A DNA stretch of 64,000 nt from Cyanocohniella sp. LLY (GTDB lineage Bacteria > Cyanobacteriota > Cyanobacteriia > Cyanobacteriales > Nostocaceae), in assembly GCA_022241785.1 (NCBI GenBank), contig JAKOMP010000001.1, forward strand, positions 1-64,000, given 5' to 3'. This document shows, one piece after another, positions 1-64,000 of this stretch (the first letter of the stretch is position 1; each line of letters begins with the position of its first letter). The position numbers and the translations under genes were made by a program. Below the pieces are notes generated by a model, which did not search any database, was not told where the DNA came from, and saw only the letters and a list, made by a program, of their open reading frames with translations.

Positions 1-121
1 CGCGCACTGCTTCTTCAATTCCTGCAAGATTTGTGAGCTTTTCTTTTGACGTATCTTCGTACAATATTTTAGAGATCGCCTGAATATGTTCTTGAAGAGC
101 TTGCTTTTGTTCTGGGGTCAT
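1..121 (-). CDS. N-terminal fragment of a transposase-associated ORF, probably ISKra4 type (runs off left edge)
   Basis: A reading frame starts with ATG at 121 on the minus strand and runs off the window, giving about 40 residues that begin MTPEQKQALQEH and continue with a charged helical stretch ending in GIEEAVR. This resembles the start of short proteins that belong to ISKra4-type insertion sequences in Nostoc, but that is recalled from the family and not shown by any catalytic motif, since the rest lies outside the window. It could equally be an unrelated small helical protein. It faces away from petJ, which is transcribed in the same direction 130 bases upstream. Confidence 0.4.
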   Translation of the reverse strand, partial: MTPEQKQALQEHIQAISKILYEDTSKEKLTNLAGIEEAVR

Positions 122-251
122 CGGTAAGTAAATACACTCGTCTTACTTATCCTGACTGATTTTCGCCTTCTTTGCAAAAAACTGGGATGCTCCCATCCCC
201 ATCAGGGCTGAAAACAGTTAACAGTAAACAGTTTTATCTGATAACTGATAA

Positions 252-584
252 CTACCAACCTTTATCTGCTTGTTCCAATACGTAAGCAGCTACATCTGCA
301 ATTTGTTCTGGTTTCAAACGACCCTTGAAAGCCGGCATGGCATTTTTACCATTTGTAACTTGGCTAATAATTGCCTCTGCTGAGTACAAGCCATACTTTT
401 CTAAGTCATCTTTTTTCAGAGTTTTATTGGCTTGAACTAGATTTTTCCCACCTGCATGGCAAGAAGCACAATTAGCACCAAATACTTTAGCGCCATTAAC
501 AGTATCTGCTGCCAAAGCTGGACTACTGAAGGCAAAGGTGAAGATGGCTATGCCTAACAATAGTACTGAAATAATTCTTTTCAT
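252..584 (-). CDS. petJ: Cytochrome c6 precursor
   Basis: Soluble thylakoid-lumen electron carrier that takes electrons from cytochrome f and passes them to photosystem I or to terminal oxidase, standing in for plastocyanin under copper shortage. The 110-residue product has a signal peptide (positively charged MKR, hydrophobic core, cleavage after ALA at residue 25) and a mature part of 85 residues, normal for the family. The haem site is C39-A-S-C42-H43 and the axial methionine is M83 in NAMPAFKG. An in-frame extension to 677 exists, but the ATG at 584 starts the signal peptide and has GAGAG just upstream, so I chose it. It follows a GNAT gene and a sigma factor gene on the same strand; in Anabaena PCC 7120 cytochrome c6 (alr4251) sits in the same order beside alr4250 and sigE (alr4249), as I recall. 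Confidence 0.95.
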
Positions 585-720
585 TGCGTGTTCTCTCTGC
601 AAAACGTCTGATTCGGTACAATATCCTTCATAATTTTTATTTGAACAAATTGCCTTAGTCAAAAGACAAGCTGTCAAAGTTCTCTGTGATAATTGATGAA
701 GAATTTTGTATTTTTACACT

Positions 721-1215
721 TCATTCTTTTACAGCTAATTGTTGCAAAGCATCTTCTGTGACACGACAAATTCGCCACTCATCTAAAATAGATGCTCCCA
801 TGCTGCGATAAAATGCTTGCGCCGATTCATTCCAATCCAGGACACTCCATTCTAACCGCCCACAATTTCGCTCGACTGCTATCTGCGCTACTTTAGATAA
901 AATAGCTTTGCCAATACCTTGCCGTCGATATTCTGGTAAGACAAATAAATCTTCCAAATAAATACCTGGCTTAGTCAAAAAAGTTGAATAATTATAAAAA
1001 AACAGGGCAAAACCAACAGCTTGCCCTGCATATTCTGCTAGTATTGCCTCAACATACTTTGGGGAGCCAAATAAATGTTCTTGGAGATCCAAAGCATTGC
1101 CAGTAACGGCGTGAGATAATTTTTCGTACTCGGCAAGACCCTTAATTAAATCAAACAGTACATTGCTATCCGCAGGTTCAGCAAAACGCAAAATTAAATT
1201 GCTATGTGGGGCCAT
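721..1215 (-). CDS. GNAT family N-acetyltransferase
   Basis: A 164-residue protein of the GCN5-related acetyltransferase fold, which moves an acetyl group from acetyl-CoA to an amine of a small molecule or protein. The acetyl-CoA loop is visible as YRRQGIGKAIL near residues 96-106, preceded by the typical beta-strand IYLEDLFVLPEY and followed by RLEWSVLDWNESAQAFYRSMGA, the usual motif B region. The sequence is closest in feel to diamine/spermidine-type acetyltransferases, but the substrate cannot be told from sequence. It lies between a sigma factor gene and petJ on the same strand, with gaps of about 137 bases on each side, so a shared transcript is possible but not shown. Confidence 0.85.
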   Translation of the reverse strand: MAPHSNLILRFAEPADSNVLFDLIKGLAEYEKLSHAVTGNALDLQEHLFGSPKYVEAILAEYAGQAVGFALFFYNYSTFLTKPGIYLEDLFVLPEYRRQGIGKAILSKVAQIAVERNCGRLEWSVLDWNESAQAFYRSMGASILDEWRICRVTEDALQQLAVKE

Positions 1216-1326
1216 TCGTTAATAATCTATAATCCACAGTCCATAGTCTATAATTAATTGGTAACTTTTTTGACATTCCCAATTGTAAGATTTTGGATTT
1301 TGGATTGTTTTTGTCAATCTTCACAA

Positions 1327-1355
1327 TGACTAACCATTGACTAATGACTAATTAA
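1327..1355. repeat. Short heptameric repeat stretch (STRR-like)
   Basis: Overlapping copies of a TGACTAA/TGACTAAC heptamer lie just downstream of the sigma factor stop. Similar heptamer runs occur near 14511-14577 and 30291-30324 in this window and are typical of heterocystous cyanobacteria. Confidence 0.6.
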
Positions 1356-2485
1356 ATCAACCATCCCTTTAAACGTTTGGCTATATGAGGACGGCGTAAT
1401 TTCCGCATAGCTTTGCTTTGAATTTGGCGCACTCGTTCCCGTGACAAATTGAACATATTGCCAACTTCTTCTAAAGTGCAGGGTTCGCTGGTGGTTAAAC
1501 CATAGCGCAGAGAAATCACGTCTTTCTCCCGTGGAGTTAACACATCACCCAATACATCCCAAATCTCCTGACGCATCATGTTTTCATTCATTTTTGCTTC
1601 GGGAGATAAGTTATCCTCATCTTCTAGCAAATCCATCAATTCCGTGTCTTCTTCCTTACCAACACGGTGATTGAGAGACAGTGCTTGTCGCCTTAGTTGT
1701 TGCAGTTGGCGCAGTTGTTGCACGCTAATCTCCAAAGATTCCGCCATTTCGGCTTCGGAAGGATTGCGACAAAGTTTTTGTTTTAGTTCCCGTTGGGCTT
1801 TTTTTAGTTTATTTAGTTTTTCTACAATGTGGATAGGCAAACGGATTGTCCGCGCATCGTTAGCGATCGCCCGTGTAATTGCTTGTCTAATCCACCAATA
1901 GGCGTAAGTCGAAAACTTATATCCTTTATCTGGATCAAATTTTTCTGTAGCGCGATTTAAACCCATTGCGCCTTCTTGGATTAAATCCAGAAAAGGTACG
2001 CCGCGATTCAGATAACGTTTAGCAATGGAAACTACCAACCTCAAGTTCGAGCGAATCATTTTACGTTTCGCCACTCGTCCTTGATATAACCGACTTTCCA
2101 GTTGTTTTTCTGTCAGATCGAACTGGGAAGCTACTTGCGCCTTATTGACTGACTGTCCCAGTTCTAATTCCAAAGCAGCTTGAACTTCCCTAACTTCCTC
2201 TAGGAACCGGACTCTCCGCGCTAACTCGACTTCTTCGTCTGGTTTGAGCAACGGATAACGCGCCATTTCTTTAAAAAACGCGCCTACGGCATCATCATGC
2301 TCGGTTTTATTGTATCCTGAAGGCCGCGCCGCCGCCATTTCATCCCCATCACGTTCGTCTGATTCCAGATTTTCGATAATTGGGGATTCTTCTTCTACTA
2401 CTGGTTCTAATATATCTAATGTATGTTCTTCATGTTCGGTAGTAGTTTCCAGTATTTCCATTGTTCCCAATTCAGCAATGTTCAT
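1352..2485 (-). CDS. sigE: Group 2 RNA polymerase sigma factor, probably SigE
   Basis: A 377-residue sigma-70 protein. Region 1.2 is seen around VGAFFKEMARYPLLKPDEEVELARRV, region 2 as FLDLIQEGAMGLNRATEKF followed by FSTYAYWWIRQAITRAI, region 3 around RNPSEAEMAESLEIS, and region 4 as LTPREKDVISLRYGL with the helix-turn-helix TLEEVGNMFNLSRERVRQI. The acidic N-terminus is shorter than in the primary sigma factor, which marks group 2. The name SigE rests on recalled synteny with petJ and the GNAT gene in Anabaena PCC 7120 (alr4249-alr4251). There SigE is needed for normal late heterocyst gene expression, and in Synechocystis SigE controls sugar breakdown under NtcA. A good NtcA-type promoter lies about 690 bases upstream here. 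It could be another group 2 sigma factor, but hardly anything outside that class. Confidence 0.85.
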   Translation of the reverse strand: MNIAELGTMEILETTTEHEEHTLDILEPVVEEESPIIENLESDERDGDEMAAARPSGYNKTEHDDAVGAFFKEMARYPLLKPDEEVELARRVRFLEEVREVQAALELELGQSVNKAQVASQFDLTEKQLESRLYQGRVAKRKMIRSNLRLVVSIAKRYLNRGVPFLDLIQEGAMGLNRATEKFDPDKGYKFSTYAYWWIRQAITRAIANDARTIRLPIHIVEKLNKLKKAQRELKQKLCRNPSEAEMAESLEISVQQLRQLQQLRRQALSLNHRVGKEEDTELMDLLEDEDNLSPEAKMNENMMRQEIWDVLGDVLTPREKDVISLRYGLTTSEPCTLEEVGNMFNLSRERVRQIQSKAMRKLRRPHIAKRLKGWLI

Positions 2486-3311
2486 AGTTTACTTTAGGGA
2501 TTGTTGCTTTGTTTGGTACATAACTTATTGACAGCCGCTTGATTAAAGCTTGGTAGTTTCCCTAAGAAACAAATGCACCTCTTTGTGATAAAAATACATG
2601 TTTTTGCTAATTGCTTATTCAGTTATAAAAATCAGCCTTTAGCTATCATTTCTGGTTTCCAGTTAGATAGAAACTCTAACAAATACTGGCTTTTGCACCC
2701 AGAAACGATCTTCTCAGGTTCCAACAGAATATATTCCTTATGTTTTTCCTAATACCTGAGCCTATCAATTTTCCTCAACCTTTATCCACTTTAACAAATA
2801 TAAAAAACTCAGGTAAATCCCCCAACAGCTTAAAATTTTCTATACTTTTATGAAAAATTCAGCTTTATGGGTTAAAAATCATTACAACAATCATAGTCTT
2901 GATTTTTGGAGTTATACGTTTTTCATAAAGTTTCCTAAATGACATAAGTTGGCTAGCTTAACTTTCCAAAATATTTTGTATGTATAAAAGCATCTCATAG
3001 ACATAAACAGTTGAATATCTATCAAGAGGCTGAAAAATACTACGTCAGATTTAGTAGATAGTCACACTATTTCAGAAGCAGCCAATAACATAGTTTGATT
3101 TTTTATAACTCTTTTCAACTATTTATGGCATGTATTGTTAAAACAAAATTGTCTAGTAGATTACATAACAAGAAAATTATCAAGTATTATGTAGATTGAA
3201 AGTATTATGAAATACAATTTACCTCCAAAAAATAAAAACTGGATAAGCTAGATAATTTTCGAGAAACGAAGTGAAATCGAGAGAAATATTTGAGCATATA
3301 ATTCCAAACTT
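2486..3311. other. Long AT-rich intergenic region between divergent sigE and priA
   Basis: About 826 bases without a credible gene. It carries many short A/T runs and the NtcA-type promoter listed separately at 3174-3215. If that promoter is used, sigE has a 5' leader of about 680 nucleotides. I see no RNA gene here that I can name. Confidence 0.6.
3174..3215 (-). promoter_or_regulatory. NtcA-type promoter facing sigE
   Basis: GTA-N8-TAC is at 3202-3215. Read on the minus strand it is followed after 22 bases by TAATTT (3179 down to 3174), which fits TAN3T. Box, spacing and -10 match the classical NtcA-activated promoter GTAN8TAC-N20-24-TAN3T. On the plus strand towards priA the nearest TAN3T is 28 bases away, a poorer fit. 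NtcA is the global nitrogen regulator, and sigE is NtcA-dependent in Synechocystis, so the direction makes sense. Binding is inferred. Confidence 0.55.
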
Positions 3312-5840
3312 ATGTATACAAATGGCATTAATTTACTCAATTTAGTGGTTGCGGAACCTGGTGAATCTTACCAGTCAGGAACAATACAGCAATGGGTAGA
3401 AGTGCTGGTGGATTGTCCAGGAGCGCTGGGATTGTTTACTTACCGATTACCTACACATTTAAGAATCAACCCTGGGGATATTTTAAGTGTGCCATTTGGC
3501 GCACAAAAGGTAGGAGCGATCGCCATTCGTTTATTGACAGAACCAAACGTAGATTTACCACAAGAGAAAATCCGAGAAATTGAAGATGTAGTGAGTGCAG
3601 GATTTTTTCCCACCACATATTGGGAATTATTAAATCGAGTAGCCGCATATTACTATACGCCGCTAATTCAGGTGATCCGGGTAGCATTACCACCAGGATT
3701 GCTGGGGCGATCGCAGCGTCGGATTCGCTTATGCCAAAATGCCGAAATAAATAGACAAATTTCCCAATCAGCAACCTTTATTAGTCCCACAGCACAGCAA
3801 GTTATCCAACTTTTGCAAGCGCAACCAGATGGAGACTACAGTTTTACCTACCTGCAACAAAAAATCAAAGCAGCCTATCGGGGAGTGAGGGAGTTATTGC
3901 GCTTGGGGTTCGTAGAAAGTTATTTGGAACCTCCAAGGCTAAATAAACCAAAACTCCAAAAAGCAGTCACATTAATTGGCACCATTGATCATGATTTAAC
4001 TACTCGCCAACGAGAAATTTTAGAAGTATTGCGGCGACGTGGCGGCGAGTTATGGCAAAGTGAACTATTACAAATTTGTCATGCTAGTCCCTCTACCTTA
4101 AAGACGATGGCAAATAAAGGCTACATCGTTATTGAGGAGAGAGAAATATTAAGAACAGAACAAGGATTAGCATTAGCGCAGGATTATCCCAAAACCTTAA
4201 ATACTGATCAAGCCAATGCCTTAGCCATGATCCAATCATTGAATCAATTTGCTCAAGTGTTATTGCATGGCATTACAGGTTCCGGCAAAACCGAAGTATA
4301 TTTACAAGCGATCGCACCCCTAATTAACCAAGGTAAATCCGCCCTAGTATTAGTTCCAGAAATTGGACTCACACCCCAGTTAACAGATCGTTTCCGCGCG
4401 CGTTTCGGTAACAAAATTAGTGTGTATCACAGCGCCCTTTCCGACGGTGAACGTTACGATACTTGGCGACAAATGCTCACCGGAGAACCCCAAATTATCA
4501 TCGGGACGCGTAGCGCCATTTTCGCCCCCTTACCCAACTTAGGAATCATCATCCTAGACGAAGAACACGACAGTAGTTTCAAACAAGATTCACCCATACC
4601 CACCTACCACGCCTGCACCGTCGCCCAATGGCGAGCCGAATTAGAAAACTGTCCCTTAATCTTAGGTTCCGCCACCCCTTCCTTAGAAAGTTGGGTTAGC
4701 TTAACAAACGCCTTAACCCCCTTGTCCCCCCATCCCCTTGTCTCCCCATCCCCCACTCACTACCTCTCCCTTCCCCAACGCATCAACTCCCGCCCTTTAC
4801 CCCCAGTGGAGTTAGTCGATATGCGGCTAGAGTTGCAGCAGGGAAATCGTTCTATATTTAGTAGGTCGCTACAAACAGCCTTACATCAGCTGCAAGAAAA
4901 GCAACAACAAGGAATTTTATTCATTCATCGGCGGGGACACAGTACCTTTGTTTCTTGTCGCAGTTGTGGGTACGTAATGGAATGTCCCCATTGTGACGTG
5001 TCGCTATCTTATCACCAGACTGAAGACGGAGCGCCGCAATTATTGCGCTGTCATTACTGTAACTACACGCGATCGCATCCCCAACAATGCCCAGAATGCG
5101 GTTCACCCTATCTGAAATTTTTTGGTAGCGGAACTCAGCGCGTCGCCCAAGAATTAGCAAGACAGTTTCCGCAGTTAAGTTATATCCGGTTTGATAGCGA
5201 TACCACCCGCAACAAAGGCGCACACCGTACCCTGCTGACGCGGTTTGCTAACGGGGAAGCCCACTTATTAGTAGGTACGCAAATGCTCACCAAAGGTTTA
5301 GATTTACCCCAGGTGACACTTGTCGGTGTAGTGGCTGCTGATGGTTTGTTGCATTTATCAGATTATCGTGCCAGTGAACGGGCATTTCAAACCTTAACTC
5401 AAGTAGCTGGCCGCGCTGGTAGAGGAGATGATACAGGTAGAGTAATTGTGCAAACATACACCCCAGAACACCCGGTAATTGAAGCGGTGCAACAACATGA
5501 TTATCAATCTTTTTCTCAAACTGAATTAGAACAACGGGAAGCACTGAATTATCCGCCTTATGGCAGGTTAATTTTATTACGTTTAAGTAGTCTTGACCCC
5601 ATCCAAGTACAGAACACAGCCCAAATCATCGCCACAGCATTAAGCGATAGAGAAGGCTTTGAGGTGCTAGGCCCAGCCCCAGCCAGTATTGTGCGGGTAG
5701 CCAACCGTTATCGCTGGCAAATACTCCTAAAATTCGCCCCTGATGCCTTACCACAGCTACCTGATTGGGAACAAGTGCGATCGCTTTGTTGTGATTCTGT
5801 TAGCTTAACTATAGATGTAGATCCGTTGAACATCATGTAA
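3312..5840 (+). CDS. priA: Primosomal protein N' (PriA helicase)
   Basis: An 842-residue superfamily 2 DNA helicase that reloads the replisome at stalled forks. In order there is an N-terminal 3'-end binding domain (about 25-120), a winged helix region, Walker A GITGSGKTEVYLQ, the DEEH box in IILDEEHDSSFKQD, then the zinc-binding insert with pairs CRSCGY, CPHCD, CHYCNY and CPECGS, and helicase motifs V-VI ending in VAGRAGRG. Length is close to normal for cyanobacterial PriA. Between the first RecA lobe and the zinc insert (about residues 465-490) is a Pro/Ser/Leu-rich stretch encoded by a CCCCTTGTCCCC-type repeat (4706-4780). It looks like an in-frame invasion by an intergenic repeat and leaves all motifs intact. 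Confidence 0.97.
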   Translation: MYTNGINLLNLVVAEPGESYQSGTIQQWVEVLVDCPGALGLFTYRLPTHLRINPGDILSVPFGAQKVGAIAIRLLTEPNVDLPQEKIREIEDVVSAGFFPTTYWELLNRVAAYYYTPLIQVIRVALPPGLLGRSQRRIRLCQNAEINRQISQSATFISPTAQQVIQLLQAQPDGDYSFTYLQQKIKAAYRGVRELLRLGFVESYLEPPRLNKPKLQKAVTLIGTIDHDLTTRQREILEVLRRRGGELWQSELLQICHASPSTLKTMANKGYIVIEEREILRTEQGLALAQDYPKTLNTDQANALAMIQSLNQFAQVLLHGITGSGKTEVYLQAIAPLINQGKSALVLVPEIGLTPQLTDRFRARFGNKISVYHSALSDGERYDTWRQMLTGEPQIIIGTRSAIFAPLPNLGIIILDEEHDSSFKQDSPIPTYHACTVAQWRAELENCPLILGSATPSLESWVSLTNALTPLSPHPLVSPSPTHYLSLPQRINSRPLPPVELVDMRLELQQGNRSIFSRSLQTALHQLQEKQQQGILFIHRRGHSTFVSCRSCGYVMECPHCDVSLSYHQTEDGAPQLLRCHYCNYTRSHPQQCPECGSPYLKFFGSGTQRVAQELARQFPQLSYIRFDSDTTRNKGAHRTLLTRFANGEAHLLVGTQMLTKGLDLPQVTLVGVVAADGLLHLSDYRASERAFQTLTQVAGRAGRGDDTGRVIVQTYTPEHPVIEAVQQHDYQSFSQTELEQREALNYPPYGRLILLRLSSLDPIQVQNTAQIIATALSDREGFEVLGPAPASIVRVANRYRWQILLKFAPDALPQLPDWEQVRSLCCDSVSLTIDVDPLNIM
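4706..4780. repeat. CCCCTTGTCC-type low-complexity repeat inside priA
   Basis: A pyrimidine-rich block with repeated CCTTGTC and CCATCCCC words sits in frame inside priA. The same words occur inside the PiT transporter gene at about 21958-22040 and, in related form, between kdpA and kdpB. This is a dispersed repeat family normally found between genes. Confidence 0.7.
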
Positions 5841-5909
5841 TCAAGCTGAAAACTTGCATTTACTTAACTACGAATTAGTACTATCAAGCTTTAACTAGGA
5901 GCTATTTTT

Positions 5910-6356
5910 ATGCTTGCCAAATTATTTAACAAGTATTTAGAGTTTCGTCCTTGCTTAACTGCTTATAACGATACAGAACAGAAACAGCCGCGCCAGTATA
6001 TTCACTTTATTTTGTTTCCCCAAAATCGCTGGTTCAATATTACCCTAAACCAAATTTTAGATCGTCCAGAATGGTATAAAGGTTTACTACATAACCACCC
6101 TTGGGCTAATATCAGCATCATCTTAAAAGGCGGATACTGGGAGAAAACAGAACAAGGAACCAAATGGTACGGGCCAGGCTCAATCATTTTCCGGTCTGCC
6201 AAAAAATACCATTGCATCTGGATCGAAAATGGTAACCCAGCATGGACATTGTTCATTCACGGGCGCATTACTAAATCTTTTGATTTCACCAAAGATGGTA
6301 ATCCTGTGACCATAGAGGAAATGGGGATGAAAAAAGCAATTTTTACCCGTCAATAA
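5910..6356 (+). CDS. Cupin-like hypothetical protein
   Basis: A 148-residue protein with the look of a single-domain cupin: a first motif around LHNHPWANISIILKGGYWE (His/His for metal, Gly turn), then WYGPGSIIFRSAKKYHCIW, and a last strand WTLFIHGR. An AGGAG sits eight bases before the ATG. Cupins bind metal ions or small molecules and include dioxygenases, isomerases and sensors; nothing here selects one. It follows priA by 69 bases on the same strand, and its stop overlaps the 3' end of the convergent monooxygenase gene by 7 bases. I do not recognise the gene. Confidence 0.7.
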   Translation: MLAKLFNKYLEFRPCLTAYNDTEQKQPRQYIHFILFPQNRWFNITLNQILDRPEWYKGLLHNHPWANISIILKGGYWEKTEQGTKWYGPGSIIFRSAKKYHCIWIENGNPAWTLFIHGRITKSFDFTKDGNPVTIEEMGMKKAIFTRQ

Positions 6357-7819
6357 TGCCTAACATAGCTATTTACTAAAGCTAAAAACCCAAAAATCAA
6401 TATTAAACCCAGTACATACAAGGCTTTGGTGGTACGTTGAGCCTTTCTCCATATCGCCTGGTAGGAAAGTTGATGATTTTGAATAAGCAAGAAAGCTGGC
6501 GGATTAAAAATGTAGGGTAACAACCGACTCAGTAACAACCTCATAAAAAAGTTGATGCTCCACAGCCTTTTGCCCAAGCGATCCTGGTTATATTGCCAAG
6601 GATACGCCGTTTGCGCCAGACGTACTACGGCTTTGACATCAGGAAGCCGCAAGGATTCGTATAAAGGTAACGCCAAAGAAAGATCATCATGACTCTGACA
6701 CAGGGCTTCATGCAAAACACACACATCTTCCAATGCTGAATTTACTCCTTGACCAATGTCTGGAGGAAAGCAATGGATAGCATCTCCTAAAAGTACTATT
6801 CCAGTAACAGCAGTTGGTTGTGGTTTTAATAAGTAGTGCAATCCAGAACAGTATTGCGGAGGAGGAAAGCAACCGCCTTCACTTTTGGCAAATCGTTCAA
6901 CTTCTGTCTGTGAAATGATTTGACGTAGGGGTAATTGGGGAAAGGCTTGCTCAAAAAAGTTGTAAACTTCTTCACTGGTTTTCAATTCCCAGATTTTATG
7001 GTTAGGTTTGGTAATTACATTTGCTGTCCGAGGTTCATCTGGGTTTTGCAGAGGTAGTAGACCCAAAGACAAAGAACGCAGATGATCTCGAAAACTTCCA
7101 CGAATAGCGTAAGCCATATGACTCACAGCCTTCTCTGAACCACTGTGAGCTAAGGGAAACTGTGGAGGTAAAGTTAAAACTTTATACCTCAATCCTGAAC
7201 TGGGTGAAGGAAACAGCTGCATCTCAAACTTCTCTGATGTAGATTCATCCCACTGTTTGAGGGTATTACGGACAATAGAGTTGATCCCATCACAACCAAC
7301 CAAAAAACTAGGCTCAAACTTGACAATGCTACCATTTGCAGATTGTGTAGTGACTTCCAGGTTTTCCGGATTTTGGTTAATTTTAAGACATTTAGTCTTA
7401 AATAATACTGTAATTGCGTGAGTCCAATTTTGTACGATTTCTTGGTATAACAACAGCACAAATGCTTTGCGTGGTAACCAATAGGCAGTTTTTCGCTGGG
7501 GATCTACAATAGGCAATTTCGACGTTTTGCGACTGCCATTCGGTTTGATTTGGGTAAAATAAAATTCTGTAGTGGGGACACTGATTTTCGATATCTGTTC
7601 GGTGAGTCCAAAAGCATCTGTGAACTTTTGACCCCGACCATCAATTAAATATAGGAATGACTTGTCAGGTTCATAGTAATCAGCGCTAGCCCGTTGTTCT
7701 AGGACTGTAATATTTGTCCAGCCACGTTTAGCCAACATTAATGCAGTTGCTAATCCTGCTGGCCCTCCACCAACAATCAATACTTTTTCTTTGACTGTCA
7801 AAGACTCTTGAGTAAACAT
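6350..7819 (-). CDS. FAD-dependent monooxygenase, kynurenine 3-monooxygenase-like
   Basis: A 489-residue aromatic-ring-hydroxylase type flavoprotein. The N-terminal Rossmann motif is VLIVGGGPAGLATALMLAKRG, the DG-type motif is LVGCDGINSIVR, and the GD motif that contacts the FAD ribityl is VLLGDAIHCFPPDIGQGVNSALEDV. The C-terminus adds a basic region and one probable membrane helix (about residues 462-482). Kynurenine 3-monooxygenases also have a C-terminal membrane segment, which with length and overall pattern suggests that subfamily. No other kynurenine pathway gene is nearby, so the substrate stays open. The gene is convergent with the cupin-like gene. Confidence 0.8.
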   Translation of the reverse strand: MFTQESLTVKEKVLIVGGGPAGLATALMLAKRGWTNITVLEQRASADYYEPDKSFLYLIDGRGQKFTDAFGLTEQISKISVPTTEFYFTQIKPNGSRKTSKLPIVDPQRKTAYWLPRKAFVLLLYQEIVQNWTHAITVLFKTKCLKINQNPENLEVTTQSANGSIVKFEPSFLVGCDGINSIVRNTLKQWDESTSEKFEMQLFPSPSSGLRYKVLTLPPQFPLAHSGSEKAVSHMAYAIRGSFRDHLRSLSLGLLPLQNPDEPRTANVITKPNHKIWELKTSEEVYNFFEQAFPQLPLRQIISQTEVERFAKSEGGCFPPPQYCSGLHYLLKPQPTAVTGIVLLGDAIHCFPPDIGQGVNSALEDVCVLHEALCQSHDDLSLALPLYESLRLPDVKAVVRLAQTAYPWQYNQDRLGKRLWSINFFMRLLLSRLLPYIFNPPAFLLIQNHQLSYQAIWRKAQRTTKALYVLGLILIFGFLALVNSYVRHY

Positions 7820-8565
7820 ATTGTTTTTAGGTGTCAGTCGTCACATCTAATACACTGATATTAACGCTTGAGTGTATCTTGACAACAGCAGTATTCATTT
7901 CTTGAACTCAGATAATTCTAGAGTCAGCACACAGGATACATTTTATTTTACGATCCTGCGGAAAAGGCACTTTAGATATTCAGATAAAACTGAAGTTTAA
8001 TTTATGCCAAATTGGTCAAAATTTGGGCGCAATAAATATAAAACAGACGGCTTAATTTTTAAAGTTTATTTTCGCAAGATGTTTATTTTGACTCAAAAGG
8101 TTAAATATACAATATAATTTTTTGCTAAATTCTCATTCAAGGTGCGCTGATGAAACAAAAAGTATATAATTATACCAAAAATTTCATGCTTGTGTAATAA
8201 ATATATCTTATAACCAAAGAAATTTTAAATTAGCAGATTTCGAGAATATATTGTATAACCAGGAAATATTAACCAACAAGCTAGATGTCTAAGCGTAAAA
8301 TTTAAATATTTTTGACGGAAACTTTTCTAAGAATCTGAAAAATATTAATAACTGCAACAAGTCGATGAATTGAGGTTATGTATATGAGACATTGCCACAT
8401 AATTCATGGGATATAGGAATTTCAGTTGAGTCTTGCTAAGTATAATAAATTTTTCACTTGTATCCTTTAGGGTGGAGATTTATCCAGCTTTCCAAAAATC
8501 AAATATGAATCCTATATATCTAATATTACGCTTTCCATTACTTTATTTGAATCGAGCAAAAATCA
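7820..8565. other. Intergenic leader between the monooxygenase and kdpA
   Basis: About 746 AT-rich bases that must carry the divergent promoters of the monooxygenase and of kdpABC. I looked for a small kdpF frame and for a recognisable riboswitch and found neither. Short ATG frames just before kdpA (for example at 8504) encode nothing KdpF-like. Confidence 0.5.
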
Positions 8566-10251
8566 ATGGGACAAGGTTTTCTGCAAATAGGTTTAACGCT
8601 GTGTATTGTCATAGCCATTACTCCATTTTTGGGAAAATACATAGCGCGTGTTTTCTTGGGAGAAAGAACATTACTTGACTTTCTCATGAACCCCATAGAA
8701 CGAAGCCTCTTTCTGCTAGCAGGTGTCAACAGAAAAGATAATATGACAGCCGGGGAGTATGTCCGAGCATTACTTTTCAGTAACCTGATTATGGGTATTT
8801 TAGTATACTGGCTGCTATATTTCCAAAGAATATTACCTTGGAATCCGAACGGCTTTAGCTCACCTACTTGGGATATATTACTACATACAGTTGTTTCATT
8901 TGTCACTAATACTGGGCAGCAACATTACACTGGTGAGACAACCTTAAGTTATTTTAGTCAGGTAGGAGCCTTAGGCTTTTTGATGTTTACCTCAGCCGCT
9001 ACAGGTCTAGCGGTGGGCATTGCCTTGATGCGGGGCTTAACAGGGAGAAAGCTGGGTAACTTTTATGTTGATCTTACCCGTGCTATTACCAGAATATTAT
9101 TACCTATTTCTGTTATTGGAGCGATCGCCTTAGTTTTATTGGGTGTACCGCAAACATTAGATGGAACACTGGTTGTGGAAACCCTAGAAGGTGGCACACA
9201 ATATATTGCCAGAGGGCCCGTAGCCTCCTTTGAGATGATCAAAATGTTAGGCGATAACGGCGGTGGTTTTTTTGGCGTTAACTCTGCCCATCCCTTTGAA
9301 AATCCCGATGGTGCTTCTAATTTAATCGAAGCGATCGCCATGATTGCCATTCCTGCATCCTTAATTTACACCTATGGCGTATTTAGCAAAAACATCAGAC
9401 AGGCTTGGCTACTATTTTGGATGGTATTTATAGCTTTTGTAATTTTAGTTTGGATAGCCATCGGTGGAGAACAACAAGGTAATCCCCTAGTTAATGGCAC
9501 ATTGGGATTAGAACAACCCAATCTCGAAGGCAAAGAAATTCGACTTGGCTGGGCACAAACAGTATTATGGGCAGTCATGACTACCGCCACCATGTGTGGT
9601 GCAGTTAACGGAATGCATGATTCCTTAATGCCACAAGGACTATTTTCGACATTATTCAACTTATTTTTGCGAGTAGTCTGGGGAGGTCAGGGAACTGGAA
9701 TAGCTTACCTATTGATTTATATAATTTTGACTGTCTTCTTAACCGGGTTCATGGTAGGACGCACCCCAGAATTTTTAGGGCGCAAAATCGAAAAGCCGGA
9801 AATCATCCTTGCCAGTGTAGTCCTGCTAATTCACCCAATTGTGGTGTTAATTCCCAGTGCCATCACATTGGCCTATCCATTTTCCTTATCGGGAATTAGC
9901 AACCCCGGCTTTCACGGTATTTCCCAAGTAGTTTACGAATATGCCTCAGCTGGTGCCAACAACGGCTCTAGTTTAGAGGGATTGACCAACAACACTTTAT
10001 GGTGGAACCTCAGTACCTGTTTCAGCATGTTAGCAGGACGCTACATCCCGATGATCGCCATCTTGTTATTGGCTGGCAGTATGTCTGGTAAACCAACCAT
10101 ACCGGAAACAACTGGTACCCTCAAAACAGATTCCTTGGTATTTACCACTGTTACCGCCGGATTAGTACTGATTTTAGCCATGTTAACCTTCTTTCCAGTA
10201 TTAGCCCTAGGCCCAATAGCCGAAAGCTTTAAACTCGCATCTGGTAGTTAA
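8566..10251 (+). CDS. kdpA: Potassium-transporting ATPase, K+-binding subunit A
   Basis: A 561-residue membrane protein that forms the potassium channel-like part of the high-affinity KdpFABC pump. The four selectivity-loop regions are readable: [50 protein letters not shown] and [14 protein letters not shown]. About ten hydrophobic segments are present and the length is normal. It is the first gene of a kdpABC operon; kdpB follows after 106 bases of mostly repeat DNA. In other bacteria kdp is induced at low potassium or osmotic stress by KdpDE, but no kdpDE genes are present here. Confidence 0.97.
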
Positions 10252-10357
10252 AAAAATGAGGGGATGAGGAAGATAAAAACAAAGATGTTGGTACTCACCG
10301 AAAATCTTTCCCCCCTGCTCCCTGCTCCCTGCCCCCCTGCCCCCTCCCTGCCCCCCT
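10252..10357. repeat. CCCTGCTCCCTGC low-complexity repeat between kdpA and kdpB
   Basis: The spacer ends in about 45 bases made of CCCTGCTCCCTGCC-type words that run right up to the kdpB ATG, so kdpB has no visible purine-rich ribosome binding site. The same word family occurs around 41477-41590 and 41905-41945. Confidence 0.65.
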
Positions 10358-12460
10358 ATGAACCTTGCACCTACCTCTCAAGTGAAATCACTTCGTTCTC
10401 GACCGAGCGATCGCCGCAAAGTTAGTAAAAAAGCTAGGCTAAATAGTACAAAACTGTACCTCAGAGCCGTTAGAGATGCTTTTATCAAACTCAATCCCCA
10501 AAATGCCATCAAAAACCCAGTGATGTTTTTGGTGTGGCTGGGGACAATTGTGACTCTAGTTTTAACCATTGAACCCAATTTATTTGGGCCAGCCCCAGAA
10601 GAGAATCCCCAACTTTTTAACGGCTTATTAACAGGGATTTTGTTCTTCACCGTTTGGGTGGCTAATTTTGCGGAAGCATTGGCTGAAGGACGGGGTAAAG
10701 CCCAAGCGGATATCTTACGAGCTACAAAATCACAAACGACTGCTAAAAAACTGGCCCCCGATGGCACAATTTCTGAAGTTCCTTCTACTAGTCTGCGGCA
10801 GAGCGACACCATCTATTTAGTAGCTGGCGATATTATCCCCGCTGATGGTGAAGTCATCATGGGTGTAGCTTCGGTGGATGAATCGGCCATTACTGGAGAA
10901 TCTGCACCAGTTATGAAGGAATCAGGTTCGGATGTTGCTAGTTCAGTAATTGGTGGTACACGAATTATTGCTGATGAATTGATTGTCCGGATTACAGCCA
11001 ATCCTGGTAAAGGGTTTATTGACCGCATGATTGCTTTATTGGAAGGAGTAGAACGCAGCAAAACACCGAACGAAATCACCTTAACAGTGTTACTAGCCGT
11101 TTTCAGTTTCATCTGTTTGTTGGTTGTAGTCACATTGCCTGTATTCGCCTACTACGTCCAGATTCCAGTCAGCGTATCAGTTTTAATTGCCTTATTGGTG
11201 GCACTAATTCCTACTACCATCAGTGGGTTATTAAATGTCATTGGTATTGCCGGCATGGATCGAGTCGCCCAATTTAATATTATTGCCACCTCTGGACAAG
11301 CAGTGGAAGCTTGTGGCGATGTTAATACCTTAATTCTCGACAAAACAGGCACGATTACTTTAGGCAACCGTCTAGCAGAGGAGTTTATTCCTGTCAATGG
11401 CCATTCACTTGCAGAAATGGCTAATATTGCCTTAATTGCCAGCATCTTTGATGATACACCTGAAGGAAAATCAATTATCCGCATGGCCCAAAGACTCGGT
11501 GCCCGATTTGATTTTGATCCTCATCAGGCAGCCAGAGTAGACTTCTCTGACCAAACACGCATGAGTGGCACTAACATGTTTGGTGGACGTGAAGCCCGCA
11601 AGGGAGCAGTAGGAGCAATTAGAGAATTTGTGCGTCTCCGTAATGGACAAGAACCCCCAGAACTAGATGTGGTATACCAACGTATTTCCCAACAGGGAGG
11701 TACACCCTTAGCAGTTTGTCTTGATCACGAAATCTATGGTGTGATTTATCTCAAAGATATTATTAAACCTGGTATCCGCGAACGTTTTCAGCAGTTACGC
11801 CGCTTGGGAGTGCGGACAATCATGATTACTGGGGATAACCAGATTACTGCATCTGTGATTGCTTATGAAGCCGGAGTCAATGACTTTATTGCCGAAGCTA
11901 CAGCAGAAGATAAAGTCAGCGTTATTCAAAAAGAACAAGCAGCAGGCAAACTGGTAGCTATGACCGGAGATGGCAATAACGACGCCCCCGCACTAGCACA
12001 AGCAAATATCAGTATAGCCATGAATACAGGGACGCAAGCAGCTAAAGAAGCAGCCAACATTGTAGATTTGGATTCTGATCCCACCAAGCTGATCGATATT
12101 ATGAGTATCGGCAAACAATTATTGATTACCCGTGGAGCTTTGACTACATTTTCCATTGCCAATAATCTTGCCCAATGCTTGGCAATTATTCCCGCTATTC
12201 TGGCTATTGCTAAGGTGCAAAGCTTCAATATTATGAATTTGTCTAGCACAAATTCTGCTGTATTATCAGCCCTGACTTATAATGCGCTGATTATTCCGGC
12301 TTTGATTCCTTTGGCTTTAAAAGGAGTACAGTTTAGACCTCTAACAGCTAATCAGCTACTACAACGCCATATTCTAATTTATGGTTTGGGTGGGGCGATC
12401 GCACCGTTTATCGTCATTAAATTCATAGATATGCTGATTACGGCAGTGGGATTGGCTTAA
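10358..12460 (+). CDS. kdpB: Potassium-transporting ATPase, catalytic subunit B
   Basis: A 700-residue P-type ATPase that hydrolyses ATP to drive potassium uptake through KdpA. The actuator loop TGES is in SAITGESAPVMKE, the phosphorylated aspartate is in LILDKTGTITLGN, and the hinge motif is AMTGDGNNDAPALAQANI. Membrane helices flank these domains as expected. The N-terminus is rich in Arg and Lys for about 35 residues, a modest cyanobacterial extension. No purine-rich ribosome binding site is visible, because the leader is the C-rich repeat. kdpC follows after 43 bases. Confidence 0.97.
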   Translation: MNLAPTSQVKSLRSRPSDRRKVSKKARLNSTKLYLRAVRDAFIKLNPQNAIKNPVMFLVWLGTIVTLVLTIEPNLFGPAPEENPQLFNGLLTGILFFTVWVANFAEALAEGRGKAQADILRATKSQTTAKKLAPDGTISEVPSTSLRQSDTIYLVAGDIIPADGEVIMGVASVDESAITGESAPVMKESGSDVASSVIGGTRIIADELIVRITANPGKGFIDRMIALLEGVERSKTPNEITLTVLLAVFSFICLLVVVTLPVFAYYVQIPVSVSVLIALLVALIPTTISGLLNVIGIAGMDRVAQFNIIATSGQAVEACGDVNTLILDKTGTITLGNRLAEEFIPVNGHSLAEMANIALIASIFDDTPEGKSIIRMAQRLGARFDFDPHQAARVDFSDQTRMSGTNMFGGREARKGAVGAIREFVRLRNGQEPPELDVVYQRISQQGGTPLAVCLDHEIYGVIYLKDIIKPGIRERFQQLRRLGVRTIMITGDNQITASVIAYEAGVNDFIAEATAEDKVSVIQKEQAAGKLVAMTGDGNNDAPALAQANISIAMNTGTQAAKEAANIVDLDSDPTKLIDIMSIGKQLLITRGALTTFSIANNLAQCLAIIPAILAIAKVQSFNIMNLSSTNSAVLSALTYNALIIPALIPLALKGVQFRPLTANQLLQRHILIYGLGGAIAPFIVIKFIDMLITAVGLA

Positions 12461-12503
12461 ATTTCCATTTTCCCTATTCGCAATTTCCTACTTTCCACTC
12501 CCT

Positions 12504-13109
12504 ATGATGAATTTTATTCAAGAAGCTAGTAAAGCAATTCGCATTACTCTGGTGCTGTGGTTAGTGACAGCACTGATTTATCCTTTAGCCATCCTAGTAG
12601 TTGGTCAAGCTTTGTTCCCATTGCAAGCTAATGGTAGCATCATGGTAAATATAGAAAACCAACCAATTGGTTCGGCTTTGATTGGTCAGACGTTCACCTC
12701 GGAGCGTTATTTTCATGGTCGTCCCAGTCTTGTCAGATATAGTCAAGGTAGAAGGGCCAGTCCCACCGGCATATCTGGTGCTAGTAATCTCGCTCCTAGC
12801 AATCCCGCACTAGTGGAGCGAATTGTCGAACAAGCAACTCAATTTCGAGACGAAAATATTCAACCCCTTGCTGATTTAATTTATACTTCCGGCTCTGGTT
12901 TAGACCCACATATTTCCGTGAGATCAGCCAGGCAACAATTGAGGCGAGTTGCCCGGGCCCGTGGGGTACAAGATGATGAAATTATCCCGTTGCTAAATCA
13001 GTATACTGACGGGAGATTTCTCTGGATTTTTGGCGAACCGGGAGTCAATGTTCTCCGATTGAATTATGCTCTGGATTTGCAAGAAATTAACCGTTTGCAA
13101 AATCAATAG
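12504..13109 (+). CDS. kdpC: Potassium-transporting ATPase subunit C
   Basis: A 201-residue single-span protein that stabilises the KdpAB complex. It has one N-terminal membrane helix (about 14-37) and the family motifs IGQTFTSERYFHGRPS, SGLDPHISVRSA and FGEPGVNVLRLNYALD. It closes the operon. In Anabaena strains I recall kdpG and a truncated kdpD near kdpC; neither is present, and a hairpin terminator follows at 13143-13177. Confidence 0.95.
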   Translation: MMNFIQEASKAIRITLVLWLVTALIYPLAILVVGQALFPLQANGSIMVNIENQPIGSALIGQTFTSERYFHGRPSLVRYSQGRRASPTGISGASNLAPSNPALVERIVEQATQFRDENIQPLADLIYTSGSGLDPHISVRSARQQLRRVARARGVQDDEIIPLLNQYTDGRFLWIFGEPGVNVLRLNYALDLQEINRLQNQ

Positions 13110-13142
13110 AGATTAGATAATAGTAGCAATTATTACCTCAAA

Positions 13143-13177
13143 AATGCTCCGGTTTCCTTTGGTGATTCTGGAGCATT
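13143..13177 (+). terminator. Probable kdp operon terminator
   Basis: A 10-bp stem (AATGCTCCGG with CTGGAGCATT, one G-T pair) with a 15-base loop lies 33 bases after kdpC. The downstream T-run is weak, so this may only be a transcript-end hairpin. Confidence 0.5.
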
Positions 13178-13329
13178 ATCAAATATTCACAAATATATTG
13201 AATGCACGCTAGCCTAAGAGAATGTCAGTAAAATTTCTCTGACAAGCAAACTCATATAACTTGACAAAAGTTTGAAATTTTGCGTTGGGTGACAAAACTA
13301 CTAATCAAACGTGAGTTCGATAAGCTGGA

Positions 13330-13492
13330 AATGACCCCTCTCCAAACCTCTCCCCTGCAAGGAGGAGCCACTGCGTTGGGCGGCTATGCCGACTTGTAGC
13401 AAGTGGCGTCAGAGGCTTAAAAGGCTTATTATTTCGTACCACGTGAGATATTTTTTGCCCCTTCTCTTGTAGGGAAGGGGTTGGGGTTAGGT
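13330..13492. repeat. Dispersed repeats in the moaA leader
   Basis: Two repeat blocks lie before moaA: CCCCTCTCC...GGAGGAGCC with TGCGTTGGGCGGC, and CCCCTTCTC...GGGAAGGGG followed by TTGGGGTTAGG. Related words occur near 41800-41890 and 59665-59982. The second block can fold as a hairpin (CCCCTTC with GAAGGGG) 30 bases before the moaA start, where it could affect translation. Confidence 0.6.
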
Positions 13493-13515
13493 TCCGTCGA
13501 ATTCACGTTAATCAA

Positions 13516-14502
13516 ATGAACCAGGTAGACTACCTTAGAATTAGCCTCATTGACCGTTGTAATTTTCGGTGTCAGTACTGTATGCCTGAGGGGGCAGAAC
13601 TAGATTATCTACTCAAGGAACAATTATTAACTGACGCAGAATTGCTCACCCTCATTCAAGAGGTGTTTATTCCCGCAGGCTTTACTCGGTTTCGGTTAAC
13701 TGGTGGGGAACCGTTACTGCGTCCCCGTGTAGTGGAGTTAGTGAGGGCGATCGCTTCATTGCCCCAAACTGAAGATCTATCAATGACCACCAACGGGTTT
13801 TTATTGGCTCCTATGGCGCAAAGTCTATATGATGCTGGTTTGCGTCGCATCAATATTAGCTTAGATTCTCTTGATCCCCATATCTTTGATAAAATTATTG
13901 GTAGTCGGGGGCGTTCTCGTTGGCAAGAAGTTTGGCAAGGGATTCAAGCTGCTTATAAGGTAGGATTTGACCCCCTGAAGCTAAATGTTGTGGTTATCCC
14001 CGGTGTCAATGACCACGAAATTCTCGATTTAGCAGCCTTAACTATTGAGCGTCAGTGGCACGTCCGATTTATTGAGTTTATGCCCATTGGTAATTGGCAA
14101 TTGTTTGGCGATCGCGGTTGGGTATCTTCAGCAGATTTACGGCAACGCATAGGTGACGCCTGGGGCTTGACAGAATCCCAAGTTTGTGGTGCTGGGCCTG
14201 CCGATATATTTCAAATTCCTGGTGCGAAGGGGACACTGGGATTTATTAGTCAAATGTCAGAATGTTTTTGCGATCGCTGTAACCGAATGCGCTTTTCAGC
14301 CGATGGTTGGCTACGCCCCTGTTTATTAAATGAAACTGGTCAAATAAACTTAAAAGCTGCTCTCCGTACTGGTGTAAGTACTCATCAATTACAACAACAG
14401 GTCAAAAATTTATTGATAATCAAGCCAGAAATTAATTTTAAAGAGCGCGACTCTGGCACTGCGGGTCTTTATAGCCGTACCATGTCGCAAATTGGTGGTT
14501 AG
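13516..14502 (+). CDS. moaA: GTP 3',8-cyclase MoaA (molybdenum cofactor synthesis)
   Basis: A 328-residue radical SAM enzyme that makes the first step of molybdopterin synthesis from GTP. The N-terminal cluster motif is [14 protein letters not shown] (Cx3Cx2C). The C-terminal cluster cysteines are in [12 protein letters not shown] with the later C in LRPCLLN, and the TGGEP motif is in [12 protein letters not shown]. The usual C-terminal double glycine is present as QIGG. Molybdenum cofactor feeds nitrate reductase in cyanobacteria. No other moa genes are in the window. It is convergent with rpsD. Confidence 0.97.
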
Positions 14503-14577
14503 TTATTTCACTAGTCACTAGTCATTAGTCATTTGTAAAGTCCTAGGGACTAAGGACTAATGACCAAGGACTAATAG
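14503..14577. terminator. Palindromic heptamer-repeat block between convergent moaA and rpsD
   Basis: The spacer is built from TAGTCAT/GGACTAA heptamers. It folds as a perfect 10-bp stem (GTCATTAGTC at 14521-14530 with GACTAATGAC at 14555-14564) whose loop contains a second hairpin, AGTCC-TAG-GGACT at 14539-14551. It could serve as a terminator for both genes, although neither side has a strong T-run. Confidence 0.55.
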
Positions 14578-15186
14578 TTAGGCTTGTCGTGAGTAGTATT
14601 CCACCACGAGCAATTCATTAACTTGCAACGCTACCCATTCGCGCTCAATAACACTGTTAACTTTGCCAGTTAACTTGTTTTTGTCAAATTCCAGATGGCT
14701 AGGGAGGTTAGCTAAACCAGGATATTGCAAATTGGTTTCCACTAACTTCCGTGATGCTTCTCGGTCTCTGATTGCAATTACTTCACCGGGACGGCACTGG
14801 TAACTAGCAATGTTCACTACACGACCATTAACCGTGACATGACCGTGATTTACCAGTTGACGAGCTGCGGGAATGGTAGGAGCAATACCCAACCGAAAAA
14901 CTGTATTATCCAAGCGCATTTCTAGCAGTTGTAGCAGCACTTGTCCTGTAGAACCTGTCACACGTCTGGCTTTACGCACATAACGCAACAGTTGTTTTTC
15001 TGTCAAACCGTAGTTTAAACGGAGCTTTTGCTTTTCCTCCAGACGGACGGCATACTCAGAACGCTTTTTGCGATTCTGACCATGTTGACCTGGTGGATAG
15101 GCACGTCTAGCACTTTTACGAGTTAATCCTGGCAATTCGCCCAAGCGACGTACAATTCTGAGGCGTGGCCCTCTATATCGGGACAT
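14578..15186 (-). CDS. rpsD: 30S ribosomal protein S4
   Basis: A 202-residue primary 16S rRNA-binding protein that nucleates assembly of the small subunit. Family features are the start [20 protein letters not shown], a basic N-terminal domain, and the S4 RNA-binding domain around [33 protein letters not shown]. Length and sequence are normal for cyanobacteria, where rpsD stands alone outside the main ribosomal operons. Confidence 0.98.
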
Positions 15187-15626
15187 GAGTTTCCTTAATC
15201 TAATCCTGTTTAACTTTTACCCAGACATTCCATTTTGACACTCTCCTGATTATAAGTCAGGAGATTCTTGGTTTGATGAAAATGCTTGTCTTGACAGGAC
15301 TTATCCCCCCAAGTCGAAACATTTTCTTTCCAAGCCTAAATTCCGGCTTGCCTTGCCGTACTCTTACAAACCGGTTTTTTGTGTTTATTTAATTTTGTAG
15401 ACTATCCAACTACTACATTGGTTGACGCTGTATTTCTAACTCAGAAATACTTTTTACGCTGTCTACTGGTTGCACATTTTGACTATATTAACACCATTTT
15501 CTGCCGAATAGATGCTGCCTATATTGATGCTTCCCCGAAAAAGCTGCCTATGACTATATTTCCTAATTTGCCGGAGAGTTGCCGCATATTTGAGTTAGCA
15601 TAACTTTGGGTGTTTGGAGAACGGCA
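15187..15626. other. Intergenic region upstream of rpsD with a possible IS605-type end
   Basis: About 440 bases between divergent rpsD and the secreted Cys-repeat gene. It contains a perfect 7-bp hairpin, CTCCTGA-N7-TCAGGAG at 15243-15263, followed by ATTCTTGGTTTGATGA. I recall this arrangement from the ends of IS200/IS605 elements in Nostoc, so it may be a leftover end. No tnpA or tnpB frame is present. A 74-codon frame at 15379-15603 looks random. Confidence 0.4.
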
Positions 15627-16274
15627 ATGTACAAAAAAAAGTTTGGTAAAACTGATAACCAAGAAGGCAGTTCTACTGTGAAGATATTTCAGGCGAAAAA
15701 AGTTTCTTCATTACGACTGACAGCGCCAGTTTTGGTGATAGCTGGATGGTTATCAACAATGGCTCCAAGTATGGCTGTCACTACCTCTTATGCTAACGAT
15801 TACCGCGTTTGTACAGCTCAACTTTTGAATTTGGGCTTAACGGCACAAGAAGTATCACAAGGTTGTGCAAAAGCACTGCGTCCGAGGGACTTATCTGCCT
15901 GCGTGGCTACAATTAATCAACAAACGCAAGTTCCCCCTGTAGATGCGCTCTCTTCTTGTAGGCAGTCTCGCCGTCCCCAAGAATTAGCTAACTGTGTGGT
16001 TGGTGTCAGCAGGAATACAGAAGGGGCTGTCAATCCATCAGTCTTAAATTACTGTGGTCGTAGTTTATTGCCAGTGCGTTTTGCTGAATGTGTAGTGGGC
16101 TTACGTAGTGAGATTGAAATGGCGCCTACTCAGGCAATGGATACTTGTATCGATGCCAGTGATAGAGTGACTGGACTTTTACCTGCTGCTGCACCACCAA
16201 CTCAAGTTCCCCGTGGGGGATTTAATCCTTCTTTTGAGGTGACACCAATGCCAGGAAATCCCATAAATCAATAA
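15627..16274 (+). CDS. Secreted Cys-repeat hypothetical protein
   Basis: A 215-residue protein. GGAGA six bases before the ATG at 15627 decides the start over an in-frame upstream ATG at 15606. A basic N-terminus is followed by a hydrophobic stretch (about residues 30-50) ending in SMAVTTSYA, so export or membrane anchoring is likely. The mature part has about three repeats of 35-40 residues, each with a pattern like C-x-x-A/S-x-x-P-x-x-x-A-x-CV (CAKALRPRDLSACV, CRQSRRPQELANCV, CGRSLLPVRFAECV). The Pro-rich tail is probably disordered. Paired cysteines suggest disulfides in the periplasm. I do not know a function; it stands alone between rpsD and hetR. Confidence 0.7.
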   Translation: MYKKKFGKTDNQEGSSTVKIFQAKKVSSLRLTAPVLVIAGWLSTMAPSMAVTTSYANDYRVCTAQLLNLGLTAQEVSQGCAKALRPRDLSACVATINQQTQVPPVDALSSCRQSRRPQELANCVVGVSRNTEGAVNPSVLNYCGRSLLPVRFAECVVGLRSEIEMAPTQAMDTCIDASDRVTGLLPAAAPPTQVPRGGFNPSFEVTPMPGNPINQ

Positions 16275-16832
16275 ATTTAAGTCTATCAAGTCTTGAAGGT
16301 GACTACTTTTTTCTAGGCTGGACAAACAGCCTATTATTTTGTGTGGCAGAAATAATTTATGTTGATCAATTGTACATTGCTAATCTCATACCAAGGGAAA
16401 AAATGATGGTAATAGATGGATAGAAAAAAGTCAGATGCACAGAAAAAGGTATTGATCATCCCCAGCCTAAAATCCAAAATGGTATGAGCTGATGGCAAAA
16501 TGTCCACACCATTGTTTGAGCCAAGGCAAAGGTAAAAAACCAACCCTATTGCGTATGTTTCAACACAGTACTATTAGAGTACAGTGTAGACGTAAATAGG
16601 GATACCATTTTACAACTGAAAAGCCTATTCTATAAGCCTTTTGATTTTGATTGTTCCTAGTTCGCTGCTATCTTTTGGTGTTCAATTCACCAATATTTGG
16701 ATAAGTACAACACAAGCTAAATCATCCATCCATCCCAATCAATGAAATGATGGCATGTTGTGCCGTAGACACTATGACGAATTACGCACAGCGTTACTCG
16801 TACAACTTTTTAATAATTTCCCACCTAAAATA
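16275..16832. other. Intergenic region between convergent Cys-repeat gene and hetR
   Basis: About 558 bases that form the 3' side of both flanking genes. I see no gene and no strong terminator. A 69-codon minus-strand frame at 16334-16543 has no recognisable features. Confidence 0.45.
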
Positions 16833-17765
<933 letters not shown>

Positions 17766-17936
17766 TTATTCATCACACCAAACTATGTAGTATACACCCA
17801 ATTTACACTTATGTCTTCACTCCAGACCCTTAATATCATCATCCTTTGACACCAGGATTACTGGTATTCAAAATTGATAATTACTCTGCATCGGGGAAAT
17901 GATCACACAACAACTGTTCTTGAGCATTTAGCAGAA

Positions 17937-17950
17937 GTAAATCTTGCTAC
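17937..17950 (-). promoter_or_regulatory. NtcA-like box upstream of hetR
   Basis: GTAAATCTTGCTAC fits GTAN8TAC and lies about 205-218 bases before the hetR start. No TAN3T follows at 20-24 bases in either direction, so it is not a classical NtcA-activated promoter and may be chance. Confidence 0.25.
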
Positions 17951-18425
17951 AGACTACTTGCTATTTAACTTGGAAAAGCCGTGGCTTATGTACATGTTTC
18001 CGACGATGATAATTTATTTAGGAGGAAGTAATCTACCGAACTGGAGAATGCTAGCAGGATCAACCAGGAATTATAAACATAATATACTGCTTACAAGTTT
18101 CGGCGATTTTTCAGTAGTATAGGTAGTTGACTTGAGAGATAATTATAACCCTCTAATAAGGCTCATAATTTCAAATCTAAAATACCTTTTTATTTCTTAG
18201 AATATGATAGTCTATTTTAGTCTTTTTTTTTATTAATTTTGTATAAAGTAATCTCTTTTAATCATCTCTATCATTAACATTTAATTCTTTTATCAGCAAC
18301 TGTTTATAAAGATTCTCTGATATTTCACCCAAGAATTAAAGGTAACTTTTAATTCATTTTTTGGATTCACTTTTGGGTGAAGCGGCATGATAGATGAAAC
18401 TACTATGCATCAAGCATTACTAAAA

Positions 18426-18431
18426 TCCGGA
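18426..18431 (-). promoter_or_regulatory. TCCGGA (DIF+ type) motif upstream of hetR
   Basis: TCCGGA is the -35-like element reported for heterocyst-specific promoters in Anabaena PCC 7120. Here it lies about 695 bases before hetR. Read on the minus strand, CATAGT follows after 18 bases as a possible -10. Confidence 0.4.
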
Positions 18432-18603
18432 AAATTTGAGAATTGGGGAAAGTAGAATCTCCTCTGGGCATCAGAGATAATAGGGCATGAGATAGTAGTA
18501 TTTTTGTTAAACCTAACTGAGTATTAAATTGTAGGTTAAAAGCTCAAAATGACTCTTTTAGAAATTAACTTTAGTCATCTTAAGCTTGCTACTATTAAGT
18601 GAT

Positions 18604-20841
18604 TCAAGTTTCGGAACTAGAAGTTTTCACCTGGTTCCGCATTTTCTCAAAGCTGTAAGCGGCGACTCCAAAAGTAACGAACAATACTCCCATGATTTGC
18701 ACAATAGCTAAGGTTTCTTGAAGTATCAAACCAGCAAAAACCACGGTGAGAATTGGCACGCCTGCACCGATAATCGCTGATCGTAATGCGCCTAGTTTGC
18801 GAATTCCGACATTGTTCAGCACATAGCCGACTAAAGTTAAAACGCCCAAAATAAAGGCACTTAAAACAAGTTCTAGCAATTTGGACTGGTCAACTGCCAA
18901 ACTTAAATCTCTTGGTAAAGGCAACATCAATCCAATAAAGCTCAATATAAACATTGTGCTGAAGTTAATTAATGTAAAAGATACCGGATGAATTTTAGCG
19001 GCACAAACTCGTGTCAAAATCACGTAGCAAGCGAAGGCTACTCCAGCCAAAATTGCTGTACTGGTTCCTAGTGTGAAATTTGCAGTACCTAGTCCAGCAG
19101 AGCCTCCCATAACTAACAATTCACCACAGAAAATCGCCCCGATCGCAGCAGCACGAAATCCATTAAGCTGATCGCGGAACAGCAACCAAGAGAAGATTCC
19201 ACTCACAATGGGGTAGACAAAGAAAAGTGCGATCGCCATGCCTGTGGCTACCTGACTGATGGCAAGATAGATGAGTACTTGGGATACAAACAAAAAGCAT
19301 CCACTAGCGATGGACAATTGCAAAAATTTTTGGGTCTTTAAATTACTATTGGAAGTAGAACTGCCACGTGTTGATGTCACCAGGTTTTGCATATCTTGCC
19401 ATACTTGGGGATGCATCATAGGTGCTAAAAGGATCATGAGTGGCACAACCACTAGCAATCGCAGCGTCAAAATTAAAAATATATTCCCTAAAGTTGGCGA
19501 AATTAGCCCCTGTATTTCTAAAACTCCTAAATTATCGTAAGCCTTAAAGAACATACCTTTGATGGCTACGTTGTACAGCGATGAAACCACTGTTGACAAT
19601 ACAACCAGTAAGAAACCGATCTGGATTGACGATATTTTTGAGGAGCTAGGTGACTGTGGTGATACAGGTTTTGCTCTTTGATTAGTTGCTGTCTGTGATG
19701 GGGATTGGCGATCGCGTCTCAAGTCTTCTCGACTGAGGACAGAAATTGGCTCTGGGGGTGTTTCTGTCTGTGATGGGGATTGGCGATCATCTTCCCAGTC
19801 TCGGCGATTAATCACAGAAGTTGTTTCCGGCGGTATGTTTGGCGACGATGTAAATTGGCGATCGCTTTCCCAGTCTTCACGATTAATCACAGAAGTTGGT
19901 TCTGGTGGTGGTGGAGATTGGCGATCGCTTTCCCAGTCTTCACGATTAATCACAGAAGTTGGTTCTGGTGGTGGCGATTGGCGATCGTCTTCAGCTAAAT
20001 TTCCCGGAAAAATGGAAATAGACTCAATAATTCTGCCCGACTCTGGCGATTCAGTATCGGGTTGTGAAATTTCCCTGCTGATGACAGAAGTTGGCTCGGT
20101 GGTATTGGGATTGCTAAATGGCAATACATTTCCCGTGTTGCTCTGGGATAAGTTTTCTGTGCTGCTTTGAATCTCTCCCACCTGTAGATATGTTTGTGGG
20201 GAACTGGGCTGATATGGCTCAGTCGGTTGCAAAACAGTAGGCGGCGATGTTGTGGCTTTTAGGGAAATTTCTTTGGTGGCTTTAACTAGTTCCCCTTGTA
20301 GGTGATTGATCAATTCCTCTACAATGGCTTCCCCTTGTTGTTGTTGACTTTGCATCCGCGACAACTGTTGGGAAAGAGTAGTTTGATAGTTTTTTATCTC
20401 CTGCTGTAAAGAATTAAAAGTAATGGTGAGCGTATCATCCAAAGAACCAAGCATTTGTTCGGTATTTTCATTTTGATTCCCTACCGACTTCAGTTGGGAA
20501 TTACCTCCGCCGGATTGGCTAGTTAAATTTGCCAGCGACGATTGCAGTTGTGAAGATATATGTTTTGCCAGAGCTTCTGACAACTGACGGATTAACACTT
20601 GTTGCTCAGTAATTTGCCGTACCTGTTGTAGGTGTTCCTTTTCTTCTAACAACTGTTGAATGTCATCAGATAAACGGCTTTTTTGCGCTTGCAGTTGTTT
20701 TATTTCGTCCTGCAAGGATTTGAGCATATTCCGCTGGAGACTTTCCAAATCTTCTACAACAGCCCATAAAGCTGTTTCTGCTGCTCTGGATAGCTCGCCT
20801 CTGACTTGCGGGTTGTCTGGTCGCTTCTCAAATCGCCCCAT
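18604..20841 (-). CDS. EamA/DMT-family transporter with long coiled-coil and repeat-rich N-terminus
   Basis: A 745-residue protein in three parts. Residues 1-200 are Gln/Glu/Leu-rich coiled coil (for example LQDEIKQLQAQKSRLSDDIQQLLEEK). Residues 200-405 are disordered Pro/Ser/Thr-rich sequence with about five imperfect copies of a unit like PTSVINREDWESDRQSPPP. Residues 408-735 hold about ten membrane helices in two EamA halves, as in drug/metabolite transporters. Plain EamA transporters are about 300 residues, so the front half is a large cytoplasmic extension. It lies 870 bases upstream of hetR on the same strand. The substrate is unknown; the extension might anchor or scaffold the transporter. 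Confidence 0.8.
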   Translation of the reverse strand: MGRFEKRPDNPQVRGELSRAAETALWAVVEDLESLQRNMLKSLQDEIKQLQAQKSRLSDDIQQLLEEKEHLQQVRQITEQQVLIRQLSEALAKHISSQLQSSLANLTSQSGGGNSQLKSVGNQNENTEQMLGSLDDTLTITFNSLQQEIKNYQTTLSQQLSRMQSQQQQGEAIVEELINHLQGELVKATKEISLKATTSPPTVLQPTEPYQPSSPQTYLQVGEIQSSTENLSQSNTGNVLPFSNPNTTEPTSVISREISQPDTESPESGRIIESISIFPGNLAEDDRQSPPPEPTSVINREDWESDRQSPPPPEPTSVINREDWESDRQFTSSPNIPPETTSVINRRDWEDDRQSPSQTETPPEPISVLSREDLRRDRQSPSQTATNQRAKPVSPQSPSSSKISSIQIGFLLVVLSTVVSSLYNVAIKGMFFKAYDNLGVLEIQGLISPTLGNIFLILTLRLLVVVPLMILLAPMMHPQVWQDMQNLVTSTRGSSTSNSNLKTQKFLQLSIASGCFLFVSQVLIYLAISQVATGMAIALFFVYPIVSGIFSWLLFRDQLNGFRAAAIGAIFCGELLVMGGSAGLGTANFTLGTSTAILAGVAFACYVILTRVCAAKIHPVSFTLINFSTMFILSFIGLMLPLPRDLSLAVDQSKLLELVLSAFILGVLTLVGYVLNNVGIRKLGALRSAIIGAGVPILTVVFAGLILQETLAIVQIMGVLFVTFGVAAYSFEKMRNQVKTSSSET
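19700..19995. repeat. Tandem coding repeats phased by GCGATCGC-like sites
   Basis: DNA units of 60-75 bp encode the TSVINREDWE-DRQSP repeats. Each unit carries GCGATCGC or a one- or two-base variant, at 19708, 19783, 19858, 19921 and 19981 (spacings 75, 75, 63, 60), so the DRQS codons coincide with the HIP1 octamer. Confidence 0.8.
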
Positions 20842-21444
20842 TAGCTTCTAACCTCTAACACCTTGAAGATAAAGCCGCTTCCCGTAAACTTGCTTAGCAC
20901 TCATACTGATTTCCTGTATTTTTTCAGATAAACTCAAAACTTTCACAGGAATTACGCATATAAACGTAATTTTGTCATGCTGAGTACAAATTTGGCAAAG
21001 TAATATTTTTTTCGCTTCACAGCCTACTATACTGTGTTTTCCTCAGCATCAAAGAGGAGTCTGTGAGCAGTTTGATTTAAATTAACTTTTCTCTAGTGAG
21101 AGTTGATTAGGAAAAAACATCTCACTCAATATCAATACTTATTTTTCCGCTACCAACATTCATGATCCAAGGCTTATAAATAAGTCTATTCCCACAATTA
21201 GATTGGTCAAAGTTGTAAACCTTGAATGTAGAATTTGCAGAATGTAACTTATGTGACAATTTACATTTCTCTGAGGGATTAAAGTACCTATCCGCAGAAA
21301 TTTCCCATATGATGATCCCCAATATATTTTAATGAATTAACTGCTATTCTGCAAAAACAAGCGCTGGCTTTGGTTTTTCAGGAGTCTGCTGTTTAGGTAA
21401 AACAGAAAAACACTAAATTAATGAAGACACATCAAGCATAAATA
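20842..21444. other. Intergenic region without a clear gene
   Basis: About 603 AT-rich bases between the EamA gene and the PiT gene, both minus strand. A TTG-initiated 66-codon minus frame (21122-21322) shows mixed protein-like composition but no motif or ribosome binding site. I see no RNA gene. Confidence 0.4.
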
Positions 21445-22749
21445 TTAGAGAAAGAAAATCCGGGCGGTACTAAATATAGCAGCACCAAGAAGCGCGCTTA
21501 TAGGAACTGTAATAATCCAGGCAGCCGCTATACCTTGAAGAGTTTGAAATTTAATTGACTTGATATTTTGGACTATACCAATACCCACTACACCGCCGAC
21601 CAAAGCGTGAGAAGTGGAGACAGGTAAACCTAACCGGGATGCCAATAAAATAGTAGTAGCGGTTGCTAGTTCAGCACAAAACCCACTACTAGGTTGTAAG
21701 GAAATAATATTTTCGCCAATAGTAGCAATTACCTTTCTACCCCAGATAGCTAAACCAGTCACAATGCCAGCACCACCAAGGATTAAAATCCAAATGGGGA
21801 TAGTGATGCCATTGATAGGTACGCTACCAGTGAGATGAATATAGACGATGGCAGCTAAAGGAGCGATCGCATTGCCCACATCATTAGAACCATGAGCGAA
21901 AGCCACAAAGCAAGCACTGAGGACTTGGAATTTTGCGAAGAGGCGTTCTACGGGAGTAGGGAATAGGGAATGGGGAGTGGGGAGTATTTCCTCCTTGTCG
22001 CCTTGTCCCCTTGTCCTCCCATCCCCCTCATCTCCCAACTGTCGCCAACTAAATACTGTGAGTCCAACGGCGGCTAATGCACCTGTGAATAAGGGGATAT
22101 CGTAAGCAGGGATGTTTAAACCAAGTTGCTGGTTCAAGTAATTGGTTAGGGGTTGGGTTAAGGAAGGGAGGACAATTACGCCAAATACACTTAGCAGAAT
22201 TACACTCAACCAGGGAATCCATTCTTGGAGTTGGGCTACTTGATTTGGTTGATCTAAAATCCAATGCTTAATTTGACTGTAGAACAAAGCAGCGATCGCC
22301 CCACTCATAATTGGTGTAAAAATCCAACCGATGGTGATTAAGCCAATTGACGACCAATTAATTGCACCGACTCCCAAAGCCACCCAAGTAAATCCGGCGA
22401 TGGCACCGACAACGGCATGGGAGGATGATACAGGCAAACCCCGTGAAGTGGCAATTTGCAGCCATATCCCAGCGGAAAGTAACACTGTCACCATCCCAGC
22501 CAATAAAATTTGGGGTGTAGCTATAAATAATTGGGGATTGGCAATTTTTGTCGCTAAGGTTGCCGATACCTCATGCCCAAATAATACAGCACCTGTAAAC
22601 TCTAAAATTCCCGCAATGATGATTGCTTGTTTGAGGGTAATAGCTTTGGAACCGACAGAAGTTCCCATAGCGTTGGCGACATCGTTAGCGCCGAGATTGC
22701 AGGCGACGTAGAAAGCTAGTAGGGCGACTAAAATTAACGTAATGGACAT
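21445..22749 (-). CDS. Inorganic phosphate transporter, PiT family
   Basis: A 434-residue membrane protein of the PHO4/PiT family that imports phosphate, probably as a metal-phosphate complex. The two inverted halves each carry the signature: GANDVANAMGTSVGSKAI near residue 20 and GSNDVGNAIAPLAAIVY in the second half. About eleven helices are visible. The central cytoplasmic loop includes GDEGDGRTRGQGDKEEILP and PTPHSLFPTP, encoded by a low-complexity repeat of the CCTTGTCCCC family (about 21958-22040). It is in frame and falls in a loop, so function is probably kept. Confidence 0.93.
   Translation of the reverse strand: MSITLILVALLAFYVACNLGANDVANAMGTSVGSKAITLKQAIIIAGILEFTGAVLFGHEVSATLATKIANPQLFIATPQILLAGMVTVLLSAGIWLQIATSRGLPVSSSHAVVGAIAGFTWVALGVGAINWSSIGLITIGWIFTPIMSGAIAALFYSQIKHWILDQPNQVAQLQEWIPWLSVILLSVFGVIVLPSLTQPLTNYLNQQLGLNIPAYDIPLFTGALAAVGLTVFSWRQLGDEGDGRTRGQGDKEEILPTPHSLFPTPVERLFAKFQVLSACFVAFAHGSNDVGNAIAPLAAIVYIHLTGSVPINGITIPIWILILGGAGIVTGLAIWGRKVIATIGENIISLQPSSGFCAELATATTILLASRLGLPVSTSHALVGGVVGIGIVQNIKSIKFQTLQGIAAAWIITVPISALLGAAIFSTARIFFL
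21958..22040. repeat. CCTTGTCCCC-type repeat inside the PiT gene
   Basis: A run of GGGAATGGGGAGTGGGG and CCTTGTCCCCTTGTCC words interrupts the central loop of the transporter in frame. It is the same repeat family as inside priA at 4706-4780. Confidence 0.7.
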
Positions 22750-22872
22750 TGACTGTTTGGGTAGATGTAAAGAAACAATATAGCGATTCTCCGAGGAGGG
22801 AAAAGTGATAACTTATCGCAAAATCTCGAGAAGCGCTATAAATATTTTCTACTGTTATCTTGTTTGCCCGGA

Positions 22873-23919
22873 CTACGGATAAATTAAGATTTTGTATGTT
22901 TCGGGATTTGGGGCGATCGCTTGGTCTACGGCTTGTGATAAATCTTGTAATGGATAGCGATCGCTAATCAAGGCTGTGACATCGATCCGGCGATTAAATA
23001 CGATATCCGCCGATAAACCCTGAAGCCGATAAGACGAACTGTAACTACCCATTAAGTCAATTTCCCGACGGTAAAGAATATTCGGATTAACGGGAATTTC
23101 CAACTCATCGGGGAATTCGGCGAAAAACAAAATCTTACCGCCTTTGCGGGTACATTCCAGGGCTTGAAAGAAAGCTTTGTCACTGGGAACAGCTAGCAGG
23201 GTAACATCAACACCCATCCCCCCAGTTAAAGCCTGAATTTTCCCAGGTAAATCAGGATCACGAGCATCAAAAGCCGCTTCTGCACCGACATTCAAGGCTT
23301 TTTCAATTCTAGATGGTAGTAAATCAGTAGCGATCGCTTTCGCCCCAAAATGCTTGACTAACATGACAAACATTAAGCCAATTGGTCCCGCACCAGTCAC
23401 CAAAACAGTCTGTCCTGGAGCAATTTGGGCTTTTTTCACGGCTTTGAGACAGCAGTTAGTTGGTTCTACAAAACTCGCCTCTTCAAAGCTGATGTCATCA
23501 GGAATGGGAATTAACCCCCCATTCTGCACAATATGTCCGGGAACCTTGACATACTCTGCAAAACCGCCACCACTAGCGTTAAATCCGGCTGTGGTGGAGA
23601 TGTTTTTATAGACATCGCACATGGAGAAATTATCATTTAGGCAGTAAGCGCAACGCATACAAGGAATGTGATGCATCACCGCCACCCGTTGTCCCACTTG
23701 CCAACCTTGTACCTGAGAACCTACCGCTGCGATCGTTCCGGCTGTTTCATGGCCGAATATGCGTGGAGGTTCATACAAGGGATAACGAATTTTTTTAATA
23801 TCTGACTGACATAATCCCACTACACCCACTTGTACCAGCACTTCATCTGCTTCTAGCGTCGGGACTGGGATTTCTTCGTATGACAGTTGATTAACGCCTC
23901 TAAATACCTGTGCTTTCAC
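22873..23919 (-). CDS. Zinc-dependent alcohol dehydrogenase family protein
   Basis: A 348-residue medium-chain dehydrogenase. It has the catalytic-zinc GHE motif in IFGHETAGTIAAVG, the four structural-zinc cysteines in CMRCAYCLNDNFSMC, and the nucleotide-binding VTGAGPIGLMFVMLVKHFG. It most resembles sorbitol/threonine dehydrogenase-like enzymes, which oxidise a secondary alcohol with NAD(P). The start is GTG at 23919. The substrate is not clear, and the flanking phosphate transporter and methyltransferase genes give no hint. Confidence 0.88.
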   Translation of the reverse strand: MKAQVFRGVNQLSYEEIPVPTLEADEVLVQVGVVGLCQSDIKKIRYPLYEPPRIFGHETAGTIAAVGSQVQGWQVGQRVAVMHHIPCMRCAYCLNDNFSMCDVYKNISTTAGFNASGGGFAEYVKVPGHIVQNGGLIPIPDDISFEEASFVEPTNCCLKAVKKAQIAPGQTVLVTGAGPIGLMFVMLVKHFGAKAIATDLLPSRIEKALNVGAEAAFDARDPDLPGKIQALTGGMGVDVTLLAVPSDKAFFQALECTRKGGKILFFAEFPDELEIPVNPNILYRREIDLMGSYSSSYRLQGLSADIVFNRRIDVTALISDRYPLQDLSQAVDQAIAPNPETYKILIYP

Positions 23920-24010
23920 GTTGGTTTTTTATCGCTCAACGTTACTAGATGTAACATTTACTGGTTCGGATTAGGTTATGAGGTTTGAGATTTATGCTTG
24001 CAAACTGGTT

Positions 24011-24724
24011 TCACCAAGAATTTTTAGTTGCTACCCAGCCACCAGTCCAAAGTCCTGTATAAAATCTCAAAATATTACCAAAACCAGCTTGCTGTAATAA
24101 TTCCATTACTCTCATTTCGGGAATGGGATAAACACTTTTGTTCATTGTTTCTAGGAATTCCCTAATTTTTACTGTGTCGTCTATTCCCATTTCTTGCCAA
24201 AAAACTTTGATGATGGAAATCATCCGTTCAAATTCAGGAGTGCCTCGTTCACCATACATATCCACTAAAATCAAAGTAGCTGAGGATTTGAGACGCTGGG
24301 CAATATCTTGAAGAAAAGCCAGTTTACTACCATCATCAGGCAGAAAATGCATCACTAAAATAGAAGTTGCTGCGTCATATAAAGAAGTCGTATTTAAATC
24401 ATGTGTATATCCTGTAAATAATTCGACTTGTTCAGATAATCCATGCTGCTCTATTTTCTGTTGAGCGATCGCCAGCATATTACTCGATGGATCTACGCCT
24501 AGCATCTGCCACTGTAAATTACCTTTACCAAACTTGACTAACTCCATACCACTACCTGCACCCACTATCAACAGATTAGCTTTTTCCGGTAGGGTTGCTT
24601 TCAAAACAGACAATGCCATAGTATGCATTACTTCATAACCAGGTAGAACCCTTTGAGCCATCGTGTCGTACTCATTGGTCGCAACTGGTGGGTTGGAGTC
24701 AAAATTTATAGTTTTGTTTGTCAT
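24011..24724 (-). CDS. Class I SAM-dependent methyltransferase
   Basis: A 237-residue protein with the Rossmann-like methyltransferase fold. Motif I is LLIVGAGSGMELVKFG, the acidic residue after beta-2 is in MLGVDPSSNMLAIA, and the post-motif strand is ATSILVMHFLPDD. It is similar in layout to small-molecule or tRNA-modifying methyltransferases of the CmoA type, but the acceptor is unknown. The gene is followed on the same strand by the dehydrogenase after 91 bases. Confidence 0.8.
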   Translation of the reverse strand: MTNKTINFDSNPPVATNEYDTMAQRVLPGYEVMHTMALSVLKATLPEKANLLIVGAGSGMELVKFGKGNLQWQMLGVDPSSNMLAIAQQKIEQHGLSEQVELFTGYTHDLNTTSLYDAATSILVMHFLPDDGSKLAFLQDIAQRLKSSATLILVDMYGERGTPEFERMISIIKVFWQEMGIDDTVKIREFLETMNKSVYPIPEMRVMELLQQAGFGNILRFYTGLWTGGWVATKNSW

Positions 24725-25025
24725 TACTTTTAATGTTTTATTTTATATATAAATCATAATATAACACTATGATTATAATCGAACTATCGCAATCCTATCT
24801 TATTTGCTTTATATTTAGAGTCTTAGATAAACCAAATATTGCCGAAATGATTTGTAGTTATGTTTGTAATTTATTTGGTATTGCTATAACAGTGTAACTA
24901 GGTTAGTCAATACTAAAAATAGCTTTTCTTTGATAAGTTATAGGATGTCTATAATAATATTCAATTCCTAAACTATATATAAAATTTCAAGTTAGGATCA
25001 AATAAGCGAGAGAGATTTTGTTGTC
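24725..25025. other. AT-rich divergent intergenic region
   Basis: About 300 bases between the divergent methyltransferase and DUF433 genes, strongly AT-rich. No gene or clear operator seen. Confidence 0.4.
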
Positions 25026-25343
25026 ATGAATAAGAGGACTCAACTGCTCGAAGTAATTGCAGCTTTACCAGAGGAATTAGTTGACCAAGCATTAAATTAC
25101 GTACAAATGTTGCAAAGTCCGATTCAGATTACACCTGGAGTTTGCGGGGGACAAGCGCGAATTAGAAATACACGGATTCCCGTATGGACTTTGGTCGCAT
25201 ATCGTCAACAAGGTGCGCCGGATAAAGAATTATTGGCAAATTATCCTGGATTGACTGCGGAAGATTTAAGTGCAGCTTGGCATTACTACGAACAAAATCC
25301 CGAACAAATTGATCGAGAAATTTCCCAAGATGATTTAGTTTAA
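25026..25343 (+). CDS. DUF433 protein, orphan antitoxin-like
   Basis: A 105-residue protein. The N-terminal helix LEVIAALPEELVDQALNYVQML is followed by a DUF433 domain recognised by CGGQARIRNTRIPVWTLVAYRQQGAPDKELLANYPGLTAEDLSAAWHYYE. DUF433 proteins often pair with a DUF5615 PIN-like toxin and are thought to be antitoxins with a winged helix-like fold. No DUF5615 gene follows; the next gene is convergent and is the antitoxin of another module. It may be a leftover half of a system or a stand-alone regulator. Confidence 0.8.
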   Translation: MNKRTQLLEVIAALPEELVDQALNYVQMLQSPIQITPGVCGGQARIRNTRIPVWTLVAYRQQGAPDKELLANYPGLTAEDLSAAWHYYEQNPEQIDREISQDDLV

Positions 25344-25398
25344 TGGCATATTTTTACATTACTTTTAGTGTTCAAGGAGATGTTTTTTTATGTCCAAG

Positions 25399-25728
25399 TT
25401 ACGGAGTAACAACCCGTGTTTGAGCTTGTGAGCGAGATTGAGGTTTATTTTTAACTACAATTTCCACATCTCGACCCAAAGCATTCAAAAAGCGAAACAA
25501 TCGATCAGTCGAGAAACCAGATAACTTACCATTGATTAAAGCGGATATCTTCGGTTGGTCAACTCCCAAAAGTTCTGCTGTTTCAGCCTGTGTCAACTGT
25601 TGCTGAGTAATAATTTTGCTAATCTTACGAGCAAGTTCCGCTTTAACCAGCAATTCATCAGAGTTTTCTAAACCTAAGTCAGCAAAAACGTTGCCACTAC
25701 TTGCTTGCACTCTAATTTCTTGATTCAT
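25399..25728 (-). CDS. HigA-like XRE-family antitoxin
   Basis: A 109-residue helix-turn-helix protein. The HTH is visible as QQLTQAETAELLGVDQPKISALINGKLSGFSTDRLFRFLNALG, typical of XRE-type antitoxins paired with Gp49/RelE-like toxins. It begins three bases after the toxin stop, so the two are translated from one transcript, toxin first, as in higBA. It would neutralise the toxin and probably repress its own promoter upstream of 26112. Confidence 0.88.
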   Translation of the reverse strand: MNQEIRVQASSGNVFADLGLENSDELLVKAELARKISKIITQQQLTQAETAELLGVDQPKISALINGKLSGFSTDRLFRFLNALGRDVEIVVKNKPQSRSQAQTRVVTP

Positions 25729-25731
25729 CTC

Positions 25732-26112
25732 TTACTCTTCCTTGTTCCGTTTACTGTAGTTTTCCGAGTGGTGTACCTTTGCTCGTTTCAGCCTAGACTC
25801 AATCAAATCAACATCCTGTTTTGGTGTAGCGATACCTTGCTTTGATTTTTTTTGAAAGGCGTGCAATACATAAATTACACCAGCCAGTTTTACCGTATAA
25901 ACGGCTCGATAAGTGTCTCCATCAAAATCTTCTACAACTTCAAGTACTCCCGCACCCTTAAATCCTTGAAGTGGTTTGGCTGAAGGATGCTTTTCACCAC
26001 ATTGAGCCAAGTACAAGGCATAGCCCACAACTTGCTGAACATCTTCTGGGAAATCTTTTAAATCCTCAAGGGAGTTTGCAACCCACTCAATTGGCTTCAA
26101 GGATGAACTCAT
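25732..26112 (-). CDS. HigB/RelE-like toxin (phage Gp49-like family)
   Basis: A 126-residue protein of the RelE/ParE superfamily, Gp49-like branch. Typical words are IEWVANSLEDLKDFPEDVQQVVGYALYLAQ, KPLQGFKGAGVLEVVEDFDGDTYRAVYTVKL and the strand VIYVLHAFQKKSKQGIATP. Such toxins usually cut mRNA on the ribosome. The HTH partner follows directly. The Lys/Arg-rich tail is long but not unusual. Confidence 0.88.
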   Translation of the reverse strand: MSSSLKPIEWVANSLEDLKDFPEDVQQVVGYALYLAQCGEKHPSAKPLQGFKGAGVLEVVEDFDGDTYRAVYTVKLAGVIYVLHAFQKKSKQGIATPKQDVDLIESRLKRAKVHHSENYSKRNKEE

Positions 26113-26251
26113 ATCCTAAATATGCTACTTCTAGCATATCATTTCCGGTACATGGGAAACAAAACACAGAAATATTTGAAAAATCACATAAATCATCTTA
26201 TCTGATGCCAAGCTATCTTAGGAGAATTTGCCAACTCAGAGGGGTTTATTC

Positions 26252-28036
26252 ATGGTGCATCAGACATATACAGCAGATATCTTAGTTGTGGGTGGCGGAA
26301 CCGGAGGAACAGCTGCGGCTATCCAAGCGGCGCGACGGGGAGCGAAAACTATTTTGGTGAGTGAATTTCCTTGGTTAGGGGGAATGCTCACCTCTGCGGG
26401 GGTATCTGCACCAGACGGTAATGAATTAATGGCATTTCAAACTGGATTATGGGGAGCATTTTTACAAGAATTGCGCCAGCGTCAGCCAGGAGGATTAGAT
26501 AATAGTTGGGTGAGCTTCTTTAGTTATGATCCCCGTGTTGGGGCAGAGATTTTTGCAGATTGGGTGCAGAAATTATCAAATCTGCATTGGATTGCTGGAA
26601 AGGTGCCTTTGGAAGTATTGCAACAAGGGAATTGTATAACTGGTGTGCGCTTTGCAGATTTCACAATTACAGCCAAGATCATTCTCGACGGTACAGAATT
26701 AGGGGATTTATTGGCTTTAGCAGAGATACCTCACCGTTGGGGGTGGGAGTTGCAATCTGAGTTGGGAGAAGCAAGCGCCCCAGCAGAGTTTAATCATCTC
26801 ACAGAGAAATATCCAGTGCAAGCGCCGACTTGGGTAGTAGTTATGCAAGACTTTGGTGAAGCCGATGCCCCAGAAATTCCTGCTGCACCTACTTATGATG
26901 CATCGTTTTTTGCTGGTGCTTGGGATGATTATGGCCCAGAGAAATTTTTGAATTATGGGCGTTGGTCAGGAGGTCATTTTATGATTAACTGGCCTATCTG
27001 TGGCAATGACTATGCTGAAGGAGTGAGACGATTAATCAAGTCAGAACAAGATAAACAAGAATTTTTCCAAGAATCCCGCTTGCATAGCCAAAATTTTGCT
27101 CATTTTATCCAAAAAAACTTGGGTAGACGCTACGGTTTAGCGGAGTCAGTCTTTCCCTGTAACCATAGTGCTTTTGCATTGCATCCTTATTACCGCGAAA
27201 GTCGCCGTTTGGTGGGATTAACTACTGTGCGAGAACAGGATATTTTGCCCATGAGGGGGGGTAGGGTAGCATCTCTATTCCCCGATACCATTGCGGTGGG
27301 TAACTATGCCAACGACCATCATTATCCTGGGTTTGATTTACCACTACAACCTAAATCTATCCGCTGGGGGGGACGTTGGACTGGTACACCCTTTACGATT
27401 CCCTATCGGTGCTTGATTCCCGCTGTTACAGATGGTTTATTAGTTTGTGAAAAGAATATTTCTGTATCTCATATTGCCAATGGCGCGACTAGATTGCAAC
27501 CTGTGGTTATGGGTATCGGTCAAGCGGCGGGAATGGCTGCGGCTATGTGCGTTGAGTTGAACTGTCAGCCGAGAGATTTACCTGTTAGGCAACTACAAGA
27601 AGCTTTGTTAAAAGATTTACAAGCTCCTGCAACAATTATACCTTTATTTAATTTAGATTTATCACCTAAATATCCGGAATGGCTTAATTGGCAGGCGTAT
27701 TACTTAAATGAAACCCAAGCTTATCCATTAAATGGCAATCACCCTAATTCATCTTTAGATAAGTACTATTACGTAGAAGATAATTCAGTGTTAACACGGC
27801 AGAGCGACTGTTTTACAGGCGCTTTTCAGCGTCTAAATCAGCAGGATTACCGATTCACGATCGCAACGCCAGAGGCTTATCATGGACAAACTTGGCAGAT
27901 TGTAACTTGGCGATCGCATATAGATGAGCAGCTACAAGCCGCTGTAAATGGGCAAATTCTGACTATTTGGGGCCGCATGAATCATTCTGGTCAATGGTTA
28001 TTAGCTGAAAAAATTGAATGCGTATCGTTAAAGTAG
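26252..28036 (+). CDS. FAD-dependent oxidoreductase (FAD_oxidored family)
   Basis: A 594-residue flavoprotein. The start at 26252 is chosen because AGAGGGG stands seven bases before the ATG; a TTG 24 bases upstream is also in frame. The FAD motif is ADILVVGGGTGGTAAAIQAARRG, followed by FPWLGGMLTSAGVSAPDG, as in the PF12831 family. Near the end of the catalytic part is a second FAD-contact region, ISVSHIANGATRLQPVVMGIGQAAGMAAAM. A C-terminal segment of about 120 residues, seemingly a small beta-rich domain, follows. The substrate is unknown. Its stop lies just 39 bases before the TCCGGA motif of patX. Confidence 0.8.
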   Translation: MVHQTYTADILVVGGGTGGTAAAIQAARRGAKTILVSEFPWLGGMLTSAGVSAPDGNELMAFQTGLWGAFLQELRQRQPGGLDNSWVSFFSYDPRVGAEIFADWVQKLSNLHWIAGKVPLEVLQQGNCITGVRFADFTITAKIILDGTELGDLLALAEIPHRWGWELQSELGEASAPAEFNHLTEKYPVQAPTWVVVMQDFGEADAPEIPAAPTYDASFFAGAWDDYGPEKFLNYGRWSGGHFMINWPICGNDYAEGVRRLIKSEQDKQEFFQESRLHSQNFAHFIQKNLGRRYGLAESVFPCNHSAFALHPYYRESRRLVGLTTVREQDILPMRGGRVASLFPDTIAVGNYANDHHYPGFDLPLQPKSIRWGGRWTGTPFTIPYRCLIPAVTDGLLVCEKNISVSHIANGATRLQPVVMGIGQAAGMAAAMCVELNCQPRDLPVRQLQEALLKDLQAPATIIPLFNLDLSPKYPEWLNWQAYYLNETQAYPLNGNHPNSSLDKYYYVEDNSVLTRQSDCFTGAFQRLNQQDYRFTIATPEAYHGQTWQIVTWRSHIDEQLQAAVNGQILTIWGRMNHSGQWLLAEKIECVSLK

Positions 28037-28074
28037 TTTTTTTTCAGTAAAACACACTACTTTTTTAAAAAATT

Positions 28075-28080
28075 TCCGGA
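28075..28080 (+). promoter_or_regulatory. TCCGGA (DIF+ type) promoter motif of patX
   Basis: TCCGGA lies 58 bases before the patX start, where a -35-like element would be expected. This is the motif reported at heterocyst-induced promoters of Anabaena, and patX genes are described as carrying it. A clear -10 at 17-18 bases is not obvious. Confidence 0.6.
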
Positions 28081-28137
28081 CACACCACAAGAAATTAAGT
28101 AGCTCTAAATAAGAAAGTTTAAAAATAGACATTTGTT

Positions 28138-28359
28138 ATGCGAGCTACAATTTCCCTTTTAGTGTCTAGTCTGGTGTTCAGTACCTTAGCTTTTAATTGC
28201 CAAGCTAAAGTAAATCGTGCGTCTGAGATATTACTTTCACCTTCTGGTTCACAACAATATCAAGCTCAATTTAGTGAACCAGAAAGACCAGTACCACATC
28301 GGGGTAGTGGACGCAGAGATTTCATGGAAAAGTCTAGTGCAAATGCTTTTAATTCGTAA
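28138..28359 (+). CDS. patX: PatX-family RGSGR precursor peptide (heterocyst patterning inhibitor)
   Basis: A 73-residue secretory precursor. Residues 1-23 form a signal peptide (MR, hydrophobic core LLVSSLVFSTLAF, cleavage near CQA). A polar linker leads to HRGSGRRDF, with R55-G-S-G-R59 identical to the active pentapeptide of PatS. PatX proteins, described as widespread partners of HetR in filamentous cyanobacteria, have exactly this plan: N-terminal export signal and near-C-terminal RG(S/T)GR. The product would release a peptide that moves between cells and inhibits HetR. A TCCGGA motif lies just upstream. The tail after RGSGR is 14 residues. hetR is about 10 kb away. Confidence 0.88.
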   Translation: MRATISLLVSSLVFSTLAFNCQAKVNRASEILLSPSGSQQYQAQFSEPERPVPHRGSGRRDFMEKSSANAFNS

Positions 28360-28481
28360 TTTGTCATCCTCTGCGGGAAGCCCCATAGAGCGCGTCTACA
28401 TAATTCATCATTGAACGTGAAGTGTCTTGAACGAATTATGATGAAATACCAAGAAATTAATTCACTTAATTCATGTATGAA

Positions 28482-28512
28482 GAGAGTGACCCTGAAACTC
28501 AGAGTCACTCTC
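28482..28512. terminator. Hairpin between convergent patX and gnd
   Basis: Perfect 9-bp stem GAGAGTGAC with GTCACTCTC and a 13-base loop, in the spacer between the two convergent genes. T-runs are weak on both sides. Confidence 0.5.
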
Positions 28513-28571
28513 AAATCTTCAGCCTAAACAATCTTAACTTTCACAATATGCCGATTTAGAGGCGTGAAAGT

Positions 28572-30002
28572 TTACTTTTTAGCTTCAGCAATGGGAACCC
28601 ACTCAGTGTGGAATGTTCCATCTTTGTCAAGACGCTTGTAAGTATGTGCGCCAAAGTAGTCGCGTTGTGCTTGAGTCAAGTTTTGAGGCAGGCGATCGCG
28701 GCGATAGCTGTCAAAATAATCTAAGGATGCACTAAATGCAGGTACGGGAATACCCAATTTCGCTGCTGTGATAATCACTTCCCGCCAAGCATCTTGTCTG
28801 TCGAGAATTGTCTGCTTAAATTCAGGAGCGAGTAGCAGGTTAGGTAATGCCGGATTTTCGTGAAATGCCTTCTTAATTTTGTTCAAGAAGCCAGCGCGAA
28901 TAATACAACCGCCTTTCCAAATCCGCGCCATTTCACCCAAATTCAGATCCCAGTTATAAGTCTTGGAAGCTGTAGATAACAGCGCCATACCCTGAGCGTA
29001 AGAACAGATTTTGGAGCAATACAGGGCATCACGCACCTTATTCACAAAATCCTTCACATCGCCATCAAACTTAGCCGTGGGGCCTGTGAGGCTCTTAGAA
29101 GCTGCTACCCGTTCATCTTTAATTGAAGATAGAATCCGGGCATTAACTGCTGCTGTGATGGTGGGAATCGCTACACCCAATTCCAAAGCAGTTTGTACAG
29201 TCCAGCGTCCAGTTCCCTTTTGACCGGCTGCGTCAACAATTAAATCGACTAAGGGTTTTTTGGTGCCAGGGTCAATGTAGGGGAAAATATTGGATGTAAT
29301 CTCAATCAAAAATGAATTGAGTTCATCGGTGGTGTTCCACTCAGTGAACACTTCATGTAGCTGATTGTGATCTAATCCAGCCACATTTTTCAGCAAGTCG
29401 TAGGCTTCTGCAATTAACTGCATATCACCATACTCAATGCCGTTGTGTACCATTTTGACATAGTGACCCGAACCACCGGGGCCAATATAGGTTACACAAG
29501 GGCCATCATCAACTTGGGCAGCAATTTTGTTGAAAATTGGTGACAGATACTCATAGGAACTTGGTGTACCACCAGGCATGAGAGAAGGGCCATTGAGAGC
29601 GCCTTCTTCACCGCCACTGACACCCATACCCAAAAACCGCAGTCCCGCGGGTTCTAATTCCTGAGTGCGGCGTTCTGTATCTTCAAACCAAGAGTTACCA
29701 CCATCGATAATGATATCGCCTTCATCGAGTAAAGGTTTGAGTTGGGCAATCACCGCATCCACTGGCTTACCAGCTTGCACCATCACGAGGATTTTGCGGG
29801 GACGTTCCAATGAAGCGACAAATTCTTCTAGGGTAAAGGCGGCTTTGACGTTCCTTCCTGGCGCCCGCTGCGCCATAAACGCGTCCGTTTTTTCTCTGGA
29901 GCGGTTATAAACTGCAATTGGGAAGCCATTACGCTCAACATTGAGAGCGATATTCTCGCCCATTACGGCTAATCCAATCACACCAAAGCTTTGTAGTGTC
30001 AT
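28572..30002 (-). CDS. gnd: 6-phosphogluconate dehydrogenase, decarboxylating
   Basis: A 476-residue enzyme of the oxidative pentose phosphate pathway that turns 6-phosphogluconate into ribulose 5-phosphate with NADPH. The N-terminal NADP motif is FGVIGLAVMGENIALNVERNGF, and the substrate site includes GVSGGEEGALNGPSLMPGG and KMVHNGIEYGDMQLIAE. The C-terminal signature is intact. This pathway supplies reductant to nitrogenase in heterocysts and is controlled by SigE in Synechocystis, so its presence beside patX is suggestive but may be chance. Confidence 0.97.
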   Translation of the reverse strand: MTLQSFGVIGLAVMGENIALNVERNGFPIAVYNRSREKTDAFMAQRAPGRNVKAAFTLEEFVASLERPRKILVMVQAGKPVDAVIAQLKPLLDEGDIIIDGGNSWFEDTERRTQELEPAGLRFLGMGVSGGEEGALNGPSLMPGGTPSSYEYLSPIFNKIAAQVDDGPCVTYIGPGGSGHYVKMVHNGIEYGDMQLIAEAYDLLKNVAGLDHNQLHEVFTEWNTTDELNSFLIEITSNIFPYIDPGTKKPLVDLIVDAAGQKGTGRWTVQTALELGVAIPTITAAVNARILSSIKDERVAASKSLTGPTAKFDGDVKDFVNKVRDALYCSKICSYAQGMALLSTASKTYNWDLNLGEMARIWKGGCIIRAGFLNKIKKAFHENPALPNLLLAPEFKQTILDRQDAWREVIITAAKLGIPVPAFSASLDYFDSYRRDRLPQNLTQAQRDYFGAHTYKRLDKDGTFHTEWVPIAEAKK

Positions 30003-30361
30003 AAATTAATTTTGGCTAACTCTTGCAGATCCTTTTATCTTTAGGGTAGACCGAGATTTTCGCATCTCTTATAAAGAAGACCTTAAGACTTGAATAAATG
30101 ACAAAAATCCATAACTAACACAGGGAATTGATTTTATTTTGTATCTAAATCGACAATTGAGTGACAAAATTTGCAAAATTGTTAGTTTAGGGACTGGGGG
30201 AAGAAGCAGGGGAGCAGCACTTCGGCTACGCTCAGTGGCCGGGAGCAGGGGAGAAAACTTTGTCCAAAGTCCAAAACTTTCTCTCTCTAACCTCTAGCCT
30301 CTAGCCTCTAGCCTCTAGCCTCTAAATTAAAAGACGTATTTTATGAAGGAGTAACCAAAAA
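30003..30361. other. Intergenic region between gnd and ycf66 with repeats
   Basis: About 359 bases that carry the promoters of divergent gnd and ycf66. The second half holds a GGGGAGCAGC...GGAGCAGGGG repeat (about 30196-30255) and the 7-bp tandem repeat at 30291-30324. Confidence 0.5.
30291..30324. repeat. STRR heptamer array CCTCTAG
   Basis: Four perfect tandem copies of CCTCTAG plus a partial fifth, between gnd and ycf66. Heptameric tandem repeats of this kind are typical of Nostoc and Anabaena. Confidence 0.9.
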
Positions 30362-31093
30362 ATGCTGGCATATGTCCTAGCTTTTGTGGTTGGACTTGGT
30401 AGTTTAGCCCTTTACATATCAGCTTTCTTTTTTCCAGAAATCCACCGTAAGAATGATTTTATTTGGAGTGGTGTCGGACTTTTTTATGCCCTGATGTTAT
30501 GGGTGTTTGCACCGCGCATTTCTGGGGGTCTTTTGCTTGGTCATATGGCTAGCGTGGCTCTTTTGATTTGGTTTGGCTGGCAAACTCTTTCATTACGTCG
30601 GCAACTAACCCCACTGCTACAACAAACGCCAGTACCCAGTCCTGAGACGGTAAAAACTGGTATTCAGGAGCAAGTGACTAAATTATCGCTCCAGGATAGG
30701 CTGGCGCAGGTGCAGCAGGGTATTGGTCGCACCTTTGGCGGCGTGAAAGATAAAGTACAAAAGCAACCCGTAACTCCTAAACCTGAAGATATTACTTCTG
30801 TATTGGCAGAGAAACCTGCTGTGGAGATTATCGATAAAACCACTCCCACACCAGAACAACCCGTAGAGGAAGAAGTTACTACCACCGAGACTGAATCTCA
30901 AGCTGAGGTTGTACCAGAAGCCACACCACCAAATCCCCCATCTGCTGAATTGGTGGAAGCAGCACAAGCAGAAACTGAGACTGAAGAAAAAGAACCGATT
31001 CCTGCCGAAGAAATTGCACCGGATGCTGCACTTGCTCCTCCAGCAGAAGCGCAATCGGAACAAATACCACCGAATAATAATCAAACTGGTTAA
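30362..31093 (+). CDS. Ycf66 family protein
   Basis: A 243-residue membrane protein. Residues 1-85 contain three hydrophobic segments and the Ycf66 words LAFVVGLGSLALYISAFFFPEIHRKNDFIWSGVGLFYALMLW. The rest is a long Pro/Glu-rich, probably disordered tail. Ycf66 is found in cyanobacteria and some chloroplasts; its function is not known. An AAGGAG lies seven to eight bases before the ATG. A hairpin terminator follows at 31102-31134. Confidence 0.88.
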   Translation: MLAYVLAFVVGLGSLALYISAFFFPEIHRKNDFIWSGVGLFYALMLWVFAPRISGGLLLGHMASVALLIWFGWQTLSLRRQLTPLLQQTPVPSPETVKTGIQEQVTKLSLQDRLAQVQQGIGRTFGGVKDKVQKQPVTPKPEDITSVLAEKPAVEIIDKTTPTPEQPVEEEVTTTETESQAEVVPEATPPNPPSAELVEAAQAETETEEKEPIPAEEIAPDAALAPPAEAQSEQIPPNNNQTG

Positions 31094-31101
31094 TTGGATT
31101 G

Positions 31102-31134
31102 AAACCCAGCGTTACCTAATATGGCGTTGGGTTT
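31102..31134 (+). terminator. Terminator hairpin after ycf66 (AACCCA...TGGGTT type)
   Basis: AAACCCAGCG pairs with CGTTGGGTTT (one G-T pair), leaving a short loop and a T-rich end. A close relative follows ileS at 37106-37138, so this looks like a repeated terminator type. Confidence 0.7.
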
Positions 31135-31373
31135 CACTTTGTCAAAAATTTAGATATTCTCCCGTTGCTTGCTGTACAAGATAGTATTGAATTTTAGTGG
31201 CAAGTTTAGATTTAATTTCATGAGTCTGCCGTAAGCGAAATTTTAGATATTAAACTAGCCAAACCAGAAAAATTCAAATAACCTCAAACACCATTATTTA
31301 TTTTGGTCTATTAATTAGATTTATCCTTGTCTAAAGCTTACTAGATAGCACCCACCGGAGGCGATCTCAAGTC

Positions 31374-31712
31374 TTAAAATAAAGGTAGAAACTCTATAGC
31401 AATTTTTTCGGCTTTTAATTTACGTAGTCTTTCTACCACTGGGTTAGGGTTTTGACATTGTTCTTCTCTCATGCGATCGCCCCACTCTAACCAATCTGTT
31501 ATGTAAGCATCTACTGCTTGTTTGTTATGTAAGTAGTAAAGAATCGTTGCATAAACTTGCTCTAAAGTCAATGATGTGTAAGTTTGAGCAATTTCTTCTG
31601 GAGTTTTAGCACGGAACAGATAATCAAACAAAATTGTTTCAATTCCTATGCGTGTACCTTTTAGACGAATATCATCAGGCGCTAAAAAGTTAAAGTAGTC
31701 TTCAAGTTGCAT
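31374..31712 (-). CDS. DUF433 domain protein
   Basis: A 112-residue protein whose first 75 residues match the DUF433 pattern (IRLKGTRIGIETILFDYLFRAKTPEEIAQTYTSLTLEQVYATILYYLHNKQAVDAYI). The tail is charged. As with the DUF433 gene at 25026, no DUF5615 toxin is next to it. It opens an AT-rich accessory stretch that ends at ileS. Probable antitoxin-like or regulatory role, not proven. Confidence 0.78.
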   Translation of the reverse strand: MQLEDYFNFLAPDDIRLKGTRIGIETILFDYLFRAKTPEEIAQTYTSLTLEQVYATILYYLHNKQAVDAYITDWLEWGDRMREEQCQNPNPVVERLRKLKAEKIAIEFLPLF

Positions 31713-31776
31713 AGTTAACTAAGGGTAATAATATATATTCCCTGATCGTAACATTCAGCTATTGAGCGATAATTAA

Positions 31777-32025
31777 TTATACTGTGACTATTTCCGGCTT
31801 TAAATTAGGGTCTGCTGGTTCAAAATGTAACACCATAATTTGTGCTGGACGTAAGCCAACAGATTCATAGGTTTGTCCATTGCGATCGCTAAATTCTACT
31901 TCAAAGGCAACTCCATCGGCTAAAATTTCTACTATTGTCCCAACTTGGCCGCGCAATAAATTATATTCGGGTATATCTTCTGTCAGTGCCACTATATCTA
32001 GCAAATTCAGTACATTTTTACTCAT
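31777..32025 (-). CDS. DUF4926 domain protein
   Basis: An 82-residue protein with the DUF4926 plan: LDIVALTEDIPEYNLLRGQVGTIVEIL followed by AFEVEFSDRNGQTYESVGLRPAQIMVL. This is a small SH3-like beta barrel. DUF4926 is often next to DUF6883 in presumed toxin-antitoxin or immunity pairs; no DUF6883 gene is here. It lies 64 bases upstream of the DUF433 gene on the same strand, so the two may be cotranscribed. Confidence 0.75.
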   Translation of the reverse strand: MSKNVLNLLDIVALTEDIPEYNLLRGQVGTIVEILADGVAFEVEFSDRNGQTYESVGLRPAQIMVLHFEPADPNLKPEIVTV

Positions 32026-32169
32026 TTTGTATAATCTTTAAGTCTTAAAACAATAGCTAATAGTGATTTGTTTATCAAAAAATATGATATAATATAGTAC
32101 ATATGAATTATAGAGATTTACATAGCATAATATAATTTGCAAAATTAATAATAATAAGGCTACATAATC

Positions 32170-32946
32170 ATGTCTAGTACACACACAGGTATTGAGTGGA
32201 CAGATAAAACTTGGAATCCAACTACTGGTTGTAACAAGGTTAGTCCAGGATGTTTGCACTGCTATGCAGAAGCTCTAACTAAAAGGTTTCCTAATAATTT
32301 CAAGAATGGGTTTGATTTAACTTTACATTCGGAAAGGTTAGTAGAGCCTTTAAAGTGGCGAACTCCTAGCAGAATATTTGTGAATTCAATGAGTGACCTT
32401 TTTCACGAAGAAGTACCTCTAGATTTCATTCAAGAAGTATTTAAAGTTATTCATGCTACACCTTGGCATATATATCAAGTATTAACAAAAAGGCCTGAAC
32501 GCTTAGTTAATTTAGCACCTAATTTAGAATTTCATAAAAATATTTGGTTGGGTGTATCAATTGAAAATCAAAATTATGTTCATCGAATTGATTTACTTCG
32601 TCAGGTTTCTGCCTCGGTGCGTTTTCTTTCCTGTGAACCGCTTTTAGGTTCTTTAAATCTTAACTTAAAAAGTATCGACTGGGTTATAGTTGGAGGAGAA
32701 TCTGGACAGAAATATCGTCCTATACAAATGGAGTGGGTAAAGAATATTCGTGACCAATGTCAAAAAGCAGAAGTAGCATTTTTCTTTAAACAAATTGGTG
32801 GTAGAACTTCTAAAGCTGGTGGTAGGTTATTAGATGGTAGAATATGGGATGACATGCCTGATGCTTGGGAAGAACATCAGAAAATTTGGAGTAAATCTCT
32901 GCGAAAAGCAATAGTTAAAAAAGAGAACTTAGGACTTACAGCTTAA
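32170..32946 (+). CDS. Three-Cys-motif protein (DUF5131, phage Gp37/Gp68 family)
   Basis: A 258-residue protein of the Gp37Gp68/DUF5131 family. The defining motif is C21-x6-C28-x2-C31-Y in NPTTGCNKVSPGCLHCYAE, which looks like a radical-SAM-type iron-sulfur site. Further family words are IFVNSMSDLFHEEVP, YQVLTKRPERL, WLGVSIENQ and WVIVGGESG. The reaction is not known. Its partner family TcmP is encoded by the next gene on the opposite strand, and the two overlap tail to tail by 11 bases. Both appear in phages and scattered bacterial islands, which suggests a role in nucleic-acid modification or conflict, but that is inference. Confidence 0.88.
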   Translation: MSSTHTGIEWTDKTWNPTTGCNKVSPGCLHCYAEALTKRFPNNFKNGFDLTLHSERLVEPLKWRTPSRIFVNSMSDLFHEEVPLDFIQEVFKVIHATPWHIYQVLTKRPERLVNLAPNLEFHKNIWLGVSIENQNYVHRIDLLRQVSASVRFLSCEPLLGSLNLNLKSIDWVIVGGESGQKYRPIQMEWVKNIRDQCQKAEVAFFFKQIGGRTSKAGGRLLDGRIWDDMPDAWEEHQKIWSKSLRKAIVKKENLGLTA

Positions 32947-34063
32947 TTGGGAATGTAACCTTAACAGAATCTGCAAAAGTAATTTCACCTTTCATTTTTC
33001 GTCTTTTATCAGCAGGAGGTTCGGCTGTAATTTTGTCTTGCATCTCCAGATTACTAAGGACTGTTTTGTAATTTTTCTTAATGTAGCGTCTACCAATATT
33101 ATGCCGCATATAAATTTCTTGCATAGTTATTGTTTGTCCAGCAAATTCATCTAGTAATATCGCTTCTAATTCATCCAAAGGACGATAAAGTTCAAATAGC
33201 AAGGGTTGTATAGAAGTAGCTGAGTTATATTCAAAAGAAGGTACACCTTGATTTTGCTCAGAACTCTCCTTAGCCATAATTTCTTTCATAATTTCATAGC
33301 CCTTAAAGTGCTTACTGACGAAAATTAAATGATGGCTAGTACGGTTTCCATTTTCATGTTTAAAACGAAAAGGTAGAACGTATTCGCCACCCATTTCTTG
33401 TAGGGCTTCGCAAATGGCTTCTACAATTGTTAACTCTCTTTCTTCTGAATTCAGTGCTTGTAATTGCTCACGTAATTTATATGCTCTTACTTTTCCAAAT
33501 AATGCATTTATATGTCCTTCAACTACTGTATTACCCAAACCCATGTTAATACGATTATAATTAAAGAAGAAAAGGCAATCACAGCCCCAGTTTCTCACAA
33601 CTGAGTTAATAAGTTGTAGTGATAATCCCTTGTATCCCCAAGGATCTACAAAAAATAGTGTGGGAACTAAATTTAGCTGTTGAAATGCTTGGACAATATT
33701 GTCACCCACTTCATAATTGACGACCACTGGTTTATATTTTAAAGTTTCAATACCAGGAATTAAATCTATAGTTTCTTGCAAAGAATTAGTATGCAGAGAA
33801 TTAGCATCATTAAATAATGTCTTCAGCATATTTCGCATATCTGGGTCGGTAATTGCTCTCTCTAAAACTTTTATGGGTGTTGATTTGGAACCATCTTGAT
33901 ATCTACCAGGACCCGCAAAAAGGTCTATGTATGCAATTTTATAACCTGCTTTTTTTGCCGTTGGTATAATTACTTTTGCCCAAGCCCAAAAATATTTTTC
34001 GACAATTCTGGCTTTTATTAAAGATTGCTCTTTCTGTTCATCAAAGAAGGAATCATTAGCCAT
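32936..34063 (-). CDS. tcmP: Three-Cys-motif partner protein TcmP
   Basis: A 375-residue protein of the TcmP family, named for sitting beside the three-Cys-motif gene. It looks like a SAM-dependent methyltransferase: the motif I-like strand is AYIDLFAGPGRYQDG (near residue 45) and the motif IV-like stretch is FFVDPWGYKGLS (near residue 140). After the catalytic half comes a region with FFFNYNRINMGLG and a C-terminal winged-helix-like part (TMQEIYMRHNIGRRYIKKNYKTVLSNL). The DPWG in place of DPPY recalls nucleic-acid methyltransferases, but the target is unknown. It is convergent with DUF5131, so the pair is not an operon. A strongly AT-rich leader precedes ileS. Confidence 0.88.
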   Translation of the reverse strand: MANDSFFDEQKEQSLIKARIVEKYFWAWAKVIIPTAKKAGYKIAYIDLFAGPGRYQDGSKSTPIKVLERAITDPDMRNMLKTLFNDANSLHTNSLQETIDLIPGIETLKYKPVVVNYEVGDNIVQAFQQLNLVPTLFFVDPWGYKGLSLQLINSVVRNWGCDCLFFFNYNRINMGLGNTVVEGHINALFGKVRAYKLREQLQALNSEERELTIVEAICEALQEMGGEYVLPFRFKHENGNRTSHHLIFVSKHFKGYEIMKEIMAKESSEQNQGVPSFEYNSATSIQPLLFELYRPLDELEAILLDEFAGQTITMQEIYMRHNIGRRYIKKNYKTVLSNLEMQDKITAEPPADKRRKMKGEITFADSVKVTFPIKL

Positions 34064-34201
34064 ACGGTATCTTTTTAAGTATATTTTAATATAGTAAATT
34101 ATACAGTACGTAATGTCTATAACTTAAAGCAAGAGGTTTTAGGCTTTGTGGCTTGATTTATAATTAGTAAAACCTGCACATATAATCTTAGGCATGAGAC
34201 T

Positions 34202-37078
34202 GTGACAGAACCTGGAAGCTACAAAGATACGGTAAACTTACCCAAGACTAAATTCGATATGCGGGCGAACGCCATCAAGCGCGAACCTGAAATCCAGAAG
34301 TTCTGGGAAGAAAATAAAATTTACGATCGCCTGTCGCAAAATAACCCCGGCGAATTATTTATACTTCATGATGGGCCTCCATACGCTAACGGCTCGCTGC
34401 ACATTGGTCATGCCTTAAATAAAATTCTCAAAGATATTATTAACCGTTACCAATTACTGCAAGGACGTAAAGTTAGATACGTGGCGGGTTGGGATTGTCA
34501 CGGTTTACCCATTGAGTTGAAAGTGCTGCAAAATATGAAGTCGGCAGAACGGCAAGGTTTAACGCCTTTAACTCTGCGGCAAAAAGCACAAGAGTTTGCT
34601 TTAGCTGCGGTAGATGACCAACGGGAATGTTTTAAACGCTACGGTGTTTGGGGTGATTGGGATCATCCTTATCTGACTTTGAAGCCGGAATATGAGGCGG
34701 TGCAAATTGGTGTGTTCGGTCAGATGGTGTTAAAAGGATACATCTATCGCGGTTTGAAGCCGGTGCATTGGAGTCCTAGTTCTAAGACAGCTTTGGCTGA
34801 GGCGGAGTTGGAATATCCGGAAGGTCATACTTCTCGCAGTATCTATGCGGCGTTTCCTGTCACTGGGTTGGCTGAGGCGGTGAAGCCTGTGTTGGGGGAA
34901 TTTTTGCCTAATTTGAGTGTCGCTATCTGGACTACTACTCCTTGGACGATTCCAGGGAATTTGGCTGTGGCGGTGAATGGTGATTTGAATTATGTGGTGG
35001 TGGAGGTTTCACGCAAAGAAGCTAAGGCGCAAAGTGAATATCTAATTGTGGCGGCGGATTTGGTGGAAAGGTTAGCTGCTACTTTGGATGTGGATTTAAC
35101 GGTGAAGGCTACATTTAAGGGGCGGGATTTAGAACATTCTACTTATCGTCATCCTTTGTTTGACCGTGAAAGTCCGGTGGTTGTGGGTGGTGATTATATT
35201 ACTACTGAATCGGGTACTGGGTTGGTACATACTGCGCCTGGTCATGGTCAGGAGGACTATATTGTTGGTCAGCGTTATCAGTTACCTATCCTTGCGCCTG
35301 TGGATGACAATGGTAATTTTACTCAGGAGGCGGGTGAGTTTGCTGGGTTGAATGTGCTGGGTGAGGGAAATCAGGCGGTAATTGATGCGTTGACGGCTGC
35401 TGGTTCTTTGTTGAAGGAGGAAGCTTACGCGCACAAGTATCCTTATGATTGGCGGACGAAGAAGCCGACGATTTTTCGGGCGACGGAACAATGGTTTGCT
35501 TCGGTGGCTGGTTTTCGGGATGAAGCTTTAAAGGCGATCGCAGGTGTAAAATGGATTCCAGCCCAAGGGGAAAATCGCATCACGCCAATGGTGGCGGAAC
35601 GTTCTGATTGGTGTATTTCTCGTCAGCGTAGTTGGGGTGTACCTATCCCGGTGTTCTACGATGAAGCCACTGGGGAACCACTATTAAATGAGGAAACTAT
35701 CAACCATGTCCAAGCTATCATTGCCGAAAAAGGTTCTGATGCTTGGTGGGAACTGTCGGTAGAGGAGTTATTACCCCAGTCTTACCGCAACGATGGTAAG
35801 TCTTACCGCAAAGGTACAGACACAATGGATGTGTGGTTTGATTCTGGTTCATCTTGGGCGGCTGTAGCGAAACAGCGTCCTGAGTTACGTTACCCTGCTG
35901 ATATGTATTTGGAAGGTTCCGACCAACACCGGGGATGGTTCCAGTCAAGTTTGCTGACTAGTGTAGCAGTAAATGGCATTGCACCTTATAAAACTGTCTT
36001 GACTCACGGCTTTGTTTTAGATGAACAAGGACGGAAGATGAGTAAGTCAGAAGGAAATGTAGTTGACCCCCAAATTGTCATCAACGGAGGGAAAGACCAG
36101 AAAAAAGAACCCCCCTATGGTGCAGATGTGATGCGCTTGTGGGTGTCGTCGGTAGATTATTCTTCTGATGTGCGTCTGGGTAGCAATATCATCAAGCAAT
36201 TAGGCGATGTCAGAAACAAGATTCGCAATACAGCGCGGTTTTTGTTGGGTAGCTTGCATGATTTTGACCCCGAAAAAGATGCAGTACCCCTGGAAGATTT
36301 ACCAGAAATTGACCGCTATATGCTGCACCGCATGACTGAGGTGTTTACAGAAGTTACAGCCGCTTTTGACAGTTTTCAATTCTTCCGCTTCTTCCAAACA
36401 GTGCAGAATTTCTGCGTGGTGGATTTATCCAACTTCTATTTAGATGTTGCCAAAGATAGACTGTACATTAGTGCTGCTAATGCTTTCCGTCGCCGCAGTT
36501 GTCAAACAGTATTGCAGATTGCGTTAGAGAATTTAGCCAGAGCGATCGCACCTGTGTTGTGTCATACTGCTGAGGATATCTGGCAATATATCCCCTACAA
36601 AACACCTTATAAATCGGTATTTGAAGCCGGTTGGGTGCAAGTAGACCAAGCCTGGAGTGACCCAGATTTAGGGGAATTTTGGGAAACTCTGCGACAACTC
36701 CGCACCGATGTTAACAAGGTGTTAGAACAAGCCAGGGTAGAAAAAATGATTGGTTCTTCCCTAGAAGCGAAAGCCTTAATTCATATCCCCCACAAACAGT
36801 TAGGCGATGCTATCAAAGCCTTTAACCCCAAAAAAGGTAACGGTATTGACGAACTGCGGTATTTATTGCTGACTTCCCAAGTGGAAATTTTAGATTCTGC
36901 TGAGAAACTGCAAGGATTAAAATATACAGCCAAGACAGTAGACTGGGAAATTGGCATAGTCAATGCAGAAGGGGAGAAGTGCGATCGCTGCTGGAATTAC
37001 TCTACCCATGTGGGAGAATCACAAGAGCATCCCTTATTATGTGAACGGTGCGTTCCAGCTTTAGCAGGAGAGTTTTAG
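34202..37078 (+). CDS. ileS: Isoleucyl-tRNA synthetase
   Basis: A 958-residue class I synthetase that charges tRNA-Ile. It shows the HIGH motif in NGSLHIGHALNKILKD, the KMSKS motif in GRKMSKSEGNVVDPQ, the editing domain in between, and a C-terminal zinc finger CDRCWNYSTHVGESQEHPLLCERC. The start is GTG at 34202, preceded by the short purine run GAGA. The length is normal. Codon use in the middle (about 34780-35480) is noticeably richer in G, with many GGT, GTG and GCG codons, than the flanking parts. A terminator follows at 37106. Confidence 0.98.
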   Translation: MTEPGSYKDTVNLPKTKFDMRANAIKREPEIQKFWEENKIYDRLSQNNPGELFILHDGPPYANGSLHIGHALNKILKDIINRYQLLQGRKVRYVAGWDCHGLPIELKVLQNMKSAERQGLTPLTLRQKAQEFALAAVDDQRECFKRYGVWGDWDHPYLTLKPEYEAVQIGVFGQMVLKGYIYRGLKPVHWSPSSKTALAEAELEYPEGHTSRSIYAAFPVTGLAEAVKPVLGEFLPNLSVAIWTTTPWTIPGNLAVAVNGDLNYVVVEVSRKEAKAQSEYLIVAADLVERLAATLDVDLTVKATFKGRDLEHSTYRHPLFDRESPVVVGGDYITTESGTGLVHTAPGHGQEDYIVGQRYQLPILAPVDDNGNFTQEAGEFAGLNVLGEGNQAVIDALTAAGSLLKEEAYAHKYPYDWRTKKPTIFRATEQWFASVAGFRDEALKAIAGVKWIPAQGENRITPMVAERSDWCISRQRSWGVPIPVFYDEATGEPLLNEETINHVQAIIAEKGSDAWWELSVEELLPQSYRNDGKSYRKGTDTMDVWFDSGSSWAAVAKQRPELRYPADMYLEGSDQHRGWFQSSLLTSVAVNGIAPYKTVLTHGFVLDEQGRKMSKSEGNVVDPQIVINGGKDQKKEPPYGADVMRLWVSSVDYSSDVRLGSNIIKQLGDVRNKIRNTARFLLGSLHDFDPEKDAVPLEDLPEIDRYMLHRMTEVFTEVTAAFDSFQFFRFFQTVQNFCVVDLSNFYLDVAKDRLYISAANAFRRRSCQTVLQIALENLARAIAPVLCHTAEDIWQYIPYKTPYKSVFEAGWVQVDQAWSDPDLGEFWETLRQLRTDVNKVLEQARVEKMIGSSLEAKALIHIPHKQLGDAIKAFNPKKGNGIDELRYLLLTSQVEILDSAEKLQGLKYTAKTVDWEIGIVNAEGEKCDRCWNYSTHVGESQEHPLLCERCVPALAGEF

Positions 37079-37105
37079 AGAGTAGAAATACTCTAATTTG
37101 AATGC

Positions 37106-37138
37106 AACCCAGCGTTTTCTAGTGAAGCGTTGGGTTTT
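37106..37138 (+). terminator. ileS terminator (AACCCA...TGGGTT type)
   Basis: AACCCAGCG pairs with CGTTGGGTT (with G-T wobble) and is followed by TTTT. It is the same hairpin type as after ycf66. Confidence 0.75.
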
Positions 37139-37143
37139 GCTGA

Positions 37144-37506
37144 TCAGATCAATGTAATAAAACTACCCGTGAGGTTCAATTTTATCTCTCTTCTTTAAAT
37201 AGTGATGCTCAACTTATCGGTCAGACTATCCGAAAGCATTGGGGCATTGAAAACGAGGATCATTGGACACTTGATTGTACTTTTTCCGAGGATGCTTGTC
37301 GCATTCGTTCTTTCCATAGTCCTCAGAATTTCTCTATTTTAAGACGTATTGCTCTTAATGCTCTCAACCGTGAACAGTCCTATAAACGTAGTCTCTGTCA
37401 AAAAATGAAACGCACCGCTATGGATAACAATTATATGATTCAAGTTCTTAGTTCTTGTTTCATTACCAATACATTAGATTCTTCTGATTACTTGTGTCAA
37501 GCCTGA
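37144..37506 (+). pseudogene. C-terminal remnant of an ISAs1-family transposase
   Basis: An open frame without a start codon gives about 114 recognisable residues up to TGA at 37504. It contains IRKHWGIENEDHWTLDCTFSED and the stretch FHSPQNFSILRRIALNALNRE, which match the C-terminal catalytic region (HWxIEN-LHW-LD--F-EDA) of ISAs1-type DDE transposases. The N-terminal two thirds are missing, and the remnant starts about 80 bases after the ileS stop, just behind its terminator. No intact inverted repeats could be found. It is a dead insertion sequence. Confidence 0.85.
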
Positions 37507-37574
37507 TTGACATGCTTTTACCCTGTAGTGGCTGTGAGGATTTTAAACTAGGGAATTAACTATGATTATTTATA

Positions 37575-37603
37575 GCCTCAGGTTACAAGCCTGAGGCGTT
37601 TTA
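37575..37603 (+). terminator. Strong hairpin terminator after the transposase remnant
   Basis: GCCTCAGG-N7-CCTGAGGC at 37575-37597 followed by GTTTTATT. It lies between the remnant and the convergent psiE-like gene and may once have ended the transposase transcript. Confidence 0.75.
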
Positions 37604-38146
37604 TTACACAATCGGCTGATTTTCATCAGATGAATATGGAAATCTACGCTCGTTACGTTCTTGATTGATCACAGGACAGACTTTAGTGTTAGCACTCATA
37701 CAATCCATATGCGGTGTTTTAGCACACACTATAAGTAGCACACCCAAACTAAATAATAAACCACAAATTGCCGCTGTTTTCACTCCAGAAATTTCCATTG
37801 CTCCATGAACAATGACTTCTCGTAATAGAGATACAATTGTGACTTCAACGGCTACTCCTACAGAAATGCTATGTTCTTGCAAGTAGACCATAAGTAGCCG
37901 AAATAATTCGACTAAAATCAACACAAATAGTACTTTTGCCGTCACATATTTATAGTCTAGGGACTGCACGATCGCCACAAATATGCCCCACAACTGTATT
38001 AACATGAGAGCAAACAATCCTAAACACAGAAAAATCACTATTAAGTCTTGGAAAGCCTCCATGTTGCGAACAATGGTATGCCGATCCAACCAGCGATCGC
38101 AAAATAAAAATCGACTCTTGAAGCGCTTGTGCATGTAAGTTTTCAT
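37604..38146 (-). CDS. PsiE-like phosphate-starvation-inducible membrane protein
   Basis: A 180-residue membrane protein with four hydrophobic segments (about 31-58, 68-88, 100-112, 122-140) and a short Cys-containing tail. It matches the PsiE family in size and in the motif-like words VELFRLLMVYLQEHSISVGVAVEVTIVSLLREVIVHG. PsiE is induced by phosphate starvation in E. coli; its function is unknown. The start could be at 38146 or at the internal Met at 38134. Confidence 0.75.
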   Translation of the reverse strand: MKTYMHKRFKSRFLFCDRWLDRHTIVRNMEAFQDLIVIFLCLGLFALMLIQLWGIFVAIVQSLDYKYVTAKVLFVLILVELFRLLMVYLQEHSISVGVAVEVTIVSLLREVIVHGAMEISGVKTAAICGLLFSLGVLLIVCAKTPHMDCMSANTKVCPVINQERNERRFPYSSDENQPIV

Positions 38147-38224
38147 CCCATCGGGTCAAGTTCAGACCATACTAGCTAGTCCACCCATTAACACTATTGT
38201 GACCTAATATTAAGTAATCGCGCT

Positions 38225-39142
38225 TCAGCGAGGTTGGGAATTTAAATTCTGTGCTTGTTGCAACAATTGCTCGGCATTTTTTTCCCATTGAGGATTATCT
38301 TGAGCATTGTATAAATCTCGGGCATATTGTAATACTTGTAACGCTTGGATATACTGCTTTTGTTGCATGAAAACTAACCCAGCACCATAATAAGCATTGG
38401 GATAATCAGGGTTAGCTTCGGCTGATTTTCTAAAAGCGTCTAATGCTTCTGTTAATTGACCTTGATTAAATAAAATAGAACCCAAATTATAGTGAGCTTC
38501 TGGATATTTGGGGTTAATTTTAATTGCTTGCTGAAAGGCTTCTTTTGATTGATTAATCTTACCCTGCTGAAGATAACATATCCCTAAATGATAAGCAGGC
38601 TCTGGTGCATTCTTACTATATTGCATTGCCTTTTGAAACGAGGCGATCGCTCGATCCCAATTTTGCTGCTGTTGTTGGACTAAACCCAAGTTATAGTGAG
38701 CAAAACCCAACTGGGGATCTAGTTCTAACGCCCGTTGTAAATAATCGCTGGCTTGCTGTAAATTATTGCCTTCTAATAATGCACCGCCTAAATTAGCAAA
38801 AGCTAAGGCAAACTTGGGATCAGCTTGGCTTGCTTGATAAAATGCATCAGCCGCCGGCTTTAATTGTCCGGTTTGTCGCAGTGCTAGTCCTAAATTGTAG
38901 TGCGCCGGGGCTAACTGGGGATCTAGCTGAATTGCTTGTTGAAAGGCGGCGATCGCATCTTGAACCCTCCCGGCTTGAATTGCTTGTAAGCCTTGGTTTA
39001 ACAAGGTTGTGGCCGTTGGCAGACTATACTGGGCTAGGAGTGGGGTCATGGGGTAACTAACAGCGGTGAAAAGAAAACTTTCACCTAGCATGATTAAACT
39101 TACTATGCCGACTATGGGATATTTATCAAGTGATAATCTCAT
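38225..39142 (-). CDS. Tetratricopeptide repeat protein
   Basis: A 305-residue protein from the ATG at 39142 (a TTG at 39163 is also in frame). The N-terminus has a hydrophobic export or anchor segment (about 9-36), so the repeats probably face the periplasm or lumen. From about residue 43 there are seven TPR units of 34 residues with the usual pattern (ALRQTGQLKPAADAFYQASQADP is one). TPRs mediate protein binding. The partner is unknown. The gene is divergent from the EF-G-like gene. Confidence 0.88.
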   Translation of the reverse strand: MRLSLDKYPIVGIVSLIMLGESFLFTAVSYPMTPLLAQYSLPTATTLLNQGLQAIQAGRVQDAIAAFQQAIQLDPQLAPAHYNLGLALRQTGQLKPAADAFYQASQADPKFALAFANLGGALLEGNNLQQASDYLQRALELDPQLGFAHYNLGLVQQQQQNWDRAIASFQKAMQYSKNAPEPAYHLGICYLQQGKINQSKEAFQQAIKINPKYPEAHYNLGSILFNQGQLTEALDAFRKSAEANPDYPNAYYGAGLVFMQQKQYIQALQVLQYARDLYNAQDNPQWEKNAEQLLQQAQNLNSQPR

Positions 39143-39425
39143 TGATTCTCGGATTCGCGACAATTTGAGTTACGTTTACTAGATTAAAAGTTTGATTATT
39201 TCGAGTATATTTACAAAAGTTTTGGATTTGGTATGAAAGTTTGTGTTACTTAACTTTTCTTAAGCTAAATCTTACAACAGACTACAATTTTTTTTACTTG
39301 TGATTAAAAGAAGGATAATGTCAAGTTAAGGAAGGAATGATTCTTCCTCTTGAGAACTATTTTTTTATCCCTGATAAATTACAGAATCACGCGGGTAAGA
39401 GTGACTTACCGCAAGGGAGTTTTTT

Positions 39426-41471
39426 ATGAACGAAAAAGTCAAATCGGGTTCGCGGAACGTTGCAATTGTCGGCCCTTATTTAAGTGGAAAGACCACATTA
39501 CTAGAAAGTTTATTATTTGTCACTGGGGCAATTTCGCGCAAAGGCAATGTCAAGGATGGTAACACGGTGGGAGATAGTGCGGCGGAAGCGCGCGATCGCC
39601 ACATGAGTGTAGAAGTCAGCGCCGCTAGTACTGAGTTTAACAACACTCGTTTTACCTTTATTGATTGTCCTGGTTCAGTAGAATTTGCCCAAGAAACCTA
39701 CAATGCTTTAATAGGAGTTGATGCGGCAATTGTAGTTTGTGAACCCATAGGCGAGCGTGTCCTTACCTTGGCTCCTTTATTTAAATTCCTTGACGATTGG
39801 GAAATTCCCCATCTCGTCTTTGTGAATAAAATGGATCGGGCGAATATTCACGTTTTAGACACACTACACGCCCTCAAAGCAGTTTCTAGTCGTCCACTAG
39901 TAGCCCACCAATACCCCATCATGCAAGGGGAACAACTCACCGGTTTTATCGATATGGTGAGTGAACAAGCATATCAATATCATGCCGGCGCACCTGCCGA
40001 TTTAATTCCTTTCCCGGAAAGTTTAAAAGCAGAAGAACACATAGCACGGGCGGAAATGCTCGAAGCTTTAGCAAATTTTGATGACCATTTACTCGAAGAA
40101 CTTTTAGAAGATATTGAACCGCCCCAAGAAGAAATTCTCAACGACCTCAAGCTAGAATTAGGCGCAGATTTAGTTGTTCCCGTCTTCTTTGGTGTGGCTG
40201 AACAAGACTATGGTGTCAGGCCTTTATTAGAAGCCCTGGAACGAGAAGCACCCGAAGCAACAGCCACAGCAGAACGTCGTTTAAAAAATATCAAAGGTAA
40301 TACTCCCTTAGCCCAGGTACTCAAAACTTATTACACTCCCCAAGGTGGCAAACTTTCCCTAGTGCGTGTTTGGCGGGGGACATTAACTGATGGCATTGTT
40401 CTCAATGGTATGCGGACTGGTGGACTTTACCGCCTCACAGGACAACAATCGCAGTTGGTTAATGAAGCTGCGACTGGCGAAATTGTGGCTTTGAGCCGTT
40501 TAGAGGGTATCAAGACAGGAGATACCATTTCCACAGACGGCCAGGTAAAAGAATTACCCAAAGCAGAACAATTGGAACCAGTGTATGCCTTGGCTATTAC
40601 ACCAGAAAAACGCAACGATGAAGTCAAACTCAGCAGTGCGATCGCTAAATTATTAGAAGAAGATCCAGCGTTAGCTTGGGAACAGCATGGGGATACCCAC
40701 GAAGTTATTCTCTGGGGTCAAGGTGAAATTCATTTGCAAGTAGCCCTCGACAGATTGCGCCGCAAATATAACTTGCCCATGTCAACCCATCTGCCACAAA
40801 TTCCCTATAAAGAAACTATTCGCAAAACCGTAGAATCAGTTCATGGGCGTTACAAACACCAAAGTGGTGGTCATGGACAATTTGGCGATGTTTTTCTGAA
40901 TATCCAACCCCTACCACGTGGCGAAGGTTTTAACTTCAAGGAAACTATTGTTGGCGGTGTAGTTCCCAAACAATACATCCCTGGGGTGGAAATGGGTGTG
41001 CGGGAGTTTCTCACACATGGGCCTTTGGGTTTCCCCATCGTAGATGTAGCTGTAACTCTGACCAATGGTTCCTACCACAGCGTAGATAGTTCGGAACAAG
41101 CATTTAAACAAGCAGCCAGACTAGCTATGCAAACAGGTATACCCCAGGCTCAACCCACACTTTTAGAACCGATTCTGCGGGTGCGAGTCACAACACCGAG
41201 TGAATTTACCTCCAAGGTGCTGCAATTACTCAGCGGTAGACGTGGGCAAATTTTAGGCTATGAAGGCAGAAATGATTGGCCAGGCTGGGATAATGTAGCT
41301 GCATACTTGCCCCAAGCAGAGATGCATGACTTTATTATCGAACTGCGATCGCTTACTCTTGGTGTTGGTTCTTTTCACTGGGAATATGACCATCTCCAGG
41401 AAGTACCAGACAAACTTGCTGAACGTGTGCTTCTCCAGAATGGTAATGGTAGTAACGGTAACGGCAAGTAG
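39426..41471 (+). CDS. Elongation factor G-like GTPase
   Basis: A 681-residue translation-factor GTPase. G1 is GPYLSGKTTLLES, G3 is DCPGS, G4 is NKMDRAN, and domains II-V follow in normal order with KETIRKTVESVHGRYKHQSGGHGQFGDV typical of domain IV. It is shorter and more divergent than the main EF-G and belongs to the EF-G2/EF-G-like group (TetM-like in part). The G1 lysine is kept. Main EF-G normally lies in the str operon, so this is a paralogue of unclear role. The C-terminus ends in an Asn/Gly-rich tail. Confidence 0.9.
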   Translation: MNEKVKSGSRNVAIVGPYLSGKTTLLESLLFVTGAISRKGNVKDGNTVGDSAAEARDRHMSVEVSAASTEFNNTRFTFIDCPGSVEFAQETYNALIGVDAAIVVCEPIGERVLTLAPLFKFLDDWEIPHLVFVNKMDRANIHVLDTLHALKAVSSRPLVAHQYPIMQGEQLTGFIDMVSEQAYQYHAGAPADLIPFPESLKAEEHIARAEMLEALANFDDHLLEELLEDIEPPQEEILNDLKLELGADLVVPVFFGVAEQDYGVRPLLEALEREAPEATATAERRLKNIKGNTPLAQVLKTYYTPQGGKLSLVRVWRGTLTDGIVLNGMRTGGLYRLTGQQSQLVNEAATGEIVALSRLEGIKTGDTISTDGQVKELPKAEQLEPVYALAITPEKRNDEVKLSSAIAKLLEEDPALAWEQHGDTHEVILWGQGEIHLQVALDRLRRKYNLPMSTHLPQIPYKETIRKTVESVHGRYKHQSGGHGQFGDVFLNIQPLPRGEGFNFKETIVGGVVPKQYIPGVEMGVREFLTHGPLGFPIVDVAVTLTNGSYHSVDSSEQAFKQAARLAMQTGIPQAQPTLLEPILRVRVTTPSEFTSKVLQLLSGRRGQILGYEGRNDWPGWDNVAAYLPQAEMHDFIIELRSLTLGVGSFHWEYDHLQEVPDKLAERVLLQNGNGSNGNGK

Positions 41472-41968
41472 TTGATGAGGCAGGGGAGCAGGTCAAAAGA
41501 GGCAGGGGAGCAGGTCAAAAGAGGCAGGGGAGCAGGTCAAAAGAGGCAGGGGAGCAGGTCAAAAGAGGCAGGGGGCAGGGGAGCAAGGGGGAGAGACTGG
41601 GAAGTCCCTTGTACCCCGCCCTAGTCAAGCGCCCTGGAAGCGGCGCACTGAGCAGTTCGACCCTTCGGCAAGCTCAGGGCATCGCAGGCTCACTGTATCA
41701 CTTGCCGAAGTGGGCGGGGCTTCTTTTACCAAAAGATAAGGTTTAAAGCCGAGTGGAATTGTGGGCGATAGCTCCCTTGCTCTGGTGGTTGTACTCCTAC
41801 GGAGAAGCAAGCTACGCGCAGCGTCTTGTAGAGAAGCCCCAACGCCAGTTGCTCCCCTTGGCTACAAGCCAAGACCGCACTGGCTCCTCCTTGTGAGTGG
41901 TTTTTCTCCCCTGCCCCCCTGCTCCCATGCTCCCCCTGCCTCTTCAGTGAATTACTCCCAGTCCCCAG
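41472..41968. other. Repeat-filled intergenic region
   Basis: About 497 bases made almost wholly of dispersed repeats: the 22-bp tandem array (41477-41590), a GC-rich block with TTCGGCAAGCTCAGGG, a block with GGAGAAGCAAGCTACGCGCAGCG, and CCCTGC words. No gene is supported. Confidence 0.65.
41477..41586. repeat. 22-bp tandem repeat
   Basis: Four perfect copies of a 22-bp unit beginning GAGGCAGGGGAGCAGG and ending TCAAAA start at 41477, 41499, 41521 and 41543; a diverging fifth begins at 41565. They follow the EF-G-like stop codon directly. Confidence 0.95.
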
Positions 41969-43705
41969 TTAAGCTGGATAAATCCGCAAACGCCGATTTG
42001 GTTCTTCGCCAAAACTATCAGACTTGAGTCGATAATGTTCTACTAACTCATGCTGCATTTTTCGGACTTGGGAAGAACGAGGTAATAACTCAACTGGCTG
42101 TCCTTTAGGAATCACAATCTGCTCTACAGCAAGTCTGGCTTCTTCGAGGGCATCCATTTCATCATCGCTACCACTGTGCAAAAACAGTTGCAGTTCTCGG
42201 TCATCGGTCATGTCCGGATCTTCTATGTTCAACAAGCGCCGCAAACCACGGGTAATCTGCGGTATCGTGCTGGACTTAATCATGTGGATAGGCACATGGC
42301 GGGCTTTAGCCATTTGCCTGAGTTTGGCGTGGTTTTTGACGTGCGATCGCAATGCTAAAATGGCATCAGCATTATCAATCTCTTTTGTCAATACCACTGG
42401 CAAAGTGAGGACACCAATTACCTGTTCTAGTTGGTGACGACTCACACCATAAGGGTAAATATGTAGTGGCAAATCTTCGCCGTTTGGCCCTGAGTGTCTG
42501 CTGGGTTTGAGATCAATACTCTCTGAGTAGTTGAAGGATTCATTCAGCAAACGGTCAAATTCACTACGTCCGCTCACCCGCTCCCGCTCTAAAGACAAAG
42601 GTGGCAATGCTACCATTTGTCCCGATGAACGCCAGCCATTACTCTGTCGCACTGGGGGAAAAGATGCTTCTTCTGCCGCCACTTGTCCACCGCGACCGTT
42701 GACCACAGATAACTGCCTGGTAATGGCCACTTTACCTTGGTCATCAACAGTTCTTGTTTGTGGGTTCGGCTGACGGCCCCGGAGCAGAGTATCTACTGTA
42801 TCCGCCACACTTTCATGTATGACCCAGCGTTGCCGTTCTAACATTTCCACAGCAATCTCGAAGGTGGGAGGAGCTTTGCGTTCCAAAACAGTCTTTTGAC
42901 TGCCCCGCCTTCTAGCTTCGTCATCTCCTAAAGTCACAGCCTGAATACCCCCAACTAAATCAGAAAGGGTGGGGTTTTTAATTAAGTTTTCAATTTGGTT
43001 CCCGTGGGCAGTACCAACCAATTGCACGCCCCTTTCGGCAATGGTACGCGCCGCTAAAGCTTCCAATTCCGTACCAATTTCATCAATGACGATGACTTCT
43101 GGCATATGGTTTTCCACTGCCTCAATCATCACCTGATGCTGAAGTTCGGGTTGTGCCACTTGCATCCGCCTGGCGCGACCAATGGCAGGGTGTGGCACAT
43201 CACCATCCCCAGCAATTTCGTTGGAGGTATCAATAATGACTACACGCTTATGCAGATCATCTGCCAAAACACGGGCAATTTCTCTTAAGGCAGTAGTTTT
43301 ACCCACACCAGGCCGTCCCAGCATGAGAATTGATTTACCAGTTTCCACCAAATCGCGGATCATACCAATGGTGCCAAATACCGCCCGACCAACACGACAG
43401 GTCAAGCCAATAATCTGACCACTGCGGTTACGGATAGCACTGATGCGATGCAATGTTTGCTCAATTCCTGCTCGATTATCTCCGCTAAAGATGCCGACTC
43501 GCTGAATACAATCATCTATTTGTGCTTGAGTGACGGGAGTTGCGCTTAGATACTCAGCTTGATTAGGAAAGCGAGCCTCTGGGCAACGACCCAGATCCAA
43601 GACTACTTCAACTAAACTATCTCGTTGAGGATGATTTTCTAGTACTTGTCGCAGGTCTTGGGGCAAAATGTCTAATAACTTTTGGAGATCTTCTTTAATC
43701 GTCAT
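41969..43705 (-). CDS. R3H domain AAA ATPase (Ycf45/SpoIIIAA-like)
   Basis: A 578-residue protein from the ATG at 43705 (an in-frame extension to 43756 is less likely). Residues about 100-300 form an ATPase related to SpoIIIAA and chloroplast Ycf45: Walker A MLGRPGVGKTTALREIARVL, Walker B VIVIDEIGTELEALAA, and LVGTAHGNQIENLIKNP. The middle is disordered. The C-terminal part has a conserved block HIYPYGVSRHQLEQVIGVLTLPVVLT and ends with an R3H-type single-stranded nucleic-acid binding region around LAVEQIVIPKGQPVELLPRSSQVRKMQHELVEHYRLKSDSFG. It follows ldpA on the same strand by 66 bases, so the two may be cotranscribed. Confidence 0.88.
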   Translation of the reverse strand: MTIKEDLQKLLDILPQDLRQVLENHPQRDSLVEVVLDLGRCPEARFPNQAEYLSATPVTQAQIDDCIQRVGIFSGDNRAGIEQTLHRISAIRNRSGQIIGLTCRVGRAVFGTIGMIRDLVETGKSILMLGRPGVGKTTALREIARVLADDLHKRVVIIDTSNEIAGDGDVPHPAIGRARRMQVAQPELQHQVMIEAVENHMPEVIVIDEIGTELEALAARTIAERGVQLVGTAHGNQIENLIKNPTLSDLVGGIQAVTLGDDEARRRGSQKTVLERKAPPTFEIAVEMLERQRWVIHESVADTVDTLLRGRQPNPQTRTVDDQGKVAITRQLSVVNGRGGQVAAEEASFPPVRQSNGWRSSGQMVALPPLSLERERVSGRSEFDRLLNESFNYSESIDLKPSRHSGPNGEDLPLHIYPYGVSRHQLEQVIGVLTLPVVLTKEIDNADAILALRSHVKNHAKLRQMAKARHVPIHMIKSSTIPQITRGLRRLLNIEDPDMTDDRELQLFLHSGSDDEMDALEEARLAVEQIVIPKGQPVELLPRSSQVRKMQHELVEHYRLKSDSFGEEPNRRLRIYPA

Positions 43706-43771
43706 GCTTTCTATGGTGACGTTATGAGAGATAACGAATGAGCTACCGTAGGGCACGGCATTGCCGTACTT

Positions 43772-44908
43772 CTACTCCTGCTGTGACTTGATCTGGGAAA
43801 CGAGAGAACGGGCAAGCTTTACAGCTGGCCAGAGCAATTCGGGTTTTTCTTCGAGGCGGACTTGCGCCTTAACACTGGTTTGACTCACCTCCTGTTCTAA
43901 TTGCTCAAGAATTGGTGACAGCAGTACCCGGGCATAGCTACCGTAAGCGACTCCGGAAACAGAGGCTAAGGGATTAAGGGGCGGGGGGGCTGAGATGAAA
44001 AATTTTTCTTTCTCCCCTGCTTTCTTCAACAGTCCCATTGTCTTTAACTTAGCAACAGTGTAGCTATTAGTGCCACCTGCTAATTGCACATATCCTGGTA
44101 ACTTAGCTGCCAAAACTTTCTGCCCTAATTTCACTGCTGCTAAAGTAGTGCCATCTCCAATATCACCACTCATCGGCCGACCGTCTGTTTGCCAAATTAA
44201 GGCACTACGCAATGGGGCTATTAAGTCACTAATTGCATGTAGGTAGTCAATCATACCCTCGCCATCGGGACAGCTCACAGCTACTACCTTTAATTGATTA
44301 ACCCACGGTGAAATTGCTTGCCATAATTGCCGAAACTCTGCCAAACGTCCTACTTTTGTATGAATTTCTACGGCATCTACTCCAGTTGACATGACCAATG
44401 GCGCAATGTCGCCAGCACTGGACATATATGATTTTGTATAAATTTTATCATATGGGCAAATGGGTAGGCAACGTCCACAGCCATAGCATTTTTGGGATTC
44501 AACCCCCGAAAAATCATCTACACCGTGAAAGGCGATCGCTTGTGCTGGGCAAATTTTTTCACAAGGTCTAGGACAATCTTGGGGACATTCCGTAGAATTA
44601 AACTCTGCTTTGCGAAAATGGGGGTCTTCTCCATCGTTCAGGCTGACCATCAAAAAGGGTAAATTGCCTTGATAGCCGTAGCCTCGCTCCTTGGCATCCT
44701 TCACTAGATGCCTGGCTACTTGTAGCCCTTCTTGGGCGGCTGCTATTACTGCGGGATCAGCTGCCACATCTATACAGTCAGCGCCTGCCAATGTGTAGGC
44801 TAATGTTAAACTTCTGACTGCCGGCAGATGCTGGTAACTGGCTCCACAGATTAGTTTGAACCAGTGGCCTGCTTTCAAGGATTGTAAAGGGGCGAACAAA
44901 TCAGTCAC
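43772..44908 (-). CDS. ldpA: Light-dependent period protein LdpA (iron-sulfur protein)
   Basis: A 378-residue protein that senses redox state and feeds light information to the circadian clock in Synechococcus. It carries cysteine clusters in CPQDCPRPCEKICPAQAI and CYGCGRCLPICPYDKI, a two-[4Fe-4S] ferredoxin-like domain, and the LdpA N- and C-terminal regions (LICGASYQHLPAVRSLTLAYTLAGADCIDVAAD at the front). The start is GTG. A stretch around residues 295-315 (KKAGEKEKFFISAPPPLNP) is encoded by repeat-like DNA and may be an inserted segment. The R3H ATPase follows. Confidence 0.88.
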   Translation of the reverse strand: MTDLFAPLQSLKAGHWFKLICGASYQHLPAVRSLTLAYTLAGADCIDVAADPAVIAAAQEGLQVARHLVKDAKERGYGYQGNLPFLMVSLNDGEDPHFRKAEFNSTECPQDCPRPCEKICPAQAIAFHGVDDFSGVESQKCYGCGRCLPICPYDKIYTKSYMSSAGDIAPLVMSTGVDAVEIHTKVGRLAEFRQLWQAISPWVNQLKVVAVSCPDGEGMIDYLHAISDLIAPLRSALIWQTDGRPMSGDIGDGTTLAAVKLGQKVLAAKLPGYVQLAGGTNSYTVAKLKTMGLLKKAGEKEKFFISAPPPLNPLASVSGVAYGSYARVLLSPILEQLEQEVSQTSVKAQVRLEEKPELLWPAVKLARSLVSQIKSQQE

Positions 44909-45036
44909 ATTTCTATTATGCGTTTATAGAACTAAAAATAGTAGTTTTTAATGTAGAAAAAATCTTGTTTTTTGATGACAAAGCCACTTATGGTAGTATT
45001 TTATACTTTTATGCTATTCAATAATAGTTCATCATA

Positions 45037-46527
45037 TTAGCTAGCTGAATTTTCCGGTGGTTTTCCAGGAATAGCTACCCCTGCGGTATTAAATGGAATG
45101 CAAATTGTAAACTCTGTTCCTTTTCCTGGAGATGAAGAACAGGTAAGGTGACCGCGATGTTTTTGCACTACAATTTGGTAACTAATTGACAATCCTAAGC
45201 CGCTACCTTTACCCACAGGCTTTGTGGTGAAAAAAGGGTCAAATAAACGCGATTGCAGCAATTCATCAATACCATGACCATTATCTGCGATCGCAATCTT
45301 CACAGTATGAGACTCGACTAATTCTGTGCAAATACGAATCTGCGGATTGGCAATGGGCATTGGTACCGACTTCCTGGTATTTTTTGATATATAACGATTA
45401 ACTTCTACTCTTTGAGATATTTCCTTTTGGCCATTCACAGGGCTAGAATGCAAGGCCGCACTGTGGCTAGTCCCTAGATTTTCTGAAGTTTCGCACATTG
45501 TCAACTGATCTTGCGAGTTCTTTTCCTCGCTACCTCCCCTTTCTAAAGCATCAATGGCATTATTTAGTAAGTGCATAAATACTTGATTTAGTTCACTGGC
45601 ATAACAAGTAATTAAGGGCAAACTACCATATTCTTTCACGACAGCAATGGCAGGACGATTTGCTGTTTCTCTGAGTCGATGTTGTAACATTACCAAAGTA
45701 CTGTCGATGCCTTCATGGATATTCACTGGCTTCATCTGGGCTTCATCGTGTCTAGAAAAGTTTTGTAATGCTAAGACGATTTTTCGAATGCGATCTGATC
45801 CTCTATGCATCGCACCCATCAAGTTTTGCAGATCATTAATTACAAAATTCAGATCAATATCCTGAATAATTTTTTGAATATGGGGGGTGGGGTGGGGATA
45901 TTCTTGTTGATAAGCTTCGATGATTTTCACTAGTTCTTGCACATATTCACTAGCATATTGAAGATTGCCATAAATGAAACTGATAGGGTTGTTGACCTCA
46001 TGGGAAATTCCTGCTACTAACTGCCCTAAGCTAACCATCTTTTCATTCTGAATCTGTTGGACTTGGGCTGCTTGCAAATTGTCGAGAGCTTCTTGTAATA
46101 GTAAATTTTTTTCTTTTAGTTTTATTTGTAATGATTGTAAATTAATTTGATTTTCAATCCGTGATATTACTTCTGCACCATGAAAAGGTTTAGTAATATA
46201 ATCTACTCCACCCATACCAAAGGCTTTCACTTTATCTAAAACATCATCCAGCGCACTAATAAAAATTACTGGTACTCCACAAGTTTTATCATCTGCTTTC
46301 AAGCGTTGACAAACTTGATAGCCATCCATTCCCGGCATATTAATATCCAACAGGATGATATCAGGTAACACCATTTGACAAGCAGTCAAAGCCATTTTAC
46401 CGTTTAAGGCTTTGCGAACTTCAAAACCTCTGTCCGTCAACATTACCGACAAAAGCCGCAAATTATCTGGTGTATCATCAACCACCAAAATATTGCCTTT
46501 ATAATTGTTACTTTTATTTAAATGCAT
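45037..46527 (-). CDS. Hybrid response regulator/sensor histidine kinase
   Basis: A 496-residue protein from the ATG at 46527 (the frame stays open to 46593). A receiver domain comes first (ILVVDDTPDNLRLLS, phospho-Asp in LLDINMPGMDGYQV, Lys in DYITKPF), then a short coiled coil, then a kinase core with H-box LGQLVAGISHEVNNPISFIYGNLQ and ATP-binding motifs HLLNNAIDAL, IADNGHGI and GKGSGLGLSISY. Between N-box and G1 box there are about 55 extra residues (roughly SEEKNSQDQL to VPMPIANP). It is the third gene of a minus-strand signalling cluster, 129 bases after the GGDEF-EAL gene. There is no membrane segment, so it is cytoplasmic. Confidence 0.88.
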   Translation of the reverse strand: MHLNKSNNYKGNILVVDDTPDNLRLLSVMLTDRGFEVRKALNGKMALTACQMVLPDIILLDINMPGMDGYQVCQRLKADDKTCGVPVIFISALDDVLDKVKAFGMGGVDYITKPFHGAEVISRIENQINLQSLQIKLKEKNLLLQEALDNLQAAQVQQIQNEKMVSLGQLVAGISHEVNNPISFIYGNLQYASEYVQELVKIIEAYQQEYPHPTPHIQKIIQDIDLNFVINDLQNLMGAMHRGSDRIRKIVLALQNFSRHDEAQMKPVNIHEGIDSTLVMLQHRLRETANRPAIAVVKEYGSLPLITCYASELNQVFMHLLNNAIDALERGGSEEKNSQDQLTMCETSENLGTSHSAALHSSPVNGQKEISQRVEVNRYISKNTRKSVPMPIANPQIRICTELVESHTVKIAIADNGHGIDELLQSRLFDPFFTTKPVGKGSGLGLSISYQIVVQKHRGHLTCSSSPGKGTEFTICIPFNTAGVAIPGKPPENSAS

Positions 46528-46656
46528 TTTCAACCAAAAGCTATATTTATTATCATGGAGGATAATGAAGCTTCTTGGAGACACCACTAACAAAATCTAT
46601 CATATTAACAGCATAAATGGATATGTGTGTCTGGATGGGGATACGTTCACAAGCCA

Positions 46657-48492
46657 TCACCACTGAGGAGCCTCATTGATAAATTTGGGTACTAGATGAG
46701 GTTCTAGAGGCTGAGAAAACAGATATCCCTGAGCGAAATTACAGTTTAAAAACTTCAATTTTTCTAACTGTTTTGTGGTTTCAACTCCTTCTGCAATGAC
46801 ACTCATGCCCATTGATTCAGCAATACTAATCATTGCTGGTACTAGACCCATATTTTCTTCACTATCTTCCATGACTTTGACAAACGATTTATCAATCTTC
46901 AGGGCATTTAAAGGAAACCTATGTAAATAACTTAAAGATGAATAACCTGTACCAAAATCGTCTATAATTAATTTAATGCCTCTATTTTTCAACTGTTGAA
47001 TAATTGTTTTTACAGCTTGGTTATTCTCCATAATTACACTTTCGGTTATTTCTAATTCTAAGCTAGCTGGATTAATTTGAGTTGCATCAATAACTTGATC
47101 AATTTCTGTTATTAAGTTAGGTTGTGAAAATAATCGCGCACTCAAATTCACACTAATAGTCAGCTTTTGCGTAGTTGTGAGGGAATCTTGCCAGATACGT
47201 AATTGCTCACAAGATGATTGCAATACCCACTTATCAATAGTATTAATTAAACCTGTTTCTTCGGCGACTGGAATAAACTCTGTAGGCGAAATTAAACCAC
47301 GTACTGGATGTTGCCAGCGTATAAGTGCTTCAAATCCAGCTACTTTGCCTGAAGCTAGAGAGATAATTGGCTGATAATAGATCAAAAATTCTTGCCGTTC
47401 AACAGCCCGACGCAGGTCATTTTCTAAATCTAAAAGCTGAAGAGCTTCTTGATACATCACTGGATCAAAAACATGATATCTAGCTCTGCCTAAAGCTTTA
47501 GCACGATACATGGCTGTATCAGCATCTCGGAGTAAATATTCTGATTTTTCGTAATCTTTACTGCCCCAATTAATACCAATGCTAGCATTCATGAAAACTT
47601 CATATCTTGACAATTTAAAACTCAATGATAATTGTTTTAAAATGCTTTCAGCTAATTGGATAGCTACACTTATATCTGGTAATCTTTCTAAAAGAATACC
47701 AAATTCATCGCCACCTAACCTAGCAAGAGTAGCAGATGCTGTCAGACATATTTGTAGACGGCGAGCAATAGCAATTAATAATTCATCTCCTACCAAATGG
47801 CCTAAAGAATCATTGACAACTTTAAAGCGATCGCAGTCCAAAAATAAGACAGCAAACTGATAACTTTGTTCTTCCTTAGCAAATTGGAGAGCTTTTTCTA
47901 GGCGCTTAATAAACAAAAATCTGTTTGGTAACCCAGTCAGAGAATCATGCAATACCATGTCTAGCAGTTTACTTTGTAGTTGCTGACGGGAAGCAATTTC
48001 TCCTTGGAGTTTTTGCAGAGTTCTTTCTAACTCCCAAGTGCGCTGTTTTACTCTTTCTTCTAGTTCTATATTAAGTTTCAATATTTCTAATTGTGCATCT
48101 CTTAATACCATTTGATTCTGTACACGCACTAAAACTTCTTCAAATTCAAATGGCTTGGGAATGTAATCTACTCCCCCGACTTGAAAGGCCTTCACTTTGT
48201 CGAAAACATCATCTAAAGCACTAATGAAAATTACCGGAATATCTGCGGTCAGATCCCACTCTTTAAATCGCTGACATACTTCATAACCATCTACATCCGG
48301 CATCATAATATCAAGTAAAATCAGATCCGGTAATACTGTTTGACAAGCCGTTAAAGCCATTTGCCAGTTCAAGGCTTTGCGAACGTTATATCCTTCTCTG
48401 GTGAGGAGCGAAGACAAAACTCGCAGGTTGTCTGCCATATCGTCAATGATCAAAATGTCTTTTTTCTTAGTGTCTAACCGCTTGTAATTCAT
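46657..48492 (-). CDS. Response regulator with GGDEF and EAL domains
   Basis: A 611-residue protein. The receiver (residues about 13-130) has IIDDMADNLRVLSSLL and phospho-Asp in LLDIMMPDVDGYEV. After a coiled coil, the GGDEF domain (about 180-340) has an intact ARLGGDEFGILLE active site. The EAL domain (about 350-605) has EALIRWQHP, NLSARLF, ELEITESVIMEN, IDDFGTGYSSL and VIAEGVET. Both sites look complete, so it could make and break cyclic di-GMP, switched by phosphorylation. Its ATG overlaps the stop of the upstream kinase gene (ATGA), so the two are translationally coupled. Confidence 0.93.
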   Translation of the reverse strand: MNYKRLDTKKKDILIIDDMADNLRVLSSLLTREGYNVRKALNWQMALTACQTVLPDLILLDIMMPDVDGYEVCQRFKEWDLTADIPVIFISALDDVFDKVKAFQVGGVDYIPKPFEFEEVLVRVQNQMVLRDAQLEILKLNIELEERVKQRTWELERTLQKLQGEIASRQQLQSKLLDMVLHDSLTGLPNRFLFIKRLEKALQFAKEEQSYQFAVLFLDCDRFKVVNDSLGHLVGDELLIAIARRLQICLTASATLARLGGDEFGILLERLPDISVAIQLAESILKQLSLSFKLSRYEVFMNASIGINWGSKDYEKSEYLLRDADTAMYRAKALGRARYHVFDPVMYQEALQLLDLENDLRRAVERQEFLIYYQPIISLASGKVAGFEALIRWQHPVRGLISPTEFIPVAEETGLINTIDKWVLQSSCEQLRIWQDSLTTTQKLTISVNLSARLFSQPNLITEIDQVIDATQINPASLELEITESVIMENNQAVKTIIQQLKNRGIKLIIDDFGTGYSSLSYLHRFPLNALKIDKSFVKVMEDSEENMGLVPAMISIAESMGMSVIAEGVETTKQLEKLKFLNCNFAQGYLFSQPLEPHLVPKFINEAPQW

Positions 48493-51400
48493 TCTGCCTT
48501 TGTACTAGTCAATTCCATAATTTTCTCAAACTGATATTTTCTGGCTAAATCACTGAAAAATCGGAAAACTTGACTTTTATCTGGTGGCATCTGGTGAAGT
48601 AATTCTAAAATCAAGTCATCACTACAACTAGCTGCGGCATAATGTATGTTTTCCCGTAACTCAGGTGACATATGCGACAAATGGCGCATAATTTCCATTT
48701 CACTGGGCAATATATGTATTTCTGGATTGATAGCAGCTATTTTAGCCGATTCTATTTGGCTGATATATTTTACACCTAGATGTTGATGCAATTTCTCTAG
48801 TAATACTTCCCGCGTGAACGGCTTGCGAATAAAATCGTCGCAACCATTGGCTAATATTTTTTGGCGTTCTTCCTCAAAGGCACTGGCAGTTAGTGCAATA
48901 ATCACGGTATGAGTCTTAGCCAGACCATCGTGTTGTGAAATCAATGAATTAGAGTGGCAACATGTAAAGTGAGTGTTTGGCAGAAACTCACATTGAGTGT
49001 CACGACTAAACAAATTTTCTAGATAATTAGTTTGTTTTACCCCCCCAGCTAATGGGGTATGAATTTTCCACAGCTTATAAGCTATTCCCCTAGCTTTAAT
49101 AATTTTTGTGGCTTCATAACCATCCATCACAGGCATCCGCATATCCATGAAAATCAGGTGTGGTTGCCATTCTATCCATTGAGCGATCGCCTCTTCACCA
49201 TTTTTCGCTTCTCGCACCACAAAGCCAATGGCTGTCAGCAGTTTAACAATCACCAAACGACTTTCCATCACATCATCAACTACCAAAATTCGATATTCTG
49301 GCTGTTCTGGCGCTAAACCAATGACTTGACTGGGAATTGTTGGCTGGGGAATTTCTTCAAATAAAGCTAAACCAAATTGAATATCAAAAGTAAATGTGCT
49401 TCCTTTCCCCAGGGTGCTGCTAACGTTAATATCGCCTCCCATAAGTTGCACATATTTGCGGCTAATTGCCAAACCTAATCCTGTACCCTGCTGCGATTTT
49501 CTCCCTGTTTCAGTTTGCCCAAAAGCTGCAAACAATACATCAATTTCATCTGGGGAAATACCAGCGCCCGTGTCTATGACCTCAAAGTGGAGGAATTGGT
49601 CAGAAGAAGCAGGGGGACTAGGTATTGGGTAATGAGTTTCCGCCTCTTCCCAATTTCCCCATGTTTCCACGACGCCCATCCGCAAAGTCACACTCCCCGT
49701 AGTGGTAAATTTAATAGCATTGCCCAAGAGATTGAGTAAGACTTGACGTAGTTTACTTTCGTCAGTTTGCACATATTGAGGAATATCGGCAGCATATTCA
49801 AATATCAGTTGTAAGCCTTTAGAAGCAGTACGAAAGCGAAACATTTCTTCTAGACTTTGCAAAAGATGAATCAAGTCAAAACTGCTGACATTCAATGTAG
49901 TTTTCCCCGCTTCAATTTTTGACATTTCCAGGATGTCATTGATTAAATTGAGGAGATGTTCACCAGCACGATTGATAATGGCCAAGTTTTCTTGATGTTC
50001 CCTAGATAGAGAATTGTCATAGCTCATAACTTGGGTAAAGCCCAGAATAGCGTTTAGTGGAGTACGCAATTCATGGCTCATGTTAGCGAGGAATTCACTT
50101 TTGGCATGATTTGCCCGCTCGGCTATTTGCTGTCCTTGAGCAGCAATTTGTTGAGATTGAATTAGTTCTTGTTGTGTGATTTGCAATTGATTCAATCGGC
50201 TCTGACTTTCAGCTAATACCTCATTTAAAGCTTGCATTTCAGCATGTTGTGTTTCCAAACTGGTAAAAGATGCTTTTAATTGCTCTGCCATGCTATTAAA
50301 TGATTTAGCTAAATCTCCTAGTTCATCAGAACGCTGAACTTCTGTGATTGGCTGCCATTCGCCGGAAGTAATTTTTTTGGCTGAGATGCTTAACTGCACA
50401 ATTGGTTTAATTACCCAGCGATTAGTTAAAATGCTGATTTCTGTAGCTACTAATAAAGCCGCTACGCATAGTAATATAGTAATTTGGTTATTGTGATTAA
50501 TTTGATCGGCAAATTCGGCTTCAGGAATAACTACTACAATTAGCCAATCAAGACCAATTTGATCTTGCCAATTTCTTGCCTGCACAAAATAATTTACCCC
50601 ATCTGCCTTAAATTTAAATCTTTGCTGATCTACAAGTAATTTTAGGTCGCCAAAGCGCTGAATCAAATGCTCAGTTGTCAGTCTAATTAAATAATTTTGG
50701 CTATCTGATGCCAACAGACGCTTTGTCTGTCCATCAATCATCATGTAAGATGGCGCTGTCGTAGAACTAGCGATCATTAGCCCATCAGGTTCTAAAATAA
50801 AGGCTTTTCCGAATCGTCCAATTTTTAATTTGGTTAAAAAATGAGCAATTTGTGACAGCATTAAATCAAAACCAATCACCCCAATTAGCTGATCAGTGCC
50901 ATCGTCAAGAGGATAGCTAGAGAATTTGGAAAAACTATCGGGTTGATCTGTTCGTTGATCAACTTGACTCCAGACGGGTTTACCTAGTTTGACAGCATCT
51001 GTATACCAAGAGTCTTGGCGGGGTTCATAGTCTCTTACTGTCTTGACTGAAACGGGCTTTTCTTGCTTATCTGTGGTGTAAACATAAAGTTTGCCAATGC
51101 CTTTATCTGCGGAAATCTTGTTGATTGAAAAGTTGTCATTATCCAGAAGTCGAAAACCAATAAATTCACTTTTTAGATTAACCAAGTTGTTGCGGCCAAT
51201 TTGAAAAATCCGCATTTGTTTCCCCAAGTAACGCTCAGTAGTTTTTAAATCCAACGGTTGGGGTAAGCCTCGGTGTATCGAATATTCATTGGTTTGATTG
51301 ATTTGCTTCGGTGTTATTAAGTAACTATTGAGGTGTTGTTCTATGCGATCGCAGATTTCATTTTGTAGTCGAGTAGCCAGATGTTCTACCGCTTGCTGTC

Positions 51401-51551
51401 CATTTGCCCACGAAAAATAGCCCACTACCCCCATTACCCCACCAATTTGCAATACAAACGGCACAATGAGAATCGATCTAAGGTGTGTATTGGCATCAAG
51501 TTTGCCAATTAAGCGGTTAAAAAATTTGACTGGCTGAAGTTTGGATAACAT
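48489..51551 (-). CDS. Membrane-bound hybrid histidine kinase (Cache-HAMP-HisKA-HATPase-REC)
   Basis: A 1020-residue sensor. A first membrane helix (about 27-46), a large extracytoplasmic Cache-like sensor (50-350), a second helix (356-378), HAMP (378-430), coiled coil, HisKA with His493 in FLANMSHELRTPLN, and HATPase (N-box LLNLLGNAIKFT, G1 DTGAGI, G2 GTGLGLAI) follow in order. The receiver has phospho-Asp803 in FMDMRMPVMDG and Lys910 in FIRKPF. Within the receiver about 58 residues (823-880) are inserted before VIIALTAS. The last 80 residues are helical and could be a degenerate Hpt-like module. It heads the cluster and probably passes phosphate to the two response regulators behind it. Confidence 0.93.
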   Translation of the reverse strand: MLSKLQPVKFFNRLIGKLDANTHLRSILIVPFVLQIGGVMGVVGYFSWANGQQAVEHLATRLQNEICDRIEQHLNSYLITPKQINQTNEYSIHRGLPQPLDLKTTERYLGKQMRIFQIGRNNLVNLKSEFIGFRLLDNDNFSINKISADKGIGKLYVYTTDKQEKPVSVKTVRDYEPRQDSWYTDAVKLGKPVWSQVDQRTDQPDSFSKFSSYPLDDGTDQLIGVIGFDLMLSQIAHFLTKLKIGRFGKAFILEPDGLMIASSTTAPSYMMIDGQTKRLLASDSQNYLIRLTTEHLIQRFGDLKLLVDQQRFKFKADGVNYFVQARNWQDQIGLDWLIVVVIPEAEFADQINHNNQITILLCVAALLVATEISILTNRWVIKPIVQLSISAKKITSGEWQPITEVQRSDELGDLAKSFNSMAEQLKASFTSLETQHAEMQALNEVLAESQSRLNQLQITQQELIQSQQIAAQGQQIAERANHAKSEFLANMSHELRTPLNAILGFTQVMSYDNSLSREHQENLAIINRAGEHLLNLINDILEMSKIEAGKTTLNVSSFDLIHLLQSLEEMFRFRTASKGLQLIFEYAADIPQYVQTDESKLRQVLLNLLGNAIKFTTTGSVTLRMGVVETWGNWEEAETHYPIPSPPASSDQFLHFEVIDTGAGISPDEIDVLFAAFGQTETGRKSQQGTGLGLAISRKYVQLMGGDINVSSTLGKGSTFTFDIQFGLALFEEIPQPTIPSQVIGLAPEQPEYRILVVDDVMESRLVIVKLLTAIGFVVREAKNGEEAIAQWIEWQPHLIFMDMRMPVMDGYEATKIIKARGIAYKLWKIHTPLAGGVKQTNYLENLFSRDTQCEFLPNTHFTCCHSNSLISQHDGLAKTHTVIIALTASAFEEERQKILANGCDDFIRKPFTREVLLEKLHQHLGVKYISQIESAKIAAINPEIHILPSEMEIMRHLSHMSPELRENIHYAAASCSDDLILELLHQMPPDKSQVFRFFSDLARKYQFEKIMELTSTKAE
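48912..49085. repeat. In-frame insertion in the receiver domain of the hybrid kinase
   Basis: About 174 bases encode 58 residues that are not part of a normal receiver (they lie between IIKARG and VIIALTASAFEEERQ). They include a short palindrome (TACCCC...GGGGTA type at about 49038-49058). It looks like a small mobile or repeat element kept in frame. Confidence 0.5.
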
Positions 51552-52139
51552 TGTAGTTTGATTTTTCCCAAGGCTAAAATCGAGAAGTTTTGGTTTTATA
51601 AGCTACTTCTCTATTTCAGTAACATTACTGGATAAACCATACTTAAGCATCAAGCAAGTAACTGATACTAGTATAAACATATATGAAAACAAGGTTGTAT
51701 TTACTCATTTGTCTAGTTGATTTTCGCTTACACATAATCTTCAAACTTTGTTATAACACCTTAATTTGCTACATTTAATCTAGTAATAGATCAACATATA
51801 CTCCTACGGAGACTGCAAAATATATTTACACTGATTCACAAACGCATAAAAGTTTAGGAGAAGTGTTGCTATTATCACTAAAACTCCAGTGCGATTTGGC
51901 ACTTCTCGCAATTACCTAAAAGGAGAGATTGAATTTCCTTCACTCAAGCACAAACTTGAGGGTGATTAGGGTTTTTCGCCTACGCCACAACATCAGCAAG
52001 AGTCAGACGTGGAAAAATCCGCACTCCGCCGTTGTGTACTTTCAAGACCTCTGGTTAAAAATTGTCAGATCAATATTCCAGAAAAAAGTCACAAAAATAT
52101 TTTTATTTTCTAAATTTCCCAGATATTTATGAAAAAATA
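51552..52139. other. Intergenic region between kinase gene and MOSC gene
   Basis: About 588 AT-rich bases. It is the upstream region of the kinase operon (minus strand) and the 3' side of the MOSC gene. It contains a small hairpin (CTCAAG...CTTGAG, 51943-51960). A 67-codon plus frame at 51929 lacks features. Confidence 0.45.
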
Positions 52140-52931
52140 TTACAAGCTTGAATGAAATATGTCAATTTTGTTACCAATTTGCAAAATTTTCCTAGTTTCT
52201 GAAGCCATTAATCGCGTATTGACGCTCAAGCGATAAAAGTGATTGAAATGGGATGAGTCCACCCACTCTGGTAAAGTTGCTTGTCGCTGTTGTACAAATA
52301 TTTTTTGAAAGTTTGGGTAAGCTTCTCCAGAATCAGGATTACGTGTTGGGACTACACAACGCTGACAAGGATTCACGCCCAACAAATGTATATCTCCTAC
52401 TCGCAAGGAAACAGGATTGTCTGGTTGGCTAAATAGTTGATCTTCCCAAAATGCTGGTACACCACCAACTTCAATATTGGCACGTATCCGGCGACGCATT
52501 TGAGCAACGCTCACACCGGGAAACCAAGAAGCTACTTCTGTTAAAGTTGCGGTACTAATCACCGTTGGCCCTGGTGAATTTGGATCATCAGGGAAACCCA
52601 TGAGAGAATTTTGCTTTAATCTGACAGTAAACCCCAAAAAATCACTTAGGGTTGCGGCTAGTGCTTGTTGTTCTTCATCCAGATGAAAAACTTGTGGTGA
52701 GTCCTGATTTGGGATTTGTAACGAAATAGTTCTCTGGAAAATATCAAATTGTGATCTTAATAAATGAATTTTGCCATTGCGCTTACCATTGACCAACCTA
52801 CCCCGTTCGTCAACAATGGCAAACTCACGATCAGATTCTAGTGCGCCACTAGCAAGAATCCTGGCTTGCTGAACTTCCACGCAATCTAGTGACTTAATCG
52901 GGTAGAGTAAGATTTTAGCTAAGTACGACAT
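52140..52931 (-). CDS. MOSC domain protein
   Basis: A 263-residue protein with an N-terminal MOSC beta-barrel region (MSYLAKILLYPIKSLDCVEVQQARIL) and the C-terminal MOSC domain with the conserved cysteine region GVNPCQRCVVPTRNPDSGE. MOSC proteins bind the molybdenum cofactor and include mARC-type reductases of N-hydroxylated compounds. The Cys in NPCQRC is the likely molybdenum ligand. It is the only other molybdenum-related gene here besides moaA. No redox partner gene is adjacent. Confidence 0.88.
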   Translation of the reverse strand: MSYLAKILLYPIKSLDCVEVQQARILASGALESDREFAIVDERGRLVNGKRNGKIHLLRSQFDIFQRTISLQIPNQDSPQVFHLDEEQQALAATLSDFLGFTVRLKQNSLMGFPDDPNSPGPTVISTATLTEVASWFPGVSVAQMRRRIRANIEVGGVPAFWEDQLFSQPDNPVSLRVGDIHLLGVNPCQRCVVPTRNPDSGEAYPNFQKIFVQQRQATLPEWVDSSHFNHFYRLSVNTRLMASETRKILQIGNKIDIFHSSL

Positions 52932-53030
52932 CGCAAGGTGATTCTATCGCTGGAGAATGAGGATAACTGGATATTGAATCATAACAAATACTCAATATTC
53001 CCCACTGCCAACTCCATAAATAACCATTGA

Positions 53031-53672
53031 CTATGGATACAATGGTGGCTTATCAAGACCTCCAACGTTGTTTAAAGGCCAAAAGCGCAGTACCGCACGA
53101 CCGATAATATTTTCGCGGGGGACAACACCCCAACAGCGGCTATCGTAGCTACTACTACGGTTATCGCCTAAAACTAAGTATGAATCGGGGGGTATAGTTT
53201 GTGGTTGTGCTAAAAAAGCTTGTTGCTGTCCTGATGTACAAACATCAATGGCTGTACGCTGCTGGGTTCTGAGGTAGTTAATTTCTTGTAAAGGTTCATT
53301 GTTGATATAGACCGTACCATCTCTGAGTTCTACGTTTTCTCCAGGTAAGGCTACTATACGTTTAATGAAAGCATCGTTGTATTGTTCTGCTTGTAGTGTT
53401 TTTGTTGGTGAAAATACTACAATATCTCCCCGCTGCGGTTCGGAAAATTTATATCTCAACTTATCGACGATGATTTTATCTGCTTCCCATTGGTTTGGGG
53501 TACCGTTGAGTGTAGGTTCCATAGAACCAGAAGGAATCCAGCGAGCTTCAGCAACGAAAGTACGAATTCCCAAAGCCAAAACAATACTTAATACAACTGT
53601 TCTAGCTAGTTCAGCGAGCCAGGAATTATCGGGTTGTTGACTAGAGTTTTTATCAGACACTTGATTTCGCAT
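53031..53672 (-). CDS. lepB: Signal peptidase I
   Basis: A 213-residue leader peptidase that removes signal peptides at the outer face of the membrane. The start is the ATG at 53672; the longer frame to 53768 begins with TTG and adds residues that do not fit the family. One N-terminal membrane helix (LARTVVLSIVLALGIRTFV), catalytic Ser in IPSGSMEPTL, catalytic Lys in FIKRIVALPGE, and box E GDNRSSSYDSRCWG are all present. Confidence 0.95.
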   Translation of the reverse strand: MRNQVSDKNSSQQPDNSWLAELARTVVLSIVLALGIRTFVAEARWIPSGSMEPTLNGTPNQWEADKIIVDKLRYKFSEPQRGDIVVFSPTKTLQAEQYNDAFIKRIVALPGENVELRDGTVYINNEPLQEINYLRTQQRTAIDVCTSGQQQAFLAQPQTIPPDSYLVLGDNRSSSYDSRCWGVVPRENIIGRAVLRFWPLNNVGGLDKPPLYP

Positions 53673-53900
53673 GAAATTACTGAAGTAAGCAAAAATAGAG
53701 GTAACGAACTCAATGGGGGAGATGATATTTTTTATCTTAACGAGTAAACTTCTGATTTCCTGGTTCAAGTTAGCATCTTCACCAAGGGAATTGTTCAGTC
53801 AAAAATAAACTTTTTTTTAGTATCGGCAAAAATGTACGATAACGTGTGCAACCAAGTCTAACCTAAAAGCATAGTTATCTGTATAAATGTTGTTAACGCT

Positions 53901-55219
53901 ATGTCATCTCCACAAAGTTTACTGATTCGTCGCACTCGGATGATTCTTCCTGATGGTGAGTGGTTGGAGGGGAATGTACTAACGCGCGATCGCCAAATTG
54001 TTGCTGTAGCCCCAGAAATTTCTCCGACGACACCAGTCACCACTATTGACGCAGAAGGGTTAACTTTGTTGCCAGGGGTCATTGTCCACAGGTGCATTTC
54101 CGAGAACCTGGGTTAGAACATAAGGAAGATCTATTTACGGCCAGTTGTGCCTGTGCCAAAGGTGGAGTTACTTCTTTTTTGGAAATGCCCAATACTCGTC
54201 CCCTGACCACTACCCAGCAAGCCTTAGACGACAAACTGCAACGCGCCGCCAATAAGTGCGTGGTTAATTATGGTTTTTTTATTGGTGCAACTTCAGAAAA
54301 TTTACCAGATTTACTTTTGGCTCAACCCACACCGGGAATTAAGATTTTTATGGGATCAATGCATGGTCAATTACTGATTGATCAAGAAGCAACTTTGGCA
54401 CCCATATTCGGTCACGGAGATCGATTAATTGCCGTTCATGCCGAAGACCAAGCCAGAATCAACCAAGGTCGTCAAGAGTTTGCGGGCATTCATAATCCAG
54501 CAATTCATTCCCAAATTCAAGATAATCAAGCGGCACTTTTAGCAACAAAGTTAGCTTTGAAACTTTCTCAAAAATATCATTGCCGTCTGCATATCTTGCA
54601 TATGTCCACAGCAGAAGAAGCAAATTTACTGCGTCAGGAGAAACCAGATTGGGTGACAGCAGAGGTGACACCCCAGCATTTATTATTGAATACCAGTGCT
54701 TATGAAACAATTGGCACCTTGGCACAGATGAATCCACCGTTGCGATCGCCCCACGATAAGGAAGTCCTCTGGCAAGCTTTGCGCGATGGTGTCATTGATT
54801 TTATTGCTACAGATCACGCACCCCACACCTTGGCAGAAAAAGCGCAAGAATATCCCAATACTCCCTCCGGAATGCCTGGAGTAGAGACTTCTCTGGCTTT
54901 AATGTTAACGGCGGCCATGGTAGGGCGCTGTACTGTCGCCCAAGTGTCTAACTGGATGTCTGCTGCTGTGGCTAAGGGTTATGGCATTCTCCATAAAGGA
55001 GCGATCGCCCCTGGTTATGATGCTGATTTAGTCCTGGTAGATTTGAACACATACCGACCAGTCCAGCGGGAAGAACTGTTAACCAAGTGTCGTTGGAGTC
55101 CCTTTGAAGGCTGGAACCTCACAGGATGGGCTGTGACAACTATTGTTGGGGGTCAGATTGTTTATGACAAAGGGCAAGTAAATACCCAAGTGCGCGGTGA
55201 AGCTTTAACTTTTGTGTAA
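53901..55219 (+). pseudogene. pyrC: Dihydroorotase, broken by a one-base deletion near 54084
   Basis: Dihydroorotase makes the third step of pyrimidine synthesis. The frame from ATG 53901 reads MSSPQSLLIRRTRMILPDGEW and reaches LLPGVI, then shifts and stops at 54114. The other frame goes on as VHFREPGLEHKEDLF and runs to 55219. Adding one A after position 54084 (ATT G[A]T CCA CAG) restores LLPGVIDPQVHFREPG without any other change. Downstream motifs are intact: IAVHAED, RLHILHMSTAEE and IDFIATDHAPHT. In many dihydroorotases the metal motif is HxH; here it reads QVH, as I recall for cyanobacterial relatives. It is either a true recent frameshift or a sequencing error; the lack of other damage favours one of these over old decay. 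Confidence 0.88.
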
Positions 55220-55258
55220 TAAATAATTCGTTTAAAGAGGGAATTTACAGAGCAAAAT

Positions 55259-55292
55259 ATCGCCAAATCACCGTCTGGCGATCGCCTCTTTT
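55259..55292 (+). terminator. Terminator after the dihydroorotase gene
   Basis: ATCGCCA pairs with TGGCGAT (7 bp, 10-base loop), followed by CGCCTCTTTTAT. It lies 40 bases after the stop. Confidence 0.6.
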
Positions 55293-55546
55293 ATGACCGC
55301 TAAATCATACGTTCATGGAAAATCAGCAATGTAAATATTGTTGGCATAGATAAGATAGTATTTATACGAAAAATGTCGTACAAATACTAGACGGAAATAT
55401 TCAGTTGACCTGTTGGTAAAAATTATTTTTATAAAATTAATAACTACATAGATAACTATAGATATAAGTATTTCTTCTAATTAAGAATAAAAAAATTAAT
55501 TTAATTTATGTAATTAATTTACAAATAGTAACCTTCTAGTTATAGA

Positions 55547-55552
55547 TCCGGA
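55547..55552 (+). promoter_or_regulatory. First TCCGGA (DIF+ type) motif upstream of patS
   Basis: TCCGGA about 730 bases before the patS ATG. If it acts as a -35-like element, transcription would start near 55585, roughly 700 bases before the start codon. Confidence 0.5.
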
Positions 55553-55651
55553 ACCTGTCCTGGGAATACTAAATACAAGGAGCAGTTAAACGAGCGGATA
55601 TGCAAATGTTAATCATTTAACTTTTCACCGCTATCTTTTTGTATTTAACTA

Positions 55652-55657
55652 TCCGGA
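55652..55657 (+). promoter_or_regulatory. Second TCCGGA (DIF+ type) motif upstream of patS
   Basis: TCCGGA about 625 bases before the patS ATG, 105 bases after the first. TAGAGA follows after 19 bases as a weak -10. A start near 55690 would give a leader of about 590 bases. Confidence 0.5.
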
Positions 55658-55873
55658 TTTTTTCTCGAAATAACTGTAGAGAATTAGTAGGGTTAAGTAA
55701 ACGGGCAAATTTCTGTGAAAACTATGTTTGATCCATATAAAAACTTTATATGCACTTAATTTGTACGGTCTTAAAACCTACTTCTTACAGTTCTGAGAAA
55801 AGTGGGTATCAGGCGATGAATTTGCTCAATAGCTGATCATTGGCCCCCAAATGCAGTAAACAACGCCAAATAA

Positions 55874-56023
55874 GCATCCAATCAAACAAACTCAATCACT
55901 ATTTATCGAGATAATCAAAATTATGAAGCAATAGGAATAACCATAGTTTCAGCAGATGAAGGAAAATTACCAGCATTTAAGGGGTAATTACAACTCATCA
56001 AACAGTTCGATACAGACAAATAA
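55874..56023 (+). pseudogene. Vestigial reading frame in the patS upstream region
   Basis: One frame reads, without a start codon, a protein-like stretch including ITIYRDNQNYEAIGITIVSA and DEGKLPAFKG, then a stop, then LQLIKQFDTDK and a second stop at 56021. The composition looks like a decayed gene. I do not recognise the family. Confidence 0.3.
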
Positions 56024-56281
56024 TCGCCTAGAGGACAGGTTTATATTAATTCTCAGGTGAATTTAATTTTCCTTGAGGGTAAGTATTAAAACATTTGGCA
56101 GATTGCCAGATATTACCTGCAAAAATATTGTTCTAGGACGCTTTGAGTCAAATTCTCATTCATCTACTGCAATTATGATCTGCGAGAATACGCCAATCCT
56201 AGCTAACCGCAGCAAAAAAGCTAGTAGATGTTAATCATAACCAGTTCTTGTGTTGAAAAGTATTTCATTGATTTTTGGATA

Positions 56282-56335
56282 ATGAAGACAACAATGTTAG
56301 TGAATTTTCTGGATGAGCGTGGTAGTGGCAGATAG
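56282..56335 (+). CDS. patS: PatS heterocyst-inhibitory peptide (17 residues)
   Basis: A tiny gene, ATG at 56282 to TAG at 56333, that encodes MKTTMLVNFLDERGSGR. The Anabaena PCC 7120 PatS is [17 protein letters not shown], so 14 of 17 residues agree, including the full C-terminal ERGSGR that binds HetR and blocks its DNA binding. The internal Met5 at 56294 gives the 13-residue form. PatS is made in developing heterocysts and its C-terminal peptide spreads to neighbours to prevent them from differentiating. The next gene, tsaE/hetY, is convergent 280 bases away, the same arrangement as asl2301 (patS) and alr2300 (hetY) in Anabaena, as I recall. Two TCCGGA motifs lie upstream. The gene is far too short for ordinary gene callers. 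Confidence 0.97.
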   Translation: MKTTMLVNFLDERGSGR

Positions 56336-56615
56336 AACGAGTGTGGCATTCTCCCTCGACTATTCGTAAAAATTTTGTAGTGCTGTGATGAGCTTGGAAT
56401 GTTTGGGATATGACCCTAGTAGCACTATTACCGCTACGCGTAAGTTAAAAGTCGTCTTGAAAAGTTTGCCCGAAAGGAAATCCTCCTGGCAACTTTTTGC
56501 AAAAGTCAAAAGTCAATAAAGTGCGGCTCTTTGCCTACTCTATGGTGGATTGAGAACATATCCAAATGAATGCTGTTAAACATTGGACAAAGTTCTTAAC
56601 CAAATCCACAAAATC

Positions 56616-57071
56616 TCAGATGCTAGGAAGCAATTTGTCAATGGTGCAATTGAACGGCGTAATTTCAGCTTGACGAGTGCCCTCTTCGCCATAAGTTATG
56701 ACCACGCTAATATAACTATCTGGCTGATAGGGCATTCTTTCTGCCCACTCAATCGCCACAATACCCGGCATTACTTCAATACCTTCCCAATAAGTTTCTA
56801 AGTTTAAAGCTACGACCTCATGAGGTTCTAGGCGATATAAATCTAAATGGTAAAGAGGAACACGTCCTTGGTTGTACTCATTAATCAAAGTAAAAGTAGG
56901 ACTGACAATTGATTCGGTGATGCCTAAACCTTGACCAATCCCTTGTACCAATGTAGTTTTGCCAGTTCCTAAATTACCTTCTAATAAAATCACACTGCCA
57001 GTGGGGAGAGTTTGGCCAAGTGTGATACCCAAGTTTAGTGTGGCCTGTGCATCTGTAAGTAATCTCTTCAT
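56616..57071 (-). CDS. tsaE: tRNA threonylcarbamoyladenosine ATPase TsaE (HetY homologue)
   Basis: A 151-residue P-loop ATPase of the TsaE/YjeE family, which with TsaB and TsaD makes the t6A base at position 37 of ANN-decoding tRNAs. Walker A is G32-NLGTGKTT and the family words SPTFTLINEY, LYHLDLYRLE and GIVAIEWAERMP are present. The length is normal. In Anabaena the gene next to patS, hetY (alr2300), is of this family; its loss delays heterocysts and its excess suppresses them, as reported. The convergent patS neighbour supports orthology. Confidence 0.93.
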   Translation of the reverse strand: MKRLLTDAQATLNLGITLGQTLPTGSVILLEGNLGTGKTTLVQGIGQGLGITESIVSPTFTLINEYNQGRVPLYHLDLYRLEPHEVVALNLETYWEGIEVMPGIVAIEWAERMPYQPDSYISVVITYGEEGTRQAEITPFNCTIDKLLPSI

Positions 57072-57201
57072 AGGGACTGGGGAAATACTGCACTCAATAT
57101 TCTAAATTAGTGGTCAAGATGTGATGTTGTGCTTGACTAAGTAAGTCGGCGAGAAAAAATCAAACTATGTTAAGCAATGTAAAATAATTAAAATTCATTT
57201 C

Positions 57202-57247
57202 GTAGTAAGGGCTACAGCCCTTATTTGAGGACTAAAGTCCTCACTAC
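57202..57247. repeat. Double-hairpin (three-way junction) repeat
   Basis: Outer arms GTAGT/ACTAC enclose two perfect hairpins, AAGGGCT-AC-AGCCCTT (57207-57222) and GAGGACT-AA-AGTCCTC (57227-57242). It is a compact REP-like element of a type common in Nostoc genomes. Confidence 0.85.
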
Positions 57248-57353
57248 AAACCTTTAATTATTTACGCCGTCCTACTTAGTAGACTAATAGACTAAGATTT
57301 TTTTAATGGTATGAGTCCCAGATTTATCTGGAGAATTAATCCAAAATCATCAG

Positions 57354-57494
57354 GACTTACGTAACCAACCACCTATTTTCGTCATTGCAACCGTAGGGTA
57401 AAGCCCTAACGGGCATGGCTGCGCTTACCGCGTAGCGTGCCGGAGGCTCTAGCAATCTCAAAGCCTTGATTTTCGTAGCGAGTGCGTAAGTCCT
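57354..57494. mobile_element. Miniature inverted-repeat element, copy 1 (with nested insertion)
   Basis: The element begins AGGACTTACGTAACCAACCA and ends CGTAAGTCCT, so its ends are inverted repeats of 10 bp. A second copy lies at 60078-60169. Copy 1 is longer by about 49 bases, because a GC-rich block (GGGCATGGCTGCGC ... GCGTAGCGTGCCGGAGG) interrupts it after CCGTAGGG. Confidence 0.85.
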
Positions 57495-57506
57495 AATTAT
57501 TTGACT

Positions 57507-58877
57507 TTATTTTCCATGATGAGCGCCACTGTACCACCGCAACAAAACTCGTGCTAGTTTCTGGGGGTTGTGACGCACGCAACCTATTTCATCTTCATAC
57601 AAGATATTAGCTAGCACAATGCGTCGCCCTAACTGGGTGACAGCCTCCCTGTCGAGAAACACTGGATGAGAATTTTGTTGGGCATAGCGCAGCAGTGATT
57701 TTTCTGAAGGGGATTTTTTGTGTACTAGTACGGCATCAAATAATTGTCTTTCTCCGCAGGCGATATCAATGGCTTGGATGTGGTCAGCAACAGTATATCC
57801 TTGAGTTTCTCCTGGTTGGGTCATGATATTGCAGATGTAGATGCGGGGAGCATTGCTTTTGGCGATCGCATTGGCAATATCTGGTACAAGTAAATTAGGA
57901 ATTAAGCTGGTATAAAGACTACCAGGGCCAATAATAATATAGTCGGCTTCTTTAATGGCCTTAATCGCTGCGGGTAAAGCCGGAGGGTTAGCCGGGATAC
58001 AGCCAATTTTGACAATTTTCCCCCCAGCCTTGGGAATACTAGACTCGCCCTCAATACGCCGCCCATCGTCTAATTCTGCCCAGAGGCGAACATCGCTGAG
58101 GGTAGCGGGCAAAACTTGTCCCCGCACAGCTAAAACTTTGGAACTAGCTGCCACCGCCCGTTCTAAATCTCCGGTAATATCGCTCATGGCAGTTAAAAAC
58201 AAATTGCCAAAACTATGGCCTGTCAGTCCATCTCCAGCTTTAAAGCGATATTGAAATAATTCTGTTAATAACTTTTCCTCATCTGCCAAAGCTGCCACAC
58301 AATTACGAATATCGCCTGGTGGTAAAACGCCAAATTCCTGACGCAGCCTTCCAGAAGACCCACCATCATCAGCTACAGTCACAATGGCAGTAATATTAGC
58401 GCTGTAGGTTTTCAATCCTCGTAACAACGTGGAAAGTCCTGTACCACCACCAATTACTACTATTTTGGGCCCTCGGTATAATCGGCGATGGGCCAGCAAC
58501 ATGTCAATTAGTTCTTCTTCACCATCTGGTCTTAGCACCCTAGTAATTGAACCGACGGTGCGAGTTTGTCCCCACAGGATTAATAAAAAACCAAACAGCA
58601 ATACCAAAGGGCCGCTGATATAGTTGGGTAAAATGCCTGCGATTACTCCCAGAAAACCCCGAACTAACTCAATCATCCAAAAAATTGGGGTTAGCTTTAC
58701 CCATATAGCCAACCCCAGAATTGCCAGCAGTACCCCGCCAAGGCTGATTAGCAGCCAGCGTTTGATGGATAGCCCAGGGGATAACCACTTAAACCACTGG
58801 TTGACCCTATAGGACGTACGGCCGCGCGACTGCTTTTGCAGGGCTTTGAGGGCTTGTCTGAGAAAACCAATTGACAT
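57507..58877 (-). CDS. YvcK family protein (gluconeogenesis factor)
   Basis: A 456-residue protein of the YvcK/CofD-like family, which binds UDP-sugars and is needed for growth on gluconeogenic carbon sources and for cell shape in Bacillus. The catalytic-like core starts near residue 137 with [19 protein letters not shown] and continues with [28 protein letters not shown]. The N-terminus has two or three membrane helices (about 38-60 and 68-103), an extension that is frequent in cyanobacterial homologues. It is divergent from ruvC. Confidence 0.92.
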
Positions 58878-59031
58878 ACCTGATTCGGAGCAGTGCTACA
58901 AACTAAATGATTAACAGAAAATGCACACTACATGGTTTTAGCATCAAATGTGAAATTCTTAAATTTATCAAGGACTTTAGACTACCAGTAAGTCGTCAAA
59001 GTTGCCAGTATTGCCAATAAAAGTAGATTTA

Positions 59032-59523
59032 ATGGAAAAACGAATTTTAGGACTAGACCCAGGATTAGCAACTTTAGGATTTGGCGCCATTACCTGCACA
59101 CAAAATCCCCAAAGAGTACAAGATACAACAGTCAATATGATTGACTTTGGGGTAATTCGGACAACGCCGGACACGGAGATGGGACAGCGCTTGTGTATCT
59201 TGTTCGACGATTTGCACACCCTGATTGAACAATTGCAGCCTGATTTGGTGGCAATTGAAAAATTGTTTTTCTATCGTATGTCAAATACTATCGTTGTGGC
59301 ACAGGCACGGGGTGTACTATTGTTAGCTTTAGCACAACACCAACTTCCGTATGTTGAATTTACCCCTGCTCAAATTAAACAAGCTTTAACTGGCTATGGC
59401 AATGCAGATAAGTCAGAAGTTCAAGATGCAGTGGCACGGGAGTTGGATTTAGAGGAGATTCCGCGGCCAGATGATGCGGCCGATGCTTTGGCTGTGGCTT
59501 TGACTGCTTGGTTTCAAATATAA
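59032..59523 (+). CDS. ruvC: Holliday junction endodeoxyribonuclease RuvC
   Basis: A 163-residue resolvase that cuts Holliday junctions bound by RuvAB. The start is the ATG at 59032; a TTG at 59002 is in frame but adds residues not seen in the family. The four acidic active-site residues are in [23 protein letters not shown] and [13 protein letters not shown]. The length is normal. Confidence 0.96.
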
Positions 59524-59664
59524 ATTGTAAAACGAGAAGGGTTAATTAGACCTAACAACTGATTTGTCTGATTATTTCCCCTTTCGGTGCTAGTGCGTCG
59601 CTACCTTTGCCAAGGTTGGCTGCTTGCAAAAGACACTTAGGAATGTGGATTTAATAAAATACAG

Positions 59665-59982
59665 AACCTCACCCCCAACCCCTCTCCTTGGTAAGGCTAC
59701 GGTGTACACACAAGTCGGGAAATACTACCTGACGCTTGGTTTCGTCGTCTGGATCTGGGTTGTTGGCTCGCTACAAGAAGCCAGTCATTGTGAGGAGGAA
59801 CGACGAAACAATCGCAAAAACCACGGGATTATGCGATTACTTCACTCCGCTATCGCTCCGTTCGTAATGACAGTTGAAAGGGTCTATAAACCTTGAAACC
59901 CTTGCAGATACTACTTGTGTGTACACCGTAGCCTTGGTAAGGAGAGGGGAGACTATGACGCAAGTCAAAGGCGGGGTGAGGT
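59665..59982. mobile_element. Nested repeat composite (outer AACCTCACCCCC...GGGGTGAGGT element)
   Basis: An inverted repeat that starts AACCTCACCCCCAACCCCTC and ends GAGAGGGG ... GGGGTGAGGT has been split by a second element (59697-59931), which itself carries an inner palindrome (59784-59871). It is a stack of three repeat types. Confidence 0.75.
59697..59931. mobile_element. 235-bp MITE with perfect 19-bp inverted repeats and 11-bp target duplication
   Basis: The left end CTACGGTGTACACACAAGT (59697-59715) and the right end (59913-59931) are exact reverse complements. The element is flanked by identical copies of CCTTGGTAAGG (59686-59696 and 59932-59942), an 11-bp target site duplication. 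It has no transposase and must have been moved in trans. The 11-bp duplication would suit an IS4-like enzyme, but the parent element is not in the window. Confidence 0.9.
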
Positions 59983-60077
59983 CAAAAACTAGACTTGCAT
60001 GTTATTTAATTCATGTTCCTTAAGAGGAAAAGTCAGAAATTCTCATTACCATAAGTAAATTAACGTATCATCTTTTC

Positions 60078-60169
60078 AGGACTTACGTAACCAACCACGT
60101 ATTTTCGTCATTGCGACCGTAGGGAAGCAATCTCAAAGCCTTTATTTTCATGCCGAGTGCGTAAGTCCT
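60078..60169. mobile_element. Miniature inverted-repeat element, copy 2
   Basis: A 92-bp element with the same ends as copy 1 at 57354-57494 (AGGACTTACG / CGTAAGTCCT) and the same internal sequence without the 49-bp block. It lies 60 bases before the NACHT gene, inside its promoter region. Confidence 0.85.
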
Positions 60170-60228
60170 ACTTTTATTAAAGACGTATTTAAGCGTATCC
60201 TATTAATACCTTCCTTTAAGCCCGATAA

Positions 60229-62826
60229 ATGCAAAACATTAAACAGGCATTAGTCCAATGGCTTCCTACTAGTGTTGGAGCTAGTGTAATAGGTTATTTC
60301 CTCCATAACCAACAATGGACACAGGCTGTAATTTCCACTTTTATCACGGCTAGTTACTCAATCTGGGTGAAGTTTAGCGGCGAATTTATGAAACCCCTAG
60401 AAGCTAAAGCAGAGGAAAAAGGTAAACAATTTGGAGAATTAACTGCTAAAAAAGTAGACGACATTCCAAATCAAATTAAACAAATTTCTGAAATTTCAGA
60501 ATTTCAGAGTAAGTATAAAAAAGCATTAGTCGATTTTTATTGTGACTATAAGACAGAGGGATTTAGAATTGGCTTACCTGTATTAGATTTAGAGGATGTA
60601 TTTGTACCGTTAAAAGTTGAGACAGGTAATTTAAACAATATTTCTGGTGCAATGGTTTCGAGTAAACACACCAGTCAAAATTCTGAAAATCAAGAAATTT
60701 GGAATTTTTTAGCTGCTATTTCTCAACAAAATATTTTTCGTCGCATGGCTGTTATCGCTCCCCCTGGATATGGTAAAACAACTTTGCTGAAGCATTTAAC
60801 TTTGACCTATGCCAAAAATGGTCATAGCAAATATAAAGCGCCACAATTTTTACCAGTGTTATTGTACCTGCGCGATATCCGTGAAGAAATCACCAGCCAA
60901 CAACCTCTTAATTTACCAGAATTAATTACTAAATATCTGACAAATGAACGTGCTTTTGCTGAACTCAACCCCCAAACAGACTGGTTTAATCAACAGTTAA
61001 AAGATGGCAAGTGTTTAGTCATGTTGGATGGACTAGATGAAGTTGCTGATATTAGTGAACGTTCGCGGGTAAGTGAATGGGTAAATGACCAAATGGCTAC
61101 TTATCGCCAAACAGCTTTTATCATTACTTCCCGTCCTTATGGTTATGAATGTGCGCCTGTGGATGAGGTAGGAGTTATTTTGAATGTTCTACCATTCACT
61201 TTAGAGCAGATGAAGCAATTTATTAATAGTTGGTATCTGCAAACAGAAATTAGAAGTCGCGCAGGTAGAAATAATCAGGCAGTTAGGGCAGAAGCTGAGA
61301 CAAATGCCGCCGATTTAATTGACCGGATTATTAATAATCGTGCTATAGCTGATATGGCAACAAATCCGCTTTTGGTAACAATGATTGCTACTGTTCATTA
61401 TAGTGGTAGTGCATTACCAGGACGGAGGGTGGAACTTTATCAAAAAATTTGTGATTTACTTTTAGGAACTCGACAAGCTGCGAAGAAAATTAAAGCACCT
61501 CTGACATCTGAACAATATAAATTAGTATTGCAAGTCTTAGCACTAGATTTGATCCAAAGGCAAACTCGCAATTTTGCACCAGCAGAAGTTGAGAGTTTAA
61601 TTGCTAGAGAACTACAAACAATAGTTAATACGACAGTAACCCCAGGAGAATTTTTAGAACAAATTAAAGATGTAAGTGGGTTAATTGTCGAAAGAGAGCA
61701 AGGTCAATTTGAATTTGCTCATTTGAGTTTTCAGGAATATTTAGCTGCGTCTCAGGTGAAAGAGTTACAGCAAGAACAAATATTGATTGATAATTTTGAT
61801 AATGCTTGGTGGGCAGAAACTATTCGACTTTATGCTGCTCAAAGTGATGCCACAAATTTAATTCAAGCAGCGTTACAAAATCAAACAGTTGCTTCCTTAA
61901 CTTTGGCTTATGATTGTTTGAAAGAAAGTAAAAAAGTAGAGCCACAAACTCAGCGTCAACTTGAAAATATTCTTGAAAATGGTTTGACATCTAAAGATCC
62001 GAAAATTGCCCAAATAGCAGCACAGGTGAAATTAACCAGAAGGTTAAATAATTTATTGCGAATTAATGAAACCCAGGAAATAGATCAAAGTTATCTTACT
62101 AGGGCTGAGTATCAGGAGTTTATCAAAGATACTTTTGGAAAAAATACTGTTGAACAAGGCTTTTTACCAGTTGATGTGCATAACATTTCTCCCACTCAAC
62201 CTGTTACCGGGATTAGTTTCCCAGCTGCTAATCGGTTTTGTGCTTGGTTGAGTTTAAATTCTAATTTTGGTAACAACCTAATTCGTTATAGATTACCAAC
62301 AGAAGCAGAAGCAAAACAGTATCCAGCCAGAGAAGAGAAACATCTTACCTGTTGGACTCAGGAAAATCGCACTGATGGAGAAGGAATCAGGGTTGTTAAA
62401 GATCAATGGCCAGAACAATACAAGCAACTTTTAGAACACTTAGCTGCTGGAAATTGGCGCGAGGCTGATGAGGAAACAGCTAAAATGATGCTGAAAGTAG
62501 CTAACCGAGAACGTGAAGGATTTTTAGATGTTGATGCTATTGACAAATTTCCCTGTTCTGACCTCCGCACTCTTGACCAACTTTGGGTACAATATAGTGA
62601 CGGTCGCTTTGGTTTGAGTGTTCAAAAGCGTATCTACGAGCAGAAAGGAAGAGACTGGAAAGCAATGTATGACGCATTGGAATGGTCAAGCGTAAATTAT
62701 AGTATCAAAGCCCCAACGGGACACCTACCTAAATGGGGTGTAAAGCCTAGACACATAAAGCCAACGATGCAGGCGCGCGAATGCGCTAGAGAGTTCTTCT
62801 CTCGCGCAGATACTTGTAAATTGTAA
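60229..62826 (+). CDS. NACHT NTPase fused to an FGE-like and a GUN4 domain
   Basis: An 865-residue protein. A hydrophobic N-terminus (about 14-48) is followed by a linker helix region, then a NACHT domain: Walker A VIAPPGYGKTTLLKHL near residue 180 and Walker B CLVMLDGLDEVADI near 265, then IITSRPYGYE and a helical part with FAHLSFQEYLAAS. Residues about 650-700 resemble part of a formylglycine-generating-enzyme/sulfatase-modifying domain (PVTGISFPAANRFCAWLS ... YRLPTEAEA). The C-terminal 130 residues are GUN4-like (LLAAGNWREADEETAKMML-type, FPCSDLRTLDQLWVQYSDGRFGLSVQKRIYE, ending FFSRADTC). Such NACHT fusions are common in multicellular cyanobacteria and are thought to be conflict or signalling proteins. 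The FGE part is shorter than a full domain. It stands alone. Confidence 0.88.
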   Translation: MQNIKQALVQWLPTSVGASVIGYFLHNQQWTQAVISTFITASYSIWVKFSGEFMKPLEAKAEEKGKQFGELTAKKVDDIPNQIKQISEISEFQSKYKKALVDFYCDYKTEGFRIGLPVLDLEDVFVPLKVETGNLNNISGAMVSSKHTSQNSENQEIWNFLAAISQQNIFRRMAVIAPPGYGKTTLLKHLTLTYAKNGHSKYKAPQFLPVLLYLRDIREEITSQQPLNLPELITKYLTNERAFAELNPQTDWFNQQLKDGKCLVMLDGLDEVADISERSRVSEWVNDQMATYRQTAFIITSRPYGYECAPVDEVGVILNVLPFTLEQMKQFINSWYLQTEIRSRAGRNNQAVRAEAETNAADLIDRIINNRAIADMATNPLLVTMIATVHYSGSALPGRRVELYQKICDLLLGTRQAAKKIKAPLTSEQYKLVLQVLALDLIQRQTRNFAPAEVESLIARELQTIVNTTVTPGEFLEQIKDVSGLIVEREQGQFEFAHLSFQEYLAASQVKELQQEQILIDNFDNAWWAETIRLYAAQSDATNLIQAALQNQTVASLTLAYDCLKESKKVEPQTQRQLENILENGLTSKDPKIAQIAAQVKLTRRLNNLLRINETQEIDQSYLTRAEYQEFIKDTFGKNTVEQGFLPVDVHNISPTQPVTGISFPAANRFCAWLSLNSNFGNNLIRYRLPTEAEAKQYPAREEKHLTCWTQENRTDGEGIRVVKDQWPEQYKQLLEHLAAGNWREADEETAKMMLKVANREREGFLDVDAIDKFPCSDLRTLDQLWVQYSDGRFGLSVQKRIYEQKGRDWKAMYDALEWSSVNYSIKAPTGHLPKWGVKPRHIKPTMQARECAREFFSRADTCKL

Positions 62827-62846
62827 ACTATAGAGCTTTCAGTCAA

Positions 62847-63206
62847 TCATAAACATTTCTTATTGCCAACTTTTCTACGACGTTTCAAGGTTTTCAGGTT
62901 TTCGATACCTGGCGCTCCCCCCTGATGGTTGATAGCAATTCGCCATAACAAATTTATCAGCCACTGCCTGAATTTCTGGTCTGTTGCTTCCCATGTGTTC
63001 CAAGGCAGATTCATTTGTCCTGGTGATGTTTTCTTTTTATTCGGCTTTCCTTTCAACTTCATTCCTGCTAGCAGCTTGCTTCCCCAGTGGTTACGCTTTT
63101 CTGATTTTGGCTTTGGCTTGTACTTGCGACAAAACCCCCGATATCTAGCAGCACACTCATCTAGAGTCTTTCCCAGCCGTAAAAATGCAGGATGCCATTC
63201 TATTAA
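62847..63206 (-). pseudogene. C-terminal remnant of a REP-associated tyrosine transposase (RAYT-like)
   Basis: A minus-strand frame open from the ndhD terminator down to a stop at 62847 reads LIEWHPAFLRLGKTLDECAA, then RYRGFCRKYKPKPKSEKRNHWG and GQMNLPWNTWEATDQKF. The words HPAFLRLGKTLDE and YRGFCRKY fit the tail of Y1/RAYT transposases of cyanobacteria. The N-terminal HUH/Tyr catalytic domain is absent, so it is dead. RAYTs move REP-like palindromes, and such palindromes abound in this window. Confidence 0.6.
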
Positions 63207-63211
63207 GCCAA

Positions 63212-63243
63212 AAATAATAAAAAAGAGCGGGTTTTTGACCCGC
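63212..63243 (-). terminator. ndhD rho-independent terminator
   Basis: Read on the minus strand, GCGGGT-CAAAA-ACCCGC is followed by CTCTTTTTTATTATTTTT. It is the best intrinsic terminator in the window and lies just after ndhD. Confidence 0.88.
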
Positions 63244-63279
63244 CCCTAAAGTAATATTAATTCAACTAGCGATCGCTAC

Positions 63280-64000
63280 TTAATTAGCAATTTCTGGCGC
63301 TTTCAAAGATAGCTGTGGTGCCTCGTTTCGGTGCGCTAAAGTCGGTACAGAATCACGCAACCTTTCTGTTAACTGCACTGTGGTTGCGTCATACATCTGA
63401 GTCAATAATTTGGGATAAAACCCAATACCAATAATTGGCACCAACAAACAAGCAATGATAAACACTTCGCGGGGTTCCGCATCTATCAAGGCTTGGTGAG
63501 AAACTAATTCTTCGTTTTCTTGACCGTAGAAAATTTCCCGCAACATAGACAGCAAATAAATTGGAGTTAAAATTACTCCAACTGCCATCAAGAACACCAC
63601 GATAACTTTAAAAGTGGAGCTATAAGCATCGCTGGTGGCAAAGCCAACAAACACCATTAATTCTGCTACGAAACCGCTCATGCCTGGCAATGCTAAAGAA
63701 GCCATAGAACAGGTGGTGAACATAGCAAAAATCTTTTTCATCCTCTTACCGACACCACCCATTTCGTCCAACATCAGGGTGTGTGTCCGGTCATAAGTTG
63801 CCCCTACCAGGAAGAACAAACTGGCCCCGATTAAACCGTGGGAAACCATTTGTAAAACTGCCCCACTTAACCCCAAATCGGTGAAGGAGGCAAAACCAAT
63901 CAGCACAAAGCCCATGTGAGAAATTGAGGAGTAGGCAATTTTCCGCTTGAGGTTGCGCTGGGCAAAGGATGTCAGGGCAGCGTAGATAATATTCACCACC
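63280..64000 (-). CDS. ndhD: NAD(P)H-quinone oxidoreductase subunit 4, 3' part (runs off right edge)
   Basis: About 239 C-terminal residues of NdhD, a proton-pumping membrane subunit of the NDH-1 complex in respiration and cyclic electron flow. Typical words are [65 protein letters not shown] and [15 protein letters not shown]. The 5' part lies outside the window. The NdhD1/NdhD2 group is likely, because the tail is typical of the respiratory type, but this cannot be settled from the fragment. Confidence 0.95.

Follow-up and report, generated by a model that had tools for sequence, protein, structure and literature searches.

HetR is the master switch for nitrogen-fixing cells (heterocysts). 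The window, that is, the whole 64-kb stretch of DNA analysed here, carries hetR together with two short open reading frames (ORFs) whose products contain the pentapeptide RGSGR (Table 1). One of these, at 28138-28359, had been proposed to encode an exported, PatX-type precursor about 10 kb from hetR. Re-reading the ORF confirmed the coordinates, strand, length of 73 residues, HRGSGRR motif and 14-residue tail (RDFMEKSSANAFNS) given in that original prediction; the complete 73-residue translation is MRATISLLVSSLVFSTLAFNCQAKVNRASEILLSPSGSQQYQAQFSEPERPVPHRGSGRRDFMEKSSANAFNS.

Table 1. Positions of hetR, patX, patS and associated sequence elements in the window.
Feature	Position	Strand	Remarks
hetR, presumed PatX target	16833..17732	-	NCBIfam HetR equivalog, 625.2 bits (cut-off 489); 10.4 kb from patX
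FAD-dependent oxidoreductase (PF12831), usual patX flank	26252..28036	+	Upstream neighbour; matched in 46 of 50 listed loci
NtcA-type box GTAN8TAC	28047..28060	+	28 bp upstream of DIF1; starts 91 bp before ATG
DIF1 motif TCCGGA	28075..28080	+	63 bp before patX ATG
patX CDS	28138..28359	+	73 aa, stop included; NCBIfam NF047413, 80.4 bits (cut-off 30)
Export-signal-like N-terminal segment MRATISLLVSSLVFSTLAFNCQA	28138..28206	+	Residues 1-23, predicted cut site; hydropathy, conserved in relatives
Inhibitory hexapeptide HRGSGR codons	28297..28314	+	Residues 54-59; RGSGR in 49 of 50 listed homologues
Tail after RGSGR	28315..28356	+	14 residues; length 2 to 43 among listed homologues
DIF1 motif upstream of patS	55652..55657	+	CTATCCGGATTTTT context
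patS, no export signal	56282..56335	+	17 residues MKTTMLVNFLDERGSGR, stop included; C-terminal RGSGR

Identity of the patX ORF

By its sequence the ORF is patX, a member of an already described cyanobacterial gene family. We assign it in this way because it matches the NCBIfam equivalog model heterocyst_PatX (NF047413; 80.4 bits, the cut-off being 30, aligned over residues 1-61) and because HetR, itself recognised by an NCBIfam equivalog, lies 10.4 kb away; the curated model and the distance both bear out what had been predicted. HRGSGR occupies residues 54-59 of 73, near the C-terminus, with prolines just ahead of it (EPERPVPHRGSGR). The N-terminus is Sec-signal-like, as originally proposed, with export and cleavage predicted. 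This reading follows from its Met-Arg start and hydrophobic core (best 10-residue Kyte-Doolittle mean 2.47), from the conservation of the segment in homologues, and from a model match that begins at residue 1. The closest named matches were a Nodularia MAG (96% over residues 1-27, at a contig end), Nostocales cyanobacterium LEGE 11386 (75%) and Chrysosporum bergii (66% over residues 1-59). No Pfam family matched the ORF.

The ORF does not have the form of a PatS, which is very short, ends in ERGSGR and has no export signal: it is 73 residues long and starts with a signal-like segment, and its RGSGR is preceded by His and followed by 14 further residues. When all six frames of the 64 kb were scanned, RGSGR occurred exactly twice, at 28300 in patX and at 56318, the latter being the C-terminus of the PatS ORF at 56282-56335 and thus the second, separate inhibitor that had been expected. 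The chance rate of RGSGR was a mean of 0.1 and a maximum of 1 per sequence in 60 first-order Markov simulations of 64 kb each, and in none of the 60 did it follow an in-frame Met-basic-hydrophobic start.

hetR and patS in the window

HetR of the window keeps all six of the residues (R223, E253, E254, D256, D270 and D278) implicated in binding of PatS6 (Hu 2015, PMC4649674). TCCGGA is found at 18426-18431, 699 bp upstream of the hetR ATG, and no GGGN5CCC HetR site was present within 1 kb upstream of hetR. The adjoining ORF on the minus strand (18604-20841), which we take to encode an EamA-like protein, contains the repeat PE[PT][IT]SV[IL][NS]R four times at 19729-19968, before its membrane part.

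In 8 of 12 patS loci, including that of the window, the CTATCCGGATTTTT DIF1 context precedes the DERGSGR codons by 636-669 bp. A search of the window's own genome for HetN-like ERGSGR gave nine pattern matches, of which seven were one repeated sequence, one was patS and one was without in-frame RG[ST]GR. A wider RGSGR pattern with AGY serine codons gave 17 matches, and the 15 besides patX and patS included none that was inhibitor-like by eye. HetN was not found in this genome by these motif searches, which cover the motif with Glu ahead of RG or with AGY serine codons.

The patX promoter and upstream region

Among 50 listed homologues (the set is described below), an exact DIF1 motif was present 62-66 bp before the ATG in 47, at 63 bp in 42, 62 bp in four and 66 bp in one. 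The exact form was absent from the other three, two of which carry TCCGGG at 62-63 bp. An exact NtcA-type box was found at -89 to -92 in 29 of the 50, 27-30 bp upstream of DIF1. Since GTAN8TAC occurs 20 times in the 64-kb window, the evidence here is the fixed position and not the box alone. Promoters with DIF1 in front of patS, patX and hetR depend on hetZ (PMC7377430), and control of patX by NtcA and HetR has been published (PMC7377430, PMC7761841, PMC7476756).

The 26 bp immediately before the patX ATG (28112-28137) were also conserved, with 1.61 bits per column compared to 1.05 at the third positions of codons 3-20, as computed from the 42 leaders with DIF1 at -63. The upstream oxidoreductase is, by position, the usual neighbour of patX in this family. 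A 6-phosphogluconate dehydrogenase beside patX was matched only in close relatives among the 50 listed loci.

Conservation of PatX

The 50 distinct PatX proteins comprise the window's own, 29 from a 60-genome search, 16 from a 149-genome profile search and four from a named genome collection that was searched with a single PatX protein and gave 10 loci. The 60-genome search matched 32 genomes and the profile search 108; as loci were taken from 30 of the 32 and the best 30 of the 108, the set leans towards closer homologues. Left out were L075 (protein identical to another in the set), L081 (an archaeal record, taken as spurious), L079 (27 residues at a contig end), L072, L074 and L077 (contigs already represented, going by their length) and those loci of the 149-genome search whose genomes were already included. 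The compilation required RGxGR, and this requirement excluded no locus.

RGSGR was found in 49 of the 50 listed homologues and RGGGR in one. Homologues that keep the ORF and lose RGSGR had been named in the original prediction as evidence against it, and one such case is too rare to overturn the reading. This exception (L010, in G035) is a PatX orthologue with YRGGGR, in which GGA as third codon differs from AGY by two changes or more; its genome has a canonical PatS. The residue before the pentapeptide was His in 42, Tyr in seven and Phe in one, and the residue after it Arg in 31, Lys in 12 and another in seven. Eight weaker homologues outside the 50 all have RGSGR. In the PatX of G031 RGSGR has shifted upstream and the usual place reads HRGEGR; four proteins (L023, L027, L115 and L120) have a second, degenerate motif copy (KGGSRR, HRGEGR or HRGSDR) beside an intact RGSGR.

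Six codons are in use for the first Arg of RGSGR in the 50 listed homologues, and two or more at every other position, as expected under selection at the protein level. Compared to L002, patX has a pS of 0.26 and a pN of 0.09, and the amino acids of the hexapeptide are unchanged; over L002, L003 and L070, pS is 0.26-0.53 and pN 0.09-0.14. These comparisons of coding sequence support selection on the PatX protein.

The tail after RGSGR

Among the listed homologues, the tail is 14 residues long in 33 of 50, at most 8 residues in nine and 42-43 residues in two. A remnant of the old tail could be read by eye in six of the nine short-tailed homologues, lying behind the stop codon in L021, L028, L071, L076 and L080, and in another frame in L003. 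Single truncations may possibly be sequencing errors, some of the genomes being MAGs. In G026 (L021) and its congener G096, the PatX profile matches both read through one TAA. We judge that the tail is retained in many lineages yet is not indispensable, six homologues having it truncated through a stop codon or a frameshift.

AFSPSNSQNMISLK and GPDIIFWAHDR have been reported as the peptides that flank HRGTGR when an E. coli reporter carries MBP as its C-terminal partner (Xu 2025, PMC12756182). We found that GPDIIFWAHDR lies inside maltose-binding protein, the fusion partner, and not in PatX, so it is no evidence of a cut at PatX's own C-terminal side. The discussion in that paper claims only one cut, 27 residues before the motif, and calls the precise sites open. 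It reports that PatX is processed by the peptidase PatP (Alr1666), which is tabulated elsewhere as penicillin-binding protein PBP10, under cell wall synthesis (PMC7766704); the PBP10 entry suggests that Alr1666 is a PBP/beta-lactamase-like hydrolase. In the structure of the HetR hood with PatS6, Arg223 is very close to the C-terminal carboxyl of the peptide (PMC4649674), which makes a requirement for a free C-terminal Arg structurally reasonable. The PatX tail would then be removed in vivo.

Co-occurrence and arrangement of patX, hetR and patS

HetR was present in all 89 genomes examined from the window's family (36 + 53), and patX was matched in 84 of them, the weakest match having an E value of 1.1e-5. 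Because all 89 have HetR, the family comparison says little about an association of patX with hetR. Outside the family (G036-G059), patX was matched in 11 of 12 genomes with HetR and in one of 12 without, counting matches at E up to 0.1, some of them weak (down to E 0.08). The one genome without HetR, G043, has a patX-profile match of E 3e-5 in a 206-residue frame.

Of 60 genomes searched, 12 have a canonical PatS ([DE]ERGSGR-stop), among them the window's own, and 11 of these 12 also have a patX match (the exception is G032); PatX and PatS in one genome are thus ordinary and not special to this segment. A distance of about 10 kb between patX and hetR is likewise common in the family, since the starts of the two genes are no more than 16 kb apart in 38 of the 84 genomes with a patX match; they lie farther apart on one contig in 16 and on different contigs in 30, most of these unresolved. 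Among the 12 patS genomes, hetR, patX and patS within 40 kb were seen only in the window: this arrangement is absent from G003, G025, G028, G032 and G034, which are resolved, and fragmentation prevents a judgement on the remaining six.

Genomes with hetR and without patX

Five hetR genomes of the family had no patX: G017 and G088 (genus g18), G032 and G101 (genus g33), and G105, which is 88% complete. In all five the matches to NF047413 fell far short of the cut-off, and 12 of 14 control genomes gave matches of the same kind. The usual patX site after the oxidoreductase held no patX-like ORF in G032 (L111), G101 (L121), G017 (L119) or G088 (L114), each rated 100% complete. In G046 and G057, patX is missing from this site and is found elsewhere in the genome. 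A leader-pattern search for the missing patX gave no match, and the same pattern also missed the window's own leader, so this result is uninformative. Presence and absence of patX in hetR genomes have already been tabulated (Xu 2025, PMC12756182), and what is added here is the empty usual site; the observations on the leader, the neighbouring gene and patX loss may already be in Elhai and Khudyakov 2018.

The g33 genomes G032 and G101 both have a canonical PatS. A second RGSGR mini-ORF in G032 was rejected, as it is not kept as a C-terminus in the related G101. In G017 no canonical PatS was found in the 60-genome search. The search with AGY serine codons revealed two related mini-ORFs sharing the leader TTGTAGATGGAATT in both g18 genomes (L216/L221 and L217/L228). 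The last residues of copy a are DDRGSGR in both species, those of copy b DRGSGR in G017 and DRGSGRFNR in G088. These putative ORFs are possibly a divergent PatS pair, and they lie outside a patS neighbourhood of the window's type. Copy b contains a GCGATCGC-like sequence, presumably a common cyanobacterial repeat, which weakens it as a PatS candidate. TCCGGA was absent within 1.6 kb upstream of either mini-ORF in G017; in G088 it occurs 1433 bp upstream of copy a and 663 bp upstream of copy b, where it is unlike the patS promoter and looks like a chance occurrence. A further putative ORF in G088 (L226) ends in MECNCYGERGSGRYKYLNLILN, with GERGSGR and a 9-residue tail. It is likely to be a tailed relative of patS, because the TCCGGATTT...TGTAGAGAATGAATACGGG stretch 327 bp ahead of it is very similar to the patS DIF1 promoter.

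Proposed mechanism

The best explanation of the locus is that the mechanism published for PCC 7120 applies to the window's PatX orthologue, to which we give a probability of roughly 0.88. From the identity, motif, promoter elements, target residues and conservation described above, we infer expression, export, processing and movement as follows. On nitrogen starvation, NtcA and the HetR/HetZ pathway would turn on patX in prospective heterocysts through the DIF1 promoter, as the conserved sites suggest; such activation has been shown by others in Anabaena/Nostoc PCC 7120. PatX would then pass via Sec to the periplasm, where proteases may strip off the N-terminal part and the tail and so free HRGSGR or a slightly longer peptide. 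The freed peptide would enter vegetative cells and occupy the cleft of the HetR hood domain (Glu253, Asp270 and Asp278), with its C-terminal carboxyl near Arg223. HetR with bound peptide would leave the DNA and differentiation would be held back. PatS, with its own DIF1 promoter and without an export signal, would provide an almost identical ligand within the cytoplasm, and the two would therefore overlap.

According to PMC12756182, HRGTGR binds HetR with a Kd of 88 nM and blocks DNA binding, and overexpressed PatX without its signal sequence no longer blocks differentiation in Nostoc PCC 7120. The latter result backs the suggestion, made in the original prediction, of different routes for PatX and PatS. 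As counterpoints, PatX-sfGFP stayed cytosolic in Nostoc (PMC12756182), and PCC 7120 lacking only patX showed no phenotype when combined nitrogen was absent (PMC7761841). The homologue with RGGGR, the five hetR genomes in which no patX was seen and the patX-profile match in G043 also count against the proposed mechanism, as do the impaired signalling and the Leptolyngbya transcriptomes described below.

Alternative readings

PCC 7120 PatX has been described as impaired in cell-cell signalling, a section of the same source being headed 'patX is Impaired in Cell-Cell Signaling and Acts Cell-Autonomously', and a patX mutant makes heterocysts in nitrate or ammonia medium (PMC7761841). PatX might thus act mainly in the producing cell, damping HetR in nitrogen-replete cells with no intercellular signal. 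We consider this unlikely, if worth keeping in mind, as an exported precursor fits a signal that leaves the cell, PatX activity requires export, and added HRGTGR acts from outside (PMC12756182, PMC7476756). It is more doubtful that the tail stays on and that PatX works with an internal RGSGR in the manner of HetN, whose internal RGSGR is needed for its activity (PMC7761841). The 14-residue length in 33 of the 50 listed homologues, retained in many lineages, and the origin of the published tail-side peptide in MBP would suit such a reading. However, PatX without its signal showed no two-hybrid interaction with HetR whereas the hexapeptide bound at 88 nM (PMC12756182), the C-terminal carboxyl of the peptide sits beside Arg223 (PMC4649674), and several lineages have the tail cut.

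That PatX mainly regulates something other than HetR is very improbable. Transcriptomes of Leptolyngbya BL0902, in which the effects of patX on transcription were basically independent of HetR (PMC11298460), speak for it, but patX matches track hetR outside the family (11 of 12 genomes with HetR and one of 12 without), HRGTGR binds HetR, and overexpression of hetL restores heterocysts (PMC12756182, PMC7476756). A chance ORF with a chance motif, which the shortness of the ORF and its lack of a Pfam family might bring to mind, has a negligible probability and is refuted by conservation: the ORF matches a curated PatX model, has 50 distinct listed homologues, is under purifying selection and has a conserved promoter. 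RGSGR also arises only 0.1 times per simulated window.

Wider implications

The Nostocaceae genera g18 and g33 (four genomes) appear to have lost patX and keep hetR with PatS-like ORFs, and PatX tails elsewhere have eroded towards a C-terminal RGSGR. On these grounds we suggest, tentatively and with rather more doubt than confidence, that the export route is replaceable: selection may keep the HetR ligand and not the precursor or its route, cytoplasmic mini-peptides having replaced the exported precursor at least twice. Two results have a broader use: the natural truncations of the tail, which bear on the need for a free C-terminal Arg, and the hetR genomes that are apparently without patX yet keep PatS-like ORFs. 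The window, in which 39.5 kb take in hetR and two inhibitors with different routes, offers a compact bacterial example of activator-inhibitor patterning.

Comparison with known systems

The window's ORF resembles the PatX family (NF047413; Elhai and Khudyakov 2018, as described in citing papers) in its signal-like N-terminus, (H/Y)RG(S/T)GR close to the C-terminus with prolines ahead of it, DIF1 promoter and co-occurrence with hetR. PatX of PCC 7120 differs in having RGTGR and 56 residues (PMC12756182), compared to RGSGR and 73 residues here. PatS shares RGSGR, a DIF1 promoter and the same target with the window's PatX, but has 17 residues, no export signal, and RGSGR at the very C-terminus after Glu. 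The 'Alternative PatS' of Mastigocladus is a short protein with Y/HRGSGR after a proline-rich stretch, as in PatX (PMC5812504); it has been termed a PatX orthologue (PMC7761841), and the difference appears to be one of name only. HetN likewise contains RGSGR and restrains HetR (PMC7761841), but unlike PatX it is a reductase-like protein in which RGSGR is internal.
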